Source of the DNA: Candidatus Zixiibacteriota bacterium | Lineage (GTDB): Bacteria; Zixibacteria; MSB-5A5; GN15; FEB-12 | Direction of reading: 5' to 3' | DNA: 61,499 nt | Assembly (NCBI GenBank): GCA_019038695.1 | Contig: JAHOYZ010000032.1 | Span: forward strand, 1 to 61,499 | Shown: positions 1-61,499 of the stretch, piece after piece | Layout of the letters: each line of letters begins with the position of its first letter | How positions within the stretch are numbered: the first letter of the stretch is position 1 | Notes under the pieces: generated by a model | What the model was told of the DNA's origin: nothing | What the model saw: the letters and a program-made list of their open reading frames with translations, nothing else | The model's database searches: none | Made by a program: the position numbers and the translations under genes

Positions 1-2
1 GT

Positions 3-719
3 GTGGCACGGTTTGACAAAGTTGCGTCAGTCAATATCCGTGTGGGCGGTTTGCCGCAGTCTCCGCGTCCGCCTCTGAACTACCAGATGCTTTTTTCGGC
101 TGAGGGGCTTATCAACGAATATTGGGAGCCTTGCGTGATTCTTGAGGACGGCGTCAAGAAAACAGTCAATCCCATGACCGCTGTGGAACTACTCGAGTTT
201 GACGGGTTGGGGAAATTCGAGGCGTTCTATACTTCTGGCGGAACATCGACTCTTCCGGATACTTACGGGGGCAAAATCGATTTCCTTGATTACAAGACGA
301 TCCGCTATCCGGGCCACTGTGCTTTGTTCAAACCGATGCTGGCGATTGGATTGGCTTCGCACAAGAAAGTGAACGTAGACGGTATTGAGGTCGAACCGCG
401 TTCGGTTCTTAAAGCGGTACTTGACCGTAACCTCAATTTCGGCGAGCCGGATATGAGTCTTGTCCGTCTGGTGTTTGAAGGTGAGAAGGATGGTACTACC
501 AGCACAATAGTCTATGAAGTCATTGATCGCCAGGACAACAAGACCGGACTGACATCAATGATGCGGATGACTTCGTTCCCGGCGGCGATCGTTGCCTGGA
601 TGGCGGCGGCGGGGGAGATTACTGCTCGCGGTTGCAAACCCCAGGAGATTGTGGTCAACCCGACGACCTTTATCCAGCAACTGAAGAAACGTGGCATTAA
701 GCTGGATATCAGGGAGTAG
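3..719 (+). CDS. Saccharopine dehydrogenase-like protein, C-terminal part (5' truncated)
   Basis: The frame is open to the window edge, so the real start lies upstream and the GTG at base 3 is probably internal. The visible 238 residues match the C-terminal substrate domain of the saccharopine dehydrogenase / lysine 6-dehydrogenase family, including the segment with GGTSTLPDTYGG, the RYPGH motif, and the end with FPAAIVAWMAAAG and a final KKRGIKLDIRE. Members of this family are NAD(P)-dependent oxidoreductases of lysine or related amino acids in the cytoplasm. The N-terminal Rossmann domain is missing from the window, so the exact substrate (saccharopine, lysine, carboxynorspermidine) cannot be told. 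A small hairpin, AGGGGG/CCCCCT at 718-734, overlaps the stop but has no T-run. Confidence 0.8.
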   Translation: MARFDKVASVNIRVGGLPQSPRPPLNYQMLFSAEGLINEYWEPCVILEDGVKKTVNPMTAVELLEFDGLGKFEAFYTSGGTSTLPDTYGGKIDFLDYKTIRYPGHCALFKPMLAIGLASHKKVNVDGIEVEPRSVLKAVLDRNLNFGEPDMSLVRLVFEGEKDGTTSTIVYEVIDRQDNKTGLTSMMRMTSFPAAIVAWMAAAGEITARGCKPQEIVVNPTTFIQQLKKRGIKLDIRE

Positions 720-772
720 GGGGTATCGCCCCCTGTTGACCAAGTCTACCAGTTCCTGTAGTCCCTGTAAAG

Positions 773-813
773 GTCGGGTTCCCAGAGAGTTTCTGGCGAC
801 CGCGAAACCCGAC
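773..813. repeat. Nested intergenic inverted repeat
   Basis: An 8-base perfect inverted repeat, GTCGGGTT (773-780) and AACCCGAC (806-813), encloses a second one, CCAGA (782-786) and TCTGG (792-796). The element sits in the gap between the first gene and the zinc-ribbon gene. It has no T-run, so it is not a classic terminator on this strand. It may be one copy of a dispersed repeat or a processing hairpin; no second copy was noticed in the window. Confidence 0.4.
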
Positions 814-926
814 AACAACCTGAGAAGACCTTACTTCACCTCTGGAAAAAAGCAGGTGATGCCTGTGTTCTCTCTGAATATCCTGCCCACCCACGGAGTA
901 TATTGAGTGAAGCAAGGAGGAATACT

Positions 927-1142
927 ATGACTATGAGCAAATGTGTGAAATGTCAGAGTGAGGACATTGACAGGGGCTGGATTCTGAGTGCCGGTAAAGT
1001 GTACTACAAGTCAGATGTGCATAAGTCTCTGTTTATGTCCGCCAAATGCAGGACATTCGTGTGTGTCAATTGTGGGTATTCTGAGACCTATGTTGATCCC
1101 GAGTATTTCGCCAAAGTCAGGGCAAAGAAGAATCAGCAGTAG
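927..1142 (+). CDS. Small zinc-ribbon protein
   Basis: A 71-residue protein with two cysteine pairs, KCVKC near the N-terminus and CVNC about 35 residues later followed by GYSE, the layout of a zinc ribbon like those in small nucleic-acid-binding zinc-ribbon proteins. The ATG at 927 is chosen over the upstream TTG at 903 because AAGGAGG (914-920) lies 6 bases before it. The C-terminus is basic (KVRAKKNQQ). Function is unknown; a role in nucleic-acid binding or as a protein adaptor is only an inference. It is a single gene between a saccharopine dehydrogenase-like gene and glyA. Confidence 0.7.
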   Translation: MTMSKCVKCQSEDIDRGWILSAGKVYYKSDVHKSLFMSAKCRTFVCVNCGYSETYVDPEYFAKVRAKKNQQ

Positions 1143-1265
1143 GTTGCTTGCCAACCTGACCATATACACAACTGTCCATACTCCTCATCCCCGGTTGACC
1201 CGAGCGACCGTTTTGGCTACCTTATCTCCAATTGGTGAAGAACACTCTGGATGGAGACATTTAGT

Positions 1266-2513
1266 ATGTCATATCTCAAAGAAACCGATCCGCAGATATA
1301 CGAAGCCATCGTCGGCGAAACCAATCGTCAGTTTGACAAGCTCGAACTGATTGCCTCGGAGAATTTCACTTCGCGGGCGGTGATGGAAGCCTGTGGTGGA
1401 GTTATGACAAACAAATACGCCGAAGGTTATCCAGGTAAACGCTACTATGGCGGTTGTGAGTTTGTCGATGTTGCCGAGGACCTGGCGCGTGATCGCCTTA
1501 AAGAACTCTTTGGAGCCGAACACGCCAATGTCCAGCCGCACTCCGGTTCGCAAGCCAACATGGCGGTCTATTTTACTATGCTCAATCCGGGTGACAAAGT
1601 AATGGGATTGGACCTCTCCTGTGGTGGGCATTTGACGCACGGACACCCGATCAATTTCTCAGGGAAACTCTATGAATTCCACGGCTACCAGGTTGATCGC
1701 GATACGGAAGTTATCGACTACGACGAACTTATCAAGACAGCCGAAAAAGTACAGCCAAAGATGATCGTGGCGGGTGCTTCTGCGTACCCCCGCGCTCTTG
1801 ATTTTGAGAAGATCCGCGAAGCCTGTGATGCCTGTGGGGCAATCATGATGGTTGACATCGCCCACATTGCCGGTCTGATCGCCGCCGGGTATCATCCTTC
1901 GCCGATTGGTCTGGCCGATTTTGTTACCTCCACCACGCACAAGACCTTGCGTGGTCCGCGCGGTGGAGTAGTGATGTGCAAGGAACAATATGCCGCCGAT
2001 CTTGATCGAACCGTCATGCCCGGTATTCAGGGTGGTCCATTGATGCACATCATTGCTGGTAAAGCAGTGGCATTCAAGGAAGCCATGACCAACGAGTTCA
2101 AGGCATATCAGAAACGTGTCATTGATAACGCATCGACCCTGGCATACGCGCTGGCCGAAAATGGACACAAACTTGTGGCTGGCGGGACCGATACGCATTT
2201 GATGTTGTTGTCGTTTGTCGATGTACCCAAGGTGACCGGCAAGAAAGTGGAGAAGGCACTCGACAAAGCCGGCATCACGGTCAATAAGAACACTGTCCCG
2301 TTTGACCCGGAGAAGCCGTTTGTGACTTCCGGTATCCGCATTGGCACCCCGGCTGTTACTACCCGCGGAATGGGTCCGGAAGAGATGAAAATTATTGCCG
2401 AGTATATTGATCGCGGAATCAGAAGACGGCTCAAAGATGAAATCTTGGCTGAGATTGCCTTGGATGTTGCAGCTTTATGTGCGAAGTTTCCGTTGAATTA
2501 TGATGTCGATTGA
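1266..2513 (+). CDS. glyA: Serine hydroxymethyltransferase
   Basis: A 415-residue PLP enzyme that interconverts serine and glycine with tetrahydrofolate, supplying one-carbon units in the cytoplasm. Family marks are the N-terminal LIASEN, the glycine-rich [30 protein letters not shown] and the lysine that binds PLP in [12 protein letters not shown]. The ATG at 1266 (MSYLKETDP) fits the usual SHMT N-terminus and has GGAG at 1253-1256; the ATG at 1251 would add five residues and has no good ribosome site. The stop overlaps the region of the downstream DUF77 gene's ribosome site, so the two are likely co-transcribed. Confidence 0.97.
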
Positions 2514-2524
2514 AAGGAGGAGTT

Positions 2525-2836
2525 GTGCTCTTTCAAGTAACCATGTTTCCGACCAGTAAGGGGAAAGCGTCGGTTTCGGAGGACGTCTCCAAAGTGATAG
2601 ACATCATCGACCGCAGTGGACTGTCATACAAACTGACAGCTATGTCTACGATTATCGAAGGGGAATGGACACGCGTGATGGAAGTGCTCAACAAGGCGCG
2701 GAAGGTGCTGCGCCGTCGCGGACACGAACGTATCTATATCAGCATTACTATCGACGACCGTAAAAATGCTCGTGGCCGACTAACGGGTAAAATAGCCGCA
2801 GTTGAAAAAAGGCTCGGACGGGAGGTGAGGAAATGA
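2525..2836 (+). CDS. MTH1187/YqgV-type thiamine-binding protein (DUF77)
   Basis: A 103-residue protein of the MTH1187/YkoF-like family, small ferredoxin-fold proteins known to bind thiamine or related compounds. The marks are an N-terminal FQVTMFPT strand, the SEDVSKVIDIIDRSGL helix region and TAMSTIIEGEW, which matches the family's conserved TxIEG segment. The GTG at 2525 is taken as the start because AAAGGAGG (2513-2520) stands just before it; an in-frame TTG at 2510 would overlap the ribosome site. It sits between glyA and cutA, with the stop overlapping the cutA start. Its exact physiological role is unknown. Confidence 0.85.
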   Translation: MLFQVTMFPTSKGKASVSEDVSKVIDIIDRSGLSYKLTAMSTIIEGEWTRVMEVLNKARKVLRRRGHERIYISITIDDRKNARGRLTGKIAAVEKRLGREVRK

Positions 2837-3153
2837 TTGAGGATATTCGCGTTGTGTTTATCTCTTTACCTCGTGACGAGGTGAAGCGGATTGCGCGGGG
2901 GCTTGTCGAGAACCGCCTCGCCGCCTGTGTCAATATCATTCCCCGGATCGAATCTTATTACCGATGGGACGATAAGGTCGAGTATGACGAAGAGGCATTA
3001 CTTTTTGTCAAGACGACTAGCGATAAATTTGAGGCACTTCGTGCCTGGGTGGTGGATAATCATCCTTATGATCTGCCGGAGATAATTGCGGTGCCACTAT
3101 CCGAAGGCCACTCCGACTACCTCGCCTGGATCAAGATGGAGATGGCGCCATAG
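2833..3153 (+). CDS. cutA: CutA divalent-cation tolerance family protein
   Basis: A 106-residue protein of usual CutA length. It shows the family pattern ENRLAACVNIIPRIESYYRW in the first half, then LLFVKTT, and HPYDLPEIIAVP followed by GHSDYLAWI near the end. CutA forms very stable cytoplasmic trimers; it was linked to copper tolerance in E. coli but its true role is still debated. The ATG overlaps the stop of the DUF77 gene (ATGA), showing translational coupling. AGGTGAGGA just before the start serves as ribosome site. Confidence 0.95.
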   Translation: MIEDIRVVFISLPRDEVKRIARGLVENRLAACVNIIPRIESYYRWDDKVEYDEEALLFVKTTSDKFEALRAWVVDNHPYDLPEIIAVPLSEGHSDYLAWIKMEMAP

Positions 3154-3194
3154 GCGCTTTTCCTTTAGTATGAATTTAACACCAGTCTAACAAT

Positions 3195-3647
3195 ATGAAA
3201 TGCCCGCAGTGTGGACATGAGGAAGATAAGGTCGTCGATAGTCGGCCTTCACAAGACGGCAGCGCCGTTCGACGGCGGCGTGAATGTCTTGAATGCAAAC
3301 ATCGATTTACCACCTACGAATATGTCGAACACCGCCAGGTGACACTGCTAAAATCCGATGGTCGGCGTGAACCGTTCGATCGCAGTAAGATCGAACAGGG
3401 TATCAAACTGGCCTGCAACAAACTCCCTGTCTCGCGCGAAGAGATCAAGTCGATGGTGGACGAAATCGAGGCGGAGGTCAGCAAGCTTGGCCGCAACGAG
3501 GTCAGCAGCCAGGATGTCGGTGAGATGGTCATGGCTCGCCTGCGACAGGTGGATGACATTGCCTATGTACGGTTTGCATCGGTCTATCGCAAGTTCCAGG
3601 ATACCGCTGAGTTTCTCGAAGAAGTCAAGAAGCTGTTGGATAAATAG
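3195..3647 (+). CDS. nrdR: Transcriptional repressor NrdR
   Basis: A 150-residue protein, the standard NrdR length. The N-terminal zinc ribbon has CPQCG and CLECKHRFTT cysteine pairs, followed by the ATP-cone domain with KSDGRREPFDRSKI. NrdR senses dATP/ATP and represses ribonucleotide reductase genes by binding NrdR boxes. No nrd gene is in this window, so it acts on targets elsewhere. It follows cutA by 41 bases with no strong ribosome site. The next gene is convergent. Confidence 0.97.
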   Translation: MKCPQCGHEEDKVVDSRPSQDGSAVRRRRECLECKHRFTTYEYVEHRQVTLLKSDGRREPFDRSKIEQGIKLACNKLPVSREEIKSMVDEIEAEVSKLGRNEVSSQDVGEMVMARLRQVDDIAYVRFASVYRKFQDTAEFLEEVKKLLDK

Positions 3648-3649
3648 CT

Positions 3650-3683
3650 TTCGCCGGGTGTCCCACCTGAAGTCACCGGCGAA
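3650..3683. repeat. Inverted repeat between convergent genes
   Basis: TTCGCCGG (3650-3657) and CCGGCGAA (3676-3683) form a perfect 8-bp stem around an 18-base loop, between the convergent nrdR and response-regulator genes. There is no T-run on either side, so it may be a weak or Rho-assisted end signal for both. Confidence 0.4.
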
Positions 3684-3704
3684 TGAATATTCCGAAGTAT
3701 ACGT

Positions 3705-4169
3705 CTAAACGACAACCGCCGATTGAGCCGGGTGGGGAATTTCCGAAGTCATGTGCCAGTACATACTCAGTTCTGTGAGCTTTATAAGAAAATCGTCCCG
3801 GTCGGCTGGTTTAACAACATAGCTGTTGGCGCCATAACGATAGGCGGCCGTGATTTCATGCTCATTGGCGGATTTGGTCAGGACGACAATCGGGATTCCC
3901 TTTGTTCTCTCATGGGCACGGACATGACGGAGAAAAGTCAGACCACTCATGCCTGGTAAATCAAGCTCCAACAGAATCAAGTTCGGATATGGATGCTGAT
4001 CACGGTGGAAGGACTGAAGGTCCCCTTGCAGGTAGTCAAGTCCGGATTCGGCATCAACAAAACGTATCACCCGGCAGGGCATGGTTGCTTGGGTGGCCAC
4101 ATCCGATACTAATTGAGCGTGGCTGTCATTGTCTTCAATATGTACAATCAGCAACGGTTGCGTCAACAT
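3705..4169 (-). CDS. Single-domain response regulator, Rcp1 type, with Glu at the phosphoacceptor site
   Basis: A 154-residue receiver-only protein. The acidic pair is E12-D13 (IVHIEDND), the conserved Thr lies in IVVLTKS and the Lys in VVKPADRDDF. In the Rcp1 group the phosphoacceptor motif reads LILLDLNLP; here it is LILLELDLPGMSG, so residue 68 is Glu (codon GAG) where Asp is expected. The glutamate could mimic a phosphorylated state, or the neighbouring D70 could play a part. The start has GGGAGGA upstream. No histidine kinase is nearby. The fold assignment is firm; the functional effect is inferred. Confidence 0.85.
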   Translation of the reverse strand: MLTQPLLIVHIEDNDSHAQLVSDVATQATMPCRVIRFVDAESGLDYLQGDLQSFHRDQHPYPNLILLELDLPGMSGLTFLRHVRAHERTKGIPIVVLTKSANEHEITAAYRYGANSYVVKPADRDDFLIKLTELSMYWHMTSEIPHPAQSAVVV

Positions 4170-4494
4170 AGAGTCCTCCCAACAATCAAAATCTTGACTC
4201 TCTTATCGGCGTTGACGAGATGAATCTTCTGTTGACCTGAAATGCTCGGCGTCTGCCATAACATGATATTACAACGAGTTACAACATTTATATGCTTATG
4301 CGCAATAACAACACAGGTTTGAGATTGTAGATTTACTGTACACGATTAGAGGTTGTTCCCTTCTATCGAAAGAGAGGGAGGTTTGAACTGGGTCGTCAAT
4401 GTTACGTTCCAACCAAACTGCTTGCTACGTAGATGTTTGTTTTATATCGTTCCAAACGAACAATAATCAGTGGTTGCATAAGGAGAGTATCTCA
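4170..4494. other. Divergent intergenic region with a tandem TTACAAC repeat
   Basis: This 325-base AT-rich gap separates the response-regulator gene (leftward) from the S9D peptidase gene (rightward) and must hold promoters for both. TTACAAC occurs twice in direct repeat at 4269-4275 and 4279-4285, a 10-base period that puts the copies on one helix face, as many dimeric activators prefer. I see no convincing -10/-35 pair for either gene. Confidence 0.35.
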
Positions 4495-6948
4495 ATGAGT
4501 AATCCCTCAAATCTTCCAATTGGCCGTTTGCTGACAGTCGTATCGATATTGTTGTTAGTGATGGCCCTAAGCGGCGTTGCCCAGGAACCGGAGCAGAAGT
4601 ACATGATGCCTCCGCAGTCGATAGCGAACGTTATTGATGCACCGTTTACGCCTCGGTCTTCGTTTAGTCCTAATAGTGACTGGATGTTACTGCTAAAATA
4701 CCCGGGGTTGCCAACGATCGAAACCGTCTCGCAACCGGAGCTGCGTCTGGCCGGGCTGCGGATCAACCCCCGCACTAATGGCCCGAGTCGCGGTTGGTAC
4801 TACAATGAAATCATCATCAAGGACATGTCAGATGGTTCTGAGCGCAGCCTCTCCGGCCTGCCAGAGAATGCGCACCTGACCAACGTTGACTGGTCCCCCA
4901 ATGGGCGACTCATTGCTTTTTCGCAAACCACTTCTGACGGAATTGAGCTTTGGGTGGCTGATATTGAAGTAGGCACGGCGTCGAGGCTTGGTGATTTTTA
5001 TCTCAATGATGCCTATGGCAGTCCGTTTGAGTGGCTTTCGGACAACATGACGATAGTAGCCCGCACAATTCCTTCCGACCGAGGTGAAGCCCTTAACGAA
5101 CCGATGGTTCCTGTCGGTCCGGTAATCCAGGAGAATCTGGGTCGCAAAGCCCCGGCTCGTACATATCAGGATTTGCTCACTAATGCCTATGACGAGGCAG
5201 TGTTTGATTACTATGCCACCAGTCAGGTGGTGAAGGTGACGCTCGAAGAAGAGATCACCTCTCTGGGAAATCCTGGTGTCATAGGCGATGTTGTGCCGTC
5301 GCCGGATGCTAAGTATCTGTTGGTAGAGACTCTTCATCGTCCATATTCATATACTGTGCCGTTCTATCGTTTTCCCGTCCGAACGGAAGTCTGGAATCTT
5401 AACGGTGAAGTTATTTACGAAGTTGCCGATCTGCCTCTGGCAGATAATATCCCCGTACCGTTTGGATCGACCCGTACCGGACGCCGGTCAATCGGATGGC
5501 GCGCCGATGTCGATGCCTCACTCTATTGGACGGAAGCTCTTGATGGCGGCGATGCCGGCGTTGAGGCCGAGGAACGTGATCGGGTGTCGATGCTGAAGGC
5601 TCCGTTTGATGGCGAGCCAATAGAGTTGATTACGCTTAGTATCAGATTTGAAGACGTGTCATGGTGCAATAAGAACCTGGCTATTGTCTCCGGGTGGTGG
5701 TGGAAGACACGACAGATTCAAGCCTGGCACGTATACCCCGGCTCCTCGAAAAAGGAACCGCGGCTATTGGTCGACAGGTCCTGGGAAGATCGCTATGGCG
5801 ATCCAGGTACGCCGCTAATGCGTCGCACCGACAGAGGTACTTATGTCCTGCTTACGCCTGACAAAGGCAAAACACTGTTCATGAGAGGTGACGGGGCTTC
5901 TCCCGAAGGAGATCGTCCATTCCTCGATGAATTTGATCTGAAATCACTTGAGCACAAACGGCTGTTCCATTCCCAGGAACCCTACTATGAACGCCCCGTG
6001 CGGTTGATTGACCCCAAGAAGCGTCTCCTTCTGACTCGTCGGGAGTCGGTGACCGAGCCGCCGAACTACTTCATGCGTGACCTCAAAAAGGACGGTCTGC
6101 GACAGATTACGTCTTTCCCGCACCCCACGCCGCAGTTGAAAGATGTACAGAAGGAAATGATTCGCTACGAACGTACCGACGGAGTACAATTGACAGCGAC
6201 GCTGTATTTGCCGGACGGGTACAAGGTCGAGGATGGTCCACTTCCGATGTTGATGTGGGCTTATCCGCAGGAATACAAGAGCGCTGATGCCGCCGGGCAA
6301 GTGACGGACTCGCCGTATCGGTTCATACGTATGGGCTGGTACTCGCCGCTTCTATTCCTGGCACACGGCTATGCTGTTCTTGATGATCCCACAATGCCCA
6401 TCGTCGGTGAAGGGGACGAAGAACCCAACGATACTTATATCGATCAACTGGTGGCCAGCGCTCAAGCGGCTGTCGACGAAGTTGTTCGGCGCGGTGTAGG
6501 TGATCCCGAACGGTTGGCTATTGGTGGGCATTCATACGGAGCGTTTATGGCAGCCAATCTATTGGCGCATTCAGACCTGTTCAAACTTGGTATCGCCCGT
6601 AGCGGAGCTTACAACCGAAGCCTGACACCGTTTGGATTTCAGTCCGAAGAACGGACATTCTGGGAATCACCCGAAGTATACTTTGCCATGTCGCCATTCA
6701 TGCATGCCGATAAAGTGAACGAACCAATTCTGCTCATACACGGTGAGGCCGACAATAACAGCGGAACGTACCCGCTTCAGAGCAAACGATTCTATGCCGC
6801 TCTCAAGGGTCAAGGTGCGACCGCACGGTTGGTGATGCTGCCGCACGAAAGTCACGGCTACCGGGCGCGGGAATCGGTCATGCATGTCCTGTATGAGATG
6901 GCTGACTGGCTTGACACATATGTGAAGAATGCATCCACTGGAGAATAA
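4495..6948 (+). CDS. Secreted S9 family peptidase, glutamyl-endopeptidase-like (S9D)
   Basis: An 817-residue prolyl-oligopeptidase-fold serine protease with an N-terminal signal sequence (hydrophobic stretch LLTVVSILLLVMALSGVAQ). The N-terminal propeller part, with MMPPQSIANVIDAP, FSPN and LAGLRINP, resembles the plant and bacterial glutamyl endopeptidases of subfamily S9D. The catalytic triad is readable: Ser680 in GGHSYGA, Asp753 in HGEADNN and His787 in PHESHG. It probably cleaves peptides in the periplasm or outside the cell. The ATG at 4495 has AAGGAG upstream; an earlier ATG at 4399 would place a non-signal extension before the signal peptide. A strong terminator follows. Confidence 0.92.
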   Translation: MSNPSNLPIGRLLTVVSILLLVMALSGVAQEPEQKYMMPPQSIANVIDAPFTPRSSFSPNSDWMLLLKYPGLPTIETVSQPELRLAGLRINPRTNGPSRGWYYNEIIIKDMSDGSERSLSGLPENAHLTNVDWSPNGRLIAFSQTTSDGIELWVADIEVGTASRLGDFYLNDAYGSPFEWLSDNMTIVARTIPSDRGEALNEPMVPVGPVIQENLGRKAPARTYQDLLTNAYDEAVFDYYATSQVVKVTLEEEITSLGNPGVIGDVVPSPDAKYLLVETLHRPYSYTVPFYRFPVRTEVWNLNGEVIYEVADLPLADNIPVPFGSTRTGRRSIGWRADVDASLYWTEALDGGDAGVEAEERDRVSMLKAPFDGEPIELITLSIRFEDVSWCNKNLAIVSGWWWKTRQIQAWHVYPGSSKKEPRLLVDRSWEDRYGDPGTPLMRRTDRGTYVLLTPDKGKTLFMRGDGASPEGDRPFLDEFDLKSLEHKRLFHSQEPYYERPVRLIDPKKRLLLTRRESVTEPPNYFMRDLKKDGLRQITSFPHPTPQLKDVQKEMIRYERTDGVQLTATLYLPDGYKVEDGPLPMLMWAYPQEYKSADAAGQVTDSPYRFIRMGWYSPLLFLAHGYAVLDDPTMPIVGEGDEEPNDTYIDQLVASAQAAVDEVVRRGVGDPERLAIGGHSYGAFMAANLLAHSDLFKLGIARSGAYNRSLTPFGFQSEERTFWESPEVYFAMSPFMHADKVNEPILLIHGEADNNSGTYPLQSKRFYAALKGQGATARLVMLPHESHGYRARESVMHVLYEMADWLDTYVKNASTGE

Positions 6949-6969
6949 AACTCACTAGGTCTTATTATG

Positions 6970-7007
6970 AAAAAGGCGCGGTAGCAATGCCGCGCCTTTT
7001 TCTATTC
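6970..7007. terminator. Bidirectional Rho-independent terminator
   Basis: A perfect 12-bp stem, AAAAAGGCGCGG (6970-6981) with CCGCGCCTTTTT (6990-7001), around an 8-base loop. The T-run on the plus side ends the S9 peptidase transcript, and the A-run on the other side gives a T-run for the minus-strand DUF4153 gene. Confidence 0.9.
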
Positions 7008-7068
7008 GCAGAACTGTTGTTAAGAGCACGGAGGAGGAGAGGTTGCTGTGATTAGGGATAGCAGGTGC

Positions 7069-8898
7069 CTACTTGTCCTCTTCGCGATCCCGAACAAGCA
7101 GATACCCGTCAGCCCGGGTTACACCCACTCCATCGTCGCGTACATCGCCGGACAAAGCAGTGAAAACGATCCGAACAGCCCATTCGCCTTCCGAGAAATC
7201 AAAAGCCAACTCATCAATAGGGACACTTCCGTGACCAAGGGAATCGATCAGCTTTGTGATTGGCTCGTGCAGGTCCAGTTGGACGTATGAATAGTAGTCA
7301 GGCTGACTTCCAAAACGAACCTTGACAACCGATGTGCTATCCTCAATCAGCCAAAAACAAGAGTCACCGGCAACTACACCCAGCTCGGCCCAATCATCAA
7401 GTCCGCGTCGAAGAAGTTGAAGCAGGTGGTCGTAACCGGTAATATCTATCACGCTTCTGTTCTGGCTATAGAAACGGAATCTGCCCGAGTCCGGCACATG
7501 CCGGTATGGCGAAACGTACTCGAAACCGAGCTCAAGAGTGATAGCCTTGGTGCCGCCAGTGACGTTAGCGGAATCCAGATCGGCCACGACGCTATCTGAA
7601 AGCCAAGCGGAGAATGATCGCACGCCATGCCAGTCATTCAAGTACTTCACAATACTACTCATCTCTCGCGCATCTTCGGTGCTTATTTCATCCGGAGCCG
7701 CCTGTAACGTTCCGTTAATCAGCATTCCATTCTGTGTCAGGTAGGTTTCGAGCCGTCCTTGCTGGCTGGCCTTCGAGACCGAAAAAGCGCTCCATGGCCC
7801 GTACGTCGACAGCAACGACATGAGACAGAGAACGATCGGGACTATCCTGATATCCCCGGCTTTTCTGAACACGAAATAGAGCACCACTACAGTTAAGCCG
7901 ATCGCCATGCCCAGGACAAAATACCGGTTTTCCGTGATGCCGTAGTCCTGTATTCTCACGGTAATGGCCAGGAAGAGCATCACCACCAGAGGAATCAAGC
8001 CCCGGAAGAACCACTTTGAGAAGGACCGCATCCACTTGTTGCCAACCTTTTCCTTTAGGGGGTGCAGCAGCAATAGCGAGAGCATTCCCACGACCGAGTA
8101 CCATAGCACCAACTGCGACACCCAGCCCCGAGGCCAGTTCCAGGTGATGATGATTTTCGCTTCGTAGGATATCAAAATCAGAAAATATAGAGCCACCAGT
8201 GGTAGCAGAATAAACTGTGTGAAGACCTTGATGCCTTTCGGGTAGTCCTCTCTATGATTCAGAGCGTCCAGGTCCTCCGGAATTCCGGTCAGGAAGAACC
8301 AGGTGTTGAAGATGGCCGCAATGATTATCATGAGTTCCCCGTAGCGGTCCGGCTTGACGTCAGCACCAAACAGGTGATCGGCTGCGGCCAGGGCTATTGC
8401 AAGGCCCACGTACAAAACACCGGAGTACAGGGCTGAGGTGAGGACTCGCAAGAACAATGTCTTGTTGTATTGCCAGAATCCCTGAACCTGTTGCCTGCCC
8501 AAAAACGGCGCGAAGGCCACCAGGAAATGAAAGCCTATATTCAACAACACGGCGCGAATCAGATGCACCTCATCGTCGCGCATAAATTCGGGCATAGAGA
8601 AGTAGTAAACAGTGAGCAGCACAACTGCCAGCCCCTCGATCAGGAATCTGGATGCGAGGCGTAGGCGTTGTTTTTCCGCAAAGGTGGTCAGGGCGGTAAA
8701 CAGGGGTAAGCCCATGCTGGCAACGATCATCAGCTTGACGAATGTATCGCCCGTCGCATTGTTGCCCTGTTCGATGAGGACGATGGTCGCCACACATCCA
8801 ACAAAGGCACTAACCAATGTCATGGGGAAACGGGCAGCCGCTCGGATGGCACTTTTGGCAACAAGATCGTATGAAGGGAATCTTTCTAGAAAATCCAT
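7069..8898 (-). CDS. DUF4153 membrane protein
   Basis: A 609-residue protein. The first roughly 400 residues hold about ten hydrophobic segments, with the family-like stretch FNTWFFLTGIPEDLDAL and the following PKGIKVFTQFILLPL, which match DUF4153. The last 200 residues are soluble, rich in beta-type sequence, and probably face the periplasm. The ATG at 8898 is chosen because AAGGGGAG lies 7 bases upstream; the longer frame begins at a TTG. The function of the family is not known. It stands alone between the S9 peptidase and a dockerin-tagged protein. Confidence 0.8.
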   Translation of the reverse strand: MDFLERFPSYDLVAKSAIRAAARFPMTLVSAFVGCVATIVLIEQGNNATGDTFVKLMIVASMGLPLFTALTTFAEKQRLRLASRFLIEGLAVVLLTVYYFSMPEFMRDDEVHLIRAVLLNIGFHFLVAFAPFLGRQQVQGFWQYNKTLFLRVLTSALYSGVLYVGLAIALAAADHLFGADVKPDRYGELMIIIAAIFNTWFFLTGIPEDLDALNHREDYPKGIKVFTQFILLPLVALYFLILISYEAKIIITWNWPRGWVSQLVLWYSVVGMLSLLLLHPLKEKVGNKWMRSFSKWFFRGLIPLVVMLFLAITVRIQDYGITENRYFVLGMAIGLTVVVLYFVFRKAGDIRIVPIVLCLMSLLSTYGPWSAFSVSKASQQGRLETYLTQNGMLINGTLQAAPDEISTEDAREMSSIVKYLNDWHGVRSFSAWLSDSVVADLDSANVTGGTKAITLELGFEYVSPYRHVPDSGRFRFYSQNRSVIDITGYDHLLQLLRRGLDDWAELGVVAGDSCFWLIEDSTSVVKVRFGSQPDYYSYVQLDLHEPITKLIDSLGHGSVPIDELAFDFSEGEWAVRIVFTALSGDVRDDGVGVTRADGYLLVRDREEDK

Positions 8899-9097
8899 TG
8901 ACTCACTCCCCTTGGCCGGCAAACAACGAATCAGTGGTGGATGTCACAGGACTACCGGACGATTATTTCCGTCTCAATTATCTACCCAAACGTTAGCCGC
9001 GTTTCACGCAGACGTCAAGTTTTAAGGTGCGGATGCCAAACTGGTCATAAACCCGGGCGGTCGGAATTGTGTATCCCCGGACGGGAGGTAGATCACA

Positions 9098-10462
9098 CTA
9101 GTTCGGACACGGTGGCGGTGGTGGACCACTGGTGAATAAATAGGCAACCAGATAGGTCAGGTCCGCAATATTAATCGGTCCTCCAGAGCCAGCCACTGCA
9201 TCAACGTTGCCCTCGTCCTGACAGGGTGGCGGCGATCCTCCATTGAATAAATAAGCTACGAGGTAGGTCAGATCGGCTATGTCGACCGGTCCGCCGTCAC
9301 CGATGATACCATCAACATTACCTCGATTGAGACATACGTCGGATGATACGAAGAACACGACCGGGCAGCAGACGGTGTCGGTGTTATCAGTGGCACAACC
9401 CTCAACAACGAACATGCCGCGATCGTCAGGGGCTGAGCTGAATGTGATGAGGCCCGACGAATAATTCATGTCAAGGCTACCATTCGGAGTTGGGTTGATG
9501 TCGGCAATATAGAAGTTTGCCACCGCACAGGCGGTGAGCCGGTGTGTGACAAGTTCTCCGGCATCAATCTGTACCGTGTCATTACAGCCGGAAACCAGGT
9601 CTAAGGGTTCGGCGTAGAAGTTCACCGTAATCAACGTGCTCGTGCAAGAACCTTCACTGTAACCCTCGACCTTCACAGTCTGCGGATTGCCAATGTCGGC
9701 GGCAGTCGGCTGATAAGTCCAGATCGCACTTGTATCGTCAAGCTGGATCATTATGCCGGGGCCGTAGATGACGCTGAAGTGTACCGGGTATTCCGGTATG
9801 TCAATATTCCCGCCGCTGATGAAGAACTCGGCTGTAGAACAACTGCCGAAAGACATGCTCGAAGGAGTATAAGACAGGTTTACTCTACCGCATGGACAAA
9901 GGAATACATCATAGCAGTAAGGACCGGACCACTCGGGTATGACAAGGCCCCCAGGAGTCGTGGACCAACTCCAGGCACCACCGGGGGGATACCATGAAGA
10001 GTCGATGCATAGCACATCCCCATGATTGAGCGGGGTTGTCTCTATCCAGTACATCCAGTTATCAAAACCATCTGGAATGCCAGTCCCAAACAGCTTGAAG
10101 CCACCGAAGCCAATCGTATCCGCTCCGATGCCATTCACACTGAAATGGTTAATGAAGAATCCACCATCAAGCATAGTCTCTATGCCGACATTCAACAGGT
10201 CGCTTTTTACAGGCGTAAAGCCATTAGTGTAGGAACCATAATCATGAGTATATATCCGGAAACCGTTCGTGAGGGCGGTGATTGTATTGCCGCCAGTGTT
10301 TGTCAGCCGGGCCAGGAACTTGACAGAGCAGCCTGCCAGCACTGTTGAATCGTTATACATCCCAGTTACGGGTTCAATGACAATTCGGCTGGCCCCATAC
10401 GAAGTCACTCCTATTAAGAGCATCAAGATAATTGTGTACAATCTGAGAGTTTGTGATTTCAT
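9098..10462 (-). CDS. Secreted protein with two C-terminal dockerin-like repeats
   Basis: A 454-residue protein with a signal peptide (hydrophobic LYTIILMLLIGVTSYGA). The body is beta-rich with many cysteines and no catalytic motif I recognise. The tail has two dockerin-like units, each with a GNVD...DIADLTYLVAYLF or NIADLTYLVAYLF core and a Pro-rich end (GGSPPPC, SGPPPPPC); Asp/Asn-rich loops suggest calcium binding as in dockerin type I. The ATG at 10462 follows GGGAGGA by 8 bases. It is the second of three proteins with this tail in the window; a likely role is surface display or assembly, which is inferred. Confidence 0.8.
   Translation of the reverse strand: MKSQTLRLYTIILMLLIGVTSYGASRIVIEPVTGMYNDSTVLAGCSVKFLARLTNTGGNTITALTNGFRIYTHDYGSYTNGFTPVKSDLLNVGIETMLDGGFFINHFSVNGIGADTIGFGGFKLFGTGIPDGFDNWMYWIETTPLNHGDVLCIDSSWYPPGGAWSWSTTPGGLVIPEWSGPYCYDVFLCPCGRVNLSYTPSSMSFGSCSTAEFFISGGNIDIPEYPVHFSVIYGPGIMIQLDDTSAIWTYQPTAADIGNPQTVKVEGYSEGSCTSTLITVNFYAEPLDLVSGCNDTVQIDAGELVTHRLTACAVANFYIADINPTPNGSLDMNYSSGLITFSSAPDDRGMFVVEGCATDNTDTVCCPVVFFVSSDVCLNRGNVDGIIGDGGPVDIADLTYLVAYLFNGGSPPPCQDEGNVDAVAGSGGPINIADLTYLVAYLFTSGPPPPPCPN
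9101..9335 (-). repeat. Dockerin-like repeat pair (coding)
   Basis: Two in-frame copies encode the dockerin-like tail. The stretch 9261-9333 is almost the same as 10854-10926 in the neighbouring protease gene (about six differences in some 72 bases by eye), closer than expected for unrelated genes and consistent with duplication or gene conversion. Confidence 0.7.
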
Positions 10463-10622
10463 GAATTCATCCTCCCTGTCCATCGAGTGCCGAACAAGTT
10501 AAACTAGCTAAGCTGAGTAGAGCGTAATCGATAGTACTCATAAAATATAGCCTGTAAGTTGTATTCTGTCAAGGAGTGGGCAGACGCGAACTGCTCGTAA
10601 GTGTGAATTTGCATGAATGAAA

Positions 10623-10660
10623 CGGCCACCCGATCATAAGATCGAGTGGCCGAAATATAG
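10623..10660 (-). terminator. Terminator of the dockerin-tagged metalloprotease gene
   Basis: CGGCCAC followed by CGATC pairs with GATCG followed by GTGGCCG (10623-10652), giving a long stem with one bulge position and a four-base loop. Read on the minus strand the stem is followed by TTTCATT, so it fits as the end signal of the gene that stops at 10688. Confidence 0.65.
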
Positions 10661-10687
10661 TTTATTCTCAAAGGATATAAAACAGGA

Positions 10688-13600
10688 TTAATAGGGACAG
10701 TCCGGAGGGGTTTGGCCACCAGTAAAGAGGAATGCAACAAGATATGTCAAGTCCGCAATATCAATCGGGCCTCCCGGAGGAATTTGTATTCCGTCGACAT
10801 TGCCCTCCTCCAGGCAGGGTGGAAGCAATCCGCCACTGAATAGATAGGCCACAAGGTAGGTCAGATCGGCTATGTCGACCGGTTCGCCGTCACCGTTGAT
10901 GCCATCAACATTGCCTCGATTAAGGCAGCAACATGCGTCGCCCACACCGTCACTGTTGGCATCTTCCTGGTCGGGATTCGATATGGTGGGACAATTGTCT
11001 AAGTTACCGCAGATGCCATCGGAATCGACATCATTGTCGGGATCGGTTGGGCAGACGTCGCAAACATCGCCAATGCCGTCCGTATCACCATCGGCCTGAT
11101 CGGTATTAGGAGTGGTCGGGCAGTTGTCGCAAACATCGCCTATGCCGTCACTGTCGCCATCGGCTTGATCAGCATTAGGTGTGGTCGGGCAATTGTCGCA
11201 AACATTGCCTATGCCGTCACTGTCGCCATCGGCTTGATCAGCATTAGGTGTGGTCGGGCAATTGTCGCAAACATCACCTATGCTGTCACTGTCACTATCG
11301 GCTTGATCGGCATTAGGTGTGGTTAGGCAGTTGTCGCAAACATCGCCTACGCCGTCACTGTCACCATCGGCTTGATCGGCAATTGGAGTAGTCGGGCAGT
11401 TGTCGCAGACGTCGCCAATGCCGTCACTGTCACCATCGGCTTGATCGGCATTAGGTGTGGTCGGGCAGTTATCACATGCATCACCTACGCCGTCACTGTC
11501 GCCATCGGCTTGATCCGGATTATAAGTATAGGGACAATTGTCTAAGCCATTTTCGATACCATCACTGTCAGCATCCGACCCTTCGTCACATTGGAAGCTA
11601 TAGATAATCAGATCGTCGATGTTCCATCCGCAATAACGCCAGCCACCGTCGGTAGTGCCCATCGTGAAACGGATATATACTGTGGATTCACCATCGGCAA
11701 TGGCAGAGATGTCAAAACTTTGTTCCGACCAGGAAGCGTCTGATACATCGCCGGTGTTCTCCCATAGAGTAGTCCAATTTGAGCCATTGGTGCTGATACG
11801 GACATAGGCGTGGTCATAGATCGGTTGCTCGACGCCAAGCCAGCGCCAGAACTCAAGAATCGTACCGTTCATACCGGAGCAGTCGATGGCTGGACTGGTA
11901 AGATGTCTTTCCGACATATTGTTCTCGTAATCACCGCTGAGGTTGTAGCCGAAGACATTGGCGCTACCGTCATGACCGCTAGACGGATCCGGACCACCGT
12001 ATTCGCCGCCGCCACCGGTCGGTGTGCCTCGTGCCCACGAGCCGCCTGAAATTGTCCAACCCTGGTCACTCTCAAAGTCATCGATGAAGGCCGTGTCTAC
12101 GCTGGTGACGATCAACACGTCATAAGAAAAGCCGGGTGCACCACCAGGATCGGTGAAAGTACCAAATCCATCGGCCATAGCACTGACATACCAATCTAAA
12201 GACTGGTCGCAGTTAACTGCCGGCAAGGTGCAGTCGTATTCGTTGGGAGCAGTCTCGGTCATTGCCCCGGTAGTGAATCCGCTACCATCAATCGAGTAGA
12301 AGAACTGACCACTTCCTGGGACAGGGTCGTTGCTGCTGGCATTAACGATAACCGTGAAGTCGGTCGGCATGCCCGGTACTACTGATTCGGGCTTCCCGTC
12401 CGGGTATTCGAACCAGATCGGAGACAACTCCGGGCAGCCCATATTATGAGCACTGAATCCAGCGCAGATTTCCCAGAAGTGGGGAGTACCATTGTCAAGG
12501 TTGGCATCGTCATCATCGAGAGTCAGGAAATCAATCGTGATCTGCGGCGTAATCTGATCTCCTGTATGCAGTAAAATACTGTTAACGACCAAGTAGGATA
12601 GAATATCAATGTATGTATCCGGATTTGTGATTGCCAGCTCATTGCGGGTGTCCCAAACACAGCCTGAGAGTAGCTGCCCACAGTCATGGCCTGACCCCGT
12701 GCATGGATACTGGTAGTCGTTGTCGGCGTTGCGCAACGACTGGGAGCAATTACCAAAGAATCCTAAGCCGAGCAAAGGTGAGTCCAACAGAATCACCGAC
12801 ATACAGTCACTCATGCCCTCTCCATACTGATCCTGGCCGCTACCGGCCGCGTTGACCAGACGATGACCGTACTCGTGGTGAATTACCGATGACCACGCCG
12901 TATTGGGGTATCCATCTCCAGAGGAGCAGAAATTGATCGACTGCTCGCTGGGGGAATACCAGGCGTTGCCGGGGCAGTAGCCGTCGGTACGGTTGGTACG
13001 AACCGGGAACTCAGTTGCATCCATGTATGGATAAGAGGGGTTGTGCTGAATAACACGATCGCGCACCTTATTGGCTTCGACATAAGCGTTGACTTGGGCG
13101 CGAACGGATTCGCTGGTATTGGCTGAATTATGTACAAAATGAGCACCCGCTTGGGTAGCCACAATTGTATCAGCCAGGTCGGTGCCGGTGTAGTTGGTCA
13201 CGTGGAACCACTGTCCCTGCATCGTCGAGATTAATAACTCGGCGCTGTGAGTCGAGGCCGAAATAGTGAAGTCACCGTTTTCATCAGTGTAGGCGACCGA
13301 TGCATTCGCAGTCACCCGTGCCCAGGGTAGTACTTGAAGCACCTCATCTTCGCAGTGCTCCGCACCAATACCTTCGGTAGCCATGCCATTGACGCTTCCA
13401 TCTATGTCTTCGAAGATAATCAAATTCTCGGTATACAAAATCTCCCCATTAACCGGATCCACGACGAAGAGATAATCTTCGGGGAATGACGAATATCCGC
13501 GGAATGTGACAGCCGTACGCGGGGCTTCAACCTTGTCGTTGATTCCGGCCCAGATCACCAGCTCCTGCTCGGTGAATTCGTCGAGTCCCGGTTGGGCAAC

Positions 13601-14152
13601 GCGAGCGGCCTGCTCGGCCACATTCGAATATCCACCAAGGAAACTCTTGTCAGGAGAAAAATCGCTGAGATCGCGTAGAGCCGACACAGCCAGAACAAGC
13701 GGATAGCTCTCTTCGTTGCGAACCAACAATCTTAACTCAGATCGGAATACTGGGATTCCATCCTGATACTGTGAGTAGTACTGCAATGAAAAACGGTACG
13801 ATCCGGTCTCGGGATCGTATCCGACAGGTTGGGATGTCATTTTGTTGTCGAAAGGACTTCCAGCCAGAAGGTTCTCAGGAGCTACACCGAAAACACCAGC
13901 CCGCTCAAGACGGAACTGTTCGGCTGTAGCAAATGGAGAAGAACCAAACATCATGGGGCTGCCATACAGGCGAGTAACCAGAGACCCCTGGCGATAGGTT
14001 TGTACACCGGGGAAATCGACTTTGAGATTATTCAGAGCTGCCGAAGATAGCTTGACCCGTTCTTTTCCGGGGCCAGCATAGTTGTCCGAATCGGCCATAA
14101 CCAGACCGCATAAGCATAATCCAAGGATGATAGTGAGCAGAATCTGCCTCAT
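10688..14152 (-). CDS. Secreted M36/M4-like metalloprotease with thrombospondin-3 and dockerin-like repeats
   Basis: An 1154-residue protein. Order: signal peptide (about 1-20), an FTP-like propeptide region (about 40-220), the catalytic zinc region with H426-E427-Y-G-H430 and a likely third ligand E445 in GEGMSD (the fungalysin-type motif is GEGWSD), a beta-sandwich/MAM- or concanavalin-like domain (about 690-850), about ten calcium-binding thrombospondin type 3 repeats (about 865-1075), and two dockerin-like units at the C-terminus. It is made as a zymogen, secreted, and probably calcium-stiffened. AGGAGG lies just before the ATG. The zinc-domain family (M36 versus M4) is a judgement from motifs. 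Confidence 0.88.
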   Translation of the reverse strand: MRQILLTIILGLCLCGLVMADSDNYAGPGKERVKLSSAALNNLKVDFPGVQTYRQGSLVTRLYGSPMMFGSSPFATAEQFRLERAGVFGVAPENLLAGSPFDNKMTSQPVGYDPETGSYRFSLQYYSQYQDGIPVFRSELRLLVRNEESYPLVLAVSALRDLSDFSPDKSFLGGYSNVAEQAARVAQPGLDEFTEQELVIWAGINDKVEAPRTAVTFRGYSSFPEDYLFVVDPVNGEILYTENLIIFEDIDGSVNGMATEGIGAEHCEDEVLQVLPWARVTANASVAYTDENGDFTISASTHSAELLISTMQGQWFHVTNYTGTDLADTIVATQAGAHFVHNSANTSESVRAQVNAYVEANKVRDRVIQHNPSYPYMDATEFPVRTNRTDGYCPGNAWYSPSEQSINFCSSGDGYPNTAWSSVIHHEYGHRLVNAAGSGQDQYGEGMSDCMSVILLDSPLLGLGFFGNCSQSLRNADNDYQYPCTGSGHDCGQLLSGCVWDTRNELAITNPDTYIDILSYLVVNSILLHTGDQITPQITIDFLTLDDDDANLDNGTPHFWEICAGFSAHNMGCPELSPIWFEYPDGKPESVVPGMPTDFTVIVNASSNDPVPGSGQFFYSIDGSGFTTGAMTETAPNEYDCTLPAVNCDQSLDWYVSAMADGFGTFTDPGGAPGFSYDVLIVTSVDTAFIDDFESDQGWTISGGSWARGTPTGGGGEYGGPDPSSGHDGSANVFGYNLSGDYENNMSERHLTSPAIDCSGMNGTILEFWRWLGVEQPIYDHAYVRISTNGSNWTTLWENTGDVSDASWSEQSFDISAIADGESTVYIRFTMGTTDGGWRYCGWNIDDLIIYSFQCDEGSDADSDGIENGLDNCPYTYNPDQADGDSDGVGDACDNCPTTPNADQADGDSDGIGDVCDNCPTTPIADQADGDSDGVGDVCDNCLTTPNADQADSDSDSIGDVCDNCPTTPNADQADGDSDGIGNVCDNCPTTPNADQADGDSDGIGDVCDNCPTTPNTDQADGDTDGIGDVCDVCPTDPDNDVDSDGICGNLDNCPTISNPDQEDANSDGVGDACCCLNRGNVDGINGDGEPVDIADLTYLVAYLFSGGLLPPCLEEGNVDGIQIPPGGPIDIADLTYLVAFLFTGGQTPPDCPY
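10935..11575 (-). repeat. 69-bp tandem repeat coding for thrombospondin type 3 units
   Basis: Units of 23 codons with the core CDNCPTTPNADQADGD and SDGIGDV follow one another, nearly identical over at least six copies between about 11048 and 11530, with diverged units at both ends. Asp-rich loops and paired cysteines are typical of calcium-loaded thrombospondin type 3 repeats. High similarity between units suggests recent expansion; copy number may vary among strains. Confidence 0.9.
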
Positions 14153-14504
14153 GAGTCCTCCTGCGGGTGAAGTAGAAGCAAGTGAGTTCGTGTTTTCAAC
14201 ATCAATCGTATGATATGTATCGTATTAAAGACATTAACTGAGTAGTATAAACCATCTAATTACATAGTATACTGCCTTTTTAGAGCAAGTCAACACAGAT
14301 TTCGGCGTATCTTGGATTTGCTCAATCTCATCGACCGTAATACGGTCATCAAAGTGTCAGGGCGAGTGCGGGCGCCTCTTTCCTGTCCAGTTTCAATACA
14401 AATAGTTGCTTTGGATGTTGGACTTGCACGGCAGATCTTTGCCGGACAGACCTGCTTGCCGATAATTCGATACAGGATCAGGATTGTTGTTATCGGGAGT
14501 ATAC
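14153..14504. other. Divergent intergenic region, metalloprotease / hypothetical gene
   Basis: 352 bases without a gene. It holds the minus-strand promoter described separately and, between this promoter and the protease start, a direct repeat of ATCGTAT at 14205-14211 and 14219-14225 (14-base period) that could be a regulator site. The right half is less AT-rich and I see nothing definite in it. Confidence 0.4.
14266..14293 (-). promoter_or_regulatory. Putative sigma-70-type promoter of the metalloprotease gene
   Basis: On the minus strand TTGACT (14288-14293) and TATACT (14266-14271) are 16 bases apart, close to the TTGACA/TATAAT consensus. Transcription would start near 14259 and give a leader of about 100 bases before the ATG at 14152. 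Confidence 0.5.
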
Positions 14505-15080
14505 ATGGCTGTCAGCAAAGAACTAAAAGATGCTGTGCTTGGTGAGCTTCAAAAAGGCCAGCCCCTGATGAACCTGGAGCTTGTGCGTCAGGAGCTTTTG
14601 AAATGGCTGGAGCATTTGCCTATTCCGGACAACTCGGAGAATGAGACATGGGAGCAACGTCTTCGTGAGTTCCCTGCCGAACCGGAAGATGTAGGGTTGG
14701 AGTCAGGTTTGCGGATCCGTTTGAGTCTGTCCCTTCGAACGAAAGAGAATCGATATCAACTGTCGATTCTGGAATCATTGATGCCTACAAGCCGAGAAGT
14801 CCACATTGTTTGTGTACATGTGAATTGGAAAGATACCGAGTGGCAACTACAGAAGAATGTTGAGCAGTGCTACGCAGGTAACTTCGATGATGCGCCCAAG
14901 GCCAGTCATACGGTGTGGGCTCAGAATTTCGTTTTGGGACAACTGGGAGACGCTCTGGCCGCTTGTGCCCTGGCTATTTTTGGGAATGAACTAATAAACG
15001 ATCAGTCGCAGGATGAAGACAAAAACCTTTGTAATCCTCTACCGGTCAGTGTAAATTTCCCCAAGCCCTCCGACGATTAA
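14505..15080 (+). CDS. Hypothetical protein
   Basis: A 191-residue soluble protein that I do not recognise. The N-terminal half is acidic and helical (LELVRQELLKWLEHL); the middle has alternating hydrophobic strands (GLRIRLSLSL, YQLSILESL, VHIVCVHVNW), and the tail is polar and acidic. No signal peptide, membrane segment or catalytic motif is visible. The ATG at 14505 follows GGGAG; a TTG at 14484 would add seven residues. It is transcribed away from the metalloprotease gene and is not obviously in an operon. Confidence 0.55.
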   Translation: MAVSKELKDAVLGELQKGQPLMNLELVRQELLKWLEHLPIPDNSENETWEQRLREFPAEPEDVGLESGLRIRLSLSLRTKENRYQLSILESLMPTSREVHIVCVHVNWKDTEWQLQKNVEQCYAGNFDDAPKASHTVWAQNFVLGQLGDALAACALAIFGNELINDQSQDEDKNLCNPLPVSVNFPKPSDD

Positions 15081-15200
15081 GTCTCTAGCAACGAAAACCA
15101 AACAAGAAACCCGAAACAATACTATCATATTGAGTGAGTAGTGTTGATGCCAATCTGTGAGGTTTTGTGAATATCCCCTCACATCGTTATGGTCAATGAA

Positions 15201-15260
15201 CCGGCCACGACAAGGCCGGGGCGACCGATTGTCGCCCGAGCCCATAGCGGCTGTTAGCCG
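15201..15260. repeat. Three hairpins in a row
   Basis: CCGGCC/GGCCGG (15201-15219), GGCGAC/GTCGCC (15220-15236) and CGGCT/AGCCG (15248-15260) follow one another between two convergent genes. None has a T-run. They may form a dispersed intergenic repeat or protect the 3' ends of the flanking transcripts. Confidence 0.45.
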
Positions 15261-15269
15261 ATGAGGCTT

Positions 15270-15728
15270 CTACACATCGCCGGACTGATCGCGTTTGTGA
15301 AGCCCTTCCATGTACATTTTCAGATAACGGTTTTCCCGTTCGTGGCGGCTTGACCTGGTCTTGATGATGTCGCGCTGGGAGACCAGTCCAATCATATCAT
15401 CGCCTTCAACAATCGGTATATGCCGTATCCAGTTCTTGTCCATCATACTGGCAATATAGGCCAGATCATCGTCCGGTACACCAACTATCAAGTCAGTTGA
15501 CATGATATCGCCAATCTTGACATTATGATAGTCACCCTTTGAACTGTGTACCATTCTGAAGATGTCCTTGTCACTAATCATGCCCGCCAGTTTGCCGTTA
15601 TGACCCATGACCGGTAGACATCCGATGTTGTTGCTGATGAGCATATCCATTGCTTCATCAACCGTTGTCGAAGGTAACGCTGTGACGATATCCCTCTGGT
15701 TTCTTTTCAGTAACGTTTTTACACGCAT
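15270..15728 (-). CDS. CBS-domain pair protein
   Basis: A 152-residue protein made of two CBS domains. The first covers roughly residues 8-66 (TVDEAMDMLISNNIGCLPVM... KLAGMISDKDIFRMV) and the second about 74-130 (LIVGVPDDDLAYIASMMDKN... MIGLVSQRDIIKTR). CBS pairs bind adenine nucleotides (AMP, ATP, SAM) and act as energy or signal sensors. No attached enzyme domain is present, so it may regulate a partner in trans. AGGAGGG precedes the ATG. Confidence 0.9.
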   Translation of the reverse strand: MRVKTLLKRNQRDIVTALPSTTVDEAMDMLISNNIGCLPVMGHNGKLAGMISDKDIFRMVHSSKGDYHNVKIGDIMSTDLIVGVPDDDLAYIASMMDKNWIRHIPIVEGDDMIGLVSQRDIIKTRSSRHERENRYLKMYMEGLHKRDQSGDV

Positions 15729-15948
15729 TGCATATCCCTCCTGATTGGAAACTGGAGCTTCTTGCTCAGTAGTAGCTTGTAAACCATAATATACGGAATT
15801 AAAACCATGTACGCAAGTAGTCGTGGTCGTTTACCGGAAATTGAAACCCGAAAACTAATCAACCGCCGTTAGTGGATATCGATCTCCGACGCCGTTGTGC
15901 AGGAACACAGCTGACTTGACAGCGATTCTATAACATCAAATTGAATGG

Positions 15949-16302
15949 TTAGTAAGCGTGCGTACCCAGTACAACCCGGATACCGAATTTATTCTCCAGG
16001 ATTACCTTGAGATTGTCAAAGTCAATCGGGCAATCAGCAGTTTCCATGGCCAGTTTCATGCAAGTGCCAAAGTGTATTGTTTTGATTGACCGATCGAGAC
16101 TATTTGCGAGTTCGCTCAGAAGCTTGACTTTTGGAACAGTGAGTCCCGGACAATCGCCACAGTCGGTCATGGCCACCAGATCGATCTCGTCATATTCGGC
16201 GAAGGCGCCGTTCCTTTCTGCCATTCCCTTGTAGCATTTGGCACAGGCAATGCACGATTGGTCTTTGATCCGTTTGCAATAGAGGATTGCTATCTTTGAC
16301 AT
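15949..16302 (-). CDS. CGGC-domain protein
   Basis: A 117-residue cysteine-rich protein beginning MSKIAILYC, with CIACAKCYKG, the CGDCPGL segment that marks the CGGC domain family, FGTCMKLA and ADCPID. The family is thought to bind metal or act in redox, but no activity is proven. The ATG at 16302 is preferred because GAAGGAG sits upstream; the frame extends five codons further. It is monocistronic as far as I can see. Confidence 0.8.
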   Translation of the reverse strand: MSKIAILYCKRIKDQSCIACAKCYKGMAERNGAFAEYDEIDLVAMTDCGDCPGLTVPKVKLLSELANSLDRSIKTIHFGTCMKLAMETADCPIDFDNLKVILENKFGIRVVLGTHAY

Positions 16303-16469
16303 CTGACACTCCTTCAAACAATGCGATGCGATCGCTTAATATGGATACATGTATCTTGTAGGCTACGATACAGTGGGGGAAATAGCAAGCGCTTAGACCG
16401 TTGTTTGTCTTCGGTCACAAACAAGACAGCACACGGTCGCTTTCTGTGTGATGGGTTTTCAACAACGGG

Positions 16470-16799
16470 CTAAGTGTTTGGGGGCGAATCCCAGAGTTCT
16501 ACCCGGCGTATATCTTCGCGCGAAAAATAGTAAGGAATCCCCTTACCCGCTCCGCGACTATCCGTACAGACAAAGAAAACAGTTGATTCGAAAATGCCTA
16601 CTACCTTCTCAATAGGAGCATCAGCCTCGAGGTTTCCATAAGAATGGCCCACCTCAATGAACATCTTTGGCTGCCAGTGGCTGGCAGGGTTGACCAGAAT
16701 AGCCCGTATTCTCCTGTCCCGGATCGGTGGCTTCGTGATTGATCGTAAATAGGCCAGGATCTCCTGCCATTTCTGTTCATCGAAAGTCGAAGTGTTCAT
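16470..16799 (-). CDS. Hypothetical protein downstream of the cNMP-aspartase gene
   Basis: A 109-residue soluble protein without recognised motifs. It has a short helical start (EQKWQEILAYLRSI), then strands such as RAILVNPA, KMFIEVGHSYG and VVGIFESTVFFVCTDSRG, and ends YYFSREDIRRVELWD. The ATG at 16799 has GAAGAG before it; a TTG at 16829 would overlap the previous stop. It begins 26 bases after the aspartase stop on the same strand, so the two are probably one transcript. A partner role for the aspartase is possible but unproven. Confidence 0.55.
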   Translation of the reverse strand: MNTSTFDEQKWQEILAYLRSITKPPIRDRRIRAILVNPASHWQPKMFIEVGHSYGNLEADAPIEKVVGIFESTVFFVCTDSRGAGKGIPYYFSREDIRRVELWDSPPNT

Positions 16800-16825
16800 C
16801 TCTTCACACTGTCTGGTCTTTAGTC

Positions 16826-18694
16826 TCAAGTATGCTTGCGGTGCCTGATCATATTTTCGGGGGCCAGGTGCCGATCAAGTTCTTCTTTCGATAGAAGACC
16901 TTTCTCCAGCACTAACTCGTATGGACCGCGATTCGTTTCCAGAGCCTCGCGCGCCAATTGTGAACAGACCTCGTAACCCAGGACCGGGTTGAGAGCTGTC
17001 ACCAGGCCGATGCTTCGCGCTACCTGTTCGCGACATACTTCCTCGTTGGCCGTAATGCTGTCGATGCAGCGATGTCGGAGTGTTTTCATGGCGTTCTTGA
17101 GCATCTCCACCGATTCAAAGATCGATTGAGCGATGACTGGTTCAAAGACGTTAAGTTCCAACTGGCCAGCCTCGGCTGCCAGAGTGACCGTAAGATCGTT
17201 GCCGATTACCTTGAAACAAACCTGGTTGACCACCTCGGGAATAACCGGGTTTACTTTGCCAGGCATAATCGACGATCCGGGCTGCATCTCAGGCAAGTTG
17301 ATCTCATTGAGTCCGGTCCGTGGGCCGCTGGATAGCAGTCGCAGATCGTTGCAGATCTTCGACAGTTTGACGGCCAGCCGTTTGACGGCCGAGGAATACA
17401 TGACAAACGCGCCTGTATCGGAGGTGGCTTCCACCAGGTCCGGAGCCAGTTTCAATTCCAGTGAGGATATTTCACTCAGATGTCTCACAACCTTCGGACC
17501 ATACTCAGGGTGGGCGTTGATGCCGGTGCCAATAGCTGTGCCGCCCATATTGACCTCCAGGAACAGCGCGGCGTTTTCCTCCAAACGCCGGGTCTCTTCG
17601 GCCAAGGTGGAAGCATAGGCTTCGAATGTTTGACCAAGGGTCATGGGTACCGCGTCCTGAAGCTGCGTGCGGCCCATCTTCAGGATGTGAGTGAACTCTT
17701 TCGCCTTGCCTTGAAAAGCCTTGATAAGGTCGTCGAGAACGCCCGCCAATTTGTCGTTGCTCCGGATGAGGGCGATATGCAAAGCAGTCGGGTAGGCATC
17801 GTTAGTAGATTGCGAGAGGTTAACATGGTTGTTGGGATGGCAGTGTTCGTACTGCCCCTTCTCGTGACCCAGAATGCCAAGGGCACGGTTGGCGATAACC
17901 TCGTTGGCATTCATGTTGGTCGAAGTCCCTGCGCCTCCCTGGACCATATCGACTACGAAGTGGGTATGCAATCGTCCCCCCAGAATATCCTGACAGGCCT
18001 GGACAATAGCGTTGGCAACGTCCTTCTTCAGCAAGCCCAGATCATGGTTAGCTCGGGCAGCTGCCATCTTGACCATAGCCAGGGCCTCGATCAGGGCAGA
18101 GAAGTGGTTGAGCGCGACATGACTGATCGGGAAGTTTTCAAGAGCGCGTAAGGTTTGGACGCCGTAATAGAACTCATCCGGTACATCACGCTCCCCCAGC
18201 AGGTCATGTTCACGACGAGTACGACCGGAAACATACTGCGCAGCAGCACTGACTACCTGAGAACTCGTCTGCCGGAGTCGCCGGGAGATTACGCGGGCCA
18301 CTCGCGAAAGGATCTTCATGGCGATCTGAGGATGATCTTCAGACAGATGGCCGAAGGCGTCACGGCTGATCACCAGCAGGGTTGACCGGATAAGAGCGCG
18401 GGCAGACGTTGAATGGGGATAGTCATCCATAAGGGCGCCTTCGCCAAGGAAACTACCCTGATCGAAACAGAGCAGCCGTTTTTCTTCGCCGAGAGGGGAG
18501 GTCTTGAAAAGCTCAATGCAACCGGTTTTAACAATATAGACCTGTTGGCGGGCACTGTTCTCCTCAAATAGAAGAGCGTTGGGTTCAAATTCGTTGGTTA
18601 CAACCGCCTCTGTGAGCAGGCTTAGCTCTTCTCCGGTGAGGTCCGCAAACAGCTCAATCCGGCCAATGAAATCCTGATTATTGATCGAGTTCAT
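16826..18694 (-). CDS. Cyclic-nucleotide-binding domain fused to aspartate ammonia-lyase
   Basis: A 622-residue fusion. Residues about 10-130 are a CRP/cNMP-binding beta-roll (ENSARQQVYIVKTGCIELFK, GSFLGEGALMDDYPHSTSARA). A short linker leads to a full fumarase/aspartase-superfamily enzyme (about 158-622) with GGAGTSTNMNANEV, HPNNHVNLSQSTND, MGRTQLQDA and the catalytic loop S474-S475-IMPGKVNP. The enzyme part is closest to aspartate ammonia-lyase, which splits aspartate to fumarate and ammonia, though fumarase activity cannot be ruled out. There is no DNA-binding helix-turn-helix, so the sensor domain probably controls the enzyme directly. Confidence 0.9.
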   Translation of the reverse strand: MNSINNQDFIGRIELFADLTGEELSLLTEAVVTNEFEPNALLFEENSARQQVYIVKTGCIELFKTSPLGEEKRLLCFDQGSFLGEGALMDDYPHSTSARALIRSTLLVISRDAFGHLSEDHPQIAMKILSRVARVISRRLRQTSSQVVSAAAQYVSGRTRREHDLLGERDVPDEFYYGVQTLRALENFPISHVALNHFSALIEALAMVKMAAARANHDLGLLKKDVANAIVQACQDILGGRLHTHFVVDMVQGGAGTSTNMNANEVIANRALGILGHEKGQYEHCHPNNHVNLSQSTNDAYPTALHIALIRSNDKLAGVLDDLIKAFQGKAKEFTHILKMGRTQLQDAVPMTLGQTFEAYASTLAEETRRLEENAALFLEVNMGGTAIGTGINAHPEYGPKVVRHLSEISSLELKLAPDLVEATSDTGAFVMYSSAVKRLAVKLSKICNDLRLLSSGPRTGLNEINLPEMQPGSSIMPGKVNPVIPEVVNQVCFKVIGNDLTVTLAAEAGQLELNVFEPVIAQSIFESVEMLKNAMKTLRHRCIDSITANEEVCREQVARSIGLVTALNPVLGYEVCSQLAREALETNRGPYELVLEKGLLSKEELDRHLAPENMIRHRKHT

Positions 18695-18844
18695 ACATAT
18701 TCTCCCAATGGTTTTTCAGGGGAGAACATAGCAGATATGAGTGTGCTTGGCAATAGGAGGAAGCAACTGGTTACTGCTTCCAAATTGTTGTGTAGTTTGC
18801 CACCGTATTTGTTGGAGTGACAAACCTGTCAGGACTGCAAGGGC

Positions 18845-21055
18845 CTAACACACTGACACCGGGCCACCGGTGAACAGGTACGCCACCAGATAAGTCAGAT
18901 CAGCAATATTGACCGGGCTGCCGGACTCTATAATTCCATCGATATTAGCTGTCTCCATTACTGGTGGAGGTGGACCTCCTGTGAAGAGAAAGGCTACAAG
19001 GTAGGTTAGGTCCGCAATATTGGGTCCCTCCCAGTTGTAGTCGACATCACCGCATATATACACAGTCGGTCCCACATATAGATTAAGCTCGACTTCGTCC
19101 TCGGGGCCGGATTCCTCTACATATACGGTGAAAGTAAACCAACCTGTATCACTGGTTGTACCGCTGATAATCCCGTCTTCATCGAGAGTGTAGCCCTCAG
19201 GCAAGGTTCCTCCGGTAACAGTGAAATTAGCCAGGCCATACCCACCCTTGGCTTCAACGGTGTCGATGTAAGGCAGGAACTGCTGTCCGTTATGCAACTC
19301 TTCGTCGAACGTGACAATGCGAATTCCCCAAACCATCCCGGAGTGCGTATCCAGCACCCAGTTATCCGGGTCGAACATCACAATCATAATATCATCGAGC
19401 GGCACGTTGAATTTGAGGATCTGGTGCCGGCGATCAACCCAGCCTGTCTCAATTACGTACTCAGTTGCCGTTTCTTTGATCTGGAAATCAAGCGGGGTTA
19501 TGAACAACTGCGGATCGGAGGTCTGAACCTGGTCCACAGCAATGTAAACGTCATATCCTCCGGAATCGGACGGTTCGTCCCAGTATGCCCACTCGAAAAT
19601 AGGGTACTTCCATCCGTAGACCCATTGGTCGAAGAACCACTCAAGGTTTTGTCCCGATGCCGACTCCATTATGCCACGGAAATCCTCTGTTGTCGCTGTG
19701 CCGTGTTGAAAGGGAGAGTTATAGTAGTCCCTGACGCCTTCATCGAAAGCAGAATCGCCTATCACTCGGCGAAGTTGGTGCAGGACCCAGGCGCCTTTAT
19801 CGTATTGAGCCAGCGAGAATAGGTTGGAGGTTGTGTCATATGAGTAGACGGAATTGCTGCCGTAGTATTCCATACCGGTCATATAGTCAATATACGCCTC
19901 GGTGCCCCATTGTTCCTCAACGTAGATTGCCTCTGCGTATGAGGCCCAGCCTTCGTTGAGCCACAGATGTCCCCATGACCGGCAAGTGATCATATCACCC
20001 CACCACTGATGGGCCAGCTCGTGGATCACTACCCGAAACTCAAATACCCAGTCACTGTTGCCCATGGTGCTCATGGTTTGATGCTCCATCGCTCCGCCGC
20101 CGATCCAGTTGGTGTGGCCGTATTTTTCGTCGGCGAACGGGTACGGACCCCAAAGTTCAGAGAAGAACGTAATGGCATCAGGGACAATTTCCCAGCTTGT
20201 TAATGACAGCAAATACTGTTCCGGCCATGGAGCGTTAACAATCGGCATGGTGTCGGCGCCATTATTATATACCCATTCATCATACCAAACGGTGTAGTCA
20301 GCGATAGCCAGCGAAAAGAGGTAAGTAACCATGGGATAGTGCTCGGTATAGTACCAGGTTTGCCACCGATCAGACCCGGCGACCACAGAGTCGAGGGTTC
20401 CATTGCTGCCTACGTAATAGGATGTGTCGACAGTGATTGCGATATGGAAGGAGTCGGCTTTGTCATCGGGGCGATCCTTACAGGGCCACCAGTCACGAGA
20501 GGACCAGGGTTCCGAGGCCGTCGCCAGGATCAGTTCGCCGTCCACTTCCCGCCAGTATTTGTAGCTGCGGGTGAACAACTCCACATCTATGGTGTCATCG
20601 ACATTGTAAGTCTGGTCGAGTGTAATCGTTATTACGTCTCCATCCCTGCCGTAGACCACCGGACCGGACGGCATTGTTATTGAGTCAACGATATTACTAC
20701 TGCGGTAATCAATCTGAATTTCAGTCACATTATCTTCGGTCGCCCGAGCCAGGATACGTACAGCGCTGAACAGACTATCAAGCAGGTCGTCAGGATTCAT
20801 GTCAATGTCATAGACCAGTACATCGTAATTGGTTTGAGTACACTCAGACCTTTCTTCGAGTGTTTCCTGCTGATATTGCCACCACCTCTCAACCGCCTGC
20901 CTTTTCTGTTCTCCGAGATCAAGGTGGGCTTGGCTGATTTCAGCAGGATCCCACGGACGTTCCTGGTCTTCCGCTCCAACCGTAAGGGCTATCAGATGGA
21001 TGAGTAGGCTGATCAATACCAGCAAAGGCAGATGAGCGATTTTTCTAAATTTCAA
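18845..21055 (-). CDS. Secreted M1 family aminopeptidase with dockerin-like tail
   Basis: A 736-residue protein. A signal peptide (LPLLVLISLLIHLIALTVGA) is followed by the M1 N-terminal beta domain and the gluzincin core: H345-E346-LA-H349 and, 18 residues later, E368 in NEGWASYAEA. A Tyr of the catalytic kind lies further on. Near residue 600 comes a cadherin/putative-Ig-like segment (GYTLDEDGIISGTTSDTGWF), and the end holds two dockerin-like units (NIADLTYLVAFLF, NIADLTYLVAYLF). It likely trims peptides outside the cell. The start is a TTG at 21055 with GGAGGAGG five bases upstream; no better ATG fits the signal peptide. Confidence 0.9.
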   Translation of the reverse strand: MKFRKIAHLPLLVLISLLIHLIALTVGAEDQERPWDPAEISQAHLDLGEQKRQAVERWWQYQQETLEERSECTQTNYDVLVYDIDMNPDDLLDSLFSAVRILARATEDNVTEIQIDYRSSNIVDSITMPSGPVVYGRDGDVITITLDQTYNVDDTIDVELFTRSYKYWREVDGELILATASEPWSSRDWWPCKDRPDDKADSFHIAITVDTSYYVGSNGTLDSVVAGSDRWQTWYYTEHYPMVTYLFSLAIADYTVWYDEWVYNNGADTMPIVNAPWPEQYLLSLTSWEIVPDAITFFSELWGPYPFADEKYGHTNWIGGGAMEHQTMSTMGNSDWVFEFRVVIHELAHQWWGDMITCRSWGHLWLNEGWASYAEAIYVEEQWGTEAYIDYMTGMEYYGSNSVYSYDTTSNLFSLAQYDKGAWVLHQLRRVIGDSAFDEGVRDYYNSPFQHGTATTEDFRGIMESASGQNLEWFFDQWVYGWKYPIFEWAYWDEPSDSGGYDVYIAVDQVQTSDPQLFITPLDFQIKETATEYVIETGWVDRRHQILKFNVPLDDIMIVMFDPDNWVLDTHSGMVWGIRIVTFDEELHNGQQFLPYIDTVEAKGGYGLANFTVTGGTLPEGYTLDEDGIISGTTSDTGWFTFTVYVEESGPEDEVELNLYVGPTVYICGDVDYNWEGPNIADLTYLVAFLFTGGPPPPVMETANIDGIIESGSPVNIADLTYLVAYLFTGGPVSVC
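18848..19042 (-). repeat. Dockerin-like repeat pair (coding)
   Basis: Two units at the C-terminus of the aminopeptidase, with the same GGPPPP and DLTYLVA cores as at 9101-9335 and 10694-10930, but more diverged at the DNA level. Confidence 0.7.
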
Positions 21056-21222
21056 AGCGACCTCCTCCGGGTTTCAATCCAGCTGGCCGGGCACTCAAAG
21101 CCGCAACGAATGTAGGCAAAACCGAATGGCATATACATGGCGGTACAAACACAATATAGCCACGAACTGGCCTACTGCAAGCGAAAAGGGGTCATCGCCG
21201 GTTGTTACCTACAAGTCGGTTC

Positions 21223-22620
21223 TTAGAATTTCGCCCATCTGGGAACACGTGGAAAGGCCTGTACGTCGCGGATGTTGGCCATGCCGGTGATGTACATTAC
21301 TGCCCGATCAAATCCGAGTCCAAATCCGGCGTGTGGCATCGTGCCGTACTTGCGAATATCGAAGTACCAGTCAAACGGCTTAAAATCGGTGATGCCCTTG
21401 CGCTTCAAATGCTCCTGCAAAACGTCGAGCCGCTCCTCACGCTGTGAACCGCCGATGATCTCGCCCACGCGCGGTACCAGGACATCCATAGCCGCCACCG
21501 TTTTCCAATCGTCGTTGACCCGCATATAGAAGGCCTTGATTTCAAGAGGGTAATCGTAAACAATGACCGGTTTTTTGAAAACTTTTTCGGTCAGAAAGCG
21601 TTCATGCTCGGTTTGTAAATCGATTCCCCACTTGACGGGAAACTCGAACTTCTCGGTTGATTTTTCCAGTAGCTTGATGGCATCGGTATAAGACAAACGT
21701 TCGAACTCGTTTTTAATGCAACCTTCTAGCGTTGATATGAGTTCCTTGTCCACCCACTTGTTGAAGAAGTCGAGGTCGTCGGCACAGTCTTCAAGCGCGA
21801 ATCGGAACAAGTATTTCAGGAAATCTTCAGCCAGATCCATGTTGTCGTCAAGTTCGGCCCAAGCCATCTCCGGTTCGATCATCCAGAATTCGGAGGCGTG
21901 ACGCGCAGTGTTGGAGTTCTCGGCGCGAAATGTCGGACCAAAAGTGTAAATGTCACCCAATGCCGTAGCCATGAGTTCGCCTTCGAGCTGGCCTGACACA
22001 GTCAGGTAAGCCTCAGTGGCGAAAAAGTCGGATTCCCAGTCGATCTTGCCTTCTTTCTTAGGGACGGCATCCATATCCAAGGTAGTTACGCGGAAAAGAT
22101 CACCAGCCCCTTCGCAGTCAGAGGCGGTGATGATTGGTGTCTGAATATAATAAAAACCGCGATCCTGGTAATACTTATGAATGGCATAGGCCAACCGCGA
22201 GCGTACCCGCTGGACTGCTCCAAAAGTATTGGTACGCGGTCGCAGATGGGCAATCTCTCGCAGGAATTCAAAGCTATGGCGCTTTTTCTGCAACGGGTAG
22301 TCAGAGTCCGCTTCACCGATCAGGTCCAGAGATTCGACCACGATTTCGAATTTTTGACCCTTGCCCTGAGATGCCACCAATTTGCCTTTTACCCGCACAG
22401 CGGCCCCGGTCAGAATCCGATCCAGAACAGGGAATTTGTCCGGTTCTCCAATCACAGTCTGAATGCTGGACATGCAAGATCCATCGTTGATCTCTACAAA
22501 GGCGACATTCTTGCTCTTGCGGACCGTGCGGGCCAGTCCAAGAACTATGATCTCTGAGTCAATTGCGATTTTGTCCTCGACAATAATCTGCCGAACCCTG
22601 GTCCGTGTCTTGTAATCCAT
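21223..22620 (-). CDS. asnS: Asparaginyl-tRNA synthetase
   Basis: A 465-residue class IIb aminoacyl-tRNA synthetase that charges tRNA-Asn in the cytoplasm. An N-terminal OB-fold anticodon domain ([21 protein letters not shown]) precedes the catalytic core with [56 protein letters not shown] (motif 2) and [15 protein letters not shown] (motif 3). The family's second-half marker for AsnRS over AspRS is the [14 protein letters not shown] pattern. GGAG lies 8 bases before the ATG. It is divergent from the exporter operon. Confidence 0.96.
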
Positions 22621-22997
22621 TCGTAAACGCTCCGGACATAGTGTGTTATCTTCTTGCCACGCTTATCGACGGCAACGGTCTCCAATTAACGGTGTGGGGT
22701 CGACTTTGGCAAGAAGAAGAGAAAAAATGAAAGCCTACTCCATAAAACGAAACTTGAGTGAGAAATCGGAGTATAAAGAATTGAGAGTTTGACAACAGTA
22801 TTTTCTTGGGTTTGAGTTCCCATCTAGTGAAGTTGACCCCGATTGTGACAGGACAGTCGGGGTTTTCTTCTGTTTATCTTTATGGTTGAAGACAAGTTCA
22901 AAAACACGTCCATCTATTATGCGAAACAATCACAGGTACTGACCGTACTGTTGGTTAGAAACGAACAAAACAGCCTACTGCCAGGAATAAGGATACT
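22621..22997. other. Divergent region asnS / exporter operon, with a possible leader
   Basis: 377 bases with no standard gene. On the plus strand it holds a possible 21-codon frame (22727-22792; starts MKAYSIKRN) after a purine-rich stretch, and then the terminator-like hairpin described next. This could be a leader or small RNA ahead of the adaptor gene, but conservation is unknown. The minus-strand open frame at 22735-22929 looks non-coding. Confidence 0.35.
22836..22872 (+). terminator. Rho-independent terminator or attenuator upstream of the exporter operon
   Basis: ACCCCGA (22836-22842) pairs with TCGGGGT (22857-22863), with a further TGT/ACA pairing inside, and is followed by TTTTCTTCTGTTT. 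It points along the plus strand but has only the unusual short frame upstream of it, so it may end a short leader or small RNA. Confidence 0.65.
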
Positions 22998-24092
22998 ATG
23001 GTGAAAAAAATAGTTCTCTTCACGTTTATCGCAGCTGTCATCGGGGGGGTGTTATTCTTTGCTATCGACGGCTCTGCCAGCAAGGACGAAGGAGTCAGAA
23101 CATTTGTGGTAGAGCGTGGTTCAATTATCGACAAAGCGCTCGCGGTTGGTCGTATTGAACCCAAAAGGGAAATCTCAATCAAGTCGAAGGTCTCCGGGCT
23201 GGTCCGGACGAGATATGTTGAGATTGGTGACGAGGTGAAAGTGGGCGATCCGCTTCTTGATATCGCCCCTGATCCTACACCGCTCGAGTTTGCCGAGGCC
23301 AAACGGCAGGTGGAACTTAACCAGGTGGTCAGCGACAACGCCAAGCGAGAGTTCGACCGTACCAAAGGTCTCAAAGACAAGCAACTAATCTCCAACCAGG
23401 AATATGATCGAGCGCTGGCTATCTATGATGAAGCCAAACTGCGACTTGAGCTGGCACGGGAAAAGCTCTCCCTGATCGAATCGGGCCATACCAAAATCGC
23501 CGATCGAATAGTGGATAATATTATCAGGTCCCCTATTGCTGGGATGGTGCTTTCGGTTCTGGTCGAGGAGGGCGATCCGGTAGTTCCGCTGACCTCCTAC
23601 CAGGCCGGCACCGATCTGATGTCCCTGGCCCAGATGGATGACCTGATCTTCAAGGGGAATGTGGACGAGATCGATGTTGGCAAGCTCTACAATGGAATGG
23701 AGGCCGAGATTGAAATCGGTGCCGTCCCTAACGAGAAACTGGCAGGAACGCTGAGAAAGATTTCTCCCAAGGCTCACCGTGAAGAAGGATCGACGTTGTT
23801 TGAGGTCGAGATCCTGATTGCTGATATCGGCTCCAGCATACTGCGGGCCGGGTACAGTGCCAATGCCGATGTCATCATTACTCAGAAAAAAGACATCCTG
23901 TTGGTACCCGAGCGGTTGGTTTATATTGAAGATTCAGCCGCCTCGGTTGAGGTGCAGGATACTCTGGGTGTTATCACAACGCGTGATGTTATGACGGGAC
24001 TTTCAGACGGTATCAATATTGAGATCACCGAGGGACTGGATGAGGGTGAGCTGCTTGTTGAGCGCCCACCGCGCGAGATAACGGCTGACTGA
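22998..24092 (+). CDS. HlyD/MacA-type periplasmic adaptor subunit
   Basis: A 364-residue membrane fusion protein. An N-terminal membrane anchor (KIVLFTFIAAVIGGVLFFAI) is followed by a lipoyl-like half (IEPKREISIKSKVSGLV... YVEIGDEVKVGDPLLDI), a coiled-coil hairpin (about residues 95-160), the second lipoyl half (ILRSPIAGMVLSVLVEEGDPV region) and beta-barrel segments. In MacAB-type pumps it links the inner-membrane transporter to an outer-membrane channel; no TolC-like gene is in the window. The ATG follows AAGGAT. The permease genes follow after 24 bases in one operon. Confidence 0.9.
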   Translation: MVKKIVLFTFIAAVIGGVLFFAIDGSASKDEGVRTFVVERGSIIDKALAVGRIEPKREISIKSKVSGLVRTRYVEIGDEVKVGDPLLDIAPDPTPLEFAEAKRQVELNQVVSDNAKREFDRTKGLKDKQLISNQEYDRALAIYDEAKLRLELAREKLSLIESGHTKIADRIVDNIIRSPIAGMVLSVLVEEGDPVVPLTSYQAGTDLMSLAQMDDLIFKGNVDEIDVGKLYNGMEAEIEIGAVPNEKLAGTLRKISPKAHREEGSTLFEVEILIADIGSSILRAGYSANADVIITQKKDILLVPERLVYIEDSAASVEVQDTLGVITTRDVMTGLSDGINIEITEGLDEGELLVERPPREITAD

Positions 24093-24116
24093 TAGCACTT
24101 TGAGGAATTACCGACG

Positions 24117-25352
24117 ATGATGCCCTTTCAGGTAGTTAAGCAGTTCTTTAATGATATGCGTCGCCAGAAGCTACGCAGTATGCTGACTATGTTCGGTATT
24201 TTCTGGGGGACATGTTCTATTGTGTTGCTCTTCGCCTTCGGGGTCGGGATAACCGAAGCCCAGCTGAAATCACAAAAAGGCATGGGTGAGAATATTGCCA
24301 TCGTCTGGCCGGGCATTACGTCGGAAGAGTTCGAAGGCCTGCCGAAAGGTCGTCGCGTTCGCCCTACGGTTGATGATGTTCGCATGATAAAAATGAAAGC
24401 CCAGACACTAATGCACATCTCTCCCGAATATTCGAAGTGGAATGTTATGATGAAGGCTGGGCGTAATGAGACCATTCGTAATGTCATCGGTGTCTGGCCA
24501 GAATTTGGTATTATGCGGAATCTCATACCAGACTACGGTTCCCGTTTTCTCAACGATCGTGACCTGGCGGAGAAACGACGCGTCGTCTTCCTGGGTAATC
24601 TGCTAAAAGAAGATCTGTTCGGTGAGGAGGAAGCGGTCGGAAAAACTGTTCTTCTGAACAACACTCCTTTCACTATCATTGGAATAATGAAAGAGAAGGA
24701 CCAGGATAGCTCCTACAATGGGCGTGACTCACGGAAGGCATTTATTCCTGCCTCGACATTCCGGACGATGTATTCCCGCCGATATGTCAACAATTTCGTG
24801 GTGCAATGTCCACCGACAGCTTCAATGGAAGCCACCAAGAGAGAAATCTATGAAATTATGGGTGCCAAGTATCGGTTTGACCCGGATGATACTGAGGCGC
24901 TTTCAATCTGGGATACGACCGAAGGGTTTGCTTTCCTGAAGAATTTCTTCATGGCTTTCAGCACGTTTCTGGTTGGTATCGGCGTCGCTACGCTGATCAC
25001 TGGCGGCATCGGCGTTACTAACATTATGAATGTGGTTCTTGAAGAACGGACCAAAGAGATCGGTATCAAGATGGCGCTCGGTGCCCGAAAGAGTGCTATC
25101 CTCAGTCAGTTTCTATTCGAGACAATGCTTATCACCGGCGTTGGTGGTATTCTGGGGTTTCTCTTTGCCTGGGGGGTCGTCTACGGTGTCGGATTGATGG
25201 GGCTTGAGGAGTATATAGGTGTACCCCGGGTCAGTCTTTTCAGCGGTGCTCTGGCCACGGTTCTACTTGGGCTGGTGGGGACGCTGGCTGGACTATTCCC
25301 GGCTCGCCGTGCAGCAAACCTGCAACCGGTCCAGGCTTTGAAACTGTTTTAA
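24117..25352 (+). CDS. MacB-like ABC transporter permease (first of a pair)
   Basis: A 411-residue FtsX/MacB-type permease with one N-terminal membrane segment (RSMLTMFGIFWGTCSIVLLFAF), a large periplasmic MacB-PCD domain (about 45-270) and three C-terminal membrane segments with the FtsX signature VTNIMNVVLEERTKEIGIKMALGA. It lacks an ATPase domain, which is supplied by the gene at 26628. It forms an operon with the adaptor upstream and a second, related but clearly different permease four bases downstream, suggesting a heterodimeric pump. Substrate is unknown (macrolide, lipid, peptide or lipoprotein). Confidence 0.9.
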   Translation: MMPFQVVKQFFNDMRRQKLRSMLTMFGIFWGTCSIVLLFAFGVGITEAQLKSQKGMGENIAIVWPGITSEEFEGLPKGRRVRPTVDDVRMIKMKAQTLMHISPEYSKWNVMMKAGRNETIRNVIGVWPEFGIMRNLIPDYGSRFLNDRDLAEKRRVVFLGNLLKEDLFGEEEAVGKTVLLNNTPFTIIGIMKEKDQDSSYNGRDSRKAFIPASTFRTMYSRRYVNNFVVQCPPTASMEATKREIYEIMGAKYRFDPDDTEALSIWDTTEGFAFLKNFFMAFSTFLVGIGVATLITGGIGVTNIMNVVLEERTKEIGIKMALGARKSAILSQFLFETMLITGVGGILGFLFAWGVVYGVGLMGLEEYIGVPRVSLFSGALATVLLGLVGTLAGLFPARRAANLQPVQALKLF

Positions 25353-25356
25353 AACG

Positions 25357-26607
25357 ATGATTAACTTTGCCACTGTATACAACGTATTCATCCGTGATTT
25401 CCGGAAGCAGAAGAAACGGATCGCCCTAACCCTGTTGGCCCTGGGCTGGGGAACGATCTCTATTATGCTGCTGCTCGGATTCGGAGAAGGATTGCACTCT
25501 CAACTTACTATCAACCGTCGCGGTATGGGCGACGAGATATCAATCCTGTGGGGTGGTCAAACGACGATCCCGTACAAAGGTTACGGCAAGGGGCGAAGGA
25601 TTCATCTGTTCAAAGAAGACCCGGCATATCTGAAAGATCGCATTCCCGAAATACGCTACATTGCCGGAGAGTACCATCGCTGGGGAGTAGCGGTCAAGTA
25701 TGGCGATAAAGTTCTCTCCGAACATATCAACGGGATTGGTCCTGAGTTCGAAATGATGCGTGCCCATATACCCATGATGGGGGGGCGTATGATTAACGAG
25801 CTGGACATTGAGTTGAAGCGACGCGTAGCCTTCCTCGGCGATGCTTTCAAGGAACGCCTGTTTGGAGATGAAGACCCGATAGGTAAACAGATGCTCATCA
25901 ATGGTATGCCGTTTACGGTTATCGGGGTAATGCAGGAGAAAATGCAGATGAACTCGTACTCCGGTTCGGACGAAGACAAAGTGTCTATTCCGGCGACGAC
26001 GTTCAAAACTGTGTTTGGGGATCCCTGGCTGGATAACATTGTCTACCAACCGTGGGATGTGGATAACATGAAGGCGGTTGAACGGCAAGTCTATGAGGCA
26101 ATGGGTGCGCGCTACAAATTTGATCCAAACGATGAACGCGCTTTGTCGATCTGGGACACGGCCGAGAGTGCCCGCGAGTTCAACAATATTCTGATGGGAA
26201 TAAACATTTTTCTCGGTATTATCGGTGGCTTAACCCTGCTCATCGCTGGTGTGGGCGTGGCCAACATCATGTACGTATCTATCAAGGAGCGCACGCGAGA
26301 GATCGGCGTCAAAATGGCCGTTGGTGCGCGACGATCATATATCCTGGCCCAGTTCCTGATCGAAGCATTGCTGATTACATTTTTCGGTGGTTTCGGAGGA
26401 ATGGCTATCAGCTATATTCTCACTGAGGGTTTTAAAAGAATTCCGATAGAATCCGATGTGCTTGATTTTATGGGACGACCGACTATTTCGATGGAGACGG
26501 GTTTGATTGTAGTCTCGATTTTGGGAATTATGGGTATTATCAGCGGTTTGTTCCCGGCCATGAGAGCTGCCTCGGTCAATCCGGTAGAGTCGTTGCGACA
26601 CGAGTAA
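25357..26607 (+). CDS. MacB-like ABC transporter permease (second of a pair)
   Basis: A 416-residue paralogue of the preceding gene with the same plan: N-terminal membrane segment (ALTLLALGWGTISIMLLLGF), periplasmic domain with DEISILWGGQTT (compare ENIAIVWPGITS in the first copy), and the FtsX end VANIMYVSIKERTREIGVKMAVGA. The two sequences align through their whole length but differ at most positions in the periplasmic part, as expected for specialised halves of a heterodimer. It lies 4 bases after the first permease and 20 before the ATPase. Confidence 0.9.
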   Translation: MINFATVYNVFIRDFRKQKKRIALTLLALGWGTISIMLLLGFGEGLHSQLTINRRGMGDEISILWGGQTTIPYKGYGKGRRIHLFKEDPAYLKDRIPEIRYIAGEYHRWGVAVKYGDKVLSEHINGIGPEFEMMRAHIPMMGGRMINELDIELKRRVAFLGDAFKERLFGDEDPIGKQMLINGMPFTVIGVMQEKMQMNSYSGSDEDKVSIPATTFKTVFGDPWLDNIVYQPWDVDNMKAVERQVYEAMGARYKFDPNDERALSIWDTAESAREFNNILMGINIFLGIIGGLTLLIAGVGVANIMYVSIKERTREIGVKMAVGARRSYILAQFLIEALLITFFGGFGGMAISYILTEGFKRIPIESDVLDFMGRPTISMETGLIVVSILGIMGIISGLFPAMRAASVNPVESLRHE

Positions 26608-26627
26608 CCCGAAGCCATGCGGAGCTA

Positions 26628-27311
26628 ATGACAATGATTGAGTTGAGCAAAGTAACCAAGACATACATGACCGGTACGGTTGAGTTTCAGGCCCTCAAAG
26701 ATATTGATATGGTTATCAACCAGGGGGAGTTTGTGGCGGTAGTGGGGCCTTCGGGTTCGGGCAAATCGACGCTTATGAATCTGGTCGGGTGTCTCGATGT
26801 TCCGACTTCAGGCGAATATTTACTTGAAGGTCGGCAGGTCGGCAGCCTTACGTCCAATCAACTTGCCGATATCCGCAACACCAAGATTGGTTTCGTTTTT
26901 CAAGCCTTCAATCTCCTGCCATACGCTACAACCTACGAAAATGTTGAAGTACCACTACTGTTCGCCAAAGTATCGGCACGGAAACGTAAGGATCGCATCC
27001 TTGAACTTTTATCTCGTGTTGGTTTGGCGGACAAACTCAACAATAAGCCAACCGAGTTGTCCGGTGGAGAGATGCAACGCGTGGCTATTGCCCGTGCCCT
27101 GGCCAACGATCCGGATGTGATCCTGGCCGATGAGCCGACCGGCAATCTGGATAGTAAATCAGGCGAAGCGATCATCGAGATGTTTCACCAGATGTGGAAA
27201 GCGGGCAAGACAATTGTTATGATCACTCACGATATGAGCCTGGCCAATCAAGCTCAACGTATCATTCGCCTCAGGGATGGTCGCATAGAGGGCAACGGAA
27301 ACCTGGCCTGA
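26628..27311 (+). CDS. ABC transporter ATP-binding protein, MacB/LolD type
   Basis: A 227-residue ATPase with Walker [10 protein letters not shown], the Q-loop region [11 protein letters not shown], the signature [15 protein letters not shown], Walker [14 protein letters not shown] and the switch histidine in MITHDM. This is the type of stand-alone ATPase that serves FtsX-fold permeases. It is the last gene of the four-gene exporter operon. A GGAG precedes the ATG at 26628; a second ATG two codons on is possible. It ends 16 bases from the convergent symporter gene. Confidence 0.94.
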
Positions 27312-27327
27312 GGGCGACGGCCGACCC

Positions 27328-28701
27328 CTACGGGCTATAGTCCATGAACGGCAACAACTTCAGTCCGTGCAATAGAACGATAAGCATTGCGACGGGCGTT
27401 ATGTATCGGAGTACAAATCTCAGACCCTGATACAACGACCCCGACGAGCCAAATTCCTCGGATCGATCCTTGTCTTTCATCGCCCATGCGATAAACAGGC
27501 AGGTTAATAGGCCACCCAGAGGTAGCATGTAGTTGGTTGTCAAGAGATCGAAGAAGTCAAAGAAACCCTGGTCTTCACCGAGGATATTCACCGGTACTTT
27601 CCAGACGGCTACTGCCGACAGCATCCCGAAGACCCAGATAGTACCACCCAGCATAAGAGTCGCCGTGCTTCGTTTCCACCCTCGCTGGTCAATAAAGTAT
27701 GACACGACGACTTCCAGTAGACTGATGCCTGAAGTGAGAGCGGCGAACGATAGCAGAACAAAAAACGGCACCGAAATCCATGGCCCGGTCTCTGCAAACA
27801 ACACCGGCAAAGTGGCGAATATCAACCCCGGTCCGACATCAGGTTGCGTGCCGTATTCGAACACGAGGGAAAAAATTACGATCCCCGCCATCAGGGCGAT
27901 CAGAGTATCGAGGAATGATACCGTGATGGCGTCCTTGAGGATACTGCGATCCTTACGCATGTAGCTGCCATACGTGAGCATGGCGCCCATACCAAGCGAG
28001 AGTGTAAAAAAGGCGTGCCCAAGAGCCGACAAAACCCCCTCTGCGCTCAGTTTGCTGAAATCTGGTTCAAACAGGAACTTCAGAGCGGCGGTTCCTCCGT
28101 CCGTACCAAAAAGACCGTAGAACATCAAAGCCAACAAAAGGAAAAACAGTGTCGGCATCAGAATCCGTGACCACCGTTCAATGCCCTTTTGTATGCCGCC
28201 GATGACAATCCCGATACAGAGGACCATAAATATACTGTGCCACATGAACGATGTTCCGGCACTGTTTGCCAGTATTTCATACTGACCTACGATCTGATCG
28301 GCCGAGCCGGTGAATCCTTCGATAGCTTTGAAGATGTATGCCAGCGCCCACCCGGCTACCACGCTATAATAGGAGAGAATCAAAAACCCGGAGGCTACAC
28401 CCAGCCATCCGACCAGTTGCCACGTGCTGCCTTTTCGATGTAGCTTCTGAAAAGCACCCACCGGGTTGCATTGTGCACGGCGACCAATCATTAACTCGGC
28501 CAGCATCAATGGCAGTCCAACTATTACAACACACGCAAGATAGACCAGTACAAACGCCCCCCCGCCGTAGACGCCGGTGATATATGGAAATTTCCAGATA
28601 TTCCCCAGGCCTATCGCCGATCCGGTGGCGGCCATAATGAATCCCAGATGTCCGGCCCATTGTCCTCGGAACTTACCTGTCTTGCCGCAATCGTCTGCCA
28701 T
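27328..28701 (-). CDS. Neurotransmitter:sodium symporter family transporter
   Basis: A 457-residue multi-pass inner-membrane protein (about 11-12 segments). The NSS signature is clear: WAGHLGFIMAATGSAIGLGN then IWKFPYITGVYGGGAF in segment 1, and conserved FFTLSLGMGAMLTYGSYM in segment 6. Bacterial members use the sodium gradient to import amino acids such as tryptophan, leucine or tyrosine; the substrate here is unknown. CAGGAG precedes the ATG. It is a single gene converging on the exporter operon. Confidence 0.94.
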   Translation of the reverse strand: MADDCGKTGKFRGQWAGHLGFIMAATGSAIGLGNIWKFPYITGVYGGGAFVLVYLACVVIVGLPLMLAELMIGRRAQCNPVGAFQKLHRKGSTWQLVGWLGVASGFLILSYYSVVAGWALAYIFKAIEGFTGSADQIVGQYEILANSAGTSFMWHSIFMVLCIGIVIGGIQKGIERWSRILMPTLFFLLLALMFYGLFGTDGGTAALKFLFEPDFSKLSAEGVLSALGHAFFTLSLGMGAMLTYGSYMRKDRSILKDAITVSFLDTLIALMAGIVIFSLVFEYGTQPDVGPGLIFATLPVLFAETGPWISVPFFVLLSFAALTSGISLLEVVVSYFIDQRGWKRSTATLMLGGTIWVFGMLSAVAVWKVPVNILGEDQGFFDFFDLLTTNYMLPLGGLLTCLFIAWAMKDKDRSEEFGSSGSLYQGLRFVLRYITPVAMLIVLLHGLKLLPFMDYSP

Positions 28702-28958
28702 ATTTTCGTGCTCCTGTAGTGCCGGAGTGTGAACAGTTATATTACGCTATGCGCTTCATGAATCAAGTCGTCGCCTGTCTTCCCGGCGATGGTCGTTGAC
28801 AGTCGTGTTCGCACTTGAAAAAGAAAACAATTACCAGTCCGCTACGTAGTCAACAAATAAAGCCAGTCGGGTCGTTTTTGGTTGACCCAATCCAAGGACG
28901 GTCATTAGGTGTATAAGTGATTTGAACTCTGTATTTTGAAACAATAGAGGATTGTATT

Positions 28959-29585
28959 ATGAAGAAAACCATCTGTGCCGTACTGATACTTCTGACCTCA
29001 ACGTCGTCGGCTATGGCATTCGATGCTGCCGGCTCGACCTTCGGCAATCTCACCACTGCACAGGCGGCGGGAGGAGGACAGGCCAGGTTTGCAGGAGGAG
29101 TTGGGGTTGCTGATGCTACTAGTTTCTTTGGGGCGTTTACGTATGGCATGTCGCAATATGTTGATGGCCGGTTCAAGCTGGGATTGATTTCCGACAACGA
29201 CGAAACCGAACTGGCCCTCGGGGCTGACCTGAAGTATCAACTCTGGTCGATGGGTGACCTCGCCCGTCATCCGTTTGACCTGGCCGTAGGCGGACTGTTT
29301 GAATTCGTCGGCTCTGACGGATCCAGCATGCTGCAGGTTGGTATGTTTAGTCTCGGCTCATACCCCATGAGATTGTCAAACGGTCGTACACTGTCCCCGT
29401 ATGGGCGGATTAACCTGCGTCTTGAACGTTGGGACTCGGACCATTGGGGCACCGACTCTGAGTTGAAGTTTGGCTTTCACGGTGGCGTTTGCTATGAGGC
29501 CAGTGAGTTCATTAGTCTCTATGGCGAGTTCCAGATCGACGGCAATGACGGCATTTTCCTGGGGCTTGATTATCGTATCTTGTAA
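28959..29585 (+). CDS. Small exported beta-barrel-like protein
   Basis: A 208-residue protein with a typical signal peptide ending in AMA-FDAAG. The mature part is Gly- and aromatic-rich with alternating strands (FFGAFTYGMSQYVDGRFKLGLI, ALGADLKYQLWSMG, YGRINLRLERW, SLYGEFQIDGND) and ends in GLDYRIL, a pattern of outer-membrane beta barrels of 8 strands or so. No enzyme motif is seen. It lies 48 bases before uppP and may share its transcript. Function unknown. Confidence 0.65.
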   Translation: MKKTICAVLILLTSTSSAMAFDAAGSTFGNLTTAQAAGGGQARFAGGVGVADATSFFGAFTYGMSQYVDGRFKLGLISDNDETELALGADLKYQLWSMGDLARHPFDLAVGGLFEFVGSDGSSMLQVGMFSLGSYPMRLSNGRTLSPYGRINLRLERWDSDHWGTDSELKFGFHGGVCYEASEFISLYGEFQIDGNDGIFLGLDYRIL

Positions 29586-29633
29586 AACCGGCCTGATCCC
29601 AATGTATGGAACTGTTCCGGCAAGGCAGTTGGA

Positions 29634-30407
29634 ATGTCATTCTTAGACGCCCTGCTTCTGGGAATTCTGCAGGGACTGACCGAGTTCCTGCCGGTGTCAT
29701 CATCCGGACATCTGGTCCTGGCGCAGGCGCTTCTTGGTGTCAAGGAACCCGGTGTCTCCTTTGAACTTCTCGTGCATCTTGGTACGTTGCTGGCTGTGTT
29801 TGTTTATTTCCGAGAACGTATTGGGCAGTTGATCCTGTCTGTATTTAGAAGCGAGATGAAAGCTGAGCGGAGAATATTTGGCTTTCTTGTTATTGGAACA
29901 ATTCCGGCTGGATTAGCTGGAGTGTTTCTGAAGGATTTTTTCGAGGATTCCTTTTCAAGTCCGATCCTGACCTCGGTCATGCTGATTGTGACCGGGTTGA
30001 TTTTGTTATCCACGAAGTTGGTCAAGCCCTCGGACAAACCGATGACACTTCTGTCAACGGTGATTATGGGGATTGGACAGGCGGCTGCAATAATGCCCGG
30101 TATATCGCGCTCGGGGAGCACAATCTCGGTCGGATTGTTGTTAGGTGTCAAACCGGAGAAGGCGGCGGAGTTTTCCTTTCTTCTCGCTATCCCGGCTATT
30201 TTGGGTGCAGTCGTGCTCAAAGCTGACGAGTTGATGGCGCTCGATTCGTCACTCGCACTGCAGTATCTGGTCGGTGCAGTGGCAGCGTTTGTCTTCGGTT
30301 GGCTGGCGGTGGCTATCCTGCTGAGAATCATCCGTCGCGGAAAGTTTGCAGGTTTTGCCTATTATTGTTTTGCCGCCGGTGCGTTTGGACTGTATCTTTT
30401 CCAATAG
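29634..30407 (+). CDS. uppP: Undecaprenyl-diphosphatase
   Basis: A 257-residue integral membrane enzyme of the BacA/UppP family that removes a phosphate from undecaprenyl diphosphate to recycle the lipid carrier for peptidoglycan and O-antigen, also giving bacitracin tolerance. The two family motifs are present: GLTEFLPVSSSGHL and PGISRSGSTIS. About eight hydrophobic segments are visible. The stop is 2 bases before the heptosyltransferase-GmhB gene, so these envelope genes are co-transcribed. Confidence 0.96.
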   Translation: MSFLDALLLGILQGLTEFLPVSSSGHLVLAQALLGVKEPGVSFELLVHLGTLLAVFVYFRERIGQLILSVFRSEMKAERRIFGFLVIGTIPAGLAGVFLKDFFEDSFSSPILTSVMLIVTGLILLSTKLVKPSDKPMTLLSTVIMGIGQAAAIMPGISRSGSTISVGLLLGVKPEKAAEFSFLLAIPAILGAVVLKADELMALDSSLALQYLVGAVAAFVFGWLAVAILLRIIRRGKFAGFAYYCFAAGAFGLYLFQ

Positions 30408-30409
30408 TG

Positions 30410-32002
30410 ATGCGAAAAATCCTTGTCATTCGCTTGGGATCATTGGGTGATGTGTTGCTGACCAGCCCGACCGTGCTCAATCTCAAGATCAGTTTTCCCG
30501 AGAGCAAGCTCACTTATCTCACCAAAGAGCGGTTCCGCTCAGTAGTTGAACGCTTCGATGGCGTCGGTAACGTTGTTACATGGCCAGAAAATATGGGTAA
30601 ACGCAGTGAATTCTTGTTTCTCGCTCTGCTCCGCAAGATGGATTTCGATATTGTCGTCGATTTGCACGGCAACCCACGGTCGTGGCTGACGAGAAAGATA
30701 CTGCCGGCCACACACACAGTAGTTTATCCGAAACGACGATGGGAGCGACGGCAGGCGGTTGACTCCGACCAGCTTCCCCAATCATGGCCGCATACGATTG
30801 ATCTTTACAATGACTGCCTGCGACAGCTTGGGGGAAGGATACCAGCGGCAACCCCAATAATAATCCCTGACGATTCTATGTCTTTGAATCCTGATGTGAT
30901 GATATCGTTAAATAAAAAAGGACCAACAGCCCTGATTGCCCCCGGAGCGGCTCACTCTACCAAAGCATGGCCGGTGAAAAGATTTGCCCAGGTTGCCGAG
31001 CAATTGCACCGTGACCAAGGGATTCATATTATCTGGGCGAGATCATCGTTTGATAATGTTGATACAGAGTACTTCGGTTCACTATGTGCCGAGGCACTCA
31101 CAACTTTGACTGACTGGCCGATTGAGAAGCTTGCCTCAGTTATTGCTCGATGTCGATTGACCATAGCCAATGATTCCGGGCTAGCGCATCTATCATCGTC
31201 GGTCGGTACGCCAGTAATTGCCCTTTTTGGTCCGACCCATCCGGTTCTGGGATTTGCCCCGGCTGGGTTGTTTGACCGGGTTCTTGATGTCGATGAATCC
31301 TGCCGTCCTTGCTCGCTACATGGAAGCAAGTCTTGTCATCGAGAGAAGAGAGTTTGCTTTGACCGGCTGGCAGTCGAGCGGGTTGTCGAGGCCGCTTGCG
31401 GGATTCTCACGAGTGACATAAGAAAACAGGCTGGCCTGTTTGTTGATCGTGACGGTACGTTGATTGTTGATAAGAACTATTTGAAAGACCCCGATGGAGT
31501 AGAGTTTGAAGAGGGTGCGATTGAGGCATTGAAAAGAGCGCATGCGTCTGGTCTGAAGATAGTCGTCGTGTCAAATCAATCAGGGGTGGCTCGCGGATAT
31601 TTCAGCATTGATGACGTTGAAAGAGTCAATCGCAGGTTGTTGGAGATGCTTGCACAGGAGGGTATTGAGCTGGGTGGGTTGTATTACTGTCCCCATCATC
31701 CGGACGGAAGTAACCCTAAATATACTCGGGAATGCCGTTGCCGCAAACCGGCCCCCGGAATGCTTCATCAGGCCGCGATCGAGTTGGGTATTGACCTGAG
31801 AAAATCCTGGGTGGTGGGAGACAAGATTGATGATGTCAATCTTAGCCGGGTTGTGGGTGCCCGTTCAGTTCTTGTCAGGACTGGATATGGACGAGAGGAA
31901 GAACGACGTTTCGTCCCGAGTCGATTCGAAGGCAGAACAATTGTTGCGGATAATTTATTGGCCGCAGTCAGAGAGATTGAGCGAGTTGGTAGTTGTGATT
32001 AA
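30410..32002 (+). CDS. Heptosyltransferase (GT9) fused to GmhB-type heptose bisphosphate phosphatase
   Basis: A 530-residue bifunctional protein. Residues 1 to about 335 form a glycosyltransferase family 9 domain (MRKILVIRLGSLGDVLLTSP at the start, LIAPGAAHSTKAWPVKRFA, NDSGLAHLSSSVGTPVIALFGPT), like WaaF/WaaC heptosyltransferases of the LPS core. Residues about 342-530 are a HAD-IIIA phosphatase: D346-x-D348-GT, SNQSGVARG, the zinc loop CPHHPDG...CRCRKP and VVGDKIDD, all as in GmhB, which makes heptose 1-phosphate in ADP-heptose synthesis. So the chain holds a sugar-activation step and a transfer step. The ATG at 30410 fits the GT9 N-terminus; no strong ribosome site is seen, and coupling to uppP is likely. 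Confidence 0.92.
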   Translation: MRKILVIRLGSLGDVLLTSPTVLNLKISFPESKLTYLTKERFRSVVERFDGVGNVVTWPENMGKRSEFLFLALLRKMDFDIVVDLHGNPRSWLTRKILPATHTVVYPKRRWERRQAVDSDQLPQSWPHTIDLYNDCLRQLGGRIPAATPIIIPDDSMSLNPDVMISLNKKGPTALIAPGAAHSTKAWPVKRFAQVAEQLHRDQGIHIIWARSSFDNVDTEYFGSLCAEALTTLTDWPIEKLASVIARCRLTIANDSGLAHLSSSVGTPVIALFGPTHPVLGFAPAGLFDRVLDVDESCRPCSLHGSKSCHREKRVCFDRLAVERVVEAACGILTSDIRKQAGLFVDRDGTLIVDKNYLKDPDGVEFEEGAIEALKRAHASGLKIVVVSNQSGVARGYFSIDDVERVNRRLLEMLAQEGIELGGLYYCPHHPDGSNPKYTRECRCRKPAPGMLHQAAIELGIDLRKSWVVGDKIDDVNLSRVVGARSVLVRTGYGREEERRFVPSRFEGRTIVADNLLAAVREIERVGSCD

Positions 32003-32984
32003 GAAAGCGGCATATTTAAAGGATCTCGGCGATGGCAAGGTTCAGTGTCTGTTGTGCCCGGCTATGTGCCGTCTGACTCCCGGCAAGAAGGGCATTTGCG
32101 TCAGTCGATACAACTACGAGGGACAGCTTGTGACCGACAACTATGGCGAACTGGTCACACTGGCGGTTGATCCCATCGAAAAGAAACCGTTGTATCATTT
32201 CCATCCCGGTTCGTCGATTCTTTCCACTGGTCCTAACGGCTGCAATATGGGTTGTGTTCATTGTCAGAACTGGTCTATCTCCCAGGAAAGAACCCCCACT
32301 CGATATTTATCTCCCGAAGAGTTGGTTGCGGCGGCTGTGGACAGCAAGTCAATCGGGGTTGCTTTCACCTATACCGAGCCAATCATCTGGTATGAATACA
32401 TTATGGATACCGCCCCGCTGTTGCATCAAGCCGGACTGAAGAGTGTGATGGTTTCCAATGGTTACATTAGTGCTGATCCGATGGATGAACTACTGAAGCA
32501 TATTGACGCTTTCAACATTGACCTGAAAAGTATTCGTTCGCGTCATTATCGTAGAATATGCAAAGCAAAACTGAAGCCGGTACAACAGAGCATCGAGAAA
32601 ATAGTTGCCGCTGGCGTTCACCTTGAGATCACGAACCTGATAATCCCCACGCTCAACGATTCGGATAGTGACCTCATCGCATTATGTGACTACATCGTTT
32701 CGGTCTCGCCAATGATACCGTTGCATCTGTCTGCCTATCATCCCAGTTATCGGCTGGACATTCCCGCGACACCGACGGCGACGATGCAACGAGCCTGGGA
32801 GATCGCACGGCAACGTTTGAAGTATGTGTTTGTTGGGAATCTGATACTGGAGGGGACGAGTGATTCTCATTGTCCTCATTGCGGTAGTTTGCTTATCCGA
32901 CGCGAAGGTTACCAGACAGGGCTTGTGGGGGTTGTTGACGGGCTATGTTCAGAATGCGATTTTACGACAAGTATTGTGCAATAA
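31995..32984 (+). CDS. amrS: AmmeMemoRadiSam system radical SAM enzyme
   Basis: A 329-residue radical SAM protein. The cluster motif is C83-x3-C87-x2-C90 (CNMGCVHC), preceded by the family's N-terminal cysteines (CLLCPAMCRLTPGKKGIC) and followed by AFTYTEPIIWYEY and FNIDLKS, which mark the AmrS/PflA-like group; a C-terminal CPHCGSLL...CSEC zinc-like site is also present. AmrS usually works with Memo and AMMECR1 proteins, none of which is in the window. The best start is GTG 31995, overlapping the previous gene by 8 bases; TTGs slightly upstream are possible. Confidence 0.9.
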   Translation: MIKKAAYLKDLGDGKVQCLLCPAMCRLTPGKKGICVSRYNYEGQLVTDNYGELVTLAVDPIEKKPLYHFHPGSSILSTGPNGCNMGCVHCQNWSISQERTPTRYLSPEELVAAAVDSKSIGVAFTYTEPIIWYEYIMDTAPLLHQAGLKSVMVSNGYISADPMDELLKHIDAFNIDLKSIRSRHYRRICKAKLKPVQQSIEKIVAAGVHLEITNLIIPTLNDSDSDLIALCDYIVSVSPMIPLHLSAYHPSYRLDIPATPTATMQRAWEIARQRLKYVFVGNLILEGTSDSHCPHCGSLLIRREGYQTGLVGVVDGLCSECDFTTSIVQ

Positions 32985-33099
32985 CAAGTTGAACCTGGTT
33001 TGAGTCGATACTATCATAGGATGTGGTGAGGATTGATAGATAATCCCACACTGTAATAAACTGAAACGACCCTGGTTTCGTCTGTTGGTAATGATACTA

Positions 33100-35910
33100 A
33101 TGAAGAACAGACATATTTTGATCCGCCTGGCACTATTATTCCTGGTTCTCGGTCTCATTGGTGCAACGTCGGTGAGAGCGCAGTTCTATTTTGGAAAAAA
33201 CAAAGTCCAGTATACGCGTTTTAATTGGCAGCTGATGACTACCGAGCATTTCCGGCTGTATTTCTACGAGACAGAGATGGAGGTAGCCCGGATGGCGGCC
33301 CGTTCGGCTGAGGATTCCTACCGTCTTCTCGCAGCCCGGTTCAACCACGAGATCGAGGACAAGATTCCCCTTATAATCTATTCCTCACCCAATTACTTTA
33401 CGCAGACCAACATTGTCCCAGGGCTTCTGCCGGAGTCGGTGGCGGGATTCACGGAGTTCATGAAGGGAAGAGTTGTCCTGCCGTTTCACGGTTCGTACCA
33501 CGAATTGGACCATGTTATCCGTCACGAACTAGTCCATGTATTCACCTTCGACAAAATCGACCAGACCGTCCAGCGTCGCAGTCGGATCAAGGTTGCCTAC
33601 CCACCTTTGTGGTTCACTGAGGGAATAGCCGAGTTCTGGTCGGAAGAGTGGGACAGCGATGCCGACATGTTTGTCAAGGACATGGTCATCAACGAAAGAT
33701 TGTTCGGAATCCCGGAATTGTATCGCATTCGCGGTACCTATTTCATGTACAAGCTAGGCCAGTCAATCTGCGCCTTCATTGATTCCGCCTATGGTCCCGA
33801 CAAGCTAATGCTGATATTCGATGAATGGTACAAGGGACGCACGTTCAATGAGATTGTAAAGAATGTGCTTGGTGACGACTTGAAGGAACTCTCCCGTAAA
33901 TGGGAATACAGCCTGCGAAAGAAATACTACCCCCAACTTGCCGATCTCGGCTTGCCGGATATGGAATCGGATCGTATCACCAGCGACGGCTATTCGGTCA
34001 AGGGAGTGCCACTCATGTGGGACGATGGTGACGGCCTGAAGGAATGGGTTGTATTCAAGGCCAATCGCCGGGGGTACTCAGGCATATACATGTCCCCAGC
34101 TGAAGGTCCGCGCAAACGCACGGTGCGAACGTTGGTCAAGGGGGAACGCTCATCCGACTTGGAATCACTTTATCTTCTGCGTTCGGGGATAGACGCCCAT
34201 GCCTCAGGTCAGATCGTATTCTCTTCAAAATCAAAAGAAAAAGATGTCATATATATCTACGACCTGGGCGAAAGCAGCATAGTAGCCCGCTACGAATTTG
34301 ATTCGCTGGCGGCGACTCGTTCACCACAGTTTTCACCGGATGGTTCGAAAATAGTTTTCTCCGGCGTTCGTCTTAGCGGATTCACCGATATTTACGTTCT
34401 GGACCTTTCCTCTGGCAACTACGAGTCGCTCACGGACGACATCTATTATGATATTGATCCTGTATTTGCGGCCGACGGTTCCAGTATTATCTTCGTCTCG
34501 GATCGTTGTGTCGAAGGACAGCAAGGGGCTACCAATCTGTATGAGTACGAACTGTCAAGCGGGGCTCTGTCGCAATTGACAAATGGCCCCTATAGCGACC
34601 AATCGCCCGACGGAACTGAAGATGGAATCTATTTTTCATCCGACCGCGAAGGCTGTTTCAATTTGTTCTTGCTCGACCACGATGGGTCATTGTCACGCCA
34701 GTCCACGTTTGTGACCGGGGCTTTTGATCCGAGGTTGACACCAGATGGAGAGCATCTGGTGTACACTGGATATCAGGACATGTCTTTCCAGATTTACCGG
34801 ATGGCACTACCGACCGAGCCGGAGACAATCGCTCAAACTTCGCCCGCTTCGCAGCGACTCTGGAAACCTCTGGAGATATCTTCGGAATACTCTCGCGCCT
34901 CGATCAAGTACGATACCGATTACTCGCTTGATATTGCTCAGTCGAGCATCGGCTACGATCCGGTCTATGGATCGCTTGGTGGTTTCCAATTGGCAATTTC
35001 GGATGTTCTGGGCAATCATGCCTATTATTTACTTCTGGCGAATACGGCCAGCACCAAGGATGAATTCCTGGAGTCATTCAATATCGGAATCACCCACGTC
35101 AACCGCGAAAAACGGATTAACTACGGGCTGGGCGCATATCATATCTACGACGAGTATTTCAATGACTATGATGGCTTCTTTGAGGAACGCGAGGCTGGCA
35201 TCTTCACCCTTCTGAGTTATCCTTTTTCCAAATTCCACCGTATCGATCTGACGAACCTGGCCGCCTACAACAAACGATATCGAAGATACGGCCTGCGCGA
35301 TCGCGAGGCTTTCCTTGGTACACACTATCTGAGCTGGGTGTATGACAACTCTCTCTGGGATATTTCAGGGCCGATTGAAGGCCGTCGCTACAACTTTACG
35401 GTCGGGGCAACCAATCGTCTGGAGACAGGCGAACATTTCAACCGCATGGCGTTAATTGACGTGAGACACTACTTCCGTCTGGGCCGCTACTCCGCTGTAG
35501 CCTCCCGGTTATTTGGTTATTCATCCACCGGGATCGATCCGCAACGAATCCATTTCGGCGGCAGCTGGTCGTTTCGAGGGTACGACCGTCGTCGATTCTA
35601 TGTTCGTAATGTTCTATTCTCCTCGACCGAGCTGAGATTTCCCTTGATCGATCATTTACAGATAGGCTTTCCGTTCGGTGGGTTGGGTTTCAGAGCAATT
35701 CGTGGAGCGCTTTTCTTTGATGTCGCTTACGCTTCGGATACGGGTTTCCGTACCTGGAGGTACGATGACTTCCTGGGTTCCTTTGGGGCTGGAGTACGTC
35801 TTGCACTCGGTCGCGTGATATTATTGCGATTCGACTACATTCATACGACCGACTTCAACACTATCACGCCAAAGGCTGATTTTGACTTTTTCTTTGGATG
35901 GAATTTCTGA
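33100..35910 (+). CDS. Outer-membrane protein: metalloprotease-like domain, TolB-type propeller and BamA-like barrel
   Basis: A 936-residue exported protein with three parts. After a signal peptide ending near SVRA-QF, residues about 30-290 form a gluzincin-like peptidase domain with H142-E143-LV-H146 and E174 in WFTEGIAEF. Residues about 300-590 contain PD40/TolB-like propeller repeats (SPQFSPDGSKIVFSG, DPVFAADGSSIIFVSD). The last 330 residues are a surface-antigen/BamA-like barrel, with SWSFRGYDRR resembling the (V/I)RGF/Y motif. The start could be ATG 33091 or 33100; neither has a strong ribosome site. Its stop overlaps the BamB-like gene. Confidence 0.85.
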   Translation: MKNRHILIRLALLFLVLGLIGATSVRAQFYFGKNKVQYTRFNWQLMTTEHFRLYFYETEMEVARMAARSAEDSYRLLAARFNHEIEDKIPLIIYSSPNYFTQTNIVPGLLPESVAGFTEFMKGRVVLPFHGSYHELDHVIRHELVHVFTFDKIDQTVQRRSRIKVAYPPLWFTEGIAEFWSEEWDSDADMFVKDMVINERLFGIPELYRIRGTYFMYKLGQSICAFIDSAYGPDKLMLIFDEWYKGRTFNEIVKNVLGDDLKELSRKWEYSLRKKYYPQLADLGLPDMESDRITSDGYSVKGVPLMWDDGDGLKEWVVFKANRRGYSGIYMSPAEGPRKRTVRTLVKGERSSDLESLYLLRSGIDAHASGQIVFSSKSKEKDVIYIYDLGESSIVARYEFDSLAATRSPQFSPDGSKIVFSGVRLSGFTDIYVLDLSSGNYESLTDDIYYDIDPVFAADGSSIIFVSDRCVEGQQGATNLYEYELSSGALSQLTNGPYSDQSPDGTEDGIYFSSDREGCFNLFLLDHDGSLSRQSTFVTGAFDPRLTPDGEHLVYTGYQDMSFQIYRMALPTEPETIAQTSPASQRLWKPLEISSEYSRASIKYDTDYSLDIAQSSIGYDPVYGSLGGFQLAISDVLGNHAYYLLLANTASTKDEFLESFNIGITHVNREKRINYGLGAYHIYDEYFNDYDGFFEEREAGIFTLLSYPFSKFHRIDLTNLAAYNKRYRRYGLRDREAFLGTHYLSWVYDNSLWDISGPIEGRRYNFTVGATNRLETGEHFNRMALIDVRHYFRLGRYSAVASRLFGYSSTGIDPQRIHFGGSWSFRGYDRRRFYVRNVLFSSTELRFPLIDHLQIGFPFGGLGFRAIRGALFFDVAYASDTGFRTWRYDDFLGSFGAGVRLALGRVILLRFDYIHTTDFNTITPKADFDFFFGWNF

Positions 35911-37091
35911 TGGTCTTATCAAGGATGACAATAGGGGCAGTGTGCACTTTCCTGATACTGGGGCTGCAAGCTTGCTCCCACAACTACCGATTGGCTCAAG
36001 ACGACCTGGAGCGACATTCTTCCTGGCCGTTCCATCGAGGTGATCTGGCGGCGACAGGGGTAGCTGTTTCCGGCGATTTTGCAGACAAACCTTTTGCGGG
36101 CAAACTTGATGTTATCTGGGAACGCCGCGAATCGGGCAAGCCTGCCGGTCCGCTGGCTCTTTCCCACGGTATTCTTGTGTACCCCTCGGCCAAACGACGG
36201 ATCAAGTTCTTTGAGACTCTCACCGGGAGAAATTTAGGTAAGATCAGGTGTAAGGGTATACCTCAGACGGGGATGGTGATTCAGGACAGTCTGGCCTTCT
36301 TCTCTCTCTCACCAAGAAAAAACCAACTCAATTGTATAAATCTCCGCAATGGCAAGACCATCTGGCGTGACCGCGTAAAGGATGCTGCCAGTGGGTCGAT
36401 AATAGTAAACAACCGGCTTCTGGTCGGTTCGAGAACCGGTCTGCTGATCGCTTATGACCTGAATACCGGTGAGGAGGAGTGGACCTTCCAGACTGAAGGA
36501 AGGCTGATTGCTCCTGCCGCCGGTGACCAAGGTGTGGTGTATCAGGGTGATGACCAGGGAGTCTTGTATGCCCTGACGCCTGACAGTGGAAACCTTCGGT
36601 TTCAGGTGACGCTCGATGGACCATTAGTCAGCGCCCCGGTGCTGTCGGATCTGTTGATCGTCACTGATGTGATCGGAGGCGTCTATGCCCTCGATTCCGA
36701 GACCGGCCAGAAGGTTTGGACGACCAACCTCGATGGTTCCATCTGGGCCGCCCCGGCTGTGTCGGAGGCGAAGGTCTTCATCGGCCTGACGAGCGGCTAC
36801 CTGGTAGCGCTGAATCTCCAGACCGGCACCGAGTTGTGGCGCTACCGGACCGAAGAGGTTGTTCGGGCCGCGCCGGTTGTGATCGGGAAGAACGTGCTGG
36901 TAGGGACTCTGGGCGGGAAGCTGTTCTGTCTCGATGTGATCGACGGTAAGCTACTTGATCAACGTCAGTTGATCGGTGCCATCAGGCAGTGCCCGGTAAG
37001 CGACGGCGACCGGGTCTATGTGGCTACCGAATCGGGAATGATTGTTTGCTGCGGAGAAATCAATGAAACACTCGAACAAGCTCTTCACTGA
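35910..37091 (+). CDS. BamB-like PQQ-repeat beta-propeller lipoprotein
   Basis: A 393-residue lipoprotein: the signal ends with a lipobox LQAC (Cys22). The rest is a PQQ-type propeller with repeats such as GLLIAYDLNTGEEEWTFQ, GVLYALTPDSGNLRFQ, GVYALDSETGQKVWTTNLDG and GYLVALNLQTGTELWRYR, as in BamB or quinoprotein-like propellers; no PQQ enzyme residues are obvious. The start ATG at 35910 overlaps the stop of the barrel gene (TGATG), indicating coupling. A role in outer-membrane protein assembly is inferred from homology and neighbourhood. It overlaps the next gene by 29 bases. Confidence 0.85.
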   Translation: MVLSRMTIGAVCTFLILGLQACSHNYRLAQDDLERHSSWPFHRGDLAATGVAVSGDFADKPFAGKLDVIWERRESGKPAGPLALSHGILVYPSAKRRIKFFETLTGRNLGKIRCKGIPQTGMVIQDSLAFFSLSPRKNQLNCINLRNGKTIWRDRVKDAASGSIIVNNRLLVGSRTGLLIAYDLNTGEEEWTFQTEGRLIAPAAGDQGVVYQGDDQGVLYALTPDSGNLRFQVTLDGPLVSAPVLSDLLIVTDVIGGVYALDSETGQKVWTTNLDGSIWAAPAVSEAKVFIGLTSGYLVALNLQTGTELWRYRTEEVVRAAPVVIGKNVLVGTLGGKLFCLDVIDGKLLDQRQLIGAIRQCPVSDGDRVYVATESGMIVCCGEINETLEQALH

Positions 37092-39279
37092 ATCCACTCT
37101 TGATACTAATCTTAACGAACTAGCCCAGGCTCTGGTGCGGGATTTGTCTATGGCCTGTCGTAAAGTGGCGATCTACGGCCCCAGTCATCCGATGTCATCG
37201 AAGGCGGTTGAGAAGCCATTTTTCTCTCTGGACAAGCTCTTCGCATTTGAGAAATCCGTGCTTTTTGGCATTGAGCGAGGGCATCTCTTCGTTTCGAATA
37301 TCCGCCTCAAGGAATCTGTGTTCACGGAAGAGATTGTTCGTTATATGCAGGTCCTTGGTGTGGACGTTATGTTTTTCAGACAACAGATAACAATGACTGA
37401 ACTGGCGCGGTTTCTGGATCGATTCGTAAAACGCGTTTCCCGAACTGACCAGAGCCAGGTTTTGAGCACCTACCTGAAACGATCTGGTATCGACACGATT
37501 GAAATCAACTCCGAACTGGCTTTCAATTTATTCGAGAATGGCGTCCGGCTTCGGGGCGATGTTGAAGGTGATTTTTCTGTTCGCAATATTGCTCTGCGTC
37601 AGTTAGGAGATTCTCCACTGCGTCTGGCACAAATTATGGACGGCGGTGAAGACGGGCTGGAGACACAGTCAATTGATTTTTCCTATGATATTGTGCAGTA
37701 TCTGATGCCTGAGAAAGTGACTACGCTGGACCCGGACAAAATCAAGAAAGAGATCGTAGCTACCCTTGAGAAACTCAGATCAACTACATCCGACAGCGAG
37801 CAGGCAGCTGAAGTCAGGAAACGCTACAGGTCATTGAAGAAGCTATTGGATTTCCATCCGCAACGTGATCAGATCACTACTCAAATCGAGGATTCGATAG
37901 GCGACAATCGTTTCATGGCGGATGTGTCGCAGGAAGGTGGCGACCCGGTCTCGGCCATCAAGTTCGAATCTCGGGATCAGATTGACAGAGTGTTGAGAGA
38001 ATGTCTCAGCAACGATTCGGTCCCTCTCACCACGCAGGAATTAGTGGATGCGTTTGCTCGTTTGATGCGTACCGGCCAGAAGGGAAAAGCGGCCGAGACA
38101 ATCGAGTTCCTCATGGATTTGCTGGGGTCAACTGATATGCGGGAGCGAGGGCGATCTCTTGATCTTCTGATTGCCCTGGTAGATTCTATACCGGTTCAAA
38201 GTGACTCGACTGTATTTGAAAATATGATTTTGCGTATGGGAACGGTGCTAAATTCAGGAGCCGAATCATTTGAATACTCAGAGCTGATCTGGCGCGCAAT
38301 GGACAAGTGTATCATCTCTCGACGATACGATCTTCTGGCCCGGTTGGCGACTATGGTCGGTGCTCGGCGTCGAGTAGAGGGTGGCGTAATCGTTTATGAT
38401 TCCATCGTGGTCAAGATAATCATCCAGAACATGAATCGCCCGGAAGTAATATCGGCTCTGATTGATGACCTGATAGCCGGCAATTCCGAGACGACTGGTC
38501 ACATTCGAGATACGCTGATTGCGATTGGGGACGAACAAGCGGCGGTCGGATTATCTCGAATAATTTCGCACCCGGCGCGGCATATAAGGCAACTAACACT
38601 GAGAATCCTTGCCGAATTGGGCAGGGCTACGTTGAATGTGTTTTCGGGTATACTGGCCGATGACTCGTTGTTTGAACGTGACAGCAATCGACATGAACTT
38701 CCCGATGTCAAGTGGTATGTCATTCGCAACTCCATTTTCATCCTGGGTCTGTTGGAGGACCAGGAAGGAGTGACTCCATTGCGGTTGCGCATAGGTGACC
38801 CTGATGTCCGGGTCCGACGGGAGATTGTCTCCACGCTTGAGAAGATAGGTGGCGAGGATGCCTGCGATATGCTGACTCTTATGGCCGAGGATGCTGACAA
38901 GCAAATCCGGGAAAGCGCAGTTGTGGCAGTTGGCTTGATCGGCACCGAGGATTTCGCGCCTATGTTGATTGACGCCATGCGGCGACAACCAGCAATTGCC
39001 GTTCGAGGTGTTACTTCTCTGGGACGGATAGGTGGTGAAGGCTCGCGGGAGTTCCTATCACGACTGCTCAAAGACGAAGAGTTACTGGCCGAAATGGCCG
39101 AAGGTGGAGCTTCCCGGGATGAACTCCGATTGGCTATTGTAGCTGCTCTTGGACGTATCGGCGACTCTGCTTCGATAGATCGACTCCGGGAGTTCGAAAG
39201 TTCAATGTCGGTAGCACAGCGGATGCTAAGACAATCGTCTCTCCATAAGGCAGTCACGGAGATCCTGTCCCGCCACTAA
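37063..39279 (+). CDS. HEAT-repeat protein
   Basis: A 738-residue soluble protein. The first 120 residues (AIYGPSHPMSSKAVEKPFF, LFVSNIRLK, GVDVMFFRQQITMTELARFL) match the N-terminal module often seen with HEAT-repeat and HD-GYP proteins of delta-like bacteria. The last 280 residues contain HEAT repeats (LLEDQEGVTPLRLRIGDPDVRVRREI is one; IGGEDACDMLTLMAEDADKQIRES another), which usually bind protein partners. No signal peptide is visible, so it is probably cytoplasmic. ATG 37063 lies inside the end of the BamB-like gene, a sign of translational coupling. Its exact role is unknown. Confidence 0.75.
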   Translation: MKHSNKLFTESTLDTNLNELAQALVRDLSMACRKVAIYGPSHPMSSKAVEKPFFSLDKLFAFEKSVLFGIERGHLFVSNIRLKESVFTEEIVRYMQVLGVDVMFFRQQITMTELARFLDRFVKRVSRTDQSQVLSTYLKRSGIDTIEINSELAFNLFENGVRLRGDVEGDFSVRNIALRQLGDSPLRLAQIMDGGEDGLETQSIDFSYDIVQYLMPEKVTTLDPDKIKKEIVATLEKLRSTTSDSEQAAEVRKRYRSLKKLLDFHPQRDQITTQIEDSIGDNRFMADVSQEGGDPVSAIKFESRDQIDRVLRECLSNDSVPLTTQELVDAFARLMRTGQKGKAAETIEFLMDLLGSTDMRERGRSLDLLIALVDSIPVQSDSTVFENMILRMGTVLNSGAESFEYSELIWRAMDKCIISRRYDLLARLATMVGARRRVEGGVIVYDSIVVKIIIQNMNRPEVISALIDDLIAGNSETTGHIRDTLIAIGDEQAAVGLSRIISHPARHIRQLTLRILAELGRATLNVFSGILADDSLFERDSNRHELPDVKWYVIRNSIFILGLLEDQEGVTPLRLRIGDPDVRVRREIVSTLEKIGGEDACDMLTLMAEDADKQIRESAVVAVGLIGTEDFAPMLIDAMRRQPAIAVRGVTSLGRIGGEGSREFLSRLLKDEELLAEMAEGGASRDELRLAIVAALGRIGDSASIDRLREFESSMSVAQRMLRQSSLHKAVTEILSRH

Positions 39280-39598
39280 CAGGACTCGTTTGCCGGGAGC
39301 ATAACGCCGTACGGCGGACGAGGTCTCTCAACACCCGTGACCTATCCTTTCTTGCATAATCTCCATAGAATCAAACGGTTTGTCCGCAAGCCGCCACAAT
39401 GGCAGGCATCTGCCATATGTGCATATTGTTGCTGTCTATATGGCGGTGATGGTGGGCCATTATGGCAGTATTGGTTGTGTCGCTCTTGTGTCCGGATAGC
39501 TAAGGCATTGCTAATAAACAGGCTACGCCTGTTGGCACGCTTGTTGATTACATTTAAACCAGATGACAACAGATAACCAAATGGTAAGGAGACCTACG
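39280..39598. other. Intergenic region upstream of hsp20 with a repeat fragment
   Basis: 319 bases without a gene. It includes a 17-base fragment of the dispersed repeat (CTCGTTTGCCGGGAGCA at 39286-39302, one mismatch from 42122-42138), a CGCCGTACGGCG hairpin (39305-39316) and the palindrome and promoter-like site listed next. A plus- and a minus-strand frame over this stretch look non-coding. Confidence 0.5.
39517..39548 (+). promoter_or_regulatory. Palindrome and possible sigma-54-like promoter upstream of hsp20
   Basis: AACAGGC-TAC-GCCTGTT is a perfect 7-3-7 palindrome at 39517-39533. It is followed directly by TTGGCACG-CTTG-TTGAT (39532-39548), which fits the -24/-12 sigma-54 consensus TGGCACG-N4-TTGC except that the -12 GC is GA. 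That mismatch makes the promoter call weak; the palindrome may be an operator for the heat-shock gene. Confidence 0.3.
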
Positions 39599-40033
39599 AT
39601 GAGACACTTAGTAGTAACACCAAACAGAATAGCTCGTGACTTTGACCGCATGTTCAACGGCTTCTTCAATGTTTCGAATCAGGAAGGTGATGCCGACGAT
39701 GCCTTTGTGCCGCGAGTCAACATTGAAGAGACAAAAGACGATGTTTCTCTGACTTTCGAACTGCCGGGAGTGGAGAAAGACAGCATCAAGGTCATGGTCA
39801 AAGACGATGTCCTGACTGTTGAAGGCGAGCGGAAATCCAATCGTGAAGTGAATGACGACGATATCGTTGTTCGACGCGAGATTCGCCTGGGTAAGTTCAG
39901 TCGTTCTTTCACTCTGCCGGAAACTGTCGAACCGGATTCGGTCGGAGCTGACTACAACAGCGGCCTTCTGGTAGTCAAGCTGGACAAGAAGGAAGAAGTC
40001 AAGCCGCGCAAGATTGAGGTCAAGATCAGCTAA
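39599..40033 (+). CDS. Small heat-shock protein, Hsp20/alpha-crystallin family
   Basis: A 144-residue ATP-independent chaperone. The alpha-crystallin domain runs from about residue 38 ([43 protein letters not shown]) to about 135, with the conserved SGLLVVKL strand near the end (family motif A-x-x-x-G-x-L) and a C-terminal extension with EVKIS. TAAGGAG lies about ten bases before the ATG at 39599; the open frame begins earlier at 39563 but without a ribosome site. It is followed by a terminator and dnaK, forming a stress cluster. Confidence 0.95.
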
Positions 40034-40086
40034 ACGTTCAGACTATTGTAGGGCCGGTGTCGACCAGCCCAGCCCTTGTCCGCGAG

Positions 40087-40117
40087 AAGCCGGTCGCAAC
40101 CGACCGGCTTTCTTTCT
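40087..40117 (+). terminator. Rho-independent terminator between hsp20 and dnaK
   Basis: AAGCCGGTCG (40087-40096), a CAAC loop, and CGACCGGCTT (40101-40110) form a perfect 10-bp stem followed by TCTTTCT. It should end hsp20 transcripts, so dnaK may have its own promoter or be reached by read-through. Confidence 0.85.
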
Positions 40118-40148
40118 GACACGGATCACAAGAGAGGAGATTTTGGAT

Positions 40149-42050
40149 ATGAGTAAGATAATTGGAATTGACCTGGGTACTACCAACAGCGTCGTCGCCG
40201 TGATTGAGGCGGGAGAACCGGCTGTGATCAATAATTCCGAAGGCGGTCGCACGACTCCCTCGGTGGTGGCTATCGACAAGAATGGTGAACGTCTGGTAGG
40301 CACGGTAGCTAAGCGCCAGGCGGTGAGCAACCCGATGAACACGACTTTTTCGGCTAAACGCCTGCTCGGGCGAACGTTTGATGAAGTGCGGGAGGAGATC
40401 AAGAACTACCCCTACAAAGTCACTGCCAATGACAAAGGGGAGCCGGTCATCGAGATGAACGGCAAGCAGTACGCACCAACCGAGATTTCCGGTATGGTGT
40501 TGACAAAAATGAAAAAGACAGCCGAGGATTATCTGGGTCATTCGATCAAAGAGGCCGTCATTACTGTCCCGGCATATTTCAATGACCGTCAACGTCAGGC
40601 TACTAAAGACGCTGGTCGGATTGCCGGTTTGGAAGTTAAACGAATCATCAACGAGCCGACCGCAGCTGCACTGGCTTACGGTTTGGACAAAAAGAAGACC
40701 GGGAAGATAGGAGTCTATGACCTTGGCGGCGGAACGTTTGACATCTCGATTCTGGAACTGGATGACGGTGTTTTCGAGGTCCTCTCCACTAACGGCGACA
40801 CGCACCTTGGCGGCGACGATTTTGACAAGCGCGTCATCGACTGGCTGGTCGACGAGTTCAAGAAATCGGACGGCATTGATTTGTCGAAAGACCCGATGGC
40901 TCTGCAACGTCTAAAGGAAGCGGCCGAAAAGGCCAAAATCGAACTCAGTTCGACTGTACAGACACAGATCAATCTGCCGTTTGTGACGGCTGATCAGTCC
41001 GGACCGAAACATCTCAACCTGACTCTCTCACGAGCGAAGTTCGAGCAGTTGGTTGACGACCTGCTTCAGCGTTCGATGACTCCGGTCCAGAAGGCACTCG
41101 ACGATGCCGGACTCAAGATCAACCAGATTGATGACGTCCTGATGGTTGGTGGGATGACCCGTATGCCGCGCGTGCAGGAACTCGTGAAGAAGTTCTTCGG
41201 TCGCGAGCCTAACAAGTCGGTCAATCCGGATGAAGTGGTCGCGGTGGGTGCGGCCATTCAGGGTGGAGTGCTTACCGGCGATGTCGAAGACCTCGTTCTC
41301 CTGGACATCACCCCCTTGTCGTTGGGCATCGAAACTCTTGGCGGTGTGACAACCCGCCTGATCGACCGCAACACGACCATCCCGACGAAGAAGTCACAGA
41401 TATTCTCAACGGCTGGCGACAATCAGCCACAGGTTGATATTCATGTCCTGCAGGGCGAGCGGGAGATGGCGATTGACAACAAAACGATTGGTCGTTTCGC
41501 GCTCGATGGTATTTCGCCTGCGCCACGAGGCTTACCGCAAATCGAAGTGTCTTTTGATATTGACGCCAACGGCATCCTCAGTGTGTCGGCCAAAGATATG
41601 GCTACCGGTAAAGAGCAGAATATCAAGATTGAGGCTTCTTCGGGACTCAGTGAGCAGGAGATCGAGAAGATGGTCAACGACGCTAAAGCGCACGAAACCG
41701 AAGACAAAGAAAAGAAACGTACAATTGATGCTCGCAACCAGGCTGATGCGGCTGTGTTCCAGTCGGAACAACAACTCAAAGAGCATGGCGACAAACTGGG
41801 TGCTGACACGAAGACAACAATCGAGACGGCTATGGGCAGAGTCAGAGAAGCTCTCAAAGGCGACAACATCGATGAGATAACATCATCAGCCGAAGCCTTG
41901 CAGCAGACCTGGCATGCAGCCTCGCAGGAGATGTATCAGTCGGCTTCAGCCCAGACCGCTGCCCCGGGTGGTAATGGCTGTGGCGAGAACGGCGGAACCT
42001 GCGACAATGCCGAGACGACAGTCGACGCCGAGTTTGAGGAAGTGAAGTAG
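40149..42050 (+). CDS. dnaK: Chaperone protein DnaK (Hsp70)
   Basis: A 633-residue Hsp70. The ATPase domain begins [14 protein letters not shown] and contains the phosphate loop [12 protein letters not shown] and [11 protein letters not shown]; the substrate domain begins near [16 protein letters not shown] and the protein ends with the classic DAEFEEVK. Near the end the tail has an uncommon Gly-rich stretch with two Cys ([12 protein letters not shown]). GAGAGGAG precedes the ATG at 40149; upstream in-frame codons are not used. DnaK works with DnaJ (42302) and GrpE; no grpE is in the window. Confidence 0.98.
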
Positions 42051-42107
42051 GAAACATGTTTGGATGGTGGGCAGACTTTCCAGTATACCCACCTTCGCTA
42101 TTCTGTG

Positions 42108-42204
42108 CCCGGCAGACGCCCTCGTCTGCCGGGAGCAAACCGGCCCAAACAAGTTTGAGCCGGCCACCCGGTCGTCATACTGAGCAAAGTCGAAGCATGA
42201 CGTG
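42108..42204. repeat. Intergenic repeat cluster between dnaK and dnaJ
   Basis: Three elements lie in a row. First, CCCGGCAGACG/CGTCTGCCGGG, a perfect 11-bp stem at 42108-42133. Second, CCGGCCCAAAC/GTTTGAGCCGG (one mismatch, about 42140-42163), part of the 26-base direct repeat at 42146-42171 that is seen again at 44310-44335. Third, GTCATACTGAGC...CGAAGC (about 42173-42194), resembling the widespread GTCATTCTGAGC intergenic repeat. They suggest dispersed small repeats and could also end dnaK transcripts. Confidence 0.6.
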
Positions 42205-42260
42205 ATTCATAACTTGAGGATAAAATGGGACAATGTTCCTGCGTTCAACTAAGACGATGA

Positions 42261-42289
42261 TGGACAGGCCCCCATAAAGTGGGTATAAT
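42261..42289 (+). promoter_or_regulatory. Strong sigma-70-type promoter upstream of dnaJ
   Basis: TGGACA (42261-42266), a 17-base spacer and a perfect TATAAT (42284-42289). The predicted start of transcription (about 42296) would leave only about six bases before the ATG, placing the AGGTG site (42290-42294) outside the message. So dnaJ may use a near-leaderless message from this promoter, or a longer one from dnaK. Confidence 0.5.
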
Positions 42290-42301
42290 AGGTGAATTGA
42301 T

Positions 42302-43246
42302 ATGGGACAAACATACTACGATACCCTGGGTGTGAACGAGAGTGCTTCGGAAGATGAAGTCAAAAGCGCATTCCGCAAGCTGGCCAAAGAACACCACCCC
42401 GACCGCAACAAAGGGAACAAAGCGTCTGAGGAGAAATTCAAATCAATCTCCGAAGCGTACGACACCCTCTCTGACAAAAGAAAACGCGAAGAATACGACA
42501 CCATGCGCAAGTACGGCGCCTTCTCCGGACGCGGTGCTGGTGGTGGCGGATTTCCTGGCGGTGGTCCGGGAGGTTTTGATTTCTCTGATATGTTTCGTCA
42601 GGGCAATAGCAGACGTGGCGGTTTTCAGACCTTCCGATCTGGCGGCGGTATGGGAGGTATGAATGGTTTCGAAGACATCCTCTCGCAGTTCTTTGGCGGT
42701 GGCGCTGGACAGCAGGGAGATCCGTTTGCGCGACAACGACAGCGCAGGCCACGTCGTGGCCAGAGCTTGACAGCAACGCTCAATATTTCTTTTCTGGAGA
42801 TGGTCAACGGAACGACCAGAACGCTGCAAATCAATCAGACTAATAAGAAACTAGCGGTGAAGATTCCCCCCGGGATCGTAAGTGGCGGGAAGATTCGTCT
42901 GGCCGGACAGGGATTGGTGGGACCGACAGGACAAAACAATGGTGACCTCATAATAACGGTGCATGTAATGCCGGATCAAAATTTCGAGCGCAAAGGGAAC
43001 GACGTTCACACGAGTGTGTCTATTTCATTCAAAGACGCGATCCTTGGGTCGCAGATTGAGGTGGCGACTCTCACCAAGAAAGTCAACCTTCGCATCCCAG
43101 CCGGAACCCAACCGGGCACGAAGATGCGCCTGAAGGGTCAGGGATTGGCAGTCGGGTCAACGGGTGACTTGTATGTGACGATCAATATCGACATCCCCAC
43201 GACGATTACAGATGAGCAGAGGAAGATTTTGGAGGAGTGGGGGTAG
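42302..43246 (+). CDS. DnaJ-class co-chaperone without zinc finger (CbpA-like)
   Basis: A 314-residue class II J protein. The J domain has H32-P33-D34 and ends near residue 70; a Gly/Phe-rich region follows (FSGRGAGGGG, GGGMGGMNGFEDIL). There is no CxxCxGxG zinc finger; the rest is the two beta-barrel C-terminal domains (LKLNISFLEMVNGTTRTL-like, KIPPGIVSGGKIRLAGQG, LRIPAGTQPGTKMRLKGQG). It stimulates DnaK. It lies 251 bases after dnaK with its own likely promoter. AGGTG lies 7 bases before the ATG. Confidence 0.95.
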   Translation: MGQTYYDTLGVNESASEDEVKSAFRKLAKEHHPDRNKGNKASEEKFKSISEAYDTLSDKRKREEYDTMRKYGAFSGRGAGGGGFPGGGPGGFDFSDMFRQGNSRRGGFQTFRSGGGMGGMNGFEDILSQFFGGGAGQQGDPFARQRQRRPRRGQSLTATLNISFLEMVNGTTRTLQINQTNKKLAVKIPPGIVSGGKIRLAGQGLVGPTGQNNGDLIITVHVMPDQNFERKGNDVHTSVSISFKDAILGSQIEVATLTKKVNLRIPAGTQPGTKMRLKGQGLAVGSTGDLYVTINIDIPTTITDEQRKILEEWG

Positions 43247-43254
43247 TGGGGGGG

Positions 43255-44244
43255 ATGCGGATAAACCAATGCATATATTGCTTGAGACCGGAAGAGGAGA
43301 GCTTCGGAAAGGCTCATATCTTTCCGCGCTCAATGGGAGGGAAGCTATGGCTGGACAATGTCTGCAAGTCTTGCAACAACGCAATAGGCCGTACTATTGA
43401 GTCCCATGTCAAGAAGTCTCTGCTGCTTGCAACAGCCATCGCAAACCTTGAGATACAGACTCCTGAGAAGGCCTTCAAACACCTGACTATTAGAGTTCCC
43501 AAAACGGAAATACGGCTTGAATTCGACAAGGACAGGCTCAAACCCAAGAGGAAGGTTGACGGGAATCGACACATCGTCGGGGACAAGAAGTTCACGATTG
43601 AGAGATTTCTAGCGTGGGTAGACAAAGAGAGGCCGCACTGGCTTGAGTATGTCAGAGAGAAGTTGGCTGAAGGCGAGAAACGAATCAGGATAGCTGGCGA
43701 CGTATTCGAATTCGTGGATAGCGAGGGCAATCGCGCAGAGTTCGAGGGTGCCCGGTTCCCTGTGGACCTAGTTGCAAAGGTGGCCTTTGAGTCAATGCAC
43801 TGCCTTGGCTTCCCCACTTCACGGCTTGTTGGATTATTTGGTGCCAGGACTTTTGACGTAGCTATTCAGAGTGATGGCCAGAAGACGATTCAAGTTCGTC
43901 AGGACTTTCTTAAGCGAGTTAGCTGTCTGCAGCCCCAGTTGCTTGATGGCAGGAAAGACATCGGGACTGTCAAGTTCAGACCGTTTCATCGTATCGACTG
44001 CTATGTCTCAAAAAATGCTATCGCCTATCTGAGGGTTGGGTTTTTCGGCGCGTTGTCTTTCATCGTTGCGATAGGCGACTTGGAAGGATGTGAATTGCAC
44101 GACCCCTCCGTGACTGGGAAGCCTTATATCTTTCCCACTACGGAACATGACTTGCATCCCCAGGAATCCTACGCACGTCCCGAGGACGTCAAGGATCGCG
44201 AAGATCATTTGGCGGACATTCTGTGGAACAAGTTCTCAGACTAG
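43255..44244 (+). CDS. HNH-endonuclease-like protein
   Basis: A 329-residue protein with an N-terminal HNH-type zinc region: CIYC, then a GKAHIFPRSMGG helix-loop carrying the HI..P..(L/M)GG signature and NVCKSCNNAIG with the second CxxC and N. The remaining 270 residues have no motif I recognise and no signal peptide. The start is unclear: ATG 43255 is assumed, GTG 43246 (overlapping the dnaJ stop, with GGAGGAG upstream) is a good alternative. It may be an uncharacterised nuclease, for instance for defence or DNA processing. It is the only gene here with such a domain. Confidence 0.7.
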   Translation: MRINQCIYCLRPEEESFGKAHIFPRSMGGKLWLDNVCKSCNNAIGRTIESHVKKSLLLATAIANLEIQTPEKAFKHLTIRVPKTEIRLEFDKDRLKPKRKVDGNRHIVGDKKFTIERFLAWVDKERPHWLEYVREKLAEGEKRIRIAGDVFEFVDSEGNRAEFEGARFPVDLVAKVAFESMHCLGFPTSRLVGLFGARTFDVAIQSDGQKTIQVRQDFLKRVSCLQPQLLDGRKDIGTVKFRPFHRIDCYVSKNAIAYLRVGFFGALSFIVAIGDLEGCELHDPSVTGKPYIFPTTEHDLHPQESYARPEDVKDREDHLADILWNKFSD

Positions 44245-44309
44245 TAACCAAAAACTATCTTCAGTGTCGACAACCCCCTCCCCTAATCCCAAGAACAGGC
44301 AATGCCTGC

Positions 44310-44467
44310 CAAACGAGTTTGTGCCGGGCACCCGGATGCTCAGAAAGTTAGCGGGGATTCTCGAATCTGTCACCCCTGTGAAAACAGGGGTCCAGGCTAC
44401 GTTTTCTGGCAGGAGCACGGGGCTCCTGCCCTACAATTTATGACTGGATTCCTGCGTCCGCAGGAAT
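44310..44467. repeat. Hairpin-rich intergenic repeat cluster
   Basis: Between the convergent HNH and NapH-like genes: the second copy of the 26-base repeat (44310-44335, three differences from 42146-42171), a perfect ACCCCTGT-GAAA-ACAGGGGT hairpin (44372-44391), GGCAGGAGC/GCTCCTGCC (44409-44430) ending in CCCTACAAT, and ATTCCTGC/GCAGGAAT (44448-44467). The last two are forms of common dispersed intergenic repeats. Any of them may also end the flanking transcripts. Confidence 0.65.
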
Positions 44468-44490
44468 GACAGAAACGTAGTTTCTGACCG

Positions 44491-45609
44491 CTACTTCTTA
44501 AACCCGAACTTGATCGCGTCGAACTCGCACGATTTGATACACTCGCCGCAGGATGTACAATCCGGGTGAGCCTTGGTATCCTCATCGAGTAGCTTCTTGA
44601 TTGTTGGACATGGAGAAGCCTCGATGCATTCGTCGCAATCGGTGCAGAGATCAAAATCGATCCGGATTCTCCCCGGTGCGATTTTCTCAAGGAACCATGT
44701 CAACGCTCCAATAGGACAAATGAGATAACAAAACGGTCGGTAGAGCATCAAACTGGCCAGCACCAGAATGGCCATCATGACAATCCAGGCGGCGTCGATG
44801 CTCCAATGAAGCAGCTCGAAGAAATTGATCGGTTCGTAGATACTGTAGGCCGAGAATGCTGTCCACATCTGTTCGGTGGCGTCATTCTCCGTATACTCAG
44901 CCAGCATCGCGATATGGTCCTTGATCCAGAAGAAGGACAGGATAAACATCGCCAACAGCGTCATACGAATCGTATTGAAAACTGTGAAGTTGAACTGCTT
45001 GAAGCGCGGCTTAAATGGAATCTTGTTAACCAAATCCTGTAGTGCCCCCAGCGGGCAGACCCAGCCACAGAACAGTTTGCGCCCGACAAGGCAGGGGATC
45101 ATAATTGCCAGGAACAAGGCCAGGAACATCGGGTAGAACTCGCCATGGGTGAACTTGAACATAAACAGCTTGGTGACGCCACACATTGGACTGGGATGCA
45201 AAGGATAGAAATAGTCCAGCCCGAACAGCACAAACACAACCAGCATACCAACGATCCTGACCCAGACGTTGATCCACTTGCCCATCAGGAGAATCAGGCC
45301 GATCATGGCGAAGACTACAAACAACAGATAGTGTGTCGCCTTCAGATGGTCCAGCACACCCGGAATGGTGTCTGCCGGGGGTTGGATCTGCTCCGTCTCT
45401 TGAGCGGTTGCCTGTTCGGCGGCTTCCTGGGCGGCTATGGCCTGAGCAATAGAAGCGGAATCATGGGCGTGGTCATGCACAATTTCGGTTGTGTCGATGC
45501 TGGCCTCAGCCGCAGTCGGCTCGGCGGTGGACTGAGCCATGACGGGTGAAGCCGCAAACAGCAAAGCCATCAGGCTCAATAGCATAATTGGGATCTTTTG
45601 TGTTTTCAT
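44491..45609 (-). CDS. NapH/YccM-type ferredoxin membrane protein
   Basis: A 372-residue inner-membrane iron-sulfur protein. After a signal-like segment ([16 protein letters not shown]) there is an Ala/Glu-rich exported stretch with HDHAHD, then several membrane segments, two CxxxCP motifs on the cytoplasmic side ([20 protein letters not shown]) and a C-terminal 2[4Fe-4S] ferredoxin domain ([25 protein letters not shown]). Relatives pass electrons between quinol and periplasmic or cytoplasmic partners. ATG 45609 is chosen as it opens the signal segment; an ORF extends upstream. No partner reductase is near, so its pathway is unclear. Confidence 0.85.
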
Positions 45610-45743
45610 CCGTAGAGTATATGTTTTCTTGCACCTTCTGTCAAGAACGTCAGTCACCATGTAGTACAAATTGCCCTTTCTCTTGCGACGTGTTCTGCGT
45701 ACATTCTGTGTCAAACAGGAAGGAATCAGAGGTTCGTTTCAAT

Positions 45744-46736
45744 ATGAAGAAAGTCAAAACAGCTGTTGTTGGTGTGGGATCATTGGGAAAACATCATCTC
45801 AAGTGGCTCAGCCGCATTGAGGAGTCCGAGTTGGTTGGATTCTATGAAACCGATCCGGAGTGTAAGGCACAGTTTGCCAAAGAATATGACGATGTTATCG
45901 CGTTTGAATCTCTTGAGCAGGTAGCGGAAGCAGCCGAGGCAGTCTCGGTGGTGGTGCCGACCAGCAAGCACTGCGAAGTTGCCTCCGTTCTGATTGACCG
46001 GGGGATTCATTGTCTGATTGAGAAGCCGGTTACTGCCACGTTGGACGAAGCGCTGACGCTGAAGAAAAAGGCAGAGACCGCCGGTGTCACAGTGGCTGTC
46101 GGACACATTGAACGTTTCAATCCGGCGGTACAGGCGGTCATGGATGCTGGAATCACACCAGCTTTTATCGAAGCTCATCGACTGGCGGCGTTTGATCCGC
46201 GCGGGACTGATGTAGCTGTGGTGCGCGATTTGATGATCCACGATATTGATTTGGTGCTGGGTTTTATTGATTCGAAGATTGTCGACATTCAGGCTTCGGC
46301 GGTGGCCGTTGTTTCCGACCGGGCCGATATTGCCAACGCCCGCCTTACTTTTGAGTGTGGAGCAGTAGCGAACCTGACTGCCTCGCGGATATCACTGCAC
46401 CAGATGCGTAAGCTGAGGATTTTCCAGCAGTCGGGCTATTTCTCGCTGGATCTGGCTAAGAAACAAGCCGATCTATACCGCTTGGTCGGTAATGATTATT
46501 CCGGTGATGGGTTCCGTGTCCCGATCGGAAAGTCGGACCGGGAACTTGTCTACACCAAAAAGCAGGACTCAGGTGAAGATATGCTTCAAATGGAGTTGAC
46601 GTCATTCCTCCGGGCTGTTGGGGAAAACAAGCCCCCGGCTGTGTCGCTTGAGGAGGGGACCGAAGCTCTTCGGGTGGCACTTGAAGTGGAGCGTATCGGT
46701 CAGGAATCACTGGAGCGGATGCTGGCTCGTAACTAA
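45744..46736 (+). CDS. Gfo/Idh/MocA family oxidoreductase (lipid A operon)
   Basis: A 330-residue NAD(P)-dependent oxidoreductase. The Rossmann motif GVGSLGKHHLKWL is near the N-terminus and the catalytic-type Lys is in EKPVTATLDEA, followed by GHIERFNPAV. It opens a tight operon with lpxB, waaA and lpxK. In some bacteria (Leptospira, Acidithiobacillus) GnnA, an oxidoreductase of this family, makes the 3-keto sugar nucleotide used to form the 2,3-diamino lipid A; this gene could be such an enzyme, but the partner aminotransferase GnnB is not in the window. ATG 45744 has AGAGG upstream. Confidence 0.82.
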   Translation: MKKVKTAVVGVGSLGKHHLKWLSRIEESELVGFYETDPECKAQFAKEYDDVIAFESLEQVAEAAEAVSVVVPTSKHCEVASVLIDRGIHCLIEKPVTATLDEALTLKKKAETAGVTVAVGHIERFNPAVQAVMDAGITPAFIEAHRLAAFDPRGTDVAVVRDLMIHDIDLVLGFIDSKIVDIQASAVAVVSDRADIANARLTFECGAVANLTASRISLHQMRKLRIFQQSGYFSLDLAKKQADLYRLVGNDYSGDGFRVPIGKSDRELVYTKKQDSGEDMLQMELTSFLRAVGENKPPAVSLEEGTEALRVALEVERIGQESLERMLARN

Positions 46737-46750
46737 GCGACAGGAGCGAG

Positions 46751-47857
46751 ATGGAACTCTTCCTATCAGCCGGTGACCCATCGGGCGACAATGCCGCAGC
46801 CCGACTTATTCAATCGATAAAGGCTCAAGATTCGGGATTTCGTTTCTTCGGTCTCGGACATAGCCGCTTAGCCGCACTGGGGCAGGAACAACTCGCCGAA
46901 AGCAACCGGTTGGCGGTGCTTGGTTTCTGGGAAGTCGCTCGTCAGTGGCGGTTCTTCCGACGTCTGATGTATCGCTGTGTCGAAGAGATCGAACGCCGTC
47001 GTCCTGAGGCAATCATACTTGTTGATTATCCCGGTTTCAATCTGAGGCTGGCGCAACGGGTAAAGAAGCTTGGCATTCCAATCATCTATTACATTTCACC
47101 TCAGGTCTGGGCGTGGGGGAAACGACGTGTGTCACAGATTCGAGAGCTGGTTGATCTCATGCTGGTCATTCTTCCTTTCGAAGAGGATTTCTTCCGAGGC
47201 CATGACATTCCAGTAAAATTCGTTGGACACTATTTGCTTGAGGATATTCCCCCCGAGTACATTTCATCGTCTCCACCAGAAGCCAACAGGCTATGTTTGT
47301 TGCCAGGGTCGCGTCCGCAGGAAGTGCACCGGATGTTGCCCACAATGTTGGAGACAGCACGAATACTGAATCATCGCTACGATACCAAGGCTGTTGTCGC
47401 TGGTCTGTCTGGTGTTGTTGACTACGAGAAGATGGCTTCGCCCTATGCCGCTGACGGAATCACAGTCGAGTACGATGATCCTCGTCGATGTATTTTCGAA
47501 AGCGATCTGGCTCTGACAGCATCCGGCACCGTCACGCTTGAGACCGGGATCATTGGTCGTCCGATGGTGGTCATTTACCGGACGGGATTCATAACGTATC
47601 AGATAGCTCGACGACTGATCGCGCTTGACAAGATCGCTCTGGTCAATTTGGTTGCCGGAGAGAAACTGGTTCCGGAGTTGATCCAACAGGAGGCATCGCC
47701 GGTCCGGATTAGTGAGGAACTTACGAAGTTCATGGATGACAGGCAACGCTACGAATCAGTACGGGAGCATTTGTGCCGGGTACCGGAGATGCTGGGCGGA
47801 GTGGGTGCCTCGGATCGGGCAGCGCGTCTCATTCTGGATCATCTGAGGGAAGGGTAA
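46751..47857 (+). CDS. lpxB: Lipid-A-disaccharide synthase
   Basis: A 368-residue GT19 glycosyltransferase that joins UDP-2,3-diacylglucosamine and 2,3-diacylglucosamine 1-phosphate into the lipid A disaccharide at the inner membrane. It starts MELFLSAGDPSGDN, and has VDYPGFNLRLAQRVKKLG, YYISPQVWAWGKRRVSQI, LLPGSRPQEVHRMLP and TASGTVTLETGIIGRPMVV, all LpxB hallmarks. It follows the oxidoreductase by 14 bases and precedes waaA by 3 bases. Confidence 0.97.
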   Translation: MELFLSAGDPSGDNAAARLIQSIKAQDSGFRFFGLGHSRLAALGQEQLAESNRLAVLGFWEVARQWRFFRRLMYRCVEEIERRRPEAIILVDYPGFNLRLAQRVKKLGIPIIYYISPQVWAWGKRRVSQIRELVDLMLVILPFEEDFFRGHDIPVKFVGHYLLEDIPPEYISSSPPEANRLCLLPGSRPQEVHRMLPTMLETARILNHRYDTKAVVAGLSGVVDYEKMASPYAADGITVEYDDPRRCIFESDLALTASGTVTLETGIIGRPMVVIYRTGFITYQIARRLIALDKIALVNLVAGEKLVPELIQQEASPVRISEELTKFMDDRQRYESVREHLCRVPEMLGGVGASDRAARLILDHLREG

Positions 47858-47860
47858 GCT

Positions 47861-49105
47861 TTGCTTATTCTATATCGTCTGCTAACCACACTCATCTATC
47901 TGGTGGCTTTCCCTATACTCCGGCTCAGAGCAGCAAGCGGCGATTTGAAATGGCGCCACCGCCTCGGACTGATTCCAGCCGATGAATCTTCTGATATTTG
48001 GTTGCATGCCTCATCGGTTGGAGAAGTGAAGGTCATATCCTACTTACTGCAATACCTTCGTGATAAAAAACCCGCATTGCGAATGCGCCTCACGGTAATG
48101 ACCGACGCTGGATTCAAAGTAGCCCAACAACTCGATATCCCCGGCCTGGCCGTTGGCTTCCTTCCGCTTGACAGTCTCCCGACCGTTCGAAGAAGCATGC
48201 AGGCGATCAATCCAGCAGTGCTGGTTATTGCTGAGACGGAGATATGGCCTAATCTAATAATGGAGGCTGACCGCCGATCCGTCCCGCAGATTCTAGTTAA
48301 TGGTCGTATGACAGAACGGGCCTTCCGGCGATACAATCGGGCTACGGGATTCATGCGACACCTGCTGAGCCGATATGACCACTTCTTCTTCAAAACAGAC
48401 GAGGATGCCAGTCGTTATCGGCAATTGGGAGTCGCGGATGAGAAGTCGATTGTTGCAGGTGATATGAAATTTGACGCTCCTCTGCTTCCTCGTTCGGAAG
48501 GCCGACGAGCAGAGATTAGATATCGCCTCGGAGTTAGCCCACAGGATTTTCTGATAGTAGCCGGTTCTACAAGGAAAGGAGAAGAGGCACTTCTCCTTGA
48601 AGCATTCGCAACCCGATTATCCGCTGATGGTTCGGCTGGGCTGCGACTGGTAATGGCGCCTCGACATTTGGAGCGTATCGACGACGTCAAACAAATGTGT
48701 ATTGATGCCGGAGTTCGATATGCCATCTACGGCGATTCCGACGTGCAGGCTCAAGTCATATTGATCAATCAGATGGGAGTACTCAGCGATCTATATATGG
48801 CTTCTGATATTTGTTTTGTAGGTGGGACGCTGGTGGATATCGGCGGCCATAATGTGCTCGAACCGGTCTGGGCTGGTTCGCCGGTTCTCTTCGGTCCGCA
48901 TGTGAGTAACGTTCTGGAGGCAGCCACTTATATTCTCAGCAACAACTATGGTGCTCAGGTCTCTACTGGTTCCGAGTTAGCTGAAGTCGTTGCTCATGTT
49001 CAAGCGGGGGAGACCAGGTTTACGATTAAAAGCGACGACGCACGACCCGACTCGGCAACAGCACGAGCGGGTGACTACATTCTTGGCAGGTTGAGCGATG
49101 TTTGA
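47861..49105 (+). CDS. waaA: 3-deoxy-D-manno-octulosonic acid transferase
   Basis: A 414-residue GT30 enzyme that adds Kdo to lipid IV-A. It has an N-terminal membrane anchor (LYRLLTTLIYLVAFPIL), the ASSVGEVKVISYLL site near residue 50, TVMTDAGFKVAQQL, ETEIWPNLI, FCFVGGTLVDIGGHNVLEP (in place FVGGTLVDIGGHN). The start is TTG 47861 with GAGGGAAGGG upstream, 3 bases after lpxB. Its stop overlaps the lpxK start. It could add one or more Kdo units. Confidence 0.96.
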   Translation: MLILYRLLTTLIYLVAFPILRLRAASGDLKWRHRLGLIPADESSDIWLHASSVGEVKVISYLLQYLRDKKPALRMRLTVMTDAGFKVAQQLDIPGLAVGFLPLDSLPTVRRSMQAINPAVLVIAETEIWPNLIMEADRRSVPQILVNGRMTERAFRRYNRATGFMRHLLSRYDHFFFKTDEDASRYRQLGVADEKSIVAGDMKFDAPLLPRSEGRRAEIRYRLGVSPQDFLIVAGSTRKGEEALLLEAFATRLSADGSAGLRLVMAPRHLERIDDVKQMCIDAGVRYAIYGDSDVQAQVILINQMGVLSDLYMASDICFVGGTLVDIGGHNVLEPVWAGSPVLFGPHVSNVLEAATYILSNNYGAQVSTGSELAEVVAHVQAGETRFTIKSDDARPDSATARAGDYILGRLSDV

Positions 49106-50183
49106 ACGATGGTGGAAAGCATACCTTAGACGCCCGGATTTGTCTGGATGGTCGCTACTGGTTCCATTATTCTGGTTGGCTTCGGCTATCTATCGAGTGG
49201 CTTCACGACTGCACAGGGTGTGGCCGCGCACTGTCATGAGGGTGAGTATCCCAATCATCTCCGTCGGTAACATCACTGTTGGCGGGACGGGCAAGACTCC
49301 GGTGGTGGCGATGCTGGCACGCTCATTTATCGAAGAAGGTTTCCAGGTCGGTATCATATCCTCCGGTTGGGGGCGCCATTCTGATGACGCCGTTCTTGAG
49401 CCGGGTTACAAGATGTCGAAGTTATCGGTCGAGCTGACCGGGGATGAAGTCAAGCTACTCGCTATGCTTCTTCCAGAGGCGATTTTCTCCGTGGATAGTT
49501 CCAAGACTATTGCCGCAGAGCGATTGGCCGAGCATGGTGGGATTGATTTGATGATTGTCGATGACGGTTTCCAGCATTTTGGGCTGGCCCGTGATGTTGA
49601 CATCGTTACCTACGATGCCGCCGTTGAATCTCGCCGCCTTAAGACTTTTCCGATCGGTGTTCTCCGGGAGCCATTGACAGGCTTGAAACGGGCTGACATC
49701 ATCCTGATAACACGTGCCAATTTCGCTGAGGATATCACACAATTGCGGCAGAAGCTTACCCGGATCAACCCCGGGGCGGATATGTATCATGCCCAGTTTT
49801 TCGCACCGGAACTGGTAGGGAGTGAACGACGGTATCCCATCAAGTACCTTGATGACAAATCAGTATTTCTGTTTGCTGGAATCGGGAATTTTATACCGTT
49901 GCGCAGACAACTTGATGCTCTGGCCGGTGATCTTGATGAAGCGATGGAGCTGTCAGATCACCAGGTTTATACGCCTGAGTTGCTCTCAGAGATCAAGCGG
50001 CGGGCCGACAGTTGTGGCTCGGATGTAATTGTCACTACCGGCAAAGACTGGGTCAAATTGGGAAGCTTTGATTTCGGACGGGAAATATACTATCTTGGGC
50101 AGTCAATAGACCTTGATCCGGGTGAGGAAAAATTGACAACTTTGTTACGTGACAAGTTGAATCTTCAGAAGCGAGGCCGTTGA
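49098..50183 (+). CDS. lpxK: Tetraacyldisaccharide 4'-kinase
   Basis: A 361-residue kinase that phosphorylates the lipid A precursor at the 4' position. The P-loop is in VGNITVGGTGKTP, followed by ISSGWGRHSDD and the Walker-B-like DDGFQHFGLARDVDIV. The N-terminus is a membrane-associated helix region. It overlaps waaA by 8 bases and its stop TGA shares bases with the nadB start, so the whole segment is translationally coupled. Confidence 0.96.
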   Translation: MFERWWKAYLRRPDLSGWSLLVPLFWLASAIYRVASRLHRVWPRTVMRVSIPIISVGNITVGGTGKTPVVAMLARSFIEEGFQVGIISSGWGRHSDDAVLEPGYKMSKLSVELTGDEVKLLAMLLPEAIFSVDSSKTIAAERLAEHGGIDLMIVDDGFQHFGLARDVDIVTYDAAVESRRLKTFPIGVLREPLTGLKRADIILITRANFAEDITQLRQKLTRINPGADMYHAQFFAPELVGSERRYPIKYLDDKSVFLFAGIGNFIPLRRQLDALAGDLDEAMELSDHQVYTPELLSEIKRRADSCGSDVIVTTGKDWVKLGSFDFGREIYYLGQSIDLDPGEEKLTTLLRDKLNLQKRGR

Positions 50184-51787
50184 TGGAACGCCAGTATGAT
50201 TTTCTTGTGGCCGGTACCGGAATCGCAGGATTGTTCTATGCGCTTGAGGTTGCCCGGCTAAACCCGGGGGTGCGAATAGCGATCGTGACCAAGAAGGCGG
50301 CTGAAGACACCAATACGAATCGGGCGCAAGGCGGTATCGCGGCCGTTCTGGGTGGCACTGACTCGTTTGATTCACATGTCAGGGACACGCTCACAGCCGG
50401 GTGTGGATTGTGCCACGAGGATGTGGTCCGAGAGATCATTCATGCCGCGCCAGCCGCGATCGCTGATCTTGTGGCCTATGGAGTTAAGTTCACAAGACGG
50501 GGTGGTCACTACAGCCTCGGTCGTGAAGGAGGCCACTCAGTGTCCCGCGTTGTGCGAGCAGGAGATCTGACCGGCGGTGAGATTGAGCGAGCTCTGTTGG
50601 CGGCATGTGATGCGAGTTCAGCCCAGATCGATTTTTTCCGAGATCACATTGTACTCGACTTGATTGTGGGCCAAACCGAAGATGGACGGGTATGCTCGGG
50701 GGCATATGTCTTCGCCGAGGAAGATAGAGAGTTTATCGCTTTTTGTGCACCAGTAACGCTTCTGGCAACCGGTGGACTGGGCCAAGTGTACTACCATACC
50801 AGTAATCCTATGATTGCAACCGGCGACGGAATCGCTATCGCCCACCGGGCCGGGGTGTCGGTCGGCAATCTGGAGTTCATTCAGTTTCATCCGACTACTC
50901 TTTTCAGTCCCGAACGATGGCCGTTTCTAATATCCGAGGCGGTACGTGGCGAGGGCGGACGACTGCTCTCGGTTGACGGACGTCTCATCATGGAGAATGC
51001 TCACGAACTGAAGGACCTTGCGCCGCGAGATGTTGTCGCTCGAACGATTCACAAGGAACTTAAAGAGAGCGGCCGGGAGTTCGTACTGCTTGACATAAGT
51101 CATCGCGACGAAGAATTTATCAAGGAAAGATTCCCGAATATCTATCGCACCTGTCGGCAGCGCGGTTTTGATATTACCAAGCGACCGGTTCCCGTTGTTC
51201 CTGCCGCTCACTACTCGTGTGGTGGAGTCATGGCGGGTCTCGACGGTGAGACAGAGTTGGCCGGGTTGTATGTGGCCGGTGAGATAGCTATGACAGGGAT
51301 GCACGGAGCCAATCGCCTGGCTTCGAATTCGCTTCTGGAAGCGGTCGTGATGGCCAAACGGTCAGCCCAGGTTTCGTGCGATTACGGCAGGACAGCGAGT
51401 GCGACGGTGACTATGCCGACCGATCATGCCCTGGCTTCGTCGCTTCACACCTCGGGTGAAAAAGTACTATTGGCTCATGATCGTCATCAACTCGGACGGA
51501 TAATGTCGGACTTCGTTGGCATTGTTCGCAACGAAACCCTCCTGAAATTAGCCCTGGACAAGGTTCAGAAGATGAGATCGGTTGTCGAGCAGCACTACCT
51601 GGCAACCCCGGCTACCTACGACGTAATCGAACTGCGCAACATGACTACCGTCTCGGAGTTGATTATCCGGTCTGCGCTCATGCGTAAGGAATCACGCGGC
51701 TTGCAGTGGATCGAAGACTATCCTGACACCGATGACACCTTACTCAATGACACTATCATCCCCGGAGCACCTGATACGAAAGAGTAA
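50183..51787 (+). CDS. nadB: L-aspartate oxidase
   Basis: A 534-residue FAD enzyme that oxidises aspartate to iminoaspartate, the first step of NAD synthesis. FAD motif GTGIAGLFYALEVA opens the protein; NRAQGGIAA, LATGGLGQVY, EFIQFHPTT, RGEGG, AAHYSCGGV and GMHGANRLASNSLLE are diagnostic for the NadB/Sdh group, with NadB-like length. ATG 50183 has GCGAGG upstream; a TTG one codon before exists. It is co-transcribed with the lipid A genes and precedes guaA by one base; nadA and nadC are not in the window. Confidence 0.96.
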   Translation: MERQYDFLVAGTGIAGLFYALEVARLNPGVRIAIVTKKAAEDTNTNRAQGGIAAVLGGTDSFDSHVRDTLTAGCGLCHEDVVREIIHAAPAAIADLVAYGVKFTRRGGHYSLGREGGHSVSRVVRAGDLTGGEIERALLAACDASSAQIDFFRDHIVLDLIVGQTEDGRVCSGAYVFAEEDREFIAFCAPVTLLATGGLGQVYYHTSNPMIATGDGIAIAHRAGVSVGNLEFIQFHPTTLFSPERWPFLISEAVRGEGGRLLSVDGRLIMENAHELKDLAPRDVVARTIHKELKESGREFVLLDISHRDEEFIKERFPNIYRTCRQRGFDITKRPVPVVPAAHYSCGGVMAGLDGETELAGLYVAGEIAMTGMHGANRLASNSLLEAVVMAKRSAQVSCDYGRTASATVTMPTDHALASSLHTSGEKVLLAHDRHQLGRIMSDFVGIVRNETLLKLALDKVQKMRSVVEQHYLATPATYDVIELRNMTTVSELIIRSALMRKESRGLQWIEDYPDTDDTLLNDTIIPGAPDTKE

Positions 51788-51788
51788 T

Positions 51789-53330
51789 ATGGCTACCCAT
51801 CATGAAATGATACTGATCCTTGATTTCGGTTCACAGTATACTCAATTAATTGCCCGTCGCGTGCGCGAGGCCAGCGTGTATTGTGAAATCGTGCCCTGCA
51901 CTGCTGATCTCAGTCGCTTCAGCGAGGCACATGTGCGGGGGTACATTCTGTCCGGTGGACCGTCTTCTCTGAGTGATTCCGAAGCGCCCCGAATGCCGGC
52001 TTCGTTTTTCGATACCGACAAACCAATACTTGGCATCTGCTACGGGATGCAGTTGCTGGCCGATCGTTTTGGCGGTCGACTCGAAGCTTCTCAAACCCGG
52101 GAGTATGGGCGGGCTCATTTCAGCGCTGCAAATGATAGCTCTCTTCTGGCTGGGATATCCAGTCGCTCTGAGGTGTGGATGTCGCACGGTGATTCGATTG
52201 TCGAGATGCCGGAAGGATTTCATCAAATCGGCACCACCGACACCCTGGCAATGGCTGCTATTGAGAACCCGGATCGGAAATTCTATGGCATACAGTTTCA
52301 CCCTGAGGTGCACCATACTACTGAGGGAAAACGTATTGTTGAGAATTTCCTGTCTGGCATTTGCGGTCTCAAGGGGGATTGGACTACCGAGACTTTCATC
52401 GAATCATCGGTAACCGGTATCAAAGCGCAGGTGGGCGATAATGGTGTGGCGCTCGGTATTTCTGGAGGTATCGATTCCACAGTGGCTGCTATGCTTCTGT
52501 CACGAGCAGTTGGTAAGAACCTCCATGCCATATTTGTTGATAACGGTTTATTGCGTAAGAACGAGTTCACTGAGGTTGTTGCGATGCTTCGAACTTTGGA
52601 TATCGATCTTCATCCGGTAGATGCGTCGGTCACGTTTCTGGCTCGTCTGGAGGGAGTGAGTGACCCGGAGAAAAAACGAAAGATTATCGGCAACACATTC
52701 ATAGATGTCTTTGAGGCTGAGGCGGCCAGGATCGGCGATATTAAGTTCCTGGCCCAGGGAACGCTCTATCCCGATGTGATTGAATCGGTTTCATTCAAGG
52801 GGCCCTCGGCCACCATTAAGTCCCACCATAATGTTGGTGGACTCAAAGACCGTATGAAATTGCGGTTGGTAGAACCGCTAAGGGAGCTGTTCAAGGATGA
52901 AGTTCGAGCCACGGGAAGACTACTCGGCTTGCCGGATAGTTTCATTGGGCGACATCCATTCCCCGGTCCGGGATTGGCTGTGCGGATACTGGGCGAGATT
53001 ACCAAAGAGCGGTGCGACCTTCTACGGGAAGTGGATGCGATTTTCATTGAGGAACTGCACGCCAACAATATATATAACGATATCTGGCAGGCATTTGCTG
53101 TCCTCCTGCCAATCAGGGCAGTGGGTGTTATGGGCGACGAACGAACCTATGAGAATGTTGTCGCTTTGCGGGCTGTCACTTCGGTGGATGGTATGACAGC
53201 CGATTGGGCACATATTGATCATGACATCCTGGCCCATATCTCCAACCGGATTATTCGTGAAGTCGTGGGAGTCAACCGCGTGGTGTACGACGTTTCGTCC
53301 AAACCACCAGCTACTATTGAATGGGAGTGA
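51789..53330 (+). CDS. guaA: GMP synthase (glutamine-hydrolysing)
   Basis: A 513-residue enzyme turning XMP into GMP with glutamine and ATP. The class I glutaminase domain has the nucleophile in LGICYGMQLLADRFGG and YGIQFHPEVHHT; the ATP-pyrophosphatase domain has GISGGIDSTVAAML; the C-terminal dimerisation domain ends KPPATIEWE. The ATG at 51789 (MATHHEMILILDFGSQYTQ) is the family start, just after nadB; the frame extends upstream without a good start. It is the last gene of the lipid A/nadB/guaA run. Confidence 0.98.
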   Translation: MATHHEMILILDFGSQYTQLIARRVREASVYCEIVPCTADLSRFSEAHVRGYILSGGPSSLSDSEAPRMPASFFDTDKPILGICYGMQLLADRFGGRLEASQTREYGRAHFSAANDSSLLAGISSRSEVWMSHGDSIVEMPEGFHQIGTTDTLAMAAIENPDRKFYGIQFHPEVHHTTEGKRIVENFLSGICGLKGDWTTETFIESSVTGIKAQVGDNGVALGISGGIDSTVAAMLLSRAVGKNLHAIFVDNGLLRKNEFTEVVAMLRTLDIDLHPVDASVTFLARLEGVSDPEKKRKIIGNTFIDVFEAEAARIGDIKFLAQGTLYPDVIESVSFKGPSATIKSHHNVGGLKDRMKLRLVEPLRELFKDEVRATGRLLGLPDSFIGRHPFPGPGLAVRILGEITKERCDLLREVDAIFIEELHANNIYNDIWQAFAVLLPIRAVGVMGDERTYENVVALRAVTSVDGMTADWAHIDHDILAHISNRIIREVVGVNRVVYDVSSKPPATIEWE

Positions 53331-53391
53331 CAACGCTTATCGTGTGGCTCTCCTGTGAGCATGGATATAGATTCAAGTGAGATTACTTAGC

Positions 53392-54225
53392 ATGATACTC
53401 TGGCCGATTCTAACTATCGTTGTTATCTTCATTGCCTTTGGTGCATATTTATACCTAATGCAGGACAAGATGGTTTTCTTTCCGACCAGCGAACTGGTTG
53501 TGACACCGGACGAGATTGGCTTGCAATATGAAGATGTATTCATCGAAGTAGACGCCGGGGAGAAAATCCATGCCTGGTGGTTGAAGACTACTGCGACCGA
53601 TCAAGCCGAACCAAGGCCGGTGGTGCTTTTCTGTCATGGCAATGGCGGGAATATCTCGCACCGGTTGGAAACGATTGAGTATGTGCTCAGGTTGGGGGCG
53701 GATATCTTTATCTTCGACTTTCGCGGCTACGGACAGTCTGATGGTAAACCTAACGAGAAGAATATCTATGCCGATGCCAGAGCCTCCTACGAATGGCTGA
53801 CGAATGAAGGCAAGTATGCTCCGGAGCAGGTTGTCGTATTTGGTCGGTCACTGGGAGGAGTGGTGGCGGTTGATCTGGCGTATCAAGTGCAGTGCCGTGG
53901 CCTGGTAGTGGAATCGTCATTGACCTCGGCGGCAGCTATGGCTGCTAAGATGTTTCCGTTTTTCCCGGTGGGGGTGTTGCTTCGGTATAAGCTCAATTCG
54001 CTGGAGAAGATCACTGGTATTTCCTGTCCGGTGTTGGTGACCCATTCGCCCGATGATGACATTATTCCGTTTGAAATGGGTGAACAGTTGTATGCGGCGG
54101 CCAATAAGCCCAAACGCTTTGTTAAACTTCGCGGCACTCACAACGAACTGGCGTATTTTAAGGACGGGGAATATCGCACAGCGTTGGTAGAACTCATCTT
54201 TGGTCGAGCTTCGTTCTGGCAGTAG
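53392..54225 (+). CDS. Alpha/beta hydrolase, BEM46/ABHD17-like
   Basis: A 277-residue serine hydrolase with an N-terminal membrane anchor (ILTIVVIFIAFGAYLYLM). The LFCHGNGGNISHRL oxyanion region, FDFRGYGQSDGKP, the nucleophile in FGRSLGGVVAV, the Asp in HSPDDDIIPF and the His in GTHNEL make the full catalytic set. Such enzymes are esterases, lipases or depalmitoylases; the substrate here is unknown. The start may also be GTG 53377; ATG 53392 is taken since it begins the hydrophobic anchor. A GTTGAAACTG/CAGTTTCGAC hairpin without T-run follows at 54234-54257. Confidence 0.88.
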   Translation: MILWPILTIVVIFIAFGAYLYLMQDKMVFFPTSELVVTPDEIGLQYEDVFIEVDAGEKIHAWWLKTTATDQAEPRPVVLFCHGNGGNISHRLETIEYVLRLGADIFIFDFRGYGQSDGKPNEKNIYADARASYEWLTNEGKYAPEQVVVFGRSLGGVVAVDLAYQVQCRGLVVESSLTSAAAMAAKMFPFFPVGVLLRYKLNSLEKITGISCPVLVTHSPDDDIIPFEMGEQLYAAANKPKRFVKLRGTHNELAYFKDGEYRTALVELIFGRASFWQ

Positions 54226-54429
54226 CCGAGTAGGTTGAAACTGTCTTCAGTTTCGACATCTGCCGCATGATCTTTGGCAATTCGTTCTCCGAGATCATTG
54301 ACAGTCGAGCCACGATTGAATATAATAACCCAAAGGGTTGGCCCGAGGAAGTGATGCGGACACTAATTGTCACTGACCGACCTGCCATGCTTAGATGGCT
54401 CCGGTCGAGACACAACCGAGGATTGATTG

Positions 54430-54741
54430 ATGGCCGATCAGGGATTGCTTTGCTGGAATTGTGGTAAACCAACGGGGATAATGGGGCGAGTAACTCGTAT
54501 GGACAGTTGTGTGGAGTGTATGGCCGATCTTCGATGTTGTCATGGTTGTCGGCATTATAATCCTGCCAGTCATATGCAGTGCCGCGAGAATATCAGAACG
54601 CCGGTCAAAGACAAAGAAAAGAACAATTTCTGCGATTTCTTTCAGAAACGTGACGCTACAAAGAAACCGGGCGGAATGGGCGCTGCGGGCGGTGGCAAAG
54701 ACGACCTCAAAAAACGCTTCGATAATCTGTTCGACGACTGA
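54430..54741 (+). CDS. Small cysteine-rich, zinc-binding-like protein
   Basis: A 103-residue protein with CWNCG, CVECM, CCHGCRHYN, QCREN and CDFF. The CRHYNPASHMQC...DKEKNNFCDFF layout matches a conserved zinc-binding module I have seen in uncharacterised delta-like proteins. The C-terminal 40 residues are charged and flexible (GGGKDDLKKRFDNLFDD). GAGGA precedes the ATG at 54430. It likely binds metal and a protein or nucleic acid; function is unknown. Confidence 0.65.
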   Translation: MADQGLLCWNCGKPTGIMGRVTRMDSCVECMADLRCCHGCRHYNPASHMQCRENIRTPVKDKEKNNFCDFFQKRDATKKPGGMGAAGGGKDDLKKRFDNLFDD

Positions 54742-54793
54742 AAGGGAGTAATGGGGGCAGCGACATCTTCATTGGGGAGAGACGAGGCCAAAC

Positions 54794-55267
54794 ATGAGAC
54801 AAGTTTCTTCTGATCACAAATCGTGGCTCCGCAACGTTGCAATAACTGTCGGCTTGCTGATACTCGTATCGATCTTGATCCTTGCCTGGCAGTACGGAGG
54901 ATTTCGCCTGGCTGACTTCACTTTCGAAGTTATCATTTTCATCGGGATGCTGTATTATCTGTATCGTTTCTATACCAGAAAGAAAAGATCGAATAATGGC
55001 TCTTCGGGGAAAGTGGACGAGAGTGATGAGCGAGCCTCAGCCAAGGTGGCTGGTTTGATTCGGCTCTGTGTGGAGACAACGATTCTTTTCTGGATAACAG
55101 CCATCCTCGTCGCCCTTAGCGTGGTCGGGGCAATGTCATTATCGGCATCACTTCTTTCGGTTGGTTGCATCATAGCACTCTATGTGGCATGGAAGATTCG
55201 GACACGGCGGAGTAAACGCCGCAGAAAGAAACTCGATGAAGAAGCAACCAGTGACGATGCTGAGTGA
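54794..55267 (+). CDS. Small membrane protein
   Basis: A 157-residue protein with about four membrane segments: VAITVGLLILVSILILAW, FTFEVIIFIGMLYYLY, TTILFWITAILVALSVVGAM and LLSVGCIIALYVAW. A basic/charged cytosolic loop (RKKRSNNGSSGKVDESDE) sits between the pairs and the tail is Lys/Arg- then Asp/Glu-rich. No family was recognised. GAGG lies before the ATG. It follows the cysteine-rich gene by 52 bases on the same strand, possibly in one transcript. Confidence 0.6.
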   Translation: MRQVSSDHKSWLRNVAITVGLLILVSILILAWQYGGFRLADFTFEVIIFIGMLYYLYRFYTRKKRSNNGSSGKVDESDERASAKVAGLIRLCVETTILFWITAILVALSVVGAMSLSASLLSVGCIIALYVAWKIRTRRSKRRRKKLDEEATSDDAE

Positions 55268-55277
55268 TTCTGTTGGT

Positions 55278-55320
55278 GTTCCCGTGGGCGGCAGACGTCC
55301 CCGTCTGCCCCATTGGGAAC
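55278..55320. repeat. Intergenic hairpin, GGCAGACG family
   Basis: GTTCCC...GGGAAC outside and GGCAGACG-TCCC-CGTCTGCC inside (55290-55309) form a long imperfect stem. The inner stem has the same arms as the hairpin at 42108-42133, so both belong to one dispersed repeat group. It lies between the membrane protein and the lipoprotein gene. Confidence 0.55.
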
Positions 55321-55338
55321 CAACTTGGAGGTGATTCT

Positions 55339-56301
55339 GTGAAGACCAGATATGTCGGGTTCATCCTACTTGTGGTACTGTGTCTGCTGTGTTGGGGTGT
55401 CTTGTCTAGTTGCAGTGCAGGCGACGACCCACGGTTGCGGATTGAGTACGTCGATTACAGGAATAATCAGCTTTTCTTCGAGAAAGATCACATTGATGTT
55501 TACGAAACCTTGAGTGACTCATCATATACCGCTAGAAGGGATTATTGGGACGAACGGAGAAGCATTCATTGTGGGTGCACTACCGTGGCGGTTGGCGGTT
55601 CCCCACGTGATCGGGAACGCTGGTTCAACAACACCAGCAATTCTATCGTGAATGATCTCTTTAAGACCTACTGGATCGACAAGGACTTGGTGGACAAATT
55701 CGGCTACGATCCCAACTCGATCAGACCAGATATGTATACATGCTATCCACCAAAAGGACTGACCGGACTAAGCTATCATCTGAGTCATAATAGCCGTGGG
55801 GAGAGCATAGACTTCTTTTGCATATTCGACGAAGTGCGCGATTCCCTCATCTTCGTCGATTCGATCACGAGCTGCGGCCGAGACGATTTCAGCCAGTTCC
55901 TCTTCTTCGTCTACACAGGGGAGAACGCATACTACCGGAAAAGAGAGTCAACTTTGAGATTCAACATCTTGTCGGAAGTGATTGATACAATCCCCCATGG
56001 AACGCACCCAATCATTCCTCAAAACAGTTCAGAGCTATTGGTGTACGACAAGCCTGAACGAAAGCTGAAGCTCCTAGATGATCAACTTCACGTTCGTGCT
56101 TGGATTGAAGTTAAGTTGGTAGCAGTGCAAACCATCTACTCCTTGGGAGATGATGTATTTGTCATCGGTAACCTGGCGGCTCGCCCAGGAAGAGAGAGTT
56201 CAGTCATGCAGCTCGTTTATTATGACTTCAAAGATGGTGATGTGCACTTGCTCTACGACGCCAGAATCGGTCAGATCCTCAACGTGGAACGGGTGCCGTA
56301 G
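55339..56301 (+). CDS. Hypothetical lipoprotein
   Basis: A 320-residue lipoprotein: signal peptide then lipobox LSSC with Cys25. The mature part is rich in strands (LRIEYVDYRNNQLFFEKDHI, SLIFVDSITS, KLKLLDDQLHVRAWIEV) and may form a beta-propeller-like sensor or binding domain; no motif was recognised. The GTG at 55339 is chosen because TTGGAGG stands 7 bases upstream; the longer frame starts in the upstream hairpin repeat. Function unknown. Confidence 0.65.
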   Translation: MKTRYVGFILLVVLCLLCWGVLSSCSAGDDPRLRIEYVDYRNNQLFFEKDHIDVYETLSDSSYTARRDYWDERRSIHCGCTTVAVGGSPRDRERWFNNTSNSIVNDLFKTYWIDKDLVDKFGYDPNSIRPDMYTCYPPKGLTGLSYHLSHNSRGESIDFFCIFDEVRDSLIFVDSITSCGRDDFSQFLFFVYTGENAYYRKRESTLRFNILSEVIDTIPHGTHPIIPQNSSELLVYDKPERKLKLLDDQLHVRAWIEVKLVAVQTIYSLGDDVFVIGNLAARPGRESSVMQLVYYDFKDGDVHLLYDARIGQILNVERVP

Positions 56302-56343
56302 GATTGGCGGTAACCCAAATCACCCAACCTTCCGCCCTTTCAT

Positions 56344-56376
56344 GTGTATCATAAACATGGATAAACCATGATACAC
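56344..56376. promoter_or_regulatory. Interleaved palindrome upstream of the 191-residue lipoprotein
   Basis: GTGTATCAT (56344-56352) and ATGATACAC (56368-56376) form a perfect 9-bp inverted repeat, while CATGG (56356-56360) and CCATG (56366-56370) form an alternative inner one sharing bases with it. Placed just before the ribosome site GGGAGG (56381-56386), it could be an operator or an RNA switch-like hairpin that affects translation. Confidence 0.35.
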
Positions 56377-56391
56377 GAACGGGAGGTTGTG

Positions 56392-56967
56392 ATGATTGGT
56401 AAACTGACGATTCTTGTGGGCGCAGTCGCTCTGCTGGCCCTGGCCGGATGTATCCCCAGTTCCCTAAACGGTATCTACACCGACGACAATTTGGTTTTTG
56501 AGCCCGCCTTAGTAGGTGTGTGGGGTGATCCCGAAAATCCGACATCCAAAGAGTTCAATGAATTCATCAAGACCGGCGAGAAAGAATATCAACTGGTTTC
56601 GGTTAACGCGGAAGGGGAGAAATGTCGGTTCGATATTCACATGGCGAAGATCGGTGAGGCGCTGTTCCTTGATTTCTATCCCGAGGGTGATGATATCAAT
56701 ATCCCCGACTGCTATGAACTCAATGTCATTGGGACGCATACGTTTTTTAAGGTAGATCAATTCGAACCGATGCTGAAATTATCTGCTATCAACTACGATT
56801 GGTTAAAGGAATATCTCAAGAAGAATCCTGATGTGCTTTCTCACCAGATTATCAAAAACAACTATGTTCTAACCGGATCTACCGAGGAAATCATAGCATT
56901 TCTGGCTAAGCACCTGTCAACCGAGGGAGCTTTTGAAGAAGCAGGAGAGATGGTTCGGATTGAATAG
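56392..56967 (+). CDS. Hypothetical lipoprotein
   Basis: A 191-residue lipoprotein: signal peptide and a clear lipobox LAGC (Cys20). The mature part is acidic, with GVWGDPENPTSKEFNEF, KCRFDIHMAKIG, FLDFYPEGD and a C-terminal helical part (EEIIAFLAKHLST). It may be a small envelope binding protein; I do not recognise a family. The ATG at 56392 has GGGAGG 5 bases upstream. It is preceded by the palindrome at 56344-56376. Confidence 0.65.
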   Translation: MIGKLTILVGAVALLALAGCIPSSLNGIYTDDNLVFEPALVGVWGDPENPTSKEFNEFIKTGEKEYQLVSVNAEGEKCRFDIHMAKIGEALFLDFYPEGDDINIPDCYELNVIGTHTFFKVDQFEPMLKLSAINYDWLKEYLKKNPDVLSHQIIKNNYVLTGSTEEIIAFLAKHLSTEGAFEEAGEMVRIE

Positions 56968-57047
56968 GGTAGTTGGCTCCTGATTAGGCACCTATGTCCG
57001 GACAGATTTCTTTTGTCTTCGGAGGGACATTCGTCTATCTTATCCAC

Positions 57048-57785
57048 ATGATTGAGAAGATAGCCAAAATCGCTCGCAACTGCCGTCGCTGTGTAGTGTT
57101 GACCGGGGCTGGTATTTCAGCGGAATCCGGTGTACCGACTTTTCGCGGCAAAGATGGCTTGTGGGGAAAGTTCCGAGCTGAAGAACTGGCAACGATGGAT
57201 GCTTTTCTGGGTAATCCGAAGGTAGTCTGGGAATGGTACAACTGGCGACGCCAGATAGTTGGTGAGACAAAGCCTAATCCCGGTCACTATGCGTTGCGTG
57301 ATATGGAATCGATGTTTGACCGGTTTGTTCTGGTGACCCAGAATGTTGACGGTTTGCACCGCATTGCTGGTTCTGAAGATGTTTTGGAACTGCATGGCAA
57401 CATCAACCTCAACAAGTGTGTTGATTGCTCGCAGACGTATCCCGACGAGGCCGATATCGACCCCGATAGTGTTCCATCCTGCCCTGCTTGTGGTGGACAG
57501 ATCAGACCTGATGTGGTCTGGTTTGGAGAGATGCTTGACGCCCAGATAATCAATCGGGCTTTTGAGGAGTCGTCGAAGGCGGATCTCTTTTTCTCGATAG
57601 GGACTTCTGCTCTGGTACATCCGGCGGCATCATTGCCGACGGAGGCCAAGCGATCAGGGGCGACACTGGTAGAGATCAATGTTGAGGCTACACCGCTTAC
57701 CGGTCTGGCTGATTTCCATGTGGCGGAACCATCCGGCAAATATCTTCCCCGGTTGGTGGAGATGATGGAATCATTGGCCGATTGA
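57048..57785 (+). CDS. NAD-dependent protein deacylase, sirtuin class III-like
   Basis: A 245-residue sirtuin. The NAD site is GAGISAESGVPTFRG, the QNVD motif is residues 98-101, the catalytic His is H116 in LELHGN and the structural zinc is held by C124, C127, C145 and C148. Y64-x-x-R67 (YNWRR) matches the Tyr/Arg pair (Y92/R95 in E. coli CobB, Y102/R105 in SIRT5) that binds acidic acyl groups, so desuccinylase activity is likely besides deacetylation. The start is uncertain: ATG 57048 gives the usual N-terminus but has no good ribosome site; ATG 56994 is further upstream. Confidence 0.9.
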   Translation: MIEKIAKIARNCRRCVVLTGAGISAESGVPTFRGKDGLWGKFRAEELATMDAFLGNPKVVWEWYNWRRQIVGETKPNPGHYALRDMESMFDRFVLVTQNVDGLHRIAGSEDVLELHGNINLNKCVDCSQTYPDEADIDPDSVPSCPACGGQIRPDVVWFGEMLDAQIINRAFEESSKADLFFSIGTSALVHPAASLPTEAKRSGATLVEINVEATPLTGLADFHVAEPSGKYLPRLVEMMESLAD

Positions 57786-57839
57786 TTGCAAGTTGAAACA
57801 AACGAGTAAGGTTGCGGTATAACAGACACCGAGTTATTG

Positions 57840-59948
57840 ATGAAATTGTTTTTCAAGCGCATATTTATTCTTGTGGTACTGCTTGCGGTCCTGCCGGTTG
57901 GTTGTGTGTATTACAACACCTTTTACAATGCCAAAAAGGCGTTTAACGATGCGGAAAGGACGCGCAAGGAGAACAGGTACGGTAAGCCGAAGATTAATCA
58001 GGCTAAGTATAAGAAGGCTATCGAAAAATCTCTGAAAGTAACAGAGAACTATCCCAACTCCAAATACTACGATGATGCTCTCTTTGTACTTGGAGTATCA
58101 TATTTCTGGACCAAACAGTATGATCGGGCGGAACGTCGTTTTCGAGAGATAATTGCCAACTATGAAGAGTTCGAATATTTTCGGGATTCACGTCTATATC
58201 TGGCCAGGACTGAATTGGAGCAGGGAGAGATTGAGTCAGCGATGGAGTCCTTTGTGGAGTTATTGAATGAAGATGTGAGTCGTAGTTTCAAGGGGGAGGC
58301 TGCAATGGCTCTGGGTCTGTTCCATTTCGAAGAACGACTCTTTAGTGAGGCCCATGGTTATTTTCTTCTCATTCGGGATTCCCTGGGATCGGACGAGGAG
58401 CGGATCATGGCGCAGAGACATATAGCTGACGGGTACTTCGAGAGCTTTCAATTCGATGATGCCCAGGGGGCATATCTTCAAATCCTGGGCATGGATCCCA
58501 GTCTGGACGAACGGTTTCATGCGCTGTATCGAGCCGCCAGCTGTTCCTATCGCATGCTACGAATAGACGAAGGTCTGGACTATCTGGAAACGCTGATGGA
58601 TGACGAGAAATACTATGACTCGCTGAACGTTCTCAGGTTAGCCTTGGCTGAAGGGTATGAGTGGGACGGTGACATAGAACAAGCCGAGATGACCTACTAC
58701 CAAGTATCCTCCTCCGAGGACAAGAACAAGGTGCTCCGTCAGGAAGCCCTCTACAACCTCGGATTGATCTACCAGTATGAATACGACAACCTGGAAGAAG
58801 CAAAGGCGTTCTACGACGAAGCTCTCAAACTGGGGCGTAGCTCCGATGCTGGTATGGGTGCTCTGAATCGCTCCTCCAGTATCGGCAAGCTTGAAGAATA
58901 CGCTCGTACGATTGAGATTGACTCGGCAACTACTCAGCAAGCTATTGATGATGCTGCTCTCACACAATTTCAACTGGCCGAACTGCTGTGGTTTGATCTG
59001 AATAAGCCGGATACAGCTATTCTTGAGATGCGTTACCTGGTCGATTCGTTCCCGATGGCGTATGTGGCTCCAAAGGGACTGATCTCCTTGTCGCAAATGA
59101 TCCGTGAACATGAGGCAGATTCGGTAGCTGCTGATTCGGTTTTACGCATTATCATTGAGCGCTACGCAAATTCTGATTACATGCCGGATGCTCTGGAAGC
59201 TCTGGGTCTGACAGGCACAGCCGCGGATACTGGTCACGCGGCCGCATATCTGAGGATGGCCGAACGATGCGTTGTGGACGATGTCAACATTGACTCTGCT
59301 CGCATCTACTACCAGACTATTGTGGATCATTTTGAGGACTCACAGTACTATCTACTGGCACGCTTTGCTCTGATCTGGCTGACCGAGACCTATGATAGTC
59401 CTGGAGATTCTTCCGTCTATTTCTCTTACACCGAGTTCGCTGATTCCTTTCCCGGTACCGAATGGTCGATTGAAGCCACCAAACGCACGAACTATCGTCC
59501 AGCGCGAGAGGTCCCGCAGATGAATGAAACTGGGGATAGCGTAAGGATCGGTGACAAGGATTTCATAGAAGGCGAGGTCTGGCAAGGAGATTCGCTGGTT
59601 GGCTATGTTGACCCTGAGAGGATGAAGTATTTCGATCCTGACGGCGGTATGGCTCGGGACTTTATGGAGCGAGTGAAAATTAAAGAGGTTCGGGAGAAGT
59701 TTGTATACCCTACGGAAGCATACGGTTCGCAGTGGCAGGGAGACTTGGTTTTTCAAATCAAGCTTGATTTCTCGGGTGAAGTAGTTAATCTTGTACAGAA
59801 AACATGGTCGGATGTAGACGAGATTAACATCAGAGCCGAGGAAACTGTGCGGTCTACAGTGTGGGATACACAGTTAATTCCACCAGAAATGTTGAATTCA
59901 TGGTGGGTGTACAAACTGAGGATTACTCTACCGAGCCATTTGAAATGA
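57840..59948 (+). CDS. TPR-repeat envelope protein with C-terminal TonB-like domain
   Basis: A 702-residue protein. The N-terminus is a signal-like segment (FKRIFILVVLLAVLPVGC) with a possible lipobox PVGC (Pro at -3 is unusual). Tetratricopeptide-like repeats fill most of the chain (LFVLGVSYFWTKQYDRAERRF, ALGLFHFEERLFSEAHGYF, LYNLGLIYQYEYDNLEEAKA). The last 80 residues (YPTEAYGSQWQGDLVFQIKL, DFSGEVVNLVQ, AEETVRSTVWD) have the YPxxA..., G..V..F.(I/L)...G.V and W elements of a TonB C-terminal domain. It ends with an overlap of the pyrK start. TonB-like use is inferred. Confidence 0.75.
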   Translation: MKLFFKRIFILVVLLAVLPVGCVYYNTFYNAKKAFNDAERTRKENRYGKPKINQAKYKKAIEKSLKVTENYPNSKYYDDALFVLGVSYFWTKQYDRAERRFREIIANYEEFEYFRDSRLYLARTELEQGEIESAMESFVELLNEDVSRSFKGEAAMALGLFHFEERLFSEAHGYFLLIRDSLGSDEERIMAQRHIADGYFESFQFDDAQGAYLQILGMDPSLDERFHALYRAASCSYRMLRIDEGLDYLETLMDDEKYYDSLNVLRLALAEGYEWDGDIEQAEMTYYQVSSSEDKNKVLRQEALYNLGLIYQYEYDNLEEAKAFYDEALKLGRSSDAGMGALNRSSSIGKLEEYARTIEIDSATTQQAIDDAALTQFQLAELLWFDLNKPDTAILEMRYLVDSFPMAYVAPKGLISLSQMIREHEADSVAADSVLRIIIERYANSDYMPDALEALGLTGTAADTGHAAAYLRMAERCVVDDVNIDSARIYYQTIVDHFEDSQYYLLARFALIWLTETYDSPGDSSVYFSYTEFADSFPGTEWSIEATKRTNYRPAREVPQMNETGDSVRIGDKDFIEGEVWQGDSLVGYVDPERMKYFDPDGGMARDFMERVKIKEVREKFVYPTEAYGSQWQGDLVFQIKLDFSGEVVNLVQKTWSDVDEINIRAEETVRSTVWDTQLIPPEMLNSWWVYKLRITLPSHLK

Positions 59949-60745
59949 TCAAACCATTTTGTCGCGACTCTGTTGTCCTTAAGAAGAAGAGGCTGGGGGA
60001 TGAGTATTTTTCACTGACCTTCGGCCCTTTACCCCGAATTGGTGGATTCCGCCCGGGGCATTTTATCCAACTTCAGCTACCTGGTACTGATCTGTTTTTC
60101 CGTCGTCCGATGTCGGTTGCCGGTATCGAATCGGAGCCTGGTAAATTGGATATAGTATTCAGGGTCGTTGGCCGGGGAACACTAGCCATGAGTCGCTTGC
60201 GATCAGGCGATTCGGTCAATATCCTGGGTCCGTTGGGAACACCATTCAAACTGCCACGTCGAAGCGAAGCCGTTGCTCTAGTGGCCGGTGGAGTGGGCAT
60301 ACCACCTCTGCTGTTTCTGGCCAGGGTTCTTATTACTCGCGGATTTGATCCTAAGAAAATTGTCCTCTATTATGGTGGGAGAACCGCCGCGGATATCATT
60401 ATGCGCAGTCAGATCAAGAAATCAGGAATCCAGTTCTGCCCTGTAACCGAGGATGGGTCTTTTGGGACAAGAGGACTGGTTACCGCTCCCATTATGGAAC
60501 TACTACAAAACATAGATAAAGACAGGCTCCGCCCGCGGCTTTTTGCCTGTGGTCCGCAAGGGATGCTTAAGGCTGTCAACGAGCTTGGTATCAAATATGG
60601 CGTGAGCGGGCAACTTTCGCTTGAGGCTCCGATGCCATGCGGGGTAGGGATTTGTCTCGGATGCGTTGTGTCTCTGACCGAAGGGGGACAGGCGCGAGTA
60701 TGTAAGGAAGGGCCGGTGTTTGATATTGGTGAGGTGATGTTGTGA
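59945..60745 (+). CDS. pyrK: Dihydroorotate dehydrogenase B, electron transfer subunit
   Basis: A 266-residue FAD/[2Fe-2S] protein that passes electrons from dihydroorotate oxidation to NAD. FAD binding is in FFRRPMSVAG, NAD-binding in VAGGVGIPPLLFLAR, and the iron-sulfur cysteines are in PMPCGVGICLGCVV and RVCKEGP, as in PyrK. ATG 59945 overlaps the stop of the TPR gene; the frame extends further upstream but without a better start. The pyrD start overlaps its stop. Confidence 0.95.
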   Translation: MIKPFCRDSVVLKKKRLGDEYFSLTFGPLPRIGGFRPGHFIQLQLPGTDLFFRRPMSVAGIESEPGKLDIVFRVVGRGTLAMSRLRSGDSVNILGPLGTPFKLPRRSEAVALVAGGVGIPPLLFLARVLITRGFDPKKIVLYYGGRTAADIIMRSQIKKSGIQFCPVTEDGSFGTRGLVTAPIMELLQNIDKDRLRPRLFACGPQGMLKAVNELGIKYGVSGQLSLEAPMPCGVGICLGCVVSLTEGGQARVCKEGPVFDIGEVML

Positions 60746-61499
60746 GTCCCGATCTTAAAGTAGAAATTGCAGGCGTTGCGTTTGCCAATCCGATCATGAC
60801 CGCTTCGGGATGTTGCGGTTACGGAGAGGAACTGGCCCAGATGTTTCCGCTTAAGAAGCTGGGTGCGCTGGTGACCAAGTCTGTAACCTTGGAACCACGG
60901 GAAGGGCATCCAGTACCTCGTACAGCCGAATCTGCCTCAGGTATGCTTAATGCAATCGGCTTGGCCAATGTGGGTATCGATCGCTTTGTGACTGAGAAGA
61001 TACCAACTCTCAGAACCTGCGGAACCAGAGTGATTGTTAATGTTGCCGGATCGTCGTTGAAGGAGTATGTGGAAGTATGTACTCGTTTGAACGACTGTGA
61101 AGGCGTGGATATGATAGAACTGAATATCAGCTGCCCCAATGTAGACGAGGGCGGGATGGAGTTTGGTTCCGATCCGCGTCTTACTGAGGAAATTGTCAAG
61201 GCTGCGAAGAAAGCATTTACTGGCCCTTTGATTGCCAAACTATCTCCCAATGTTACTAGTATTGAGCAAATAGCACGGGCCGCCGAACATGGTGGAGCGG
61301 ATGCATTATCACTGATCAACTCGCTGGTCGGCATTACCATTGATACAGAAACCTGGCGGCCACGGTTGACCAACAATCGTGGGGGGCTGACCGGACCGGC
61401 CATTAAGCCCGTAGCCCTGGCCCAGGTCGATGCTGTCTATAATGCATGCAGTTTACCCCTCATCGGTATTGGCGGTATCTCGTGTGCAGAGGACGTGAT
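60742..61499 (+). CDS. pyrD: Dihydroorotate dehydrogenase B, catalytic subunit (3' truncated)
   Basis: The first 252 residues of a class 1B dihydroorotate dehydrogenase, which oxidises dihydroorotate to orotate in pyrimidine synthesis. The start is GTG 60742, overlapping the pyrK stop (GTGA). Visible marks are ANPIMTASG, VTKSVTLEPREGHPVPR, SGMLNAIGLANVG, the NISCPNV segment with the active-site Cys, and GIGGIS at the edge. The gene runs past the window end. It pairs with pyrK directly upstream. Confidence 0.95.
   Translation, partial: MSPDLKVEIAGVAFANPIMTASGCCGYGEELAQMFPLKKLGALVTKSVTLEPREGHPVPRTAESASGMLNAIGLANVGIDRFVTEKIPTLRTCGTRVIVNVAGSSLKEYVEVCTRLNDCEGVDMIELNISCPNVDEGGMEFGSDPRLTEEIVKAAKKAFTGPLIAKLSPNVTSIEQIARAAEHGGADALSLINSLVGITIDTETWRPRLTNNRGGLTGPAIKPVALAQVDAVYNACSLPLIGIGGISCAEDV

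What the first reader, a model, noticed from the sequence alone, without database searches (positions are those of the whole stretch)
33100..39279. Three-part metalloprotease/propeller/barrel protein coupled to a BamB-like lipoprotein and a HEAT protein
Seen: one gene joins a HExxH domain, TolB-like repeats and a BamA-like barrel; it overlaps a PQQ-propeller lipoprotein gene, which overlaps a HEAT gene by 29 bases. Inferred: a self-contained envelope module in which substrate processing or capture and membrane insertion are linked; this arrangement is unlike classic BAM or protease systems.
Basis: partly seen in the sequence, partly recalled or inferred. Interest (0 to 1): 0.6.

Follow-up and report, generated by a model that had tools for sequence, protein, structure and literature searches.

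The report
Protease-propeller-Omp85 fusion with BamB-like partner
Nearly every genome of a little-known bacterial phylum carries a BamA-superfamily outer-membrane protein with a zinc-protease domain and a TolB-like propeller built in, encoded next to a BamB-like lipoprotein, which suggests a protein-processing or quality-control station at the outer membrane; the barrel-plus-propeller half was catalogued in 2014 but its function has not been tested.

Summary
The window is from a Candidatus Zixiibacteriota genome. Gene 1 (33103-35910) encodes a signal peptide, a gluzincin protease domain (HELVH, third ligand E173), a TolB-like propeller and an Omp85 barrel. The AlphaFold2 model (pLDDT 87) matches TolB (Z 26.6) and BamA/Sam50/TamA (Z 22-23.5). 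All 132 phylum genomes searched have a match, mostly full length. The zinc/catalytic residues are invariant in 79/79 aligned proteins, including a second paralogue family that sits next to murA in 20/20 loci. Gene 2 (35910-37091), an eight-bladed lipoprotein, lies downstream on the same strand in all 60 loci with room for it, 58 of them directly adjacent. The HEAT gene has no signal peptide and is often missing, so it is not part of an envelope module. The genome also has BamA, TolB and BamD-like proteins, so this does not replace BAM. Barrel plus propeller corresponds to the untested 'WD40-Omp85' subfamily (Heinz and Lithgow 2014). The built-in protease and the fixed BamB-like partner were not found described in the papers searched. 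Best reading: a periplasm-facing processing or quality-control Omp85 protein with a lipoprotein partner. The anatomy is shown; the mechanism is inferred.

The parts
33103..35910 (+). Gene 1: protease-propeller-Omp85 fusion, 935 aa (ORF open from TTG 33085)
   Evidence: full-length relatives across the phylum
33103..33183 (+). Signal peptide (MKNRHILIRLALLFLVLGLIGATSVRA), mature protein probably starting at QFYFGKNK
   Evidence: sequence inspection; hydrophobic leader followed by AQ in most relatives
33184..33972 (+). Gluzincin (Peptidase_MA_2) domain, residues 28-290
   Evidence: PF13485 35.1 bits vs cut-off 32.4; 32 of 33 members match
33523..33537 (+). HELVH zinc/catalytic motif, H141 E142 H145
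   Evidence: invariant in 79/79
33619..33621 (+). E173, proposed third zinc ligand (PLWFTEG)
   Evidence: invariant in 79/79; ligand role inferred from gluzincin families
33973..34827 (+). TolB-like beta-propeller, residues 291-575
   Evidence: VIA-align Z 26.6, rmsd 2.2, 238 residues to E. coli TolB 1crz
34894..35907 (+). Omp85 beta-barrel, residues about 598-935, ending ...FFFGWNF
   Evidence: VIA-align Z 23.5, rmsd 3.4, 299 residues to D. radiodurans BamA 8xnb
35575..35583 (+). Omp85 loop-6 RGY motif (R825 79/79, G826 78/79)
35719..35721 (+). D873 of the FFD.G/A strand, invariant
35910..37091 (+). Gene 2: BamB-like eight-bladed propeller lipoprotein, 393 aa, start overlapping the stop of gene 1 by one base
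35973..35975 (+). Cys22 of the lipobox (LGLQAC), proposed lipid attachment site
   Evidence: invariant in 60/60
37063..39279 (+). HEAT-repeat protein gene, overlaps gene 2 by 29 bases; probably cytoplasmic and not a core part
   Evidence: PF13646 5.1e-21; optional neighbour

Best explanation
Genes 1 and 2 encode a two-protein outer-membrane device. Gene 1's protein is exported, its C-terminal Omp85 barrel sits in the outer membrane, and its TolB-like propeller and zinc protease hang in the periplasm. The propeller, together with the BamB-like lipoprotein from the translationally coupled gene 2, captures client proteins on their way to or through the outer membrane; the protease trims or removes them (processing or quality control), while the Omp85 barrel offers an assembly or translocation site. 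It works like a fusion of a BepA-type quality-control protease with a BamA-type barrel, but it belongs to the BepA and BamA families in neither sequence nor POTRA content. Shown: domain make-up, invariant catalytic and Omp85 residues, conserved gene pair, coexistence with canonical BamA. Inferred: periplasmic topology, protease activity, physical contact of the two proteins, and any role in assembly.
For: Three domains by profile and by fold. H141/E142/H145/E173 invariant in 79/79, including paralogues at about 30% identity; the protease is the best conserved of the three domains within orthologues (mean 59% vs 50% propeller, 56% barrel), so catalysis appears to be under selection. Omp85 loop-6 R825/G826 and D873 conserved. 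Lipoprotein gene downstream on the same strand in 60/60 loci with room, retained where upstream UppP and radical-SAM linkages are lost (0/24, 0/29). Lipid cysteine 60/60. Envelope gene context: UppP and heptosyltransferase/GmhB 32/32 in the order; paralogue beside murA 20/20. Precedents: BepA, an M48 metallopeptidase, acts on LptD and BamA at the BAM complex (PMC8423444); the patatin domain of PlpD, another enzyme-Omp85 fusion, stays in the periplasm (PMC11116518).
Against: No experiment, no substrate, no complex model. The barrel could be only an anchor or a channel. The genome already has BamA, a BamD-like protein and M48 peptidases. The closest folds to the gene 2 protein are not BamB (YxaL Z 41.5 vs BamB Z 37.5), so its eight-bladed fold does not by itself imply a BAM role. 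In Salinibacter a relative of the protease-propeller unit exists without a barrel, so the enzyme unit can serve without one.
Confidence: 0.42

Rival explanations
1. Surface protease: the protease-propeller part is carried through its own Omp85 barrel to the cell surface and displayed or released, as once proposed for PlpD (type Vd secretion).
For: Domain order enzyme-then-barrel is the same as in PlpD; Omp85 barrels can translocate (discussed in PMC4104836).
Against: For PlpD itself the enzyme domain was found in the periplasm (PMC11116518). Conservation across the phylum with envelope-biogenesis neighbours and a lipoprotein partner fits housekeeping better than an exoprotease. A folded propeller would be a hard passenger (inference).
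Confidence: 0.13
2. Anchored periplasmic maturation protease: the barrel is only a membrane anchor or small channel, and the protease matures or turns over envelope proteins, with no part in inserting other barrels.
For: Modular enzyme unit without barrel in Salinibacter ruber; paralogue always beside murA; canonical BamA present.
Against: Omp85 loop-6 and D873 residues are kept without exception or nearly so, more than a mere anchor would seem to need.
Confidence: 0.3
3. Tol-Pal-like tether: the TolB-like propeller binds Pal or other peptidoglycan-linked proteins and joins outer membrane to cell wall, the protease acting as a regulator.
For: Propeller is closest in fold to TolB (Z 26.6).
Against: The genome has a separate canonical TolB beside a TolA-like gene end; TIGR02800 score 114 is far below its cut-off 343.
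Confidence: 0.1
4. The protease domain is catalytically dead and serves as a chaperone or binding domain.
For: Enzyme-derived envelope domains can lose catalysis (general knowledge).
Against: H141, E142, H145 and E173 invariant in 79/79 and present in the Salinibacter relative.
Confidence: 0.05

Closest known systems
WD40-Omp85 subfamily (Heinz and Lithgow 2014, PMC4104836)
   Same: C-terminal Omp85 barrel, N-terminal beta-propeller closest to TolB, non-POTRA N-terminus; described there as reminiscent of a BamA-BamB fusion.
   Different: That paper's text names no protease domain in this subfamily and no genetically linked BamB-like lipoprotein; its supplementary tables could not be read, so its members may well be this same family.
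'Metallo' Omp85 subfamily (same paper)
   Same: An N-terminal metalloenzyme domain on an Omp85 barrel.
   Different: That domain is PF00149, the calcineurin-like phosphoesterase family (called a metalloprotease there), not an HExxH peptidase; no propeller.
PlpD, patatin-like Omp85
   Same: Enzyme fused N-terminally to an Omp85 barrel; enzyme domain periplasmic.
   Different: Patatin lipase plus a POTRA domain; no propeller, no protease, no lipoprotein partner gene.
BepA plus BAM complex
   Same: Zinc metallopeptidase (HExxH plus Glu) acting at an Omp85 machine.
   Different: BepA is a separate M48 protein with TPR repeats; here the protease is of another gluzincin branch and covalently joined, with a propeller.
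BamB
   Same: Eight-bladed outer-membrane-type lipoprotein propeller.
   Different: Scores 129 bits against the BamB cut-off 285; encoded with an Omp85 protein in which no POTRA domain was detected, not with bamA; other eight-bladed proteins are as close or closer in fold.
Salinibacter ruber WP_118831798.1 (plasmid pSR116)
   Same: Homologous protease-propeller unit with the YFGKNK start and all catalytic residues.
   Different: 633 aa, no barrel; next gene is a serine carypeptidase-like (PF00450) protein.

Membership tests
Omp85 superfamily | C-terminal Omp85-type barrel fold | tested here: met
   Z 23.5/3.4 A/299 residues to BamA 8xnb, Z 22-23 to Sam50 and TamA; PF01103 42.6 bits in orthologue L119 and 37.1 in the paralogue, cut-off 24
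Omp85 superfamily | Loop-6 RG(F/Y) motif and partner Asp | tested here: met
   R825 79/79, G826 78/79, Y/F827 72/79, D873 79/79
Omp85 superfamily | 16 transmembrane strands | tested here: inconclusive
   Model shows 15 clear strands plus a short N-terminal pair; residues 614-626 have pLDDT under 50
WD40-Omp85 subfamily | TolB-like propeller N-terminal to the barrel | tested here: met
   Z 26.6 to TolB, residues 313-572
WD40-Omp85 subfamily | Clusters with the 2014 subfamily by sequence | not testable with these tools
BamA | POTRA domains | tested here: not met
   No POTRA family at E up to 1; residues before the barrel are protease and propeller in the model
BamA | TIGR03303 over cut-off | tested here: not met
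   The gene is not among the matches; the genome's BamA is at C4 with 440 bits
TolB | TIGR02800 equivalog cut-off | tested here: not met
   114 vs 343 bits
Gluzincin / Peptidase_MA | HExxH plus downstream Glu | tested here: met
   Invariant in 79/79; PF13485 over cut-off for the domain alone
Gluzincin / Peptidase_MA | Zinc-dependent peptidase activity | not testable with these tools
   Needs biochemistry
BepA (M48) | Peptidase_M48 domain | tested here: not met
   No PF01435 match at E up to 1
Metallo-Omp85 (PF00149) | Metallophosphoesterase domain | tested here: not met
   No PF00149 match at E up to 1
BamB (gene 2) | Eight-bladed propeller | tested here: met
   Model pLDDT 95.6 with eight four-stranded repeats; Z 37.5 to BamB, but YxaL Z 41.5 and others rank higher
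BamB (gene 2) | Lipoprotein | tested here: met
   Cys22 invariant in 60/60 at the end of a hydrophobic leader
BamB (gene 2) | TIGR03300 equivalog cut-off | tested here: not met
   129 vs 285.2 bits
BamB (gene 2) | Binding to BamA POTRA 3 | not testable with these tools
   No complex prediction available

The most novel reading that the evidence does not exclude
A POTRA-less Omp85 machine in which a gluzincin protease, a TolB-like propeller and the barrel are one polypeptide and a BamB-like lipoprotein is its dedicated partner: a one-protein assembly-plus-quality-control site, present throughout a phylum beside classical BAM, with a second specialised copy tied to murA.
Probability: 0.3. Interest if true: 0.75.

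Novelty: new variant of a known kind. Interest (0 to 1): 0.5.

Why it matters
Most Omp85 subfamilies without POTRA domains have no known function. This one has an invariant catalytic site that can be mutated, a fixed partner and near-universal presence in a phylum, so it makes the open question of what the WD40-type Omp85 proteins do directly testable, and it offers a natural fusion of a protease with an Omp85 barrel, where E. coli uses separate proteins.

Tried and rejected
Rejected: replacement of BamA (canonical bamA with skp and lpxD downstream). Rejected: HEAT as a module member. Rejected: ATG 35898 as the conserved start of gene 2. Led nowhere: a search of viral contigs for relatives; plasmid searches found only the barrel-less Salinibacter relative plus propeller-only matches; genomes of other phyla could not be centred on; whole genome not available as a file. 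PDB profile search with the protease domain alone gave only weak hits (collagenase E 0.017); the fold lists are filled by propeller and barrel, so the protease fold was not tested separately. LptD by PF04453 not found, but the model rings only in two proteobacterial controls, so nothing follows. Promoter and terminator scans were at background. Paper searches for the protease-propeller-barrel combination found nothing beyond PMC4104836. No complex of the two proteins could be modelled.

Full report
Where the window comes from. Close relatives of the main gene lie in records titled Candidatus Zixiibacteriota (two titled Calditrichota), and the window is one contig of a 3.28 Mb, 96% complete genome. 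The order and class labels used below are those given by the genome search.

What is there. Three + strand genes follow one another. Gene 1 is open from TTG 33085, with the most likely start at ATG 33103, and stops at 35910. Gene 2 runs to 37091 and gene 3 from 37063 to 39279. Gene 1 carries a hydrophobic leader ending in VRA-Q, then a Peptidase_MA_2 domain with HELVH and PLWFTEG, PD40/TolB repeats, and an Omp85-type C-terminus. Residues are numbered from ATG 33103.

Structure. With an alignment of 79 relatives (A1) AlphaFold2 gave pLDDT 87.2 and pTM 0.83. The propeller aligns to TolB (Z 26.6, 2.2 A, 238 residues) and the barrel to BamA of Deinococcus (Z 23.5, 3.4 A, 299 residues), Sam50 and TamA. 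The protease part is well predicted in most blocks but its fold was not searched on its own, because the other two domains fill the list. The strand count is 15 clear strands plus a short N-terminal pair, so 16 is likely but not shown.

Conservation. All 132 phylum genomes searched have a match at E 0.001 or better. In about ten genomes, most of them incomplete assemblies, the best match is a fragment, a weak match or the second paralogue, so strict universality of this orthologue is not proved. Orthologues are 43-77% identical. H141, E142, H145 and E173 are invariant in 79 of 79, including 16 members of a second, longer paralogue family at about 30% identity; E177 is 78 of 79; the Omp85 residues R825 and D873 are invariant. 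Among orthologues the protease domain is the best conserved of the three (59% mean identity, against 50% propeller and 56% barrel). This is what selection for catalysis would look like; activity itself is untested.

Gene order. Of 62 loci read, two end within 230 bases of gene 1. In all other 60 the next relevant gene on the same strand is the BamB-like one; one of the 60 (L130) shows only an 89-residue fragment at a contig edge, and in two (L108, L112, one family) about 2 kb lies between (an apparent prolyl oligopeptidase-type gene in L108). In the order, UppP and heptosyltransferase/GmhB precede it in 32/32 loci and the radical-SAM gene in 24/32; in other families of the class these are gone (UppP 0/24, radical SAM 0/29, heptosyltransferase match 3/25) while the BamB-like gene stays (27/28 by BLAST; all by HMM). 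HEAT follows in 23/29 and 13/23, the small heat-shock gene in 24/29 and 16/22. The stop of gene 1 and the start of gene 2 overlap by one base (TGATG/TAATG type) in 31/32 loci of the order and 10/30 of the others, a pattern expected for translational coupling (general knowledge). The 13-base overlap implied by ATG 35898 comes from the conserved Gly-Trp codons and is probably not the start.

Gene 2. Its leader ends in a cysteine that is invariant in 60/60. The model has pLDDT 95.6 and eight blades. It resembles BamB (Z 37.5) but several other eight-bladed proteins rank higher (YxaL 41.5, Rv3035 homologue 40.6), and it fails the BamB equivalog cut-off (129 vs 285 bits). So it is BamB-like in shape and lipidation, not a demonstrated BamB. 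It is the only stand-alone protein of this size found with PF13360 in the genome; the other matches are in open frames of 1419 and 1705 aa.

Gene 3. HEAT repeats, no signal peptide by inspection, patchy presence. It is probably cytoplasmic and a frequent neighbour rather than a part of the device.

Rest of the envelope kit. The same genome has BamA (440 bits, cut-off 297) followed by Skp-like and LpxD-like genes, a TolB beside a TolA/TonB-like C-terminus, a BamD-like protein, and M48 peptidases. The three-domain protein therefore acts in addition to BAM.

Second paralogue. About 1020-1220 aa, same three domains, longer segments at the propeller/barrel junction (43-126 residues) and about 25 residues just before the loop-6 motif. 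It sits beside a murA-type gene (EPSP synthase family) in 20/20 loci read, with no BamB-like gene nearby.

Elsewhere. A Salinibacter ruber plasmid protein (another phylum) has the same protease-propeller unit, including the YFGKNK start and all catalytic residues, but no barrel. The enzyme unit is thus a module. Whether barrel-bearing members exist outside the phylum could not be tested here.

Comparison with what is known. Heinz and Lithgow (PMC4104836) sorted Omp85 proteins into ten bacterial subfamilies, one being WD40-Omp85, a TolB-like propeller on a barrel, likened to a BamA-BamB fusion; function untested. A 2024 paper still lists this group as not well characterised (PMC11116518). Their Metallo group carries PF00149, a phosphoesterase domain, not an HExxH peptidase. 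A search of held papers found no description of the protease domain or the lipoprotein partner; subscription papers and the supplements are not covered. The finding is best filed as a new variant of a known kind.

Mechanism. The best-supported reading is a periplasm-facing protease-propeller on an Omp85 barrel, working with a lipoprotein partner on clients at the outer membrane. The step from anatomy to assembly or quality control rests on analogy with BepA at BAM (PMC8423444) and PlpD topology (PMC11116518), and on gene context. It is inferred, confidence about 0.4. The main rival, that the barrel is only an anchor for a maturation protease, is not excluded.

Noticed in passing
window 30299-32002 (+): One gene fuses a GT9 heptosyltransferase with a GmhB-type heptose bisphosphate phosphatase; a match to this gene precedes the finding in 32/32 loci of the order.
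   Followed up: partly
window 31827-32984 (+): AmmeMemoRadiSam radical SAM enzyme (TIGR04337, 325 bits) between the heptose gene and the finding; present in 24 of 32 order loci.
   Followed up: no
L078 4044-7346 (-), genome G000 contig C22: Second protease-propeller-Omp85 paralogue, beside a murA-type gene in 20/20 loci read across the phylum.
   Followed up: partly
L141 3923-5824 (Salinibacter ruber pSR116): Barrel-less relative of the protease-propeller unit on a plasmid of another phylum.
   Followed up: partly
window 39563-43246 (+): Small heat-shock protein, DnaK and DnaJ genes follow the finding; the sHSP linkage is kept in 16 of 22 loci of other families.
   Followed up: partly
PMC4104836: The paper calls PF00149 a metalloprotease; PF00149 is the calcineurin-like phosphoesterase family (own knowledge), so its 'Metallo' Omp85 group is probably not a protease group.
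   Followed up: no
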